Shown here one piece after another: positions 1 to 33,769 of a stretch of DNA of 33,769 bases. Under the pieces are notes generated by a model. It made no database searches and was not told the DNA's origin. It saw only the letters and a program-made list of their open reading frames with translations. The stretch's first letter is position 1. Every line of letters begins with the position of its first letter. Made by a program: the position numbers and the translations under genes. The DNA comes from Bacteroidales bacterium (GTDB lineage Bacteria; Bacteroidota; Bacteroidia; Bacteroidales; UBA932), in NCBI GenBank assembly GCA_017561665.1, contig JAFZBQ010000100.1:1-33769 (forward strand). The letters run 5' to 3'.

Positions 1-101
1 ACATCGCGCCCGAAATCACTCAGGAAGTTATCATCCAGAGCAAAGTCGAACTCTTGTCCTTCGCGGGTAAGGCCGTGCAGAGGAATGATAATCTCGCTCA
101 T
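1..101 (-). CDS. DUF177/YceD-like protein, N-terminal fragment
   Basis: Partial gene running off the left edge. From the ATG at 101 it reads MSEIIIPLHGLTREGQEFDF and continues with acidic and aromatic residues (ALDDNFLSDF), which matches the start of the DUF177/YceD family as I remember it from Bacteroidota: a short strand, a glycine, then an F-D-F/Y-x-L-D-D pattern. Members usually lie next to rpmF (ribosomal protein L32) and are linked to large-subunit rRNA accumulation. Neither rpmF nor the rest of the domain is visible here. A TATATTTG -7 box lies 26 bases upstream of the start. The reading frame is secure; the family call rests on only 33 residues. Confidence 0.55.
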   Translation of the reverse strand, partial: MSEIIIPLHGLTREGQEFDFALDDNFLSDFGRD

Positions 102-127
102 CGCTGTACCTAAAGCAAATTGGGGTG

Positions 128-135
128 CAAATATA
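128..135 (-). promoter_or_regulatory. -7 box of the DUF177-like gene
   Basis: TATATTTG on the minus strand fits the Bacteroidota TAnnTTTG consensus and lies 26 bases before the ATG at 101, just after the end of typA. Confidence 0.6.
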
Positions 136-158
136 GCAATATTTTTTTGGTTTGCAAC

Positions 159-1958
159 CTATTTTAACGCAGCGCGTTTGCGGGCCGTCTCGTCCAGCAG
201 GATCTTGCGCAGACGCATGGCGTGGGGAGTGACCTCCACCAGCTCGTCTTCCTGGATATATTCCAGCGCCTCTTCCAGGCTGAATTTGATTGCGGGCGGC
301 AGCATCACCTTCTCGTCGCTGCCGGCGGCACGCACGTTGGTAAGCTTCTTGGTCTTGCAGATATTGATGTTCAAGTCGCGTTCGCGGGTGTGCTCGCCCA
401 CTACCTGACCTGCATATATCTCCTCGCCCGGCTCCACGAAGAAGCGGCCGCGATCCTGCAGTTTGTCCATGGCATAGGCGATAGCGGTGCCGGTATCCAG
501 CGACACCAGGGAACCGTTTATACGCTTTTCGATATCGCCCTTGTATGGCTCATAATCCTTGAAGCGGTGCGACACCACTGCCTCTCCGGCAGATGCCGTA
601 AGCAGGTTGCTTCGCAGCCCCATCATACCGCGGGCGGGAATGTCAAAGTCCAGATGGGTACGGCCGTCCCTGGAATCCATATGCACCAGGGCGCCCTTGC
701 GGCGGGTGGCCATCTCTATGGCGCGGCCCACGAACTCGTCGGGCACGTCGATGGTCAGGTTCTCGATAGGCTCGCAGCGCTGGCCGTTGATGGTCTTATC
801 CAGCACCTTGGGCTGACCGACCTGCAGCTCGAAACCCTCGCGGCGCATCGTCTCGATAAGGATTGAGAGATGCAGCACGCCGCGGCCGTAAACCACAAAC
901 GAGTCGGTGCCGACGCCGGGCTTTACGCGCAGAGCCAGGTCTTTCTCCAGCTCTCGGTCCAGACGCTCCTTGAGGTGGCGACTGGTGACGAATTTGCCGT
1001 CCTTGCCAAAGAAAGGCGAATCGTTGATGGAGAAGAGCATACTCATCGTAGGCTCGTCCACGGCGATGGGAGGCAGCGGTTCGGGATTCTCAAAATCGGC
1101 AATCGTGTCGCCAATCTCGAAGCCGGTGATGCCCACCACTGCGCAGATGTCACCGCAGCGGACCTCGTCGACGGTGGATTTTTCCAGTCCCTCGAACACC
1201 ATCAAATCTTTGATTTTCTGCTTCTCTACGATATCGTAACGCTTACAAAGCGAGATATTGTCGTTTTTATGCAAAACGCCGCGGGTGATGCGACCCACTG
1301 CGATACGGCCCACATAGGGCGAATATTCCAGCGAAGAAATCAGCATCTGCGGGGTGCCCTCCACCATCTCCGGCTCGGGGATCTCTTCCAGGATGACATC
1401 CAGCAGCGGGCTGATGCTGTCGGTGGGTTTGCGCCAGTCAAGACTCATCCATCCCTGTTTTGCACTGCCGAAAACGGTTTTAAAATCGAGCTGTTCTTCG
1501 GTGGCGTTGAGGGTGAACATCAAATCGAACACCTGCTCGTTCACAAAGTCTGGACGGCAGTTGGGCTTGTCCACCTTGTTGACCACAACGATTGGTTTCT
1601 TGCCCATCTCGATTGCCTTCTGCAGCACGAAACGGGTCTGCGGCATAGTGCCCTCGAAGGCGTCCACAAGCAGCAGCACGCCGTCGGCCATATTGAGCAC
1701 GCGCTCTACCTCGCCACCAAAATCAGCGTGGCCGGGAGTGTCTATTATGTTGATCTTGACGCCCTTATAGGTTACCGACACGTTCTTTGCCAGAATGGTG
1801 ATGCCGCGCTCGCGCTCCAGGTCGCCCGAGTCCAAAATCAGGTCGCCGAGCTTCTCCACCTCGCGCATATGGGTGGTCTGCTGGATCATCCTGTCCACCA
1901 GCGTAGTCTTGCCGTGGTCGACGTGGGCTATAATTGCAATATTTCTGATGTTTTGCAT
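159..1958 (-). CDS. typA: Ribosome-associated GTPase TypA/BipA
   Basis: 599-residue translational GTPase related to EF-G and LepA that acts on the 50S subunit and on 70S ribosomes during assembly and stress. The G motifs are visible: AHVDHGKTTL (G1, near residue 12), RERGITI (G2), DTPGHADFGG (G3) and NKVDKP (G4). EF-G-like domains and the BipA-specific C-terminal domain follow, and the length is normal for the family. The open frame extends 20 codons upstream, but the start at 1958 (MQNIRNIAIIAHVD) is preferred because it gives the standard N-terminus and lies behind a good -7 box. It is divergent from guaA. Confidence 0.97.
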   Translation of the reverse strand: MQNIRNIAIIAHVDHGKTTLVDRMIQQTTHMREVEKLGDLILDSGDLERERGITILAKNVSVTYKGVKINIIDTPGHADFGGEVERVLNMADGVLLLVDAFEGTMPQTRFVLQKAIEMGKKPIVVVNKVDKPNCRPDFVNEQVFDLMFTLNATEEQLDFKTVFGSAKQGWMSLDWRKPTDSISPLLDVILEEIPEPEMVEGTPQMLISSLEYSPYVGRIAVGRITRGVLHKNDNISLCKRYDIVEKQKIKDLMVFEGLEKSTVDEVRCGDICAVVGITGFEIGDTIADFENPEPLPPIAVDEPTMSMLFSINDSPFFGKDGKFVTSRHLKERLDRELEKDLALRVKPGVGTDSFVVYGRGVLHLSILIETMRREGFELQVGQPKVLDKTINGQRCEPIENLTIDVPDEFVGRAIEMATRRKGALVHMDSRDGRTHLDFDIPARGMMGLRSNLLTASAGEAVVSHRFKDYEPYKGDIEKRINGSLVSLDTGTAIAYAMDKLQDRGRFFVEPGEEIYAGQVVGEHTRERDLNINICKTKKLTNVRAAGSDEKVMLPPAIKFSLEEALEYIQEDELVEVTPHAMRLRKILLDETARKRAALK

Positions 1959-1978
1959 ATTGATTCCGAAATAGGCCG

Positions 1979-1986
1979 CAAAAATA
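1979..1986 (-). promoter_or_regulatory. -7 box of typA
   Basis: TATTTTTG on the minus strand, 20 bases upstream of the typA ATG. It supports the shorter typA start, because the upstream in-frame codons lie in or before the promoter. Confidence 0.6.
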
Positions 1987-1999
1987 CAACAATTTTTCA

Positions 2000-2007
2000 T
2001 ATTTTTG
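2000..2007 (+). promoter_or_regulatory. -7 box of guaA
   Basis: TATTTTTG on the plus strand, 22 bases before the guaA ATG at 2030. Only 13 bases separate it from the typA -7 box on the other strand. Confidence 0.55.
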
Positions 2008-2029
2008 TTGGCCCACATTCCCTTTGATT

Positions 2030-3604
2030 ATGACAGAAAAGATACTCATTCTGGACTTCGGCTCACAGGTTACACAACTCATCGGCCGACGGGTCCGGGA
2101 ACTGAACGTTTATTGCGAAATCCACCCTTTCAACAAGGTGCCCGAAATCGGCCCGGACGTTCGCGGAGTCATACTCTCCGGCAGTCCCGCATCTGTACGT
2201 GACGCCGCCGCACCGCAGATCGACCTTACCGGCATCAAGGGACGCCTGCCGCTGCTGGGCATCTGCTATGGCGCACAGTATCTGGCTTATAAATTCGGCG
2301 GCAGCGTAGAGAATTCCGGCAGCCGCGAATACGGCAGGGCGATGCTGCGCGTGACAGATTCCGCCTCGCCGCTGTTTGCCGGTGTCAGCGAAGTATCGCA
2401 GGTGTGGATGTCCCACGGCGACACCATCACCCGCCTGCCATCGGGCGCCAGGGTCATCGGATCCACAAACGACGTAACCAACGCCGCCTATTGTATCGAA
2501 GGCGAACAGACCTACGCCGTCCAGTTCCATCCGGAGGTCTTCCATAGCAAGGAGGGCCCCAGGATTCTGGAGAATTTTGTAAAGGGAATTTGCGGCTGTT
2601 GCGGCGACTGGACGCCGGAGAGTTTTATCGATACCACCGTGGCGGCGCTGCGCGAGAGAATAGGCGGCGACAGGGTGATCCTGGGCTTGTCCGGCGGCGT
2701 CGATTCAACCGTTGCGGCGGTGCTGCTGAACCGGGCCATCGGCAGCCAATTGCACTGCATCTTTGTGGACAACGGCCTGCTGCGCAAGAACGAATTCAGC
2801 GATGTACTGGAGTCGTATAAGGATATGGGACTGAACGTTATCGGTGTGAATGCCGGTCAGCGGTTCCTTTCCGCCCTGGCGGGTGTCACCGACCCCGAGG
2901 CCAAGCGCAAAGCCATCGGCAAGGCCTTTATTGAGGTCTTCGACGCCGAGGCACAGAAGGTCACAGGCGCACGCTGGCTGGCGCAGGGTACAATCTATCC
3001 CGACGTGATAGAGTCCTGCTCCGTAAACGGCCCGTCCGCCAAAATCAAGTCTCACCACAATGTCGGCGGCCTGCCGGAGAAGATGAATCTCAAGATAGTG
3101 GAGCCGCTGCGCAGTCTGTTCAAAGACGAGGTGCGCCGCGTGGGCCGCGCCCTGGGCATAAAGGACGAACTCATCGGCCGCCATCCCTTCCCCGGCCCGT
3201 CCCTTGGAATCCGCATTCTGGGCGAAGTCACTGCCGAAAAGCTCGACATCCTCCGCGGTGCCGACGATATCTTCATCAGGGAACTACGCGCCTGGCCGTG
3301 CGATTTGCCGTGCGCCAGCGAGCCTATGCGCCACGCCACCAACCTCTACGACGCCATCTGGCAGGCGGGCGTGATGCTGCTGCCGGTGCGCAGCGTGGGC
3401 GTGATGGGCGACGAGCGCACTTACGAATACACGGTGGCCCTGCGCGCCGTGGTATCCACCGACGGCATGACCGCCGACTGGTTCCCTCTCCCCTACGACT
3501 TTATGGCCAAGGTTTCAAACGACATCATCAACCGTGTCCGCGGCGTCAACCGCGTCTGCTACGATATCTCCTCCAAACCGCCGGCAACCATCGAGTGGGA
3601 ATGA
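2030..3604 (+). CDS. guaA: GMP synthase, glutamine-hydrolysing
   Basis: 524 residues. It converts XMP to GMP with ATP and glutamine, the last step of guanine nucleotide synthesis in the cytosol. The N-terminal class I amidotransferase domain has the nucleophile elbow [11 protein letters not shown] (catalytic Cys) and the His-Glu pair in QFHPEVFHS. The ATP-pyrophosphatase domain has the P-loop [11 protein letters not shown], and the dimerisation domain ends with the standard PPATIEWE. An upstream TTG at 2024 is in frame, but ATG at 2030 gives the normal [13 protein letters not shown] start. It is probably the first gene of a unit with the repeat protein and ridA, as the following gaps are 21 and 12 bases. 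Confidence 0.97.
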
Positions 3605-3625
3605 TTATTGCAGTAGTTCCCGGGT

Positions 3626-4033
3626 ATGAAACGCATCCTCTTTTTAATAGTAGCCATTCTTATAGGGCTGGGCTTTAACGCTCAGGCTCAGATCATTACC
3701 AATTCCAGCTACAGCACCGTCGCCCATATAAAGAGCGACGGCACTATTCAGGATTCGGGCTATCATACGATTGGTCATTTTAAGAGTGACGGCACCGTCC
3801 AGGACGCCGGCTACCACACCATCGCCCACATCAAGAGCGACGGCACCATCCAGAATGCCAGCTACAGCACCATCGGCCATGTCAAGAGCGACGGCACGGT
3901 GCAGGATTCGGGCTATCATACCATCGGCCACATCAAGAGCGACGGCACCGTCCAGGATTCCGGCTACCACACCATAGGCCACGCCCGCGGAGTCCCCGCC
4001 AAGTGGGCCGCATTTTTGTTCTTTTTCTTCTAG
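3626..4033 (+). CDS. Secreted 17-residue-repeat protein, resembling 5-fold beta-flower proteins
   Basis: 135 residues. Residues 1-22 form a Sec signal peptide (MKRILFLIVAILIGLGFNAQ, then AQ). Five copies of a 17-residue repeat follow (residues 28-112, consensus GYHTIGHIKSDGTVQDS), then a sixth, half-degenerate unit that ends in KWAAF and a run of phenylalanines. The overall pattern, with its K-S-D-G-T repeats and W-A-A-x-x-F-F-F-F end, matches what I recall as the Bacteroidota '5-fold beta-flower' family, known from structure but not function. The call is from memory and the function is unknown. The signal peptide implies export to the periplasm or beyond. Codons differ between repeats, so the array is old and selected at protein level. 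It lies between guaA and ridA. Confidence 0.75.
   Translation: MKRILFLIVAILIGLGFNAQAQIITNSSYSTVAHIKSDGTIQDSGYHTIGHFKSDGTVQDAGYHTIAHIKSDGTIQNASYSTIGHVKSDGTVQDSGYHTIGHIKSDGTVQDSGYHTIGHARGVPAKWAAFLFFFF
3707..4012 (+). repeat. Coding tandem repeat, six 51-bp units
   Basis: In-frame 51-bp units begin at 3707, 3758, 3809, 3860, 3911 and 3962. The last unit is diverged in its second half. Each encodes one 17-residue strand-turn unit of the secreted repeat protein. Synonymous differences between units show they are not recent copies. Confidence 0.85.
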
Positions 4034-4045
4034 ATGCCATAAGCT

Positions 4046-4423
4046 ATGAAAGCAATCAACACTTCCAACGCACCTGCGGCGATAGGACCGTATTCGCAGG
4101 CAATAGATAGCGCTCACGGCCTGGTGTTCGTGTCCGGGCAACTCCCTAGTGATCCGGCAACGGGCGCTTTTCCCGAGGGAGGAATCAAGGAGCAGACCCG
4201 CCAGAGTCTCACCAACGCCAAGGCTATCCTTGCCGAGGCGGGGCTGGAGCTGGCTAACGTGGTAAAAACCACCGTGTTCCTGGCCGATATGGGCGACTTT
4301 GCCGCAATGAACGAGGTGTATGCGCAGTTCTTCGCCGCCCCCTTCCCGGCCCGCAGCGCCGTCGCTGTCAAAACCCTTCCCAAGGGCGCGCTCGTAGAAA
4401 TCGAGTGCATCGCCGCACGGTGA
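4046..4423 (+). CDS. ridA: RidA family enamine/imine deaminase
   Basis: 125 residues, normal for the YjgF/YER057c/UK114 family. RidA hydrolyses reactive 2-aminoacrylate and related enamine/imine intermediates released by PLP enzymes in the cytosol. Hallmarks are AIGPYSQA near the N-terminus, the VSGQLP loop, and PARSAVAV, whose Arg binds the substrate carboxylate, followed by LPKGALVEIECIA. It begins 12 bases after the repeat protein with no clear promoter of its own, so it is probably co-transcribed with the upstream genes. Confidence 0.95.
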   Translation: MKAINTSNAPAAIGPYSQAIDSAHGLVFVSGQLPSDPATGAFPEGGIKEQTRQSLTNAKAILAEAGLELANVVKTTVFLADMGDFAAMNEVYAQFFAAPFPARSAVAVKTLPKGALVEIECIAAR

Positions 4424-4460
4424 CGTCTTACGTCCAGCGTAAAGATTTTTGAAAAAGCGC

Positions 4461-4468
4461 TATCTTTG
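4461..4468 (+). promoter_or_regulatory. -7 box of the TonB-dependent receptor
   Basis: TATCTTTG, an exact TAnnTTTG match, 20 bases before the ATG at 4489. No operator or convincing -33 element is visible. Confidence 0.65.
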
Positions 4469-4488
4469 TCTGCCCAGTAAGAGTAGAT

Positions 4489-6417
4489 ATGAGAAAGATA
4501 GTATTATGTATATCGATAGTATTGGGGCTGGCGGTTGCCGGCCCTGATGCGTTTGCACAGGAGGTATACTCCTTGGACAGCATTTCCGTGACGGCTTCGC
4601 GAACGCCGGTGCTGCTGCACAGCAGCGCCCGGACAATGACATTGATGGACAGTTTGGAAATCGCATCGTCTCCCGCAGAGACGGTCAACGACCTGCTCAA
4701 GTATGCCGCCGGAGTGGACGTGCGTCAGCGTGGCGGGTTCGGTATGCAAACCGACATAAGTATTCGCGGCGGCACTTATAATCAAGTGGCGGTGCTGCTG
4801 AATGGCATCAATATCACCGACCCGCAGACTGGCCACAACAGTTTTGACTTTCCTGTCAACATTTGCGACATAGACCATATCGAGGTACTCGAGGGCCCTG
4901 CTGCCCGCGTCTACGGCACATCCGCTCTGGTTGGGGCTATCAATATAGTCACAAAAGGCAGCGTGAGGCAGCACGAAGGTGTCTCCGCTTCCGGCGAATT
5001 GAATCTGGAAGCCGGTTCCTTTGGATACGCTATGGCAAACGGTTCCGTATCCGTAGCAACAAACCGGACCTATAATGTTTTTTCTGCCAGTTATCAATGC
5101 AGCGAAGGGTACAACCGCAACAGCCAAGGGGGCAAGAACAGCGATTTCGGAGCGGTCAAGGCATTCGTACACGGCGGCGCCGAATTCAAGGAACGCAACC
5201 TGACCTGGCAGGCCGGCATCAGCAATAAAGATTTCGGCTCCAGCACCTTCTACAGTCCCAAGTTCGACAACCAGTTCGAACACACGACGAAGACGTTCGT
5301 CGCCATAAAGAGCGAGGGTAAGGGGCTGCTTCACTTCTCCCCCGCCCTCTACTGGAACCACAGCGAAGACCGGTTCGAGCTGTTCCGGGATGCTCCGGAC
5401 AAATATCCTTTCAACTACCATAAGACCAACGTGGCCGGGATCAACCTCAACTTTTATTTAGATTCCAAACTTGGTCGCACCGCCTTCGGTACAGAGGCCC
5501 GCCACGAGACAATCCGAAGCACCAACCTGGGCGAACCGCTGGAGAATCCCAATGGGCAGTATGTCTGCGGGCTCTCCCGCACTGCGTACAATCTGTTCCT
5601 GGAGCACAACGTAACGGCCGGCCCGCTCACCGCATCGGCCGGACTCACAGCCGTTTACAATACCGGCAACAACGAGGGCGTGCGATTCTTCCCGGGCGCC
5701 GACGTCAGCCTCAGGGTCCTTGACGGAGGGCGCATTTTCGCCTCCTACAACACATCTTACCGTATGCCCACCTTCACCGACCTTTATTATTCGGTGGGCG
5801 GGCATCGCGCCGACCCCAACCTTAAATCGGAGAAACTAAATGCCTTGGAATTCGGCCTCAAATACTATACGCAAGGGGTAAGGATGACCGCATCCGTGTT
5901 CTTCAATACCGGCTATGACATGATAGACTGGATTATGGACACTTCTGCCGGCGAGGACGCCCCCTGGACAAGCGTCAACCACACCAAGATTAATTCGGTA
6001 GGCGAAGAATTCCTGATCCAGCTGGATATTCCCAGGCTTTTCAACGGCCGGCGTTTCTTCTTGAACGGATTGACCTTCACGGGATTGCATATGGATCAGA
6101 GCAAATCCCTCGAGGAGAATCTGCGAAGCCTGTATTCAATGGAATACATCAAGAACAAGGTTGCCGCCCAGGCTGACCTCAGGTTCCCATTAGGTTTCTC
6201 TGCCAACGTCTCCTACACATACGTAGACCGCGCCACCGAGTCAGAGCTGATAAAGCCCTATCACCTGTTGGACGCCAAAATCAAATACGACTTCTGGTCC
6301 CACTACAGCTTCTACGTGCGTTTCTACAATATCCTCAACCGACCCTGGTACGACTTTGGCGACATCCCGCAGCCCGGCATCTGGATTATAGGAGGTTTTT
6401 CGATGAATATTTTTTAG
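4489..6417 (+). CDS. TonB-dependent outer-membrane receptor, BtuB-like
   Basis: 642 residues. A signal peptide (about residues 1-24, ending AFAQ) leads into a plug domain that begins SLDSISVTASRTP and contains the typical SIRGG, VAVLLNGI and IEVLEGPAARVYG...AINIVTKG segments. A 22-strand barrel is expected from about residue 170 to the end, closing with the terminal aromatic of SMNIF. It lacks the carboxypeptidase-like N-terminal domain and SusD partner of glycan importers, so it is more like a cobalamin or metal-chelate receptor (BtuB/FepA type). The substrate cannot be read from the sequence. A promoter for the next gene starts immediately after its stop, so the two may be transcribed both together and separately. 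Confidence 0.92.
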   Translation: MRKIVLCISIVLGLAVAGPDAFAQEVYSLDSISVTASRTPVLLHSSARTMTLMDSLEIASSPAETVNDLLKYAAGVDVRQRGGFGMQTDISIRGGTYNQVAVLLNGINITDPQTGHNSFDFPVNICDIDHIEVLEGPAARVYGTSALVGAINIVTKGSVRQHEGVSASGELNLEAGSFGYAMANGSVSVATNRTYNVFSASYQCSEGYNRNSQGGKNSDFGAVKAFVHGGAEFKERNLTWQAGISNKDFGSSTFYSPKFDNQFEHTTKTFVAIKSEGKGLLHFSPALYWNHSEDRFELFRDAPDKYPFNYHKTNVAGINLNFYLDSKLGRTAFGTEARHETIRSTNLGEPLENPNGQYVCGLSRTAYNLFLEHNVTAGPLTASAGLTAVYNTGNNEGVRFFPGADVSLRVLDGGRIFASYNTSYRMPTFTDLYYSVGGHRADPNLKSEKLNALEFGLKYYTQGVRMTASVFFNTGYDMIDWIMDTSAGEDAPWTSVNHTKINSVGEEFLIQLDIPRLFNGRRFFLNGLTFTGLHMDQSKSLEENLRSLYSMEYIKNKVAAQADLRFPLGFSANVSYTYVDRATESELIKPYHLLDAKIKYDFWSHYSFYVRFYNILNRPWYDFGDIPQPGIWIIGGFSMNIF

Positions 6418-6425
6418 TAGCTTTG
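6418..6425 (+). promoter_or_regulatory. -7 box of the NapGH-like fusion gene
   Basis: TAGCTTTG begins on the base after the receptor stop codon and ends 5 bases before the ATG at 6431. If used, the transcript would be leaderless or nearly so. Confidence 0.55.
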
Positions 6426-6430
6426 TTCTT

Positions 6431-7915
6431 ATGTTAAGGACTATCAGGATTATACTGGCAGCGTTAACCTTCACGGCAATAACGCTGCTTTTTTTGGATT
6501 TCACCGGCGCAACGCACGCCTTTCTTGGCTGGCTGGCCAAGATTCAGCTGCTGCCCGCGATACTTTCTGCCAATGTAGTGGTGATAGTGGCCCTGTTGCT
6601 GCTGACCCTCATTTTCGGGCGGATCTACTGCTCCGTAATCTGCCCTCTGGGCGTGATGCAGGACATTATTGCCTGGCTGGGCAAGCGCGGCAAAAAGAAA
6701 AACCGCTTCAAATACAGCTACTCCAAGCCCAAGACCTGGCTGAGAGTGGTGATGCTGGTAATAATGGTCATTTCCGTACTGCTGGGCACAAGCGCCATAA
6801 CCGCCCTGCTGGCCCCCTACAGCGCCTACGGACGCATCGCATCGAGCTTCTTTGCTCCGATATACGCGCTGGTGAACAACCTGTTTGCAGCTATCGCCGA
6901 ACGGGCCGGCAGCTACGCCTTCTACCCCACTGAAGTCTGGGGCAAGGCCCTGTCGGTGGTCATTGTAGCGGCGGTAACCCTGATTGTCCTGGCGATTCTG
7001 GCCTGGCGCGACGGCCGCACCTACTGCAACACCATCTGCCCGGTGGGCACGGTGCTGGGATTCCTCTCAAAGTTCTCGCTGCTCAAGCCGGTGATCGATA
7101 CCGAAAAGTGCGCAAACTGCCACCTGTGCGGCCGCGGCTGTAAGGCGGCCTGCATCGACACCGAAAACCATAAGATAGACTACAGCCGCTGCGTGGCCTG
7201 TATGGACTGCATTTCCATATGCACCCACGACGCGATCCATTACAAGCCGGTGTGGGGCGCGGCCAAGAAGGGCGAAGTCAAGGTCGACGCCGGCCGCCGT
7301 GCCTTCATAACCACGACCGGCCTGCTGGCCGCAACCGCCGCCAGTGCACAGATGAGACGCGCCGGGATGGCGCGCGACGGCAAGGTCGTCCCCAAGGACA
7401 ATCCAGCGCCCGAGACATACATAACGCCGCCCGGCAGCGTCAGCCATATGAATCTTCACAAAAAGTGCATCGCCTGCCAGCTTTGCGTTCAGGCCTGCCC
7501 CAATAACGTGCTGGTACCCAGCGGCAGCCACGACCGCTTTATGCAGCCGAAAATGGTGTATAACGAGACCTATTGCCGGCCCGAATGCACCGCCTGCAGT
7601 GCCGTGTGTCCTACTGGAGCTATCCGGCCGATAACCAAGGAGGAAAAGGCTTCCACCCAGATCGGTCACGCCGTGTGGTATCCGGAGCTCTGCATCCCCG
7701 CCTCCCGCCGCCACTCGTGCAACAACTGCGAGCGGCACTGCCCTACCGGCGCCATCACTATGGTGGACTATGAAAAACCGGACGGCAGAATTGTCAAAGT
7801 GCCCGCCGTGGACAGTTCCAAATGCATCGGCTGCGGCGCCTGCCAGGCCCTCTGCCCCGCCCGTCCCGTGAGCGCAATCCGCGTCGAGGGCCACGAAATC
7901 CATCACACCATCTAA
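6431..7915 (+). CDS. NapH-NapG-like membrane iron-sulfur fusion, putative quinol dehydrogenase
   Basis: 494 residues in two parts. Residues 1-285 look like NapH: membrane segments near 5-22, 47-65, 105-130 and 173-192, two C-x3-C-P motifs (C67/C71 and C199/C203), then ferredoxin motifs at C227-C241 and C254-C264. Residues 289-306 form a twin-arginine-like signal (GRRAFITTTGLLAATAASA). The rest resembles NapG, with cysteine groups at 346-356, 382-393, 430-437 and 465-475. In nitrate reductase systems NapG and NapH are separate proteins that pass electrons from quinol to the periplasm; here they are joined and no nitrate reductase is nearby. The likely partner is the Tat-type aldo/keto reductase 12 bases downstream. 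The family call is firm; the electron direction is inferred. Confidence 0.85.
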   Translation: MLRTIRIILAALTFTAITLLFLDFTGATHAFLGWLAKIQLLPAILSANVVVIVALLLLTLIFGRIYCSVICPLGVMQDIIAWLGKRGKKKNRFKYSYSKPKTWLRVVMLVIMVISVLLGTSAITALLAPYSAYGRIASSFFAPIYALVNNLFAAIAERAGSYAFYPTEVWGKALSVVIVAAVTLIVLAILAWRDGRTYCNTICPVGTVLGFLSKFSLLKPVIDTEKCANCHLCGRGCKAACIDTENHKIDYSRCVACMDCISICTHDAIHYKPVWGAAKKGEVKVDAGRRAFITTTGLLAATAASAQMRRAGMARDGKVVPKDNPAPETYITPPGSVSHMNLHKKCIACQLCVQACPNNVLVPSGSHDRFMQPKMVYNETYCRPECTACSAVCPTGAIRPITKEEKASTQIGHAVWYPELCIPASRRHSCNNCERHCPTGAITMVDYEKPDGRIVKVPAVDSSKCIGCGACQALCPARPVSAIRVEGHEIHHTI

Positions 7916-7927
7916 ACGACAGTCATT

Positions 7928-9271
7928 ATGAGCAAGATAGACAGAAGAGAATTCCTGAAGGGCCTTTCGATAGCCACCGCAGGCGCTGCAATGACCGCCG
8001 GCGGCATCAGCCTCAAGGCCGAAGAGAGTGCCAAGTCATTCGGAACGATGGAATACCGTACCTCAAAAACTGGCGATAAGGTATCGCTGCTTGGCTTTGG
8101 CTGTATGAGGATGCCTACCGAAGACGGCACCCGCAACACGCCGGTGGATATGGAGGCCCAGATGCGGCTGATAGACTATGCGATGGAGCACGGTGTGAAC
8201 TACTACGACACCGCCCCGGTTTATGTCGGCGGCAAGAGCGAAGGGATTATGGGCGAGTGCCTTTCCCGCCACCCGCGCGACAAATACTTCATCGCCACCA
8301 AGATGTCCAACGCATGGGGCGACCAGTCTTTTGCAGCTTCCAAGAAGATGTACCTGAACTCTTTCAAGGAGCTCAAGACCGATTATATAGACTATTACCT
8401 GCTGCACAACATCGGCGCCGGCGTTGACATTTTCAACAAGCGCTTTATGGAGAACGGTCTGCTGGAGTTCCTGGTCAAGGAGCGCGAGGCTGGCCGCATC
8501 CGCAACCTGGGGTGGAGCTTCCACGGCAACAGGGAGACATTTGACCATATACTCTCGCTGCACGACCAGTATAACTGGGACTTCGTACAGATCCAGCACA
8601 ACTACCTTGACTGGAACCACGCCGGCGGCCGTAACGTGAACTCTTCCTATCTCTATCAAGAACTGGCAAGCCGCGACATCCCCGTCGTCATTATGGAGCC
8701 GCTTCGCGGCGGAGCACTGGCCAATGTACCCGAGACCGTGGCAAAAAAGATGCTGGAGCGCAAACCCACAAGCAGCATCGCCAGCTGGGCTTTCCGCTTT
8801 GCCGGCACCCAGCCCAAAGTACTCAGCGTGCTGAGCGGAATGACCTATATGGAGCACCTTCAGGACAATCTGGGCACATTCAGCAATTTTGAGCCCTGCA
8901 GCTCTGAGGAGTTGGAGTTCCTGGAGCGCATCGCAAAGGAAATGGTGGAATTCCCGCTGATAGAGTGCACCGGCTGCGACTACTGCATGCCCTGCAAATA
9001 CGGCGTGGACATCCCCGGCATCTTTACTCATTACAACAAGTGTGTCAGGGAAGAGTTGATGCCGATATCATCTGCAGACGACAACTACCGCAAGTTGCGC
9101 CGCGCTTTTCTGGTCGGTTACGACCGCAGTGTGCCCGCCCTCAAGCAGGCCAACCACTGCATCGGCTGCAACGAGTGCACCCGCCACTGCCCTCAAGACA
9201 TAAAAATCCCTGCCGAGATGCAGCGCATCGACGAATTCGTCGAGCGACTAAAACAAGGCAGGGAATTTTAG
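7928..9271 (+). CDS. Tat-exported aldo/keto reductase with C-terminal ferredoxin domain
   Basis: 447 residues. The N-terminal RREFLKG plus hydrophobic stretch (residues 6-26) is a good twin-arginine signal. An aldo/keto reductase barrel follows, with the tetrad visible as D94, Y99 (NYYDTAPVY), K125 (FIATK) and H160 (YYLLH). The tail holds two cysteine clusters, C347-C356 (CTGCDYCMPC) and C411-C421 (CIGCNECTRHC), able to bind [4Fe-4S] centres. Ferredoxin-tailed members of this family are common in anaerobes, but the substrate is unknown. Tat export suggests it folds with its cofactor in the cytosol and works in the periplasm, probably fed by the upstream NapGH-like fusion. Its stop lies one base from the stop of the convergent gene. 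Confidence 0.9.
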   Translation: MSKIDRREFLKGLSIATAGAAMTAGGISLKAEESAKSFGTMEYRTSKTGDKVSLLGFGCMRMPTEDGTRNTPVDMEAQMRLIDYAMEHGVNYYDTAPVYVGGKSEGIMGECLSRHPRDKYFIATKMSNAWGDQSFAASKKMYLNSFKELKTDYIDYYLLHNIGAGVDIFNKRFMENGLLEFLVKEREAGRIRNLGWSFHGNRETFDHILSLHDQYNWDFVQIQHNYLDWNHAGGRNVNSSYLYQELASRDIPVVIMEPLRGGALANVPETVAKKMLERKPTSSIASWAFRFAGTQPKVLSVLSGMTYMEHLQDNLGTFSNFEPCSSEELEFLERIAKEMVEFPLIECTGCDYCMPCKYGVDIPGIFTHYNKCVREELMPISSADDNYRKLRRAFLVGYDRSVPALKQANHCIGCNECTRHCPQDIKIPAEMQRIDEFVERLKQGREF

Positions 9272-9272
9272 G

Positions 9273-10169
9273 CTACGCCTGAGCCCACTGATTCTTGATG
9301 AGTTCTACAGCGGCCGGGATTACGACGGCGGGATCGCCGATTGCGCCGCATTCCAGGCTGATGTACTTGTTGTAGCCCATCTCCTTGAGAGCACGGAACC
9401 CGTCTACATAATTGTCTACGTCACCGTCCTCGCCGGGGGTGCAGCGGTTTGCGCGGCTGGCGATGTGGATGTGCTGCAGATAGTCCTGCGCCGACATCAG
9501 AGCGGCGTAGTCGCTGGTCTCTTCTTTCATATGCCAGAAGTCGCCCATGCACTTGACACCGTCGCTCTTAGCGTCTCGGCAGATGGCTGCGGCGGCGCTC
9601 ACAAGCCGCAGGTAGAAGCACTCTGCGCGGTTCAGCGGCTCCAGAATCACGGTCGTGCCGTTCTTTACCGCAAACTCGCCCAGCTCGTGAAGCTGCTCGC
9701 ACAGATAGTCGTAGGTCTCCTGGTTATTGGGCTTGCAAGGTTCCTGGCGGTTGAAGGCGGGCACCATAATGACGCCGGTGGAGCCGATGGCTCCGGCAGC
9801 TTCAACGATGCGGCGCATAGAGGTATCGAACGCCTCTTTCTGGACGGGATCGTCGGCCAGGATAAAGCCGTCGAAGCCGGCGCAGATGGCGGATATCTTC
9901 ACGTTGCGGCCTTCCAAGGCCTTTGACAGCTTGTCAAATTCCTGAACCAGTTCGCGGCCGCCCGGCTCGAAACCGGTCACGCCCAGCGACTCGCAGTAGT
10001 CCAGCTGCTCTTCATAAGATTCACCGATTCCACGGCCGCTCTGGAGTGAGACATTGCAGACAGCGCCTGTATCGGCCTTCTTGGGAGCGCAGGAGGTCAG
10101 TATAGAGGGACCTGCCAGAGCCACTGCTGCGGCTCCAATGGAGGTCTTGAAGAATTCTTTTCTGTTCAT
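9273..10169 (-). CDS. Exported TIM-barrel sugar isomerase/epimerase-like lipoprotein
   Basis: 298 residues of the xylose isomerase-like/AP endonuclease 2 superfamily. The N-terminus (NRKEFFKTSIGAAAVALAG, then ILTSC) combines a Tat-like RK motif with a lipobox at Cys27, so it should be a membrane-anchored periplasmic lipoprotein. Likely divalent-metal ligands sit at the ends of barrel strands: E177 (ILEPLN), D210/H213 (GDFWH), H236 and E273 (SLECG). It starts one base after the Gfo/Idh/MocA gene ends, so the two are translated from one mRNA. Such pairs occur in keto-sugar pathways, where the TIM-barrel partner isomerises the keto sugar or eliminates the aglycone. Its exact reaction cannot be read. 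Confidence 0.85.
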   Translation of the reverse strand: MNRKEFFKTSIGAAAVALAGPSILTSCAPKKADTGAVCNVSLQSGRGIGESYEEQLDYCESLGVTGFEPGGRELVQEFDKLSKALEGRNVKISAICAGFDGFILADDPVQKEAFDTSMRRIVEAAGAIGSTGVIMVPAFNRQEPCKPNNQETYDYLCEQLHELGEFAVKNGTTVILEPLNRAECFYLRLVSAAAAICRDAKSDGVKCMGDFWHMKEETSDYAALMSAQDYLQHIHIASRANRCTPGEDGDVDNYVDGFRALKEMGYNKYISLECGAIGDPAVVIPAAVELIKNQWAQA

Positions 10170-10170
10170 A

Positions 10171-11541
10171 CTACTCGGGTTGCTGTTCGGTTCCGGGAAC
10201 TTCTATTACGGGATGCTGAACGGCATCGAGACTGCACAGGGTCAGAGTGTCGGGCTCGCCGGGGAGGAAGTCCATATCGGCAGCCATAATCTCGTCCCAA
10301 TTGATTGTCTTGCCGGTGTATGCAGCCTCGCGGCCCATTACGCCTGCCAGGGAGGACATCGCGGTCTCGGTAGCCTGGTCGATGCCTTCGCCCTTGCGGA
10401 TATGGTTGATCAGGTCGACATGCTCCAGAACATACGGGTCGTACTGTTTGAATTTGGTTTCCTCGTCGTTCTTGAAATCGTACTGCCAGAGGATGTTGCC
10501 CTTCCAGTCGCGGATGACGCCGTCAGAGGCCCACCAGCCCTTGGTACCGCGTACCACCTCGCTAACGTTGTTGGCGCAGCCGTCTATCTGGCGGCACATG
10601 GAGTGCAGATGCACGCCGTTTTCAAATTCGAAGTCGATGCTGAAGTTGTCGTACTGGTCGCCGGTGATGCGACGCTGGCGGCTGCCGAAGCCGGTCGCCT
10701 TGATAGGGTGTGCACCGCCCATCATCCACATGAACACGTCGATGTTATGCACGTGCTGCTCCACGATATGGTCGCCGGACATAGCTTTCCAGTTGACCCA
10801 GTCGCGGATTGCCCACTCCATATCGCTCCAGCCCTTCTCGCGCTCGCGATACCAGAGCATACCCTGGTTCCAGTAAACGTTACCGCCGGTAATCTCGCCG
10901 ATTATACCCTGCTGAATCTTTTCGAAAGCGGTGACATAGGCGCGCTGATGGTGGCGCTGGGTACCGGTCACAACCGCCAGCTTCTTGGCCTGGGCCTGCT
11001 TTGCAGCGGCGATGACGGTGCGGCAGCCCTTGGCATCTACGGCTACCGGTTTCTCCAGGAACGCGTGCACGCCCTTGGAAACGGCATACTGGAAATGATA
11101 GGGACGGAAAAGCGGAGGAGTGGTGAGGATCACTACGTCCACGCCGCTGTCGATAACCTTCTTGTAGGCGTCAAAACCCACGAACTTCTGGACGCCGGAT
11201 ACATCGTATCCCCACTCGGTGAGATTGGCGATGGACTCTTCTATCTTGTCTTCGAACACATCGCCGAAAGCGGTGAATTTGACGCCGGCGGCTGCCTCAA
11301 GCATATTGGCGGCAGCACCTGTACCGCGACCGCCGCAGCCGATAAGACCGGCCTTGAGTTCGCGGCCGTCCTCGGCCTTGTCCATCAGGTTGGGGATATA
11401 ATACTCGCCCGGCTGACGCAGGGGCACCATCTTGCCGTCTTTGCCGGCGCAGGAAGAGAGTATCGGCGTAGAAGCTACCAGGGCGCCTCCGCCCACGAGG
11501 GCTGCGCGTCCGAAAAATTCTCGTCTTGAAATCTTGCTCAT
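10171..11541 (-). CDS. Exported Gfo/Idh/MocA family oxidoreductase, Tat lipoprotein
   Basis: 456 residues. The signal is SRREFFGRAALVGGGALVA, then PILSSC with lipid-modifiable Cys31, so Tat export and lipidation are both expected. The Rossmann domain has GLIGCGGRGTG (residues 66-74) and the family EKP motif at 163-165 (FLEKPVAV). The substrate domain carries GDHIVEQHVHNID (about 256-268) with candidate catalytic histidines H263 and H265. Family members oxidise or reduce sugar hydroxyls with NAD(P), often bound tightly, which suits a periplasmic enzyme that must be recycled by a partner. Some relatives are GH109 glycosidases using NAD; I cannot exclude that. It is 13 bases downstream of the cytochrome fusion and immediately precedes the TIM-barrel gene. 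Confidence 0.9.
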   Translation of the reverse strand: MSKISRREFFGRAALVGGGALVASTPILSSCAGKDGKMVPLRQPGEYYIPNLMDKAEDGRELKAGLIGCGGRGTGAAANMLEAAAGVKFTAFGDVFEDKIEESIANLTEWGYDVSGVQKFVGFDAYKKVIDSGVDVVILTTPPLFRPYHFQYAVSKGVHAFLEKPVAVDAKGCRTVIAAAKQAQAKKLAVVTGTQRHHQRAYVTAFEKIQQGIIGEITGGNVYWNQGMLWYREREKGWSDMEWAIRDWVNWKAMSGDHIVEQHVHNIDVFMWMMGGAHPIKATGFGSRQRRITGDQYDNFSIDFEFENGVHLHSMCRQIDGCANNVSEVVRGTKGWWASDGVIRDWKGNILWQYDFKNDEETKFKQYDPYVLEHVDLINHIRKGEGIDQATETAMSSLAGVMGREAAYTGKTINWDEIMAADMDFLPGEPDTLTLCSLDAVQHPVIEVPGTEQQPE

Positions 11542-11554
11542 ATCAGTATATATT

Positions 11555-13066
11555 TTATTGTTTTATCTCTTCAGGAACTTCGCAAACCACACGGAAACCG
11601 ATGCCCTTAATGTCGGAATACCACCAGATGCTCTTGGGAACCTGGGGGTCGGTCCTGAGCCAGTCGTCGTGCTGTGTATGGGCGCGGGCGGCGCAGCGTA
11701 CGCCGGCGGCATCAGAAAGATAATTACCGCCGCGGACTACATATTCACTTCCGCTGGCGGGACCTGTAGGGTCGATTGCACCGTCGGCCATCTGACTGTA
11801 AGCATCCTCCGCATACCAGTCGGAGCAATACTCCAGAACGTTGCCGAGCATATTCTTCAGGCCGAACGGATTGGCCTTCACGCTCTCCGGCAGCGCGGTG
11901 CGGTTCCGGCTGTTTCCGGCATAAATGACGTTGCTGGCAATGACGGTCGTGTCGGCGCTGCGAAGGAAGCCGTCGGTGAATTTCTTTGGACTGCCCTCGA
12001 AATAATAGGGCGACGAAGTGCCGCCGCGGGCGGCGTATTCCCACTCAGCCTCGGTGGGCAGGCGGTACTTGCGTCCGGTCTTCAGGCTGAGCCACTGGCA
12101 GAAGACTTCCGCGCCGTAGTGCGTCATGGTGATGGCTGGACGGTCGCCCTTGCCCCAACCCTGGTCAGGCGCGCCGTAAGGCGGTGTCGGGCCACTGACG
12201 GCGTCTATGTCAGTGCGCGTATTGTTTGCATAAATCTTCTCCGGAGCGGTGCGGCCGGGCGACTGGGTCTCCATAAAGAACGACCAGTACTGGGTCCAGG
12301 TGACCTCAACCTCGGCCATAAAGAAATCGGAGACGGTGACCTTGCGCACCGGACCCTCGTCGGCATTGCGGAGAGGCTCCTTGTCGGGCGAACCCATCTC
12401 GAAGGTACCGCCGGGGATGGCTATCATATTGATAGCGCAGACTGTGCCGGGGACGGTTTCGGTAAAGTTTTCAAATGCAGTGACCGTAGCGGCCTCTGTA
12501 TACGGCTCGATATCGGGCATACCTTCGTCGTTTGCAGCCAGGCTGTGGCCGTGCTGATAATTGGGATTGAAGTGACCCGCATCCAGGTGGCAGTTGATGC
12601 ACTGCAGGTCATAATCTTTCTTATGGTCTTCGTAATAGATGTGGCTGATGAGGGCGTCGTCGGTTATTCCCTCCGGGAACAGGTCGGCGTGACACTTTTC
12701 GCAGGAGGAGTTGAACACTATCTTGCGGGCGTAATCCAGTTCGCGCTTGGCCTCCCAGTTAATCTTGCTCTTGTTCTTGAAGATGTAGCTGAAAAGGTCC
12801 TTGGTGCCCATCCTGGCCTTAGCCATAAAATGCTGCGACGGAGTTCCGGCGGGAAGGTGGCAGGCGGCGCAGTCGGTCACGGTGCCGCTCTGGTTGCGAT
12901 AGTGCATGGAGAGCGTCCATAGCGAATCGGCCTGAGTATGCACGTGGCAAGACATACAACTCTCGTTAGATGAACTCTTTACATAGAAAGAATTCAGGAA
13001 TATCATAAGGGCGAAACCCAATACGAATCCACCGAGAGTAAACCAGACTGTTTTTTTGTTGCGCAT
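11555..13066 (-). CDS. Tetraheme NrfH/NapC-type cytochrome c fused to a SUMF1-like domain
   Basis: 503 residues. An uncleaved N-terminal anchor (about 7-27) leads into a periplasmic domain with four C-x2-C-H heme sites: CMSCH (37-41), CAACH (66-70), CEKCH (122-126) and CINCH (156-160). This is the NapC/NrfH plan, which takes electrons from menaquinol or returns them to the quinone pool. From about 211 to 498 there is a SUMF1 (formylglycine-generating-enzyme-like) fold: MIAIPGGTFEMGS, RLPTEAEWEYAARGG, GNVLEYCSDWY, VRGGNY and GFRVVCE. The copper-binding cysteine pair of true FGE is absent from the RGGNYLSDAAGVRCAAR segment, so sulfatase activation is unlikely. It heads the unit with the Gfo/Idh/MocA and TIM-barrel genes. 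I infer it is their electron acceptor. Confidence 0.9.
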   Translation of the reverse strand: MRNKKTVWFTLGGFVLGFALMIFLNSFYVKSSSNESCMSCHVHTQADSLWTLSMHYRNQSGTVTDCAACHLPAGTPSQHFMAKARMGTKDLFSYIFKNKSKINWEAKRELDYARKIVFNSSCEKCHADLFPEGITDDALISHIYYEDHKKDYDLQCINCHLDAGHFNPNYQHGHSLAANDEGMPDIEPYTEAATVTAFENFTETVPGTVCAINMIAIPGGTFEMGSPDKEPLRNADEGPVRKVTVSDFFMAEVEVTWTQYWSFFMETQSPGRTAPEKIYANNTRTDIDAVSGPTPPYGAPDQGWGKGDRPAITMTHYGAEVFCQWLSLKTGRKYRLPTEAEWEYAARGGTSSPYYFEGSPKKFTDGFLRSADTTVIASNVIYAGNSRNRTALPESVKANPFGLKNMLGNVLEYCSDWYAEDAYSQMADGAIDPTGPASGSEYVVRGGNYLSDAAGVRCAARAHTQHDDWLRTDPQVPKSIWWYSDIKGIGFRVVCEVPEEIKQ

Positions 13067-13070
13067 CGTG

Positions 13071-13078
13071 CAAATATA
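13071..13078 (-). promoter_or_regulatory. -7 box of the cytochrome-SUMF1 operon
   Basis: TATATTTG on the minus strand, with only 4 bases between its last base and the ATG at 13066. It gives the cytochrome/oxidoreductase unit a promoter separate from the rhamnosidase gene 33 bases upstream. Confidence 0.6.
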
Positions 13079-13099
13079 TCAAACTAAATCGACATTTCG

Positions 13100-15712
13100 C
13101 TATATTTCACTTGAGAAATAATACTTACCGCTGCCCACCTCGTGAAGCTCGTATCCGTCGGTGGTGGGAACGTATATTTCTGCAGTGGTATTGAAGGGGA
13201 TTTCGACCTCCAGGGTGAAGGCATTTCCATCCAGTTTCCAGTAGGAAACCGCCTTGCCGTAAGGCGTAATCTCCTCCGCCTTCATATAACTGAAACCGCC
13301 GCCCGGATGTGGTTTGACGCATATCTTCTTGAATCCTGGAGCCGCCTCTTTCAATCCCGCAGCCTCGCGGTATAGCCAGTCACCGATGGCGCCGTAGGAA
13401 TAGTGGTTGAACGAATTCATTCCGTTGTCGGGAATGGTTCTGTCGGGCATCATCGAATTCCAACGCTCCCAAATGGTGGTGGCGCCCATAGTCACGGGAT
13501 ACAGCCAGCCGGGATAGCCCTTGTGCAGCAGCAGCTTGTATGCGACGTCGTCCATACCGCAGGCAGTCAGGGCATTGGAGATGTGCGAAGTGCCCAGGAA
13601 GCCGGTGGTGATGTGGCCGTAGCTTTCCACCCTCTCCTTGAGTTTGGCGGCAAGTTTCGGACGCATATCCTCCGGAACCATATCGTATACCAGAGCCACA
13701 ACATAGGCGGTCTGGGTGTGGGATACCAGATAGCCGTCGGCAGTGACGTAAGTCTTGCAGAAGGCCTCGCGCGCCTTGGCGGCGATATCGGCATAACGGG
13801 CGGCATCGTCGGCCTTGCCCAGCACCTTGGCGGCTTCTGCCACTATCGATGCCGAATTGGCAAAATGGCACTGCTGAAGGACGGGGACATAGGTCACTGA
13901 AGATCGGCCGGCGACGTCGTTGTCCACATCGAAAGCCAGCCAGTCTCCGTAGTGCCAGCCGGTGTTCCAGAGATAACTGTCACCGGCTGCGCCCGCCATA
14001 AAGTCGACCCAGCGCTTCATGCTTTCGTACTGGGTTTCAAGCACCTGCGGGTCGCCGTAGGCCATATAGACGGTCCAGGGGATGATGGTGGCGGCATCGG
14101 CCCAGCCGACGTGACCGGCACCCACCAGGCCGTGAACCATGGGCACAATGTCGGTGACCTGACCGTCGGGCAGCTTGTCAAAAGCGACATCCTTGAGCCA
14201 CTTGCTGTAGAAAGCGTAGGTGCCGCGGTTGAAGGTTGCGGTGCGGGCGAATATCTCGGCATCGCCCGTCCAGCCCAGGCGTTCGTCGCGCTGGGGGCAG
14301 TCGGTGGGGACATCCACAAAGTTGCCGCGAAGACCCCACTGGATGTTGCTCTGCAGCTGGTTTACCAGAGGGTCGGAGCAGACAAATCTGCCGGTCGGCT
14401 CCATATCTGAGAAGCGCACCTGGGCCTTGAAATCGGCCAGGTTGATCTCTTCTTGCGGAATGCCTTCTATCTTAATATATCTAAAGCCGTAGAAGGTGAA
14501 GCGGGTGGTGTAATCGCGCGGCGTGCCGTCGCAGATATAGCAGCTCTGCGCCTTTGCACTGCGCAGGTTGGTGGTGTAAAAGTTGCCGTCCTGGTCCAGC
14601 ACCTCGGCGTGGGAGATGGTAATCTTCTGGCCCTGCTTGCCGGCGTAACTGATCACCTCGCTGCCCACCAGATTCTGGCCGAAGTCTATCACCAGCTCCC
14701 CTTTCGGGGTGATTATCAGTTCTTTGGCGGCAACGGCCTGCTCTATTTTGACCGGTTCGTTTTCCTGCGGGACGAGGTTGCCAAAACCGTAGTCGGCAGT
14801 CTTCACGGCCTTCCAGGCAGAAGCGTCGAAGGCGGCGGTGCACCACCCTTCCGGAGCCTTGACCGCGTCGAAGGTCTCACCGTCGTAGATGGCGCTGTGA
14901 AGCACGCCGCCGGTGGTGGTTTGCCAGCTGCCGTCAGTGCCAATAATCTCCCTGGTGCCATCCTTATAAGTGATGACTATCTGCGCCAGGAGCGCCCATT
15001 CCTGCTGCTGGAAATTGCTGCGGTACTGCGAGGGATCTGTCCAGCCCATCATACTCAGATACCAGCCGCGGGCCAGTTCGGCACCAATCACGTTCTCGCC
15101 TCGACGCAGCAGGGAGGTGATGTCGTAGGTCTGATACATAAGATGATAGTTGTAACTGGTATAGCCGGGAGCCATAAAGGACTCCCCTATCTTGACGCCG
15201 TTGAGGAAGGGCTCGTACACACCGTGGGCAGTGAAATATGCAACCGCGCTCTTCACAGGTTTTGTAACCTTGAAAGTGCCGCGCAGCAGAGGCGAACTCT
15301 CGCTCATTTCCGGCACAATCCATTTTGCAGTCCAGCTATCCAGTCCGGTAACGAACGTCTGTTTTCCGCTCCAGCTGCTGGCACGGCCCTTGGCATCCCA
15401 GATGCGCACCTGCCAGGAATACTTGCAGGCGGGCTTGAGCGCTGCACCCTCGTATTTCACCGCTATCGAATTGTCCGACAGCACTTTTCCGGTGCTCCAA
15501 ACAGCACGGCCGTCGATGTCGAAGACTTTGATTTCGTATGCACTCTGGCCGTCGTCGCTCCGGTCACTCACACCCACCCAACTGAATGTGGGGGAACCAG
15601 TTATGCCGACGGGTTCGGACAGGTGATTGACTTTGAGGGAAGAAACATTAACCTTTGCAGCTGCCGGAATCGTGGCCAGGGCAAAGAGTATCAGGAGCAG
15701 TTTTTTTATCAT
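13100..15712 (-). CDS. Exported GH78 alpha-L-rhamnosidase
   Basis: 870 residues, standard length. A signal peptide (MIKKLLLILFALATIPAAA) sends it to the periplasm or surface. N-terminal beta-sandwich domains precede an (alpha/alpha)6 barrel with the GH78 signature DCPQRDERLGWTGDA: D471, the likely general acid E477, W481 and D484. The likely base is E749 in TTIWERW. The C-terminal sandwich contains the usual FSYMKAEEITPYG-type segment. It removes terminal alpha-L-rhamnose from plant glycans, rhamnogalacturonan side chains or flavonoid rutinosides. No SusC/SusD pair, sensor or rhamnose catabolic genes are in the window, so the substrate is open. It lies upstream of, and in the same direction as, the cytochrome/sugar-oxidoreductase unit. 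Confidence 0.94.
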   Translation of the reverse strand: MIKKLLLILFALATIPAAAKVNVSSLKVNHLSEPVGITGSPTFSWVGVSDRSDDGQSAYEIKVFDIDGRAVWSTGKVLSDNSIAVKYEGAALKPACKYSWQVRIWDAKGRASSWSGKQTFVTGLDSWTAKWIVPEMSESSPLLRGTFKVTKPVKSAVAYFTAHGVYEPFLNGVKIGESFMAPGYTSYNYHLMYQTYDITSLLRRGENVIGAELARGWYLSMMGWTDPSQYRSNFQQQEWALLAQIVITYKDGTREIIGTDGSWQTTTGGVLHSAIYDGETFDAVKAPEGWCTAAFDASAWKAVKTADYGFGNLVPQENEPVKIEQAVAAKELIITPKGELVIDFGQNLVGSEVISYAGKQGQKITISHAEVLDQDGNFYTTNLRSAKAQSCYICDGTPRDYTTRFTFYGFRYIKIEGIPQEEINLADFKAQVRFSDMEPTGRFVCSDPLVNQLQSNIQWGLRGNFVDVPTDCPQRDERLGWTGDAEIFARTATFNRGTYAFYSKWLKDVAFDKLPDGQVTDIVPMVHGLVGAGHVGWADAATIIPWTVYMAYGDPQVLETQYESMKRWVDFMAGAAGDSYLWNTGWHYGDWLAFDVDNDVAGRSSVTYVPVLQQCHFANSASIVAEAAKVLGKADDAARYADIAAKAREAFCKTYVTADGYLVSHTQTAYVVALVYDMVPEDMRPKLAAKLKERVESYGHITTGFLGTSHISNALTACGMDDVAYKLLLHKGYPGWLYPVTMGATTIWERWNSMMPDRTIPDNGMNSFNHYSYGAIGDWLYREAAGLKEAAPGFKKICVKPHPGGGFSYMKAEEITPYGKAVSYWKLDGNAFTLEVEIPFNTTAEIYVPTTDGYELHEVGSGKYYFSSEI

Positions 15713-15728
15713 AATTGTATGTTTTACC

Positions 15729-15750
15729 CGTTTATAAACGTTTAAAAACG
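15729..15750. promoter_or_regulatory. Tandem palindromes, possible operator of the rhamnosidase gene
   Basis: A perfect 12-bp palindrome CGTTTATAAACG (15729-15740) shares its last CG with a near-palindrome CGTTTAAAAACG (15739-15750). The pair lies between the rhamnosidase -7 box (15761-15768) and its start codon, in the expected 5' leader, which is a classic place for a repressor. CG-flanked A/T-rich palindromes are typical of LacI/GalR and similar regulators. No regulator gene is nearby. Confidence 0.4.
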
Positions 15751-15760
15751 CTTACTCGGA

Positions 15761-15768
15761 CAAATTTA
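15761..15768 (-). promoter_or_regulatory. -7 box of the rhamnosidase gene
   Basis: TAAATTTG on the minus strand, 48 bases upstream of the ATG at 15712, divergent from the proC promoter. Confidence 0.55.
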
Positions 15769-15781
15769 GCAAGAAAAAAGA

Positions 15782-15789
15782 TAACTTTG
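15782..15789 (+). promoter_or_regulatory. -7 box of the proCBA operon
   Basis: TAACTTTG, an exact TAnnTTTG match, 23 bases before the proC ATG at 15813. Confidence 0.65.
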
Positions 15790-15812
15790 CCCCATAAAAG
15801 CACTACGCGCGT

Positions 15813-16601
15813 ATGAAAACCACTTTTATCGGATGCGGAAATATGGGCGGAGCCATCGCCCGCGGCCTTGTTGCCGGCAATATTCTAAAGGCGGACGACA
15901 TAGTCTGCTGCGACCATAACGCCGACAAACTCGCCCGGCTAAAAGAGGCCTGCGGGGGCATTGCAACCACCCGCGACAGCCGCGAGGCGGTAAAGGGTGC
16001 CGATATGATAGTACTGGCGGTAAAACCTTGGTGCGTAGAGAATTCCATAGCAGAGTTCCGCGACCTGATTGACACCAGCCATCAGGATTTTGTCAGCATC
16101 GCCGCCGGTGTCACATTCGATATGCTTAAAGAGTATCTCCAGGACGCCAACGCCACCCTGTTCCGCGTAATACCCAACACAGCCATCGAGGTGGGCAGCA
16201 GCATGACCTTCGTGTCGGCTTGCAATGCCTCCCAGGAGCGCACCGCCCGCGTGGTGGAGATGTTCGACGCCCTGGGCCGCGCAATGCTGATTCCGGAAGA
16301 TAAGATGAGTGCCGGCACCGCCCTGGCCTCCTGCGGCATCGCCTACGCTATGCGCTACATCCGCGCCGCGATGGAAGGGGGCATAGAACTTGGATTCAAG
16401 GCCGACGATGCCCGCGAGATAGTGCTGAACACTGTCAAAGGAGCCACCGACCTGCTGCTTGCCAGCGGAGAACATCCGGAGGATGCCATCGACAAGGTCA
16501 CCACCCCCGGCGGCATCACCATAAAAGGTCTCAACAAAATGGAAGAAGAGGGCTTCAGCCACGCCGTAATAGCGGGCCTGAAGGCCAGCCAAAGCAAATA
16601 A
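15813..16601 (+). CDS. proC: Pyrroline-5-carboxylate reductase
   Basis: 262 residues. It reduces 1-pyrroline-5-carboxylate to proline with NAD(P)H, the last step of proline synthesis. The N-terminal Rossmann motif is FIGCGNMGGAIARGL, followed by the VLAVKPW strand. The C-terminal dimerisation domain has the family signature around TTPGGITIKGLNKMEEEGF. It is first in a proC-proB-proA operon: proB starts one base after its stop. All three enzymes of glutamate-to-proline conversion are thus together. Confidence 0.96.
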   Translation: MKTTFIGCGNMGGAIARGLVAGNILKADDIVCCDHNADKLARLKEACGGIATTRDSREAVKGADMIVLAVKPWCVENSIAEFRDLIDTSHQDFVSIAAGVTFDMLKEYLQDANATLFRVIPNTAIEVGSSMTFVSACNASQERTARVVEMFDALGRAMLIPEDKMSAGTALASCGIAYAMRYIRAAMEGGIELGFKADDAREIVLNTVKGATDLLLASGEHPEDAIDKVTTPGGITIKGLNKMEEEGFSHAVIAGLKASQSK

Positions 16602-16602
16602 T

Positions 16603-17682
16603 ATGGACCGCATCGCAGTCAAGATAGGCAGCAACGTATTGACCCGCCCCGACGGAAGTCTGGACCACACCCGGATTTCCGCGTTGGTGGACCAGGTCTG
16701 CGACCTGCTGGGCCGCGGCTGCGAGGTCATCATAATCTCCTCCGGAGCAGTGGCCAGCGGGCGTGACGAACTCGGAATTGCCGGCCGCCTGGACACCGTG
16801 TCCCAGCGGCAGCTCTATTCCGCCGTGGGCCAGGTCCGCCTGATGCACACCTATTACCAGCTTTTCAAAGAGCGCGGCTACAGCTGCGGCCAGGTCCTCA
16901 CCACCAAAGAGAATTTCTCTACCCGGCATCACTACCTCAACCAGAAAAACTGCATGGAGGTGATGCTATCGCAGGGAGTCATCCCTATTGTCAACGAGAA
17001 CGACACCATATCGCTCACCGAGCTTATGTTCACCGACAACGACGAATTGGCCGGGCTGGTGGCAACCATGATGGAGGCGCGGCTGCTGGTGATTCTCTCC
17101 AATGTGGACGGAGTCTTTACCGGCGACCCCCACGACAAGGCCAGCACGCTGGTTCGCGAGATTGAGCCCGGCAGCGATTCCGCCTCCAAGTATATAAAGC
17201 AGACCAAGTCATCCGCCGGCCGCGGCGGAATGCATACCAAATACGCCGTTGCGCGCAAATTGGCGATGGAAGGGATTCCGGTGGCCATAGCGTGCGGCAA
17301 GAGGGACGGCATCCTGCAGGCAGTGGTTTCTGCCGACCCCAACGTTCCCTATACCCTTTTCAAGGCAGCGGACAAGCCGATTTCCGGCATCAAGAAGTGG
17401 ATTGCACACAGCGGCGGATTCGCCCGCGGCAGCGTCACAGTCAACTCCGGCGCCGCCCAGGCACTGCTTTCAGGCAGCGCCGCATCCCTCCTTCCGGTGG
17501 GCATCACCGCCGTGGAGGGCGACTTTGAAAAGGACGACATCGTCAGGATCCTCGACCCCGACGGCCGCTGCATCGCCGTGGGCAAGGCCACCTGCGATGC
17601 CGACACTGCCCTAAAGAATATGGGCCGTCAGAATGTAGGTGAATTCGTACATTATGACTATCTTTACATCGAACAGTTATGA
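16603..17682 (+). CDS. proB: Glutamate 5-kinase
   Basis: 359 residues. It phosphorylates glutamate to gamma-glutamyl phosphate, the committed and proline-inhibited step. The amino acid kinase domain begins [13 protein letters not shown], carries [15 protein letters not shown], and has the substrate loop IVNENDTIS and the nucleotide-site segment near [11 protein letters not shown]-terminal PUA domain (about 275-350: [12 protein letters not shown] through [16 protein letters not shown]) is present, as in E. coli ProB. Its stop overlaps the proA start by four bases (ATGA), which indicates coupled translation. Confidence 0.96.
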
Positions 17683-18923
17683 TTACCGATATTCTCAGAC
17701 AGGCAAAAGAGGCATCCGGGGCGCTCAATTCGCTCAGCAGCCGGATGATAAGCAAGGTGCTGATGCAGGTGGCGGAGGCCATCGACGCAAACACCCGCTA
17801 CATCCTGAACGCCAATAAGGAAGACCTGTTCCGGATGGACCAGGACGACCCCAAGTACGACCGCCTGATGCTCACCGCAGAGCGAATCGCCGGTATCACC
17901 GCCGATATGCGCGCCGTGGCCGCATTGCCATCCCCGCTGGGCAAGACTCTGGAGAGCCGCACCCGGCCCAACGGAATGAAGATAGATAAGGTCAGCGTGC
18001 CTTTCGGCGTTGTGGGCGTCATATACGAGGCCCGTCCGAATGTCACTGCTGACGTCTTCGGACTATGCTTCAAGAGCGGTAACGTAGCCGTTCTCAAGGG
18101 CGGCAGTGACGCCGACGCCTCCAACCGTGCCATAGTGGATGTCATCCACGACGTGCTGGTTCTCAACGGCCTGCCGCGCGAGGCCTGCACCCTGCTGCCC
18201 GCCGACCGCGAGGTCACCCAGCAGCTGCTGCACGCCGACGGCTTTGTGGATGTCATCATCCCACGCGGCAGCGCTTCGCTAATCAATTTCGTACGTCAGA
18301 ACGCCACCGTGCCCATTATCGAGACGGGCGCCGGCGTATGCCATACCTACTTCGATTCCGACGGCAACACCTCCATCGGCAAGGAGATTGTCTACAACGC
18401 CAAGACCCGCCGCGTGAGCGTCTGCAACGCCCTCGACTGCCTGCTGATTGCCCGCGACCGCCTCGCCGACCTGCCTGAAATATGCAGGCAGCTTTCTGAA
18501 AAGAGCGTGATTATCTATGCCGACGAAGAATCGTTTGCGGCGCTTAGCGGCAAATATCCTTCAGAACTGCTGCAGAAGGCCTCCACAGAGGATTTCGGCC
18601 GCGAGTGGCTCGATTACAAGTTGAGCGTCCGCACCGTAGCTGACGTGGACGAAGCCATAGAACATATCGCCCGCTACGGCTCGGGTCACAGCGAGTGCAT
18701 AGTAACAAGAGATCAAGCTGCCGCCAAGCAGTTCACCTCCCGGGTCGACGCCGCCTGCGTCTACGTGAATGTCTCCACCGCCTTCACCGACGGCGCCCAG
18801 TTCGGCCTAGGCGCCGAAATCGGCATCAGCACCCAGAAACTCCACGCCCGCGGCCCGATGGGACTCGCCGAACTCACCACCTACAAGTATCTTATCACAG
18901 GTAACGGGCAGGTAAGGTGGTAG
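17679..18923 (+). CDS. proA: Gamma-glutamyl phosphate reductase
   Basis: 414 residues, the normal length for this aldehyde-dehydrogenase-fold enzyme. It reduces gamma-glutamyl phosphate to glutamate 5-semialdehyde with NADPH. Visible markers are [28 protein letters not shown]-like nucleotide contacts, IPRGSASLI, and the catalytic Cys in [12 protein letters not shown]. The C-terminal [21 protein letters not shown] segment is near-invariant in ProA. It overlaps proB by four bases and ends the operon; a hairpin region follows. Confidence 0.97.
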
Positions 18924-18925
18924 TA

Positions 18926-19010
18926 ATCGCCTGCAGGCGATAGCGGAGCGCGTGCGGGCAAGCCTATAGAATAGCCAGCGCGAAGCGGCGGGGTTTGGGG
19001 CAGCGCCCCA
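18926..19010. terminator. Hairpin region between convergent proA and dipeptidyl peptidase III genes
   Basis: A perfect 16-bp palindrome ATCGCCTGCAGGCGAT (18926-18941) lies just past the proA stop. A second hairpin, TGGGGC-AGC-GCCCCA (18996-19010), lies next to the end of the peptidase gene. Neither has a clear T-tract, so bidirectional termination is inferred from position and folding. Confidence 0.45.
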
Positions 19011-19013
19011 CTA

Positions 19014-21008
19014 TTATAACGTAGCGTATTTTTCGCCGTATTCGAGTTGCTGCTGCAGGAAATCGTCGCAGTATTCTATGCGGTAATCCACCACTTTGCC
19101 GCGCTTTTTCACCGGAACGATAGAAGGATTCACGAAGCCGCGGTAGGGTTTCAGGTTCAGGGCAGAGTAGCGCTCCAGCACTTCGCGGTGCAATTCGGGA
19201 TCGATATTAACGGCATACTTCTCCACCAACTCGCGGCCGGCGGCGTAGTCGCCCTCGCTCTTTATGCGCTGGATTTCGGCCAGCAGCTCTGCGAACAAGC
19301 CGCGCAGCGCCTCATAATCGTTAATCACGAAATAGGTCTTGCCGTCGCGTGTCCTCATTTCGATTACATTGTCGGCGGCGCCCTTCTCGAAGCACCAGTC
19401 GGCAATCAGCTTGCGGTTCTGCATATGCGCCTCGGTGTTCTGCTTGCCCAGCTCGATGCGGGTGAACTGGGTGAAGATGCCGTTGCGGATATAGCCGTCG
19501 TATTCTGCCTTATACGCCTCGGGATCGTCCAGCAGTCCGAGCTCCACCAGCTTGGGGTCGGCCAGGTAGTAGAGCGCAAACAGGTCGGCGCGTGCTTCCT
19601 CCAAGGTTGAACTGTACTCCTTCAACGCATTGGGATTGGTCCCCTCCAACAGCTGGCCCGAGCCGTGTCCCAGGCACTCGTGCAGGTCGGTATGCAGATT
19701 GTCGGTAATATAGCCGAACTTCTTGATGCGGTCGCGCTCGGCATCGTCCCAGGCGAATTCGGCGAGCATGCTGGTCGGCTTCTCCAAAGCCGCCTTGTCG
19801 TAGGCCTCGGTTATATTGGCTATTGTAACCGACTTGCTGCCGTGCTCTTTGCGGATCCAGTCGGCGTTGGGCAGGTTGATGCCGATGGCGGTGGATGGAT
19901 AAGTATCGCCGGCAATCACGGCCGCATTGATAACCTTGGCCGACACGCCCTTGACCCGGGCCTTGCGGAAGCGGGGATCGATGGGCGAATTATCTTCGAA
20001 CCACTGCGCGTTGGCGCTGATAATCTCGGTGCGGCGGCTGGCCTCCTCGTCCTTGAAATTGACCATCGCCTCAAAGTTGCCTTTCAGGCCCAGCGGGTCG
20101 CCGTAGACCTCGATGAAGCCGTTTATGAAATCGACCTTGGAGATGGTGTCGTCGGCCCACTCGATGTTATACTTGTCCCAGGTGCGCAAATCGCCCGTGC
20201 GGAAATAATCCACCAGGTCGGCGATGGTCTGCTTCTGAACGTCGTTCTGAGCCACTTCGGCCGCCTTTTCCAGATTCTCGCAGATCTTTGTCAGCGCCGG
20301 GCCGTAAAGGCCGCCGGTGGTGTATTTAAGTTCCACCAGCTGCCCGTCGGCATCCTTTATAAGGCGGCTGTTGAGGCCATAGGAGATGGGATGCGGGTCG
20401 GACGGGTCTTCCATATCGGCATAGAACTTCTCCGCTTCGGCTTGCGAAACGCCGTCGTAAAGATGGTTGGCCGATGCCACTATCATATCCTTGTCGGTGC
20501 CCTGATACTTGCGCCAGGGGGCGATGTCGGGATTGTAGATTATCTCGATGAGGCCGTCGTCGTCCAGGCCACAGGCGGCGAAAAGGCCCGCCATATATTC
20601 CCTGTCGCACTCCGGGAAAAACTTGTGCTCGCCGTAGTGATGATGGATGCCGTTAGAGAAGAAAACTCTCTTGGCATATACCAGGAACTGCTCCCACTGC
20701 TGGCCGCTGCGCTCGCCGTCATAATCTTTAATTATGGTCTCCAGCGCCTTGCGGATGGGCAGGTTGTACTGATAGTTCTGCTCCCAGATGATGTCGCGGC
20801 CGTACTTTGCAGCCTCGGCCAGGTAGTAGATATACTCCTTCTCCTGCAGCGACAGACCATCCCAGCCGGGGATTTGATATTTTATGACGCCGATGTCGGC
20901 AAACTCGTCTACACAGTATTTGAAATCGCCCTGCTTCTGTTCTCGGTTGCAGGCGCCAAAGAAAACGCACAAAGTGGATGCAATTGCCATAATTTTGAGG
21001 AATCTCAT
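19014..21008 (-). CDS. Dipeptidyl peptidase III, family M49, lipoprotein
   Basis: 664 residues from the ATG at 21008. An in-frame TTG nine bases upstream is less likely, because the ATG gives a clean signal (MRFLKIMAIASTLCVFFGAC) with a lipobox at the Cys. It should be an envelope lipoprotein. The zinc site is HECLGH (443-448), the family M49 H-E-x-x-G-H form, with the second motif EEARAD (470-475) giving the third ligand. M49 enzymes release dipeptides from peptide N-termini; the Bacteroides thetaiotaomicron homologue is structurally known and of similar length. The gene is divergent from purB with closely spaced promoters, and convergent with proA. Confidence 0.93.
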   Translation of the reverse strand: MRFLKIMAIASTLCVFFGACNREQKQGDFKYCVDEFADIGVIKYQIPGWDGLSLQEKEYIYYLAEAAKYGRDIIWEQNYQYNLPIRKALETIIKDYDGERSGQQWEQFLVYAKRVFFSNGIHHHYGEHKFFPECDREYMAGLFAACGLDDDGLIEIIYNPDIAPWRKYQGTDKDMIVASANHLYDGVSQAEAEKFYADMEDPSDPHPISYGLNSRLIKDADGQLVELKYTTGGLYGPALTKICENLEKAAEVAQNDVQKQTIADLVDYFRTGDLRTWDKYNIEWADDTISKVDFINGFIEVYGDPLGLKGNFEAMVNFKDEEASRRTEIISANAQWFEDNSPIDPRFRKARVKGVSAKVINAAVIAGDTYPSTAIGINLPNADWIRKEHGSKSVTIANITEAYDKAALEKPTSMLAEFAWDDAERDRIKKFGYITDNLHTDLHECLGHGSGQLLEGTNPNALKEYSSTLEEARADLFALYYLADPKLVELGLLDDPEAYKAEYDGYIRNGIFTQFTRIELGKQNTEAHMQNRKLIADWCFEKGAADNVIEMRTRDGKTYFVINDYEALRGLFAELLAEIQRIKSEGDYAAGRELVEKYAVNIDPELHREVLERYSALNLKPYRGFVNPSIVPVKKRGKVVDYRIEYCDDFLQQQLEYGEKYATL

Positions 21009-21030
21009 AGAAATCAATATTTGTTGTCGT

Positions 21031-21038
21031 CAAATTTA
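21031..21038 (-). promoter_or_regulatory. -7 box of the dipeptidyl peptidase III gene
   Basis: TAAATTTG on the minus strand, 22 bases before the ATG at 21008. It lies one base from the divergent purB box. Confidence 0.55.
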
Positions 21039-21039
21039 G

Positions 21040-21047
21040 TAACTTTG
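21040..21047 (+). promoter_or_regulatory. -7 box of purB
   Basis: TAACTTTG on the plus strand, 30 bases before the ATG at 21078. A TTTG at 21020-21023 could be the -33 element, though the spacing (16 bases) is slightly short. Confidence 0.6.
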
Positions 21048-21077
21048 AGACTCATTTCTAACACTAACGGCAAAAAT

Positions 21078-22421
21078 ATGCTTAGTCCTCTCACCGCCGT
21101 GTCGCCCGTTGACGGACGCTATCAATCCAAGACTGCAAAACTGGGAGAATATTTCTCCGAATATGCGCTGATCCGCTACCGCGTAAGGGTAGAAATAGAG
21201 TACTTCATTGCCCTGTGCGAGATACCTCTGCCGCAGCTTGGTGGCTTTGACCGCAGCCGTTTCGGGGCGCTGCGCGACATCTATCGCAACCTTAGCACAG
21301 ACGATGCGCAGGCCGTCAAGGAGATAGAACGCACCACCAACCACGACGTCAAGGCGGTGGAATACTTCATCAAGAAGAAGTTTGCCGCGCTGGGCATCGA
21401 CGCCCGCTACGGCGAATTCGTCCACTTTGGCCTCACATCGCAGGACATAAACAACACCAGCGTGCCGCTCTCATTGAAAGAGGGCATCGCGGATGTCTAC
21501 CTGCCGCTGCTGGACGAGGTATACGGCGTAATCCGCGGCTTTGAAGATGAATGGAAGGACATCCCAATGCTCGCCCACACCCACGGGCAGCCAGCATCCC
21601 CCACCCGTCTGGGCAAGGAATTCGGTGTATTCGCCGCCCGACTGGCCGAGCAGCGCCGTCAGCTGCTGGAATGCGCCTACCCCGCCAAGTTCGGCGGCGC
21701 CACCGGCAATATGAACGCCCACCACGTCGCTTATCCGAACGTGGACTGGAAGACCTTCGGCGACAGGTTCGTGGAGAAGACGCTGGGGCTGAAGCACTCC
21801 TGGCCCACCACCCAGATAGAGCATTACGACAACCTGGCGGCCCTTTTCGACTGCCTGGCGCGCATCAACACCATACTCATCGACCTCAGCCGGGACATCT
21901 GGACCTATATCTCCATGGAATATTTCCGCCAGAGAGTGGTTGCTGGCGAGGTCGGATCGTCGGCAATGCCGCACAAGGTCAACCCCATCGACTTCGAGAA
22001 TGCCGAGGGCAACCTGGGCGTAGCCAACGCCGTGTACCGTCATCTGGCAGAAAAGCTTCCAATTTCCAGGATGCAGAGAGATTTGACAGACTCCACCGTG
22101 CTGCGCAACGTGGGTGTGCCTATCGCTCATTCCGTGATAGCGCTGGAATCTTTGAAGAAAGGACTGGGCAAGTTGATACTTAACGAGGGCAAGATTGCCG
22201 CCGACCTGGAGAACAACTGGGCCGTGGTGGCCGAGGCCATACAGACCATTCTCCGCCGCGAGGGCTATCCCAATCCCTACGAAACGCTCAAGGCACTCAC
22301 CCGTACCGGCGAGGGTGTCAGCCGCGAAACCATCGCCAAGTTTATAGATGGGTTGGAGGTCAGAGAGAGCGTGAAGGAAGAACTTCGCGCCATAACCCCC
22401 AGCACTTATACAGGTCTCTAA
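21078..22421 (+). CDS. purB: Adenylosuccinate lyase
   Basis: 447 residues. It makes fumarate in two purine steps, SAICAR to AICAR and adenylosuccinate to AMP. The start MLSPLTAVSPVDGRYQSKT is typical of the E. coli-type PurB; the long open frame upstream is only antisense to the peptidase gene. The superfamily signature SSAMPHKVNPIDFENAEGN carries the flexible catalytic loop, and TSQDINNTS and AHTHGQPASPT are the other two conserved regions. It is a single-gene unit ending in a strong hairpin terminator. Confidence 0.97.
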   Translation: MLSPLTAVSPVDGRYQSKTAKLGEYFSEYALIRYRVRVEIEYFIALCEIPLPQLGGFDRSRFGALRDIYRNLSTDDAQAVKEIERTTNHDVKAVEYFIKKKFAALGIDARYGEFVHFGLTSQDINNTSVPLSLKEGIADVYLPLLDEVYGVIRGFEDEWKDIPMLAHTHGQPASPTRLGKEFGVFAARLAEQRRQLLECAYPAKFGGATGNMNAHHVAYPNVDWKTFGDRFVEKTLGLKHSWPTTQIEHYDNLAALFDCLARINTILIDLSRDIWTYISMEYFRQRVVAGEVGSSAMPHKVNPIDFENAEGNLGVANAVYRHLAEKLPISRMQRDLTDSTVLRNVGVPIAHSVIALESLKKGLGKLILNEGKIAADLENNWAVVAEAIQTILRREGYPNPYETLKALTRTGEGVSRETIAKFIDGLEVRESVKEELRAITPSTYTGL

Positions 22422-22444
22422 TACTGGGGCCGTAGTCCAAAACG

Positions 22445-22499
22445 AAATGCGCCCAATGGGGTTAGAAAATCTCCATTGGGTGCATTTTGAGCCTTTTTT
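22445..22499 (+). terminator. Rho-independent-type terminator of purB
   Basis: A 17-bp stem (22445-22461 with 22471-22487, two G-U pairs, 9-base loop) is followed, after a short gap, by six T residues (22494-22499). Read on the minus strand, the same stem is followed by a T-rich stretch, so it may also stop tpiA transcripts. Confidence 0.75.
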
Positions 22500-22534
22500 G
22501 TTCCTAATGGCAGTCTTTTTCCGCCATTGGGAAC
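22500..22534. terminator. Second hairpin between purB and tpiA
   Basis: GTTCCTAATGGC (22500-22511) pairs with GCCATTGGGAAC (22523-22534), a 12-bp stem with one wobble. It contains the same CCCAATGG core as the neighbouring terminator. It lies directly after the tpiA stop codon and probably takes part in ending tpiA transcripts. Confidence 0.5.
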
Positions 22535-22540
22535 AGTCTT

Positions 22541-23296
22541 TTAGTAACTCTGAGCAATAGCGATAAAGTCAGCTGCTTTCAAGGAAGCGCCGCCGATCAG
22601 GCCGCCGTCGATGTCGGGCTGCGCGAACAGTTCCTTAGCGTTGGAAGGCTTGCAGCTGCCGCCGTAGAGGATGGTGCAGTCCTCGGCAACCTTGGCGCCG
22701 AACTTATCGGCAAGCAGCTTGCGGATGAATGCGTGAATCTCCTCTGCCTGCTCGTTGGTAGCGGTCAGGCCGGTACCGATAGCCCAAACGGGTTCGTAAG
22801 CGATTACCACGTGACCCATCTGCTCTGCAGTAAGGCCAAAGAGAACTTCCTCTATCTGAGCTTTTACTACATCGAAATGCTTGTTTGCCAGACGCTCGTC
22901 CTTCATCTCACCTACGCAGTAGATGGGCTGCAGACCGTTCTCAAGTGCCAGGGCGATCTTGTCCACCAGGGTGGCGGAAGTTTCGCCGTAGTACTGACGA
23001 CGCTCCGAGTGACCCAGGATTACGAACTGGCAGCCGATGCCTGCGAGCATATTGGCAGCCACCTCACCGGTGTATGCACCCTTTTCCTTGTCGGCGCAGT
23101 TCTGTGCGCTGAGGGCGATCTTGGTACCCTTGATGGCCTCGGCCACGCTTGTCAGATGGACAAACGGCGGTGCCACCACCAGATTGACGTCAGAGGGAAC
23201 TTGATTGATGTTTGCGGCCAGCTCGCTTGCCAGAGCCACACCTTCGGCAACGGTGGTATTCATCTTCCAGTTGCCGGCAACGATTTTTCTACGCAT
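22541..23296 (-). CDS. tpiA: Triosephosphate isomerase
   Basis: 251 residues. It interconverts dihydroxyacetone phosphate and glyceraldehyde 3-phosphate in glycolysis. The (beta/alpha)8 markers are all present: GNWKMN (Asn and Lys of the active site), ILGHSERRQ (electrophilic His), [11 protein letters not shown] (catalytic Glu and the mobile loop) and [14 protein letters not shown] (phosphate binding). It is divergent from polA. Confidence 0.97.
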
Positions 23297-23338
23297 TTTG
23301 TATCGAATTAATTGTTTGTATTCTGCTTAAGCGGGGGG

Positions 23339-23346
23339 CAAAGATA
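23339..23346 (-). promoter_or_regulatory. -7 box of tpiA
   Basis: TATCTTTG on the minus strand, 42 bases upstream of the ATG at 23296. Confidence 0.6.
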
Positions 23347-23360
23347 CGAACAAAATTGTT

Positions 23361-23368
23361 TACCTTTG
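23361..23368 (+). promoter_or_regulatory. -7 box of polA
   Basis: TACCTTTG, ending 5 bases before the ATG at 23374. The polA mRNA would have almost no leader. Confidence 0.6.
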
Positions 23369-23373
23369 TCAAG

Positions 23374-25992
23374 ATGGATAAACTATTTCTAATAGATGGA
23401 CATTCGCTGATCTTCAGGATGTACTACGCCTTTATGAGGCGCCCTATGATCAATTCCAAGGGGGTTGACACATCTATCCTGTACGGCTTTACCAAGTACC
23501 TGCTGGAGATAATCTCCAAGCAGCACCCGACACACCTTGCGGTGGCGTTCGACCCCCACGCAGCCACCTTCCGCCACGAGGCCTATCCCCCATACAAGGC
23601 CAACCGCAGCGAGGCGCCGGAACTGGTGCACGAAGCGCTGGAGCCACTCTGCGAACTGCTTAAGGCGATGGACATCCCGGTGCTGATGCGACCCGGATTC
23701 GAAGCTGACGACGTGATCTGCAGCGCCGCCAAGCACTTCGCCGGCGAGAATATGCAGGTATTTATGGTGACCCCCGACAAGGACTTCGGTCAGGCGGTGA
23801 CCGGCAACATCTTCCAGTTCAAGCCGGGCAAGGCGGGTGACGACGACATCGTGCTGGACGAGGCGGCCATATGCGCAAACTACGGCATCAGCAGTTCCCG
23901 TCAGGTGATAGACATCCTCACCATCTGGGGCGACGCCTCCGACAACGTCCCGGGCGTCAGTGGCGTGGGCGAAGTCGGCGCCAAAAAGCTTGTCGGCACC
24001 TACGGCAGCGTAGAGAACATCTACGCCCATCTGGACGAACTCACACCCAAGCTGCGCGAGAATTTCGAAGCGGCGCGGGACCATATAGAAATGAGCAAGT
24101 TCCTGGTCACCATAAAGGACGACATCGACGTCGGGGTGGCACTGGACGACCTGCGCCTGACCGCCAACTGCAACGCGGCGGTGCGCGAACTGTTCGACAA
24201 ATACGAATTTCCCAGCCTGATAAAGATGCTCCCGGAGGGAGAAGGCAGCGCCTGCTCAGCGGCACAAACAAAGTACCTGCAGTGCAGCGAAGCCTCCCCT
24301 GCCGAACTGATCTCCGCTGCCCGCAAGGCACAGTCGGTTGCCGTCAGCGTCGGAGAAAAGATAATCCTGGCCGCCGGCGACAAGTACGCCCAATTTGCCA
24401 AGGACGATTCCGCCGCCCGTGCGCTGCTCTCCGACGAATCCATCGCCAAGTGCGGCCACGGCCTCAAGGAATCTATGCACAGTCTGGGCACAGCCTTCGC
24501 CGGTCCTCTGAAGGACATCGAGATAATGCACTACCTGCTCAATCCCGAAGTCAACCATAAGACAGAATACCTGCTGCGCAGCTATCTGGAGATGGAAATG
24601 GAGGCCGAAGCAAGCCCGGAAGAAGATACCGCTCCGGCGCAGCTGGACCTCTTCTCGATGGCCTCTCCGCAGGTCGATGCAAAGGAGACCGAGACCGCTT
24701 GCCGTAGCTGCGTCGCCGCCGGAATGCTGGCTCCCGCGATTGAGAAGGAACTCCGCGAGAAGGGCCTCTGGAACCTATACGAGAAGATAGAAATGCCGCT
24801 GATTCCCGTCCTGTACGATATGGAATCGGAGGGCGTCAAGATAGACGTAAACCAGCTTCACAGCTTCGGTGCCTCGCTGGAGGGCGACATCGCCCGCCTG
24901 GAGAACCAGATCCGCGACATCGCCGGCGACCCCGCCCTGAACGTATCCTCGCCCAAACAGATCGGCGTGCTGCTCTTCGAAAAACTCAAGCTCGACCCCA
25001 AGGTCAAGAAGAGCCGCACCGGCGCATACACGACCGACGAAGAAACTTTGCAGGCCCTCTCCGACCGCCATCCGGTGATCGGGATGATACTCGAATACCG
25101 CGGCCTCAAGAAACTGATGACCACATACATAGCGCCGTTCCCGGGCTATATCGACCCCGCCGACGGCCGCGTCCACACCACCTTCACCCAGGCTCTCACC
25201 GCCACCGGACGCCTTTCCAGCATAAAGCCCAACCTGCAGAACATCCCGGTGCGCACCGCCCTGGGCCAGGAGATCCGCCGCGCCTTTGTGCCCGGTGCCG
25301 ACTGGATAGTGGCGGCCGACTACTCGCAGATTGAGCTCCGCATAATGGCGCACCTGTCCGGCGACCCTTCTCTGGTGGCCGATTTCGCCACTGGCGACGA
25401 TATCCACGCCGCCACCGCCGCCAAGATATTCCGTGTGCCGGTCTCTGAGGTCACCAAGGACCAGCGGCGGCAGGCCAAGACCGCCAATTTCGGCATAATG
25501 TACGGCATATCGTCGTTCGGCCTGTCGCAGAGGCTGGGCATCCCCCGCGGCGAGGCCAAGGCGCTTATTGACGACTACTACCGCACCTTTCCCGGCATCC
25601 GCGCCTATATCGACAAAGTGATTGCACAGGCCCGCGAAAAGGGCTACGTAGAGACCATCTTCGGCCGGCGGCGCTATCTGCCCGACATCAATTCCAAGAA
25701 CTTCACCGTCCGCAGCCTGGCAGAGCGCAATGCCGTGAACGCCCCCATCCAGGGGAGCAGCGCTGACATAATCAAGCTGGCGATGATTGCCGTCCACCGC
25801 CGGCTGAAACAGGACGGCTACCGCAGCCGGATGGTGCTCCAGATTCACGACGAACTGCTGTTTGACGTCTATGAAGATGAGCGGGAAAAGTTGATGAAGA
25901 TGGTGGTGGAAGAGATGCAGAACGTATGCAAGCTGGCCGTCCCGGTAATTGTAGACTGCAACGCCGGCAAAAACTGGCTGGAGGCCCACTAG
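23374..25992 (+). CDS. polA: DNA polymerase I with degenerate 3'-5' exonuclease domain
   Basis: 872 residues; repair and Okazaki-fragment maturation. The ATG at 23374 (MDKLFLIDGHSLIFRMYYAF) is preferred over the much longer open frame, which runs back through tpiA. The 5'-3' exonuclease (1-285) has ADDVICS, TPDKDFGQ and the helix-hairpin-helix NVPGVSGVGEVGAKKL. The polymerase domain has motif A AADYSQIELR (D649), the O-helix RRQAKTANFGIMYG and motif C QIHDELLFD (D826). The middle domain (about 300-410) lacks the metal-binding acids of Exo I (VAVSVGEK near 326 instead of a D-x-E) and the Exo II Asp (GHGLKESMHSL), so proofreading is probably absent, as in Taq. It is followed directly by rsmG. 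Confidence 0.96.
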   Translation: MDKLFLIDGHSLIFRMYYAFMRRPMINSKGVDTSILYGFTKYLLEIISKQHPTHLAVAFDPHAATFRHEAYPPYKANRSEAPELVHEALEPLCELLKAMDIPVLMRPGFEADDVICSAAKHFAGENMQVFMVTPDKDFGQAVTGNIFQFKPGKAGDDDIVLDEAAICANYGISSSRQVIDILTIWGDASDNVPGVSGVGEVGAKKLVGTYGSVENIYAHLDELTPKLRENFEAARDHIEMSKFLVTIKDDIDVGVALDDLRLTANCNAAVRELFDKYEFPSLIKMLPEGEGSACSAAQTKYLQCSEASPAELISAARKAQSVAVSVGEKIILAAGDKYAQFAKDDSAARALLSDESIAKCGHGLKESMHSLGTAFAGPLKDIEIMHYLLNPEVNHKTEYLLRSYLEMEMEAEASPEEDTAPAQLDLFSMASPQVDAKETETACRSCVAAGMLAPAIEKELREKGLWNLYEKIEMPLIPVLYDMESEGVKIDVNQLHSFGASLEGDIARLENQIRDIAGDPALNVSSPKQIGVLLFEKLKLDPKVKKSRTGAYTTDEETLQALSDRHPVIGMILEYRGLKKLMTTYIAPFPGYIDPADGRVHTTFTQALTATGRLSSIKPNLQNIPVRTALGQEIRRAFVPGADWIVAADYSQIELRIMAHLSGDPSLVADFATGDDIHAATAAKIFRVPVSEVTKDQRRQAKTANFGIMYGISSFGLSQRLGIPRGEAKALIDDYYRTFPGIRAYIDKVIAQAREKGYVETIFGRRRYLPDINSKNFTVRSLAERNAVNAPIQGSSADIIKLAMIAVHRRLKQDGYRSRMVLQIHDELLFDVYEDEREKLMKMVVEEMQNVCKLAVPVIVDCNAGKNWLEAH

Positions 25993-26619
25993 ATGGAACA
26001 GATACTCGAATATTTTCCCGGACTGACATCCCTGCAGAAGGAGCGCTTCGCCGCCCTGCAGGAGCTCTACGCCGACTGGAATTCCAAGATAAACGTAATC
26101 TCCCGCAAGGATATGGAGAGTTTCTACGAGCACCACGTGCTCCACTCCCTTGCCATTGCGGCGGCATATGACTCGGCACTCGCGGCAAAAAGCCAGTCCA
26201 TACTGGACGTGGGCACCGGCGGCGGCTTTCCCGGCATACCGCTGGCCATATTCTATCCGGAAAACAAGTTCACACTGTGCGACTCCATCGGCAAAAAGAT
26301 CAAGGTGGCAAGTGCGGTGGCCCAGGCGCTTCATCTGGACAACGTCACCTGCATCAACGCCCGCGCCGAGGCGCTGCCGGAGCGTTACGACTGGATAGTC
26401 TCCCGCGCCGTGACATCGATGGACAAATTCCTCCCCTGGGTCCGCGGCAAATACGGCAAGGGGATCATCTGCCTCAAGGGTGGCGACGTGGAATCCGAGC
26501 TTCAGGTCTGTTTCTCCCGCCGCCTGCTCAATCCAAAGAAGGTGTCAGTCAGCGATATAAGCCTGTTTTTCAAGGAAGATTGGTTCGAAACAAAAAAAGT
26601 TGTGTTCATCTCGCAATAA
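25993..26619 (+). CDS. rsmG: 16S rRNA (guanine-527-N7)-methyltransferase
   Basis: 208 residues. It makes m7G527 in 16S rRNA using S-adenosylmethionine; loss gives low-level streptomycin resistance in several bacteria. The N-terminus LYADWNSKINVISRKDMESFY...HHVLHSL is typical. The SAM site is ILDVGTGGGFPGIPLAI, followed by FTLCDSIGKKIKV and VSRAVTSMDKF. Its ATG follows the polA stop with no intervening base, so translation is coupled. The operon with polA is a local arrangement. Confidence 0.95.
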   Translation: MEQILEYFPGLTSLQKERFAALQELYADWNSKINVISRKDMESFYEHHVLHSLAIAAAYDSALAAKSQSILDVGTGGGFPGIPLAIFYPENKFTLCDSIGKKIKVASAVAQALHLDNVTCINARAEALPERYDWIVSRAVTSMDKFLPWVRGKYGKGIICLKGGDVESELQVCFSRRLLNPKKVSVSDISLFFKEDWFETKKVVFISQ

Positions 26620-26645
26620 TTTTTGGTAATTTGCTCAAGACTATT

Positions 26646-26653
26646 TACTTTTG
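26646..26653 (+). promoter_or_regulatory. -7 box of rpmH
   Basis: TACTTTTG, 37 bases before the rpmH ATG. A TTTG at 26622-26625 lies 20 bases upstream, the expected distance for a Bacteroidota -33 element, making this the best two-part promoter in the window. Confidence 0.65.
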
Positions 26654-26690
26654 CAGTCCCAAAATTTCGAAATAATAAAAATAACACGAT

Positions 26691-26843
26691 ATGAAACGCA
26701 CATTTCAGCCCTCTATCCGCAAGCGTCGCAACAAACACGGCTTCCGTGAGCGCATGTCCACTCCCAACGGCCGCCGCGTGCTTGCAGCACGTCGCCGTCA
26801 CGGCCGCAAGAAACTCACCGTTTCCAGCGAGGACCGTTTCTAA
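26691..26843 (+). CDS. rpmH: Ribosomal protein L34
   Basis: 50 residues. The gene begins [20 protein letters not shown] and continues [20 protein letters not shown] before [10 protein letters not shown], the full L34 sequence with its invariant K-R-T-x-Q-P-S start and arginine-rich core. It belongs to the 50S subunit and makes contacts deep in 23S rRNA. It has its own promoter and terminator and so is a single-gene unit. Unlike in many bacteria, dnaA or rnpA is not beside it, so the position gives no sign of the replication origin. Confidence 0.97.
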
Positions 26844-26866
26844 TTAGTTTACGGCACGTAAAAATA

Positions 26867-26891
26867 GAGGCCCCGGCGGGTCTCTTTTTTT
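26867..26891 (+). terminator. Rho-independent terminator of rpmH
   Basis: GAGGCCC (26867-26873), loop CGGC, GGGTCTC (26878-26884), then seven T residues (26885-26891). A textbook intrinsic terminator with one G-U pair. Confidence 0.88.
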
Positions 26892-26906
26892 ATGCCCGAT
26901 ATTTTA

Positions 26907-26914
26907 TATCTTTG
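26907..26914 (+). promoter_or_regulatory. -7 box of the PASTA protein gene
   Basis: TATCTTTG, ending 8 bases before the ATG at 26923, again implying a very short leader. Confidence 0.6.
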
Positions 26915-26922
26915 TATCTGTT

Positions 26923-27693
26923 ATGGCAACTCTCAAAGATAAACCGCTGCTGCGCAACTTCATCTGGGGCATCGTGTTCGTGATTGCGATGGTGCTTCTC
27001 GCGCAGCTGTACCTTGCGATATTCACCCGGCACAATAAAGAACTCACCGTCCCCGACTTCACCGCCCTGGACATGCGCACCGTAGAGAAGGTTGCGAAGA
27101 ACCTCCACCTGCGCGTCGAGGTCGCCGACAGTGTCTTTGTAAAGCATCTCCCCCTTGGAGTGGTGTTCTCACAGAATCCCGTCGCCGGCAGCCGGGTCAA
27201 GAAGAACCGCCGCATATTCATCACCCTCAACTCCACCGTGCCGCGCATGGTATCGGTGCCGTCGGTAATTGGCTGTTCACTGCGCCAGGCGCAGGCAGAA
27301 CTGGCCGCCAGCGGCCTTGGCGTAGGCAAACTGACCTATGTTAAGGATATTGCCACAAACAACGTGCTGCGCCAGCAGTATAACGGCAAGGACATCCCCA
27401 GCGGCCGTAAGGTGGAAACCGAGAGCAAGATAGACCTGGTGCTGGGTCTAAACGAAGATGACAACACCACCGACGTGCCCAACGTAAAGGGCTTCACCAC
27501 GGCCGTAGCGGGACCCAGTATCATAGAAAACTCCCTCAATGTAGGCAAGATCCGTTACGACGACAGCGTCAAGAACTACGCCGACAGCCTCCACGCAGTG
27601 GTCTACAGCCAGACTCCCGGCGCCGGTGCGCACGTGGGCATGGGCCGCGCTGTGGACATCTATCTCACCGTCAATCCGGATAAAATAAAATAG
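26923..27693 (+). CDS. Membrane-anchored PASTA-domain protein
   Basis: 256 residues. A short cytosolic N-terminus precedes one transmembrane helix (about 13-33, FIWGIVFVIAMVLLAQLYLA). Three PASTA repeats follow outside the membrane, at about 38-105 (LTVPDFTALDMRTVEK), 110-180 (VSVPSVIGCSLRQAQ) and 184-253 (TDVPNVKGFTTAVA). PASTA domains in Ser/Thr kinases and penicillin-binding proteins recognise peptidoglycan or its precursors, but here no kinase or transpeptidase domain is attached. The gene ends one base before the RluD-type synthase starts, a pairing I recall as common in Bacteroidota. A role in cell-wall sensing is inferred from the domain alone. Confidence 0.9.
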   Translation: MATLKDKPLLRNFIWGIVFVIAMVLLAQLYLAIFTRHNKELTVPDFTALDMRTVEKVAKNLHLRVEVADSVFVKHLPLGVVFSQNPVAGSRVKKNRRIFITLNSTVPRMVSVPSVIGCSLRQAQAELAASGLGVGKLTYVKDIATNNVLRQQYNGKDIPSGRKVETESKIDLVLGLNEDDNTTDVPNVKGFTTAVAGPSIIENSLNVGKIRYDDSVKNYADSLHAVVYSQTPGAGAHVGMGRAVDIYLTVNPDKIK

Positions 27694-27694
27694 G

Positions 27695-28786
27695 ATGGCC
27701 GACCCCAGGGACGAGGAACTCCTGCAGGAAGAAATTGAACAGAGCGAGAGCGACGAACAGTTGTTCGAGCACTACCGCTTTGTGGTTGACAAAGGACAGG
27801 CACCCCTGCGCATAGACCGCTACATCGTAAGCAAGATGGAGCAGACCTCGCGCCACCGCATCCAGCTGGCGCTGGAGGCCCAGTACGTGCGTGTGGACGG
27901 CCGTCCCGTCAAGGCCAACTACAAGGTCAAGCCGGGGGATACCATCACCATAATGCTCCCCTACCAGCGGCGCGGCTTCGAGGTTCATCCGGAGCCGATT
28001 CCGCTGAACATCGTATACGAAGACGACGACCTGCTGATAGTGAACAAACCCGCCGGGATGGTGGTACACCCCGGTTTCGGACACTTCTCCGGGACACTCA
28101 TCAATGCGCTGGCCTACCATCTGGGCATCAGTCAGGACGCCGACGCCACCGACGAGCGGATGGGAGTTCTGGTGCACCGCATCGACAAGGACACCTCCGG
28201 ATTGCTGGTGGTGGCCAAGAACGAGATTTCGCAACTTAAGTTGGCGGGGCAGTTCTTCGAACATTCCATAAAGCGCACATACTGGGCGCTGGTTTGGGGT
28301 AATGTGGCCGACGATGCCGGCACAATTGAGGGGAATATCGGACGCGACCCCAACGACCGGATGCGCTTCAAGGTGTTTGAAGACGGTTCCCAGGGTAAGA
28401 CTGCCATCACGCATTACCGCGTGCTGGAACGCTTCGGCTACACCACTCTGGTTGAATGCAATCTGGAGACTGGTCGCACCCACCAGATCCGCGTCCATAT
28501 GAACTACATCGGCCACCCGCTGTTCAACGACGACCGCTACGGCGGCGACCGGGTGCTCAAGGGCCCCATCTACGCCAAGTACAAACAGTTCATAGACAAC
28601 TGCTTCGCCATTATGCCGCGCCAGGCGCTCCACGCCAAGACTCTGGGATTCATCCACCCCGGAACTCATAAAGAGATCTTCTTCGACAGCGACATTCCCG
28701 ACGACTTCAAGGCACTTCTGGAAAAGTGGCGCTCCTACGCCACCGGCCGCGACACCCTCCGCACCGTCCAGGAAGAGGAGTACTAG
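27695..28786 (+). CDS. RluA/RluD-family rRNA pseudouridine synthase
   Basis: 363 residues. An S4 RNA-binding domain (about 28-90: RIDRYIVSKMEQTSRHRIQL) is followed by the synthase domain with HRIDKDTSGLLVVAKN, whose Asp is the nucleophile, and LETGRTHQIRVHM. The S4 domain and length fit RluD, which makes pseudouridines in helix 69 of 23S rRNA, but RluA/RluC-type specificity cannot be excluded. It begins one base after the PASTA gene and ends the unit. The repeat-flanked transposase cassette starts 30 bases after its stop. Confidence 0.93.
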   Translation: MADPRDEELLQEEIEQSESDEQLFEHYRFVVDKGQAPLRIDRYIVSKMEQTSRHRIQLALEAQYVRVDGRPVKANYKVKPGDTITIMLPYQRRGFEVHPEPIPLNIVYEDDDLLIVNKPAGMVVHPGFGHFSGTLINALAYHLGISQDADATDERMGVLVHRIDKDTSGLLVVAKNEISQLKLAGQFFEHSIKRTYWALVWGNVADDAGTIEGNIGRDPNDRMRFKVFEDGSQGKTAITHYRVLERFGYTTLVECNLETGRTHQIRVHMNYIGHPLFNDDRYGGDRVLKGPIYAKYKQFIDNCFAIMPRQALHAKTLGFIHPGTHKEIFFDSDIPDDFKALLEKWRSYATGRDTLRTVQEEEY

Positions 28787-28815
28787 CTTTTCTCCTATCG
28801 CCTACCTCCTTGTGA

Positions 28816-28971
28816 GGATAACAGTGCTCGTATATGCAGCGTTACCCGCATTTTGCACACTACTTGGGGGTAACAGTACATTTCTCCGCAGCGTTACCCG
28901 CATTTTTGCCCCTTTTTGAGGGTAACAGTGCTTGTTCACATAGCGTTACACGCATTATTCCCTGTCCAAGA
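28816..28971. repeat. REP-like palindromic array, three 52-bp units (left side)
   Basis: Units start at 28816, 28868 and 28920, each exactly 52 bp. Each has a left arm GGGTAAC (GGATAAC in unit 1) at positions 1-7 and a right arm GTTACCC (GTTACAC in unit 3) at 26-32, so each 32-bp core can form a hairpin. AGT follows the left arm in all three, and CGCATT follows the right arm. In units 1 and 3 an inner GCT/AGC pair extends the stem past a bulge, as in known REPs. The third core ends 3 bases from the transposase stop codon, and its spacer runs into that gene. Confidence 0.85.
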
Positions 28972-29827
28972 GCCTGGCTGCGGTGGCATAGCTCACCCCG
29001 CACACCCGTGCAATCTGGTTTGCATCGGCACTGAAACGGTAGCGGATCTGGCGGGCGAACTCGGACTGCTCATCTTCGTTTAATTCCGCAAAAGACATTT
29101 TCTGAAACAAGCTCCGGCAAAGGTCCGGCATTATTGCAAGAATACTCTGATCCCGAAAGGAGGGCAAATTCTTACCCGCCGATTCAAGCCGCTTCTTCGC
29201 CTTGGAAGAGTTATTAAGAAAGTAGTTCATCCTGTTGGGAGAACGGAAACATTCTTCCACTGCCTCAACATCAACATACATCTGCGGCAGGATGTATCCT
29301 TCGTCACAAACGGTCCAATCTTCCGGCAACCCATCAAAATCACTATGAAAAAGTCTTCCAATTGCACGGTGAGAAAGACTTCCAATAGGGCGTCCTCCAA
29401 GTTTGGTTTGATTGAAGAAAGCATTCCCGGTTCCCCATGGCCATTGACTTGGGTGTGAGCAGATGTTGGCTGCGACACTGTTCATCTGAACATATGCTAT
29501 CGCACGCTCAGGCGCCTCGTCTTCATACGGAATCGGCTTGACATCTACATCATTGAGTCTAAGGAATTTCTTGAGGCCGTACTTACGTCTCAGATAAATA
29601 GAATATCTGTGCTTGAACCCATTCAAAAAGTACAAGACATCCACCCGGGTACCCCGAAGAACAAAATGTACATGATTTGACATCAGTATAAAGGCCAGCA
29701 CAGAAACATCCCGGCAGCAGACAGCCTGAATGGCGACATAATTCATTGCCACCTTAAAATCTTCCTCGTCCCTAAACCACAGGCTGTCCTCAAGGTGGTC
29801 AGTCGAGAGCAAATAAATCATCTTCAT
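28955..29827 (-). CDS. REP-associated-type tyrosine transposase (RAYT, IS200/Y1-like)
   Basis: 290 residues from the ATG at 29827. The open frame runs further upstream, but only into the divergent gene and past the promoter. Y1-transposase features are visible: the HUH pair MSNHVHFVL (H52/H54), the conserved FKHRYSIYLRRKYG segment, and AIAYVQMNSVAANI (Y112 the candidate nucleophile) in the place of the usual Y-x-x-x-N-P-V motif. The C-terminal extension ends with a likely helix-turn-helix (ANQIARVCGVSYATAARLL). RAYTs are single-copy HUH enzymes that cut and join single-stranded REP DNA. The matching palindromes flank this gene. GC content is visibly lower than in its neighbours, suggesting transfer. 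Confidence 0.85.
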   Translation of the reverse strand: MKMIYLLSTDHLEDSLWFRDEEDFKVAMNYVAIQAVCCRDVSVLAFILMSNHVHFVLRGTRVDVLYFLNGFKHRYSIYLRRKYGLKKFLRLNDVDVKPIPYEDEAPERAIAYVQMNSVAANICSHPSQWPWGTGNAFFNQTKLGGRPIGSLSHRAIGRLFHSDFDGLPEDWTVCDEGYILPQMYVDVEAVEECFRSPNRMNYFLNNSSKAKKRLESAGKNLPSFRDQSILAIMPDLCRSLFQKMSFAELNEDEQSEFARQIRYRFSADANQIARVCGVSYATAARLLDRE

Positions 29828-29858
29828 AACAATCTCCGGCACTATTGCTCCGGTATTA

Positions 29859-29866
29859 CAAATATA
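29859..29866 (-). promoter_or_regulatory. -7 box of the transposase gene
   Basis: TATATTTG on the minus strand, 31 bases upstream of the ATG at 29827. It supports this start over upstream in-frame codons. Confidence 0.6.
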
Positions 29867-29878
29867 CTGGGAAATCCA

Positions 29879-29886
29879 TATATTTG
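29879..29886 (+). promoter_or_regulatory. -7 box of the glycosylase-like gene
   Basis: TATATTTG on the plus strand, 13 bases before the ATG at 29900. It has the same octamer as the divergent transposase promoter. Confidence 0.6.
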
Positions 29887-29899
29887 TCAAGAGTGAATT

Positions 29900-30526
29900 A
29901 TGGTAATTGAAAGTCATCCCTTCCAACCGTTTCTGCCTGACGGGGCGCGGATTCTGTTCCTGGGCAGTTTCCCTCCACCGGCGCACCGCTGGAGCATACC
30001 TTTCTATTACCCCAATTGGATTAACGATTTCTGGCGTATAATGGGGCTGATTCATTTCGGAGACAAGAATCATTTCTGTATCATCTCAGAAAAGATGTTT
30101 GACGAAGATGCCATACGCGCTTTCTGTGCTCAGGCCGGACTGGCTTTCTACGACACCGCATGCGAGGTACGACGGCTTAAGGACAATGCCTCCGACGCCT
30201 TTCTAGAGGTGGTGACGCCGACTGACATATCGGCAATCTTGTCCCAGACTCCAGACTGCGACACACTGGTCACAACCGGACGGAAGGCGACAGAGGTGCT
30301 TGCAGAGCAACTCTGTCGCAAAATTCCCGCTATCGGAGAATACGTGGAGATAAGTCATGAACAAGCGAATGTTCACAATAATATGGGGAACCATCAAGAC
30401 CGCCGCGGTCCCGGAAACGAGATATGCAACCGCACTGTACGCTTCTGGAGGATGCCCTCCACCTCCCGCGCCTATCCGCTACCGCTGGAGAAGAAAGCAG
30501 AGATTTATCGCAGACTATTTATGTAG
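29900..30526 (+). CDS. Uracil-DNA glycosylase superfamily protein (MUG-like)
   Basis: 208 residues. It resembles the short uracil-DNA-glycosylase-fold proteins of Bacteroidota: RILFLGSFPPP stands in place of the catalytic GINPG-type motif, FYYPNWINDFWRIMGL follows, VTTGRKATEVL forms the central strand, and MPSTSRAYPLPLEKK corresponds to the C-terminal N-P-S loop of MUG/TDG enzymes. These enzymes remove uracil or mismatched bases from DNA. The acidic or amide catalytic residue typical of UDG is not obvious at the first motif, so activity is uncertain. It is divergent from the transposase and enclosed by the same repeats, so it may travel with it, but it could equally be a resident gene beside which the element landed. 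Confidence 0.75.
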   Translation: MVIESHPFQPFLPDGARILFLGSFPPPAHRWSIPFYYPNWINDFWRIMGLIHFGDKNHFCIISEKMFDEDAIRAFCAQAGLAFYDTACEVRRLKDNASDAFLEVVTPTDISAILSQTPDCDTLVTTGRKATEVLAEQLCRKIPAIGEYVEISHEQANVHNNMGNHQDRRGPGNEICNRTVRFWRMPSTSRAYPLPLEKKAEIYRRLFM

Positions 30527-30543
30527 CGCACCCCGCAAAGTGT

Positions 30544-30647
30544 TGGTAACGCTGCTCGCGGGAGCACCGTTACCCGCAAAAAAGGCCCTAAATGAGGGTA
30601 ACACTTCCAGAACGAGTACTGTTACCCACACTTATCCCTCAATAAAG
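30544..30647. repeat. REP-like palindromic array, two 52-bp units (right side)
   Basis: Units start at 30544 and 30596, again exactly 52 bp apart, with arms at the same unit positions as on the left (1-7 and 26-32). The first core folds best: GGTAACG and CGTTACC enclose TGCTC-GCGG-GAGCA with a single C-C mismatch. The second has an 8-bp outer stem GGGTAACA/TGTTACCC. Orientation relative to the chromosome is the same as for the left array. They lie between the glycosylase-like gene and the end of ruvC. Confidence 0.82.
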
Positions 30648-30658
30648 ATGGTGAAAAG

Positions 30659-31222
30659 CTATTTGACGATACGTTCGGAATGGGCGGCGACGAAGCTTTT
30701 CCAGTTGGTGGAGGCTTTCTTATCGGTCATGGGATTGGTGAGCTGGTAGAAGTGGCACATCGCGATGGCGATGGCGTCGCTGGCATCCAGATATTTGATG
30801 TCCAGCTTCACGTCCATAGTGCGTTCCAGAATCTCCTTGACCTGCTCTTTGCTGGCCGCTCCCTTGCCGGTGATGGCCATCTTGACTTTGCGCGGAGCAT
30901 ATTCGAAGATGGGGATATTGCGCTGCAGCGCGGCGGCGATGGCGGCACCCTGCGCCCGGCCCAACTTGAGCATCACCTGCGGATTCTTGCCGTAGAACGG
31001 CGCCTCGATGGCCAGGTCGTCGGGCTTATACTGATCGTACAACTCCCCCACCTCGATGAATATGCGGCGGAGTTTTTCAAAATGATCTTTCTCTTTACGA
31101 AGGTCGATAATGCCCAGATCAACGAAGTGAACCTTCTTGCCATCAATAAGAATGACCCCGTAGCCCATTATCTGGGTACCGGGGTCTATTCCCATTATGA
31201 CTCTCTGGCCGCTTCGGGTCAT
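30659..31222 (-). CDS. ruvC: Holliday junction resolvase RuvC
   Basis: 187 residues. It cuts four-way junctions during recombinational repair with RuvAB. The RNase H-like fold has the catalytic acids in view: Asp in MGIDPGTQIMGYG, Glu in LAIEAPFYGKN, and the Asp pair in YLDASDAIAIAMCH. The TGKGAASKEQVKE segment is also typical. It lies 6 bases downstream of serS and is probably co-transcribed. The stop lies 11 bases from the last repeat unit. Confidence 0.96.
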   Translation of the reverse strand: MTRSGQRVIMGIDPGTQIMGYGVILIDGKKVHFVDLGIIDLRKEKDHFEKLRRIFIEVGELYDQYKPDDLAIEAPFYGKNPQVMLKLGRAQGAAIAAALQRNIPIFEYAPRKVKMAITGKGAASKEQVKEILERTMDVKLDIKYLDASDAIAIAMCHFYQLTNPMTDKKASTNWKSFVAAHSERIVK

Positions 31223-31228
31223 ACCGTC

Positions 31229-32500
31229 TTAGTCGATGCGGTCGAAACCTGTCCACTTGCGCAGAACCTCAGGCACCATTATGCAATCGCCCTTCTGGTT
31301 GTTCTCCAGAATCGCAGCCACAATGCGCGGCAATGCCAGGGAACTGCCGTTGAGGGTATGGGCCAGCTGAGTCTTGCCGTCCTCGTCTTTGTAACGGAGT
31401 TTGAGACGGTTGGCCTGATAGGACTCGAAGTTGGAAACGGAGCTGACTTCCAGCCACCTTTCCTGCGCTGCGCTGAAGACTTCGAAGTCGTAGGTGATGG
31501 CACTTGTAAAGCTCATATCGCCGCCGCAAAGACGCACTATGCGGAACGGCAGGCCCAGACTTGCCACCAGCTTTTCTACGTGTGCCACCATACCGTCCAG
31601 CGCCTCGTAGGACTTCTCCGGCAGGCTGAGCTGCACGATTTCCACCTTGTCGAACTGATGCAGGCGGTTCAGGCCTCGCACGTCCTTGCCGTAAGAGCCT
31701 GCCTCGCGGCGGAAGCACGGGGTATAGGCGGTCATCTTCACGGGGAAGTCTTTGGCAGATAGAATGACGTCGCGATAGATATTGGTCACGGGCACCTCTG
31801 CGGTGGGCACCAGATAGAAATTGTCCAGCGTTGCGTGGTACATCTGACCCTCTTTGTCGGGCAGCTGACCGGTACCGAAACCCGATGCTTCATTGACCAT
31901 TACCGGCGGTTCGACCTCGAGATAGCCGGCGGCGGTGTTGAATTCCAGAAAGTAATTGATCAAAGCCCTCTGCAGCTTGGCCCCTTTACCCTTGTAAACG
32001 GGGAAGCCGGCGCCGGTGAGTTTCACGCCCAGGTCAAAGTCGATGATGTCGTATTTGCGGGCCAGCTCCCAGTGGGGCAGCTTGCTCTCCGACAGATCGG
32101 GCACCTGGCCTTCCATCTTGACAATCACATTATCGTCCGCATTCTTACCCTCGGGCACCTGCGCACACGGCAGGTTGGGCAGCAGCACCAGCAGATCGTT
32201 CTGCTTCTTCTCCGCCTCGGCCATCTTCTCTTCCAGCGCCTTGCTCTGCTCTTTCAAAGCCGCAACAGAGGCTTTAGCCGCCTCAGCCGCCTCGCGGTTA
32301 CCCGCCTTCATCAGGGCGCCGATCTCCGCTGCCTTGGCCTTCTGCTGCTGCAGAAGTGCATCCATTTCGCTCTGTGCTGCACGCCTGTCGCGGTCGCAAC
32401 CCAGTATCTGGTCCACAATTTCCTTGGCGTCAAAGTTCTTGACAGCCAGCCGTTCCACAACAAATTCGGGCTTTTCCCTGAGAAGTTTGAGTGTAAGCAT
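31229..32500 (-). CDS. serS: Seryl-tRNA synthetase
   Basis: 423 residues, class II synthetase that charges tRNA-Ser (and tRNA-Sec where present). The N-terminal long antiparallel coiled coil (about 30-105, rich in Ala, Glu and Lys) reaches the variable arm of the tRNA. The catalytic core carries motif 2 (TPCFRREAGSYGKDVRGLNRLHQF is the region; key residues are the R-R-E and R-L-H) and motif 3 near LNGSSLALPRIVAAILEN. The promoter is visible 34 bases upstream. Confidence 0.97.
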   Translation of the reverse strand: MLTLKLLREKPEFVVERLAVKNFDAKEIVDQILGCDRDRRAAQSEMDALLQQQKAKAAEIGALMKAGNREAAEAAKASVAALKEQSKALEEKMAEAEKKQNDLLVLLPNLPCAQVPEGKNADDNVIVKMEGQVPDLSESKLPHWELARKYDIIDFDLGVKLTGAGFPVYKGKGAKLQRALINYFLEFNTAAGYLEVEPPVMVNEASGFGTGQLPDKEGQMYHATLDNFYLVPTAEVPVTNIYRDVILSAKDFPVKMTAYTPCFRREAGSYGKDVRGLNRLHQFDKVEIVQLSLPEKSYEALDGMVAHVEKLVASLGLPFRIVRLCGGDMSFTSAITYDFEVFSAAQERWLEVSSVSNFESYQANRLKLRYKDEDGKTQLAHTLNGSSLALPRIVAAILENNQKGDCIMVPEVLRKWTGFDRID

Positions 32501-32534
32501 TATATCAGTTTTTAATCATTCACATTTAGGACAG

Positions 32535-32542
32535 CAAATATA
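32535..32542 (-). promoter_or_regulatory. -7 box of the serS-ruvC unit
   Basis: TATATTTG on the minus strand, 34 bases upstream of the serS ATG at 32500. Confidence 0.55.
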
Positions 32543-32559
32543 GCAAATAATTATTTGCG

Positions 32560-32961
32560 TTATGCTTGCAAGATTTCTATGAACGATTCCGGCAATGCAA
32601 CATTTTCAAGGTCTGATGCAGCCGCAAACAGCGGAGCGATTTCTTTGTCCTTGAAGCCGGCGATGCCACAGCCGATGCGGGTCACCAGGAATTCGTATTC
32701 GGGGTGCTGGGCGGCGAACCGGATGAACTCGTCGACATAGGGTTTGATGGTGGACACGGGGCCCTGCATTGTGGGGATGGCGTAGCACTGGCCCTGCAGG
32801 CCGACGCCCTGGCCCCATACAGCGCCGAATTTATTGAAGGCGGCCCAGGCGGCGCCGCCGGCGTGCTGGCCTGCCAGATTTGAGCCGAACACGAAGATCT
32901 GGTTGGGGGCCAGGCTGTCGATGTGGTCCGGCGTGGGTTGTTTGGTGGTATTGTTTGTCAT
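32560..32961 (-). CDS. Small macro-like/A1S_2505-type protein
   Basis: 133 residues from the ATG at 32961; the open frame continues 31 codons upstream but through the promoter. The core reads QIFVFGSNLAGQHAGGAAW, then WGQGVGLQGQCYAIPTM, and LVTRIGCGIAGF near the C-terminal third. This G-S-N-x-x-G-x-H-G/A-x-G-A pattern recalls proteins annotated as A1S_2505-family (originally from phage) and has a macro-domain flavour (nucleotide or ADP-ribose binding). I do not know its function. It is a single-gene unit between rpmA and serS, with a promoter that leaves almost no leader. Confidence 0.65.
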   Translation of the reverse strand: MTNNTTKQPTPDHIDSLAPNQIFVFGSNLAGQHAGGAAWAAFNKFGAVWGQGVGLQGQCYAIPTMQGPVSTIKPYVDEFIRFAAQHPEYEFLVTRIGCGIAGFKDKEIAPLFAAASDLENVALPESFIEILQA

Positions 32962-32966
32962 ATTCC

Positions 32967-32974
32967 CAAAGTTA
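32967..32974 (-). promoter_or_regulatory. -7 box of the macro-like gene
   Basis: TAACTTTG on the minus strand, ending 5 bases before the ATG at 32961. The predicted mRNA would be leaderless or nearly so. Confidence 0.6.
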
Positions 32975-33022
32975 CAAAATCCAAACGTAATTGGGAACCA
33001 GTATAATCGTATAATCTTATTC

Positions 33023-33051
33023 AAAAAAAAACGACCCCGGATCGGAGTCGT
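33023..33051 (-). terminator. Rho-independent terminator of the rplU-rpmA operon
   Basis: On the minus strand ACGACTCCG, loop ATC, CGGGGTCGT (33051 down to 33031, one wobble pair), then a run of T residues to 33023. It stands 34 bases after the rpmA stop. Confidence 0.88.
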
Positions 33052-33084
33052 CAATTTTCTGTAAGGTCAAAAACCTGCGGGGGG

Positions 33085-33360
33085 TTACGCCTCTGCCTCA
33101 GCGGGTACTGCGGGAATTACAGATACGTAAGACTTGTTCTCGCGGGTCTTTTTGAATGCCACTGTGCCATCGACCAACGCATAAAGAGTATGGTCACGGC
33201 CCATTCCGACGTTTTCGCCGGGATTGTGTACAGTGCCTCTCTGACGAACCAGGATGTTGCCAGCCTTGGCTGCCTGTCCGCCAAACAATTTAACGCCCAA
33301 GCGTTTGCTTTCCGATTCACGGCCGTTCTTGGAACTACCGACACCTTTTTTGTGAGCCAT
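33085..33360 (-). CDS. rpmA: Ribosomal protein L27
   Basis: 91 residues. The N-terminal [20 protein letters not shown] is the L27 tail that reaches the peptidyl-transferase centre; it starts directly with MAHKKG, so no protease-processed leader of the Firmicutes type is present. [23 protein letters not shown] and [20 protein letters not shown] complete the family pattern. The C-terminus has a short Ala/Glu-rich extension (PAVPAEAEA). It lies 11 bases after rplU in the same operon. Confidence 0.97.
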
Positions 33361-33371
33361 AATCTTTAGTT

Positions 33372-33680
33372 TTAAGCGATTTCGTCTATTTGAAGTTTAG
33401 TAAGATACTGACGGTGACCGTTCTTCTTGGCCATACCTTTGCGGCGGATCTTGTGGAAAACGATAACCTTGTCAGCTTTGCAATGCTCCATTACGGTAGC
33501 CTTGACAGTAGCACCGGACACGTAAGGTGAACCGACCTGGACAGAACCGTCATTGTCTACGAGGAGGACCTTGTCAAAACTTACGTTGGAATCAACCTCG
33601 GCTGCGAGGCGGTTCACGAAAATCTTGCTGCCCTTCTCTACCTTGAACTGCTGTCCTGCAATATCAACGATTGCGTACAT
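33372..33680 (-). CDS. rplU: Ribosomal protein L21
   Basis: 102 residues. It binds 23S rRNA in the 50S subunit. [20 protein letters not shown] and [20 protein letters not shown], then LQIDEI, match the family throughout. It is first in the rplU-rpmA pair. The 89 bases upstream that are in the window (33681-33769) are A/T-rich and contain no clear TAnnTTTG box on the minus strand, so its promoter probably lies beyond the window edge. Confidence 0.97.
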
Positions 33681-33769
33681 AAAATAATTTGTTAAAAATT
33701 ATTAGCCGTAAGCGGGTAATTCTAGTTAATCACCTCTTTGTCAATAGCTTATCGACTGTCTATAAACCC

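Follow-up and report, generated by a model that had tools for sequence, protein, structure and literature searches.

The locus between rluD and ruvC studied here raises the question of what a transposase gene is doing among palindromes that recur on an exact 52-bp period in an uncultured, gut-type member of the Bacteroidales. The window, i.e. the whole stretch of 33,769 nucleotides that was analysed, belongs to a 2.2 Mb genome assembly which is 90% complete. Partnerships between RAYT proteins and repeats have been best studied in Pseudomonas and enteric bacteria, and what this locus presents is that known repeat-enzyme partnership in an unusually rigid form. Specifically, we regard it as probable that the cassette is a REPtron-like locus, in which a RAYT is flanked by its own non-autonomous doublets of 88-90 bp, spaced 51-52 bp from centre to centre, and processes or spreads them.

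Five 32-bp palindromic units start at positions 28816, 28868, 28920, 30544 and 30596 of the window, with a start-to-start step of 52 bp on the left as well as on the right side and no indels. The initial annotation had reported these positions and this step correctly, but not the arms, which are exactly GGGTAAC/GTTACCC in only two of the five units (28868 and 30596); the remaining three carry one substitution each (GGATAAC in 28816, GTTACAC in 28920 and TGGTAAC in 30544). Requiring both exact arms at a gap of 10-30 gives two matches in the window and no match in any of 100 dinucleotide-preserving shuffles, and chance palindromes as the source of the units were ruled out by these shuffles together with the model-free scan described below. 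The open-ended tandem array proposed initially was not borne out either, the repeated unit being a doublet, i.e. a pair of palindromes at a distance of 51-52 bp that are joined by a conserved spacer. The left doublet (units 28868 and 28920; 28862..28957, minus strand) lies downstream of the RAYT gene and scored 66.5 bits with the covariance model R2, in whose training set it is one of 16 elements. The right one (units 30544 and 30596; 30538..30633, plus strand) scored 77.9 bits with R2, which was also trained on it, and 23.3 bits with a separately built model, R1, to which it contributed nothing. The left side of the cassette consists of one doublet and one additional palindromic unit (28816..28847, plus strand), placed 52 bp before the left doublet and covered by a pair at 28810-28905 that scored 48 bits on the minus strand. 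Searching the whole window against Rfam at gathering scores gave no matches. As a side observation, doublets can grow, since more than two palindromes in phase are present at another locus (L026, 1910-2050) and on the left side of the window (28816-28951), and at L192 a whole doublet exists in two copies 168 bp apart.

The RAYT gene (28955..29833, minus strand) encodes an HUH/Y1 transposase of 292 aa whose C-terminal region resembles a DnaA domain. The protein scores just under the cutoff of the Pfam HUH/Y1 transposase model; the HUH/Y1 fold, the catalytic Tyr and the two His that define RAYT/TnpA-REP proteins are all present, and 4ER8 was the first-ranked match for the fold, the structure alignment including the window protein and 56 of 80 relatives. 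A PDB sequence search with the RAYT profile retrieved no meaningful match. In the window protein 58 residues lead from H56 to Y114, and the Y motif YVQMN is found in it and in most of 14 aligned RAYTs. Hairpin binding on single-stranded DNA followed by Tyr cleavage is established for this fold, and by analogy the window RAYT is likely to act in the same way. Upstream of the gene lies a promoter-like TAnnTTTG box, TATATTTG (29859..29866, minus strand), and a second copy of TATATTTG (29879..29886, plus strand) precedes the divergent glycosylase-like gene. This box, which we take to be the -7 box of Bacteroidetes, precedes 57 of 78 RAYT homologues (loci L257-L336) at a distance of at most 120 bp, vs 5 of 78 shuffled sequences, an enrichment which suggests that RAYT genes are expressed from a promoter of their own. 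The glycosylase-like gene (29900..30526, plus strand) is of the hypoxanthine-DNA-glycosylase type (TIGR04274, E 2.1e-9, 37.7 bits against a cutoff of 80) and is arranged head-to-head with the RAYT. The host flanks are an rluD-like gene on the left (27695..28786, plus strand), which encodes an RluA-family pseudouridine synthase scoring under the cutoff of the RluD model itself, and ruvC on the right (30659..31222, minus strand). The gene calls of the initial annotation (rluD, ruvC, an HUH-type transposase and a glycosylase-like gene) were right, the last two on sub-cutoff scores.

Palindromes of this kind are not confined to the window. A fixed-gap pattern allowing up to 2 mismatches retrieved 15 forward matches from the whole genome vs 3 for a reversed control pattern, and 11 of them are clear units. 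Five of these belong to the window, contigs C51, C94 and C6 contribute a pair each, and the step is 52 bp throughout; the remaining four matches appear fortuitous. The genome search suggested at the outset thus finds the palindromes dispersed and strictly phased. A doublet of a second family, with the stem CCCAATGG, occupies 22445..22538 (minus strand) of the window, where it fills the gap between two convergent genes that, judging from their protein sequences, we take to be purB and tpiA; it scored 48.1 bits with R1 before entering any model. The same genome carries a second RAYT, on contig C84, flanked by CCCAATGG-stem doublets, so that from the pairings C84/CCCAATGG and window/GGGTAAC each of two RAYTs in one genome has flanking and scattered doublets of its own stem. 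Out of 14 catalogued elements of this genome, five carry the stem of the window RAYT and nine that of the C84 RAYT, three and six of them, respectively, lying away from the RAYT. With R2, doublets were detected in at least 15 places, two of them overlapping. RAYT matches number nine in this genome, at eight places, and the seven places outside the window are 22-57% identical to the window copy. A third such RAYT (L048; contig C10, 48000-52000), matching in two separate pieces, has doublets with yet another stem nearby.

The association was then assessed across RAYT loci from named genome contigs, the best 80 of 201 relatives being kept; these come from uncultured Bacteroidales/Bacteroidia assemblies, many of them from ruminants, with one labelled Clostridia, and include near-identical RAYTs, hence the counts below are not independent events. 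R1 and/or R2 (best 150 of 260 model matches, plus further ones added) identified a doublet at 78 of the 80 loci, i.e. the RAYTs are flanked by repeats of their own, and at 66 of 68 loci after removal of the 12 contigs used for model building; the RAYTs of L286 and L310 had no doublet detectable by either model. R1 alone missed several families, e.g. those in the flanks of L020 and L024. Doublets lie at a median distance of 25 bp downstream and 113 bp upstream of the RAYT, and among the 71 loci whose flanks each reach 700 bp or more a doublet was present within 700 bp downstream at 61, upstream at 50, on both sides at 42 and on either side at 69.

Since R1 and R2 themselves carry the geometry, a model-free scan for palindromes sharing a stem 6-mer at 25-200 bp was run on 134 flanks of the 68 unused loci. 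It returned 62 palindrome pairs, 47 of them at 51 or 52 bp, vs two pairs in shuffled flanks, none at 51-52 bp, and nine pairs in 115 segments located 2.3-3 kb away, one of them at 51 bp. At least one pair at 50-53 bp was seen at 37 of the 68 loci, this simple scan detecting about half of what is there. The spacer motif, defined post hoc on inspection of the spacers, is present at 33 of 48 model-free sites vs 3.2 expected on shuffling. The stems on the two sides of one RAYT match: at 53 loci the 12 arm positions show 0.72 mismatches within a locus vs 5.78 between loci (a value as low as the former was reached in 0 of 10000 permutations), although this two-sided matching could stem from local duplication instead of enzyme specificity. 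In a tree of 79 RAYTs, from which L257 and L298 (internal stop) were left out, stems follow small clades. Over 55 loci, RAYT distance and stem distance are weakly correlated overall (Mantel r 0.178, equalled or exceeded in 17 of 5000 permutations), the signal coming from the closest pairs; therefore, stems turn over fast.

Around RAYTs that share 50-70% identity with the window copy, the doublet stems include AACGTCCCA, GCGGTAGGTC, CCGGTCC, CCCAATGG, TATGGGTCC and GTGCATACAGGTCC, and when doublets are aligned regardless of stem, what they share is their length, their feet and a spacer reading GC(A/G)AAAA-n-GGCC. Compensatory changes were counted in 97 cells vs 40.9 in shuffled alignments and 13-40 with the partner slid by one to three columns, for a structure that was drawn from the very sequences tested; further pair types are weakly above expectation (57 vs 51.8 shuffled, 46 of 500 shuffles as high). 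A single long hairpin and a twin hairpin fit the doublet sequences about equally. One universal covariance model was tried and fitted only part of the families, because of two stem registers (P1 sums 44 and 45), and R1 and R2 were kept separate for this reason. The foot is a TG paired with CA; in both palindromes, 95 of 96 elements have the G and all 96 the C with which it pairs, these elements having been picked by a model that already contains the TG/CA foot. The GT[AG]G tag is absent from the hairpin foot, the outer GTGC/GTGT being merely similar to it, and inspection of the 96 elements, whose stems differ by family, disclosed no common GGGGWSAS motif.

These elements were catalogued from the best 150 of 235 matches, which left 96 after removing repeats, and they avoid genes. 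Only 28, 13 and 11 of them lie wholly inside ORFs of at least 80, 150 and 200 aa, vs 79.0%, 70.2% and 65.0% of random windows from the same loci, so that the intergenic bias that the initial annotation had asked about is evident (13 of 96 vs 70.2% at 150 aa). As inverted pairs of palindromes that form one or two hairpins and are extragenic and dispersed, the doublets have the features of REPINs. A crude assignment of neighbours placed 22 elements between convergent, 30 between co-directional and nine between divergent genes, seven with one neighbour missing and 28 within an ORF call, and the gene ends facing them are more often 3' (87, median 42 bp) than 5' (50, median 103 bp). This last preference is what would be expected if the doublets were regulatory or terminator hairpins which spread long ago and have their main role in RNA. 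Read on one strand, a doublet is indeed a hairpin followed by a T-rich spacer, like an intrinsic terminator; the 22445 and 30538 elements fold strongly (z -7.43 and -6.66; -4.60 and -3.63); and, among 20 loci, the 3' end of tpiA bears a CCCAATGG doublet in the window's genome (G000), G016 and G021 and other sequence in other species, several of which show, by inspection, an ordinary terminator-like hairpin. However, the T-tract has no orientation bias in co-directional settings (16 with the direction of the gene, 14 opposed), the left doublet of the window folds weakly (z -2.31 and -1.34), and a pure terminator would not predict a stem common to the two sides of a RAYT locus and differing between loci. 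Thus, a main function as terminators is quite unlikely.

In relatives the gaps that hold doublets have different contents. The C51 site is empty in G015, where its two flanking genes are almost contiguous; the gap contains a GGGTAAC doublet in the window's genome, CCCAATGG-type doublets in G016 and G018, and some other filler in G023. The presence of different doublet families in one and the same gap, next to a genome where it is empty, argues against the doublets being relics inherited with the RAYT locus on which a domesticated host protein acts in place. The low copy number, the persistence of the doublet association across divergent RAYTs and the conserved promoter box would all be accommodated by such a scenario, which we nevertheless hold to be very unlikely.

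The rluD-ruvC locus itself varies between species. In G015, G023 and G009 the two genes are convergent and have a common stop region with nothing between them; in G006, G020, G041 and G021 other genes separate them; and in G016 a different gene adjoins ruvC. G017 and G018 have the glycosylase gene between rluD and ruvC, in opposite orientation and with neither RAYT nor doublets. Neither a doublet nor a RAYT turned up between rluD and ruvC, or on the ruvC side, in any of the ten relatives examined. Palindromes restricted to this locus and retained there in relatives without the transposase would have spoken against their mobilisation, as anticipated in the initial annotation; they turned out to occur elsewhere in the genome, and relatives that lack the transposase have no doublet here. 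On these arrangements, the RAYT and its palindromes look like an addition in the lineage of the window, of which the glycosylase gene is independent, and this gene was accordingly rejected as an obligatory part of the cassette. As a separate observation, the glycosylase of G018 forms part of a repair-gene island between rluD and ruvC with DUF5131, TSCPD and AlkD genes (L134, 1807-4616; the G017 locus being L135), also free of RAYT and doublets.

The same comparisons bear on the idea that the whole cassette is an autonomous transposon, IS200/605-like or a TIRtron, with the doublets as its ends. Doublets within 700 bp on both sides at 42 of the 71 loci with enough flank are what such an element would display, as is the placement of a glycosylase gene between the RAYT and the outer doublet at 10 of the 80 loci. 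Against this, the genome also has dispersed doublets that lack a RAYT, the companion gene is variable or absent, G017 and G018 have the glycosylase at this locus in the absence of RAYT and doublets, and no identical multi-copy cassette was seen in the window's genome. An autonomous transposon is therefore highly improbable.

Returning to the REPtron-like reading, a mechanism can be envisaged in which the RAYT, probably as a dimer, would engage the pair of hairpins that one doublet forms within one DNA strand. The rigid spacer would set the distance between the two RAYT active sites, 51-52 bp or about five helical turns being the tolerated distance, and cleavage at the conserved feet or in the spacer could lead to doublets being copied or moved into intergenic gaps. 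The stems would provide specificity, and the DnaA-like C-terminal region may recognise each family's stem in double-stranded form.

Two unrelated DNA glycosylases, TIGR04274-like proteins and AlkD (PF08713), recur beside this RAYT clade. In the fetched flanks of the 80 loci the window type was found near the RAYT at 14, AlkD at 19 and either of them at 25; a glycosylase lies within 1.2 kb of the RAYT at 22 of 80 loci and head-to-head within 400 bp at 13 of 80. No glycosylase was found beside distant RAYTs at 54 loci, whose flanks are shorter than those of the 80, neither set being phylogenetically independent. The presence of such a neighbour must have changed at least 13 times over the RAYT tree, and shared ancestry of a repair-gene neighbourhood is one source of the recurrence to be considered. 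The head-to-head glycosylases are of two unrelated kinds, in different species, and a bolder proposal is that of a rule-bound code, in which two palindromes some five helical turns apart are fixed by a RAYT clade with a DnaA-like second reader, the stem 'password' changes with each lineage, and the enzyme cooperates with DNA glycosylases, linking hairpin processing to repair; we consider this extended version doubtful. Antisense ORF calls reduced the clarity of the clustering of RAYT neighbours. Another recurrent neighbour is a small ORF containing a TIIHVEVKxTxEHLYFGS-like motif (L266, L291, L293 and L296).

RAYT homologues are present in 21 of 25 genomes of the genus and in none of 16 genomes of other families, and R2 doublets in 19 of 26 genomes of the genus (per-genome counts being lower bounds, with at most 150 candidates scored). 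None was retrieved at E <= 1e-4 from 196 other genomes of the order, a search with stricter filters and 21 candidates per genome which other stem families could escape.

Compared with the REP/REPIN-RAYT systems (E. coli TnpA-REP, Pseudomonas fluorescens GI-GIII), the window type shares the HUH/Y1 fold, extragenic palindromes in inverted pairs, a stem family matched to its own RAYT locus and dispersed copies. It differs in its low copy number, in the DnaA-like C-terminal region and in having TG...CA at the foot in place of the GT[AG]G of canonical REPs. In published REPINs the spacing is family-specific, GI having 71 bp and GII 110 bp (PMC3116915), whereas the doublets described here keep 51-52 bp and a common spacer in many families. 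Another related system is that of the TIRYTs, whose elements are TIRtrons (Di Nocera 2013) and which correspond to TnpA-REP subclass 2.1 (Quentin 2018). These are likewise RAYT-like enzymes with an NHVH motif, in which a conserved SS follows the core; they have a C-terminal helix-turn-helix, DnaA-like in part of the TIRYTs, to which the C-terminal region of the window RAYT may correspond; and inverted repeats flank their genes, some of these repeats being self-complementary and occurring as dispersed dimers (PMC3733652, PMC6006769). In contrast, the GGGGWSAS motif given there as common to TIRYTs is missing from the window-type doublets, and in the survey of Quentin et al. subclass 2.1 genes are reported to have no REP-like sequences in their vicinity (PMC6006769), unlike the 78 of 80 loci with doublets and the 51-52 bp geometry found here. 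Subclass 2.6 (RAYT group 5) resembles our case in being from Bacteroidetes with 'atypical secondary structures' lacking GT[AG]G beside the gene, but the same survey gives a median HUH-to-Y distance of 82, vs 58 here, and YIH[QN]NP as the Y motif, vs YVQMN (PMC6006769). Thus, of the initial suggestion of a distinct Bacteroidota form, a RAYT with its own phased REP-like palindromes stands, while RAYT-type genes of Bacteroidetes were already in print (PMC6006769). Among open-licence PubMed Central papers no description of the phased doublet was found.

The doublets are candidate DNA partners for subclass 2.1-like RAYTs, for which none was reported in the survey (PMC6006769). Moreover, they constitute a large natural series in which the stem varies at constant spacing, feet and spacer, separating a possible enzyme 'password' (the stem) from a required frame (51-52 bp), and the recurrent DNA glycosylase neighbourhood offers a lead on the cellular role of such RAYTs. 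Other arrangements were also noticed in passing. In other RAYT clades of the genus, loci have twin palindromes at a 63-bp period with a different spacer (L035, 2278-2376; L078, 2196-2294), and in genome G007 repeated doublet pieces, ATACCGGTCC, extend on both sides of one RAYT (L136, 384-1942; contig C107), in part with 66-bp steps.
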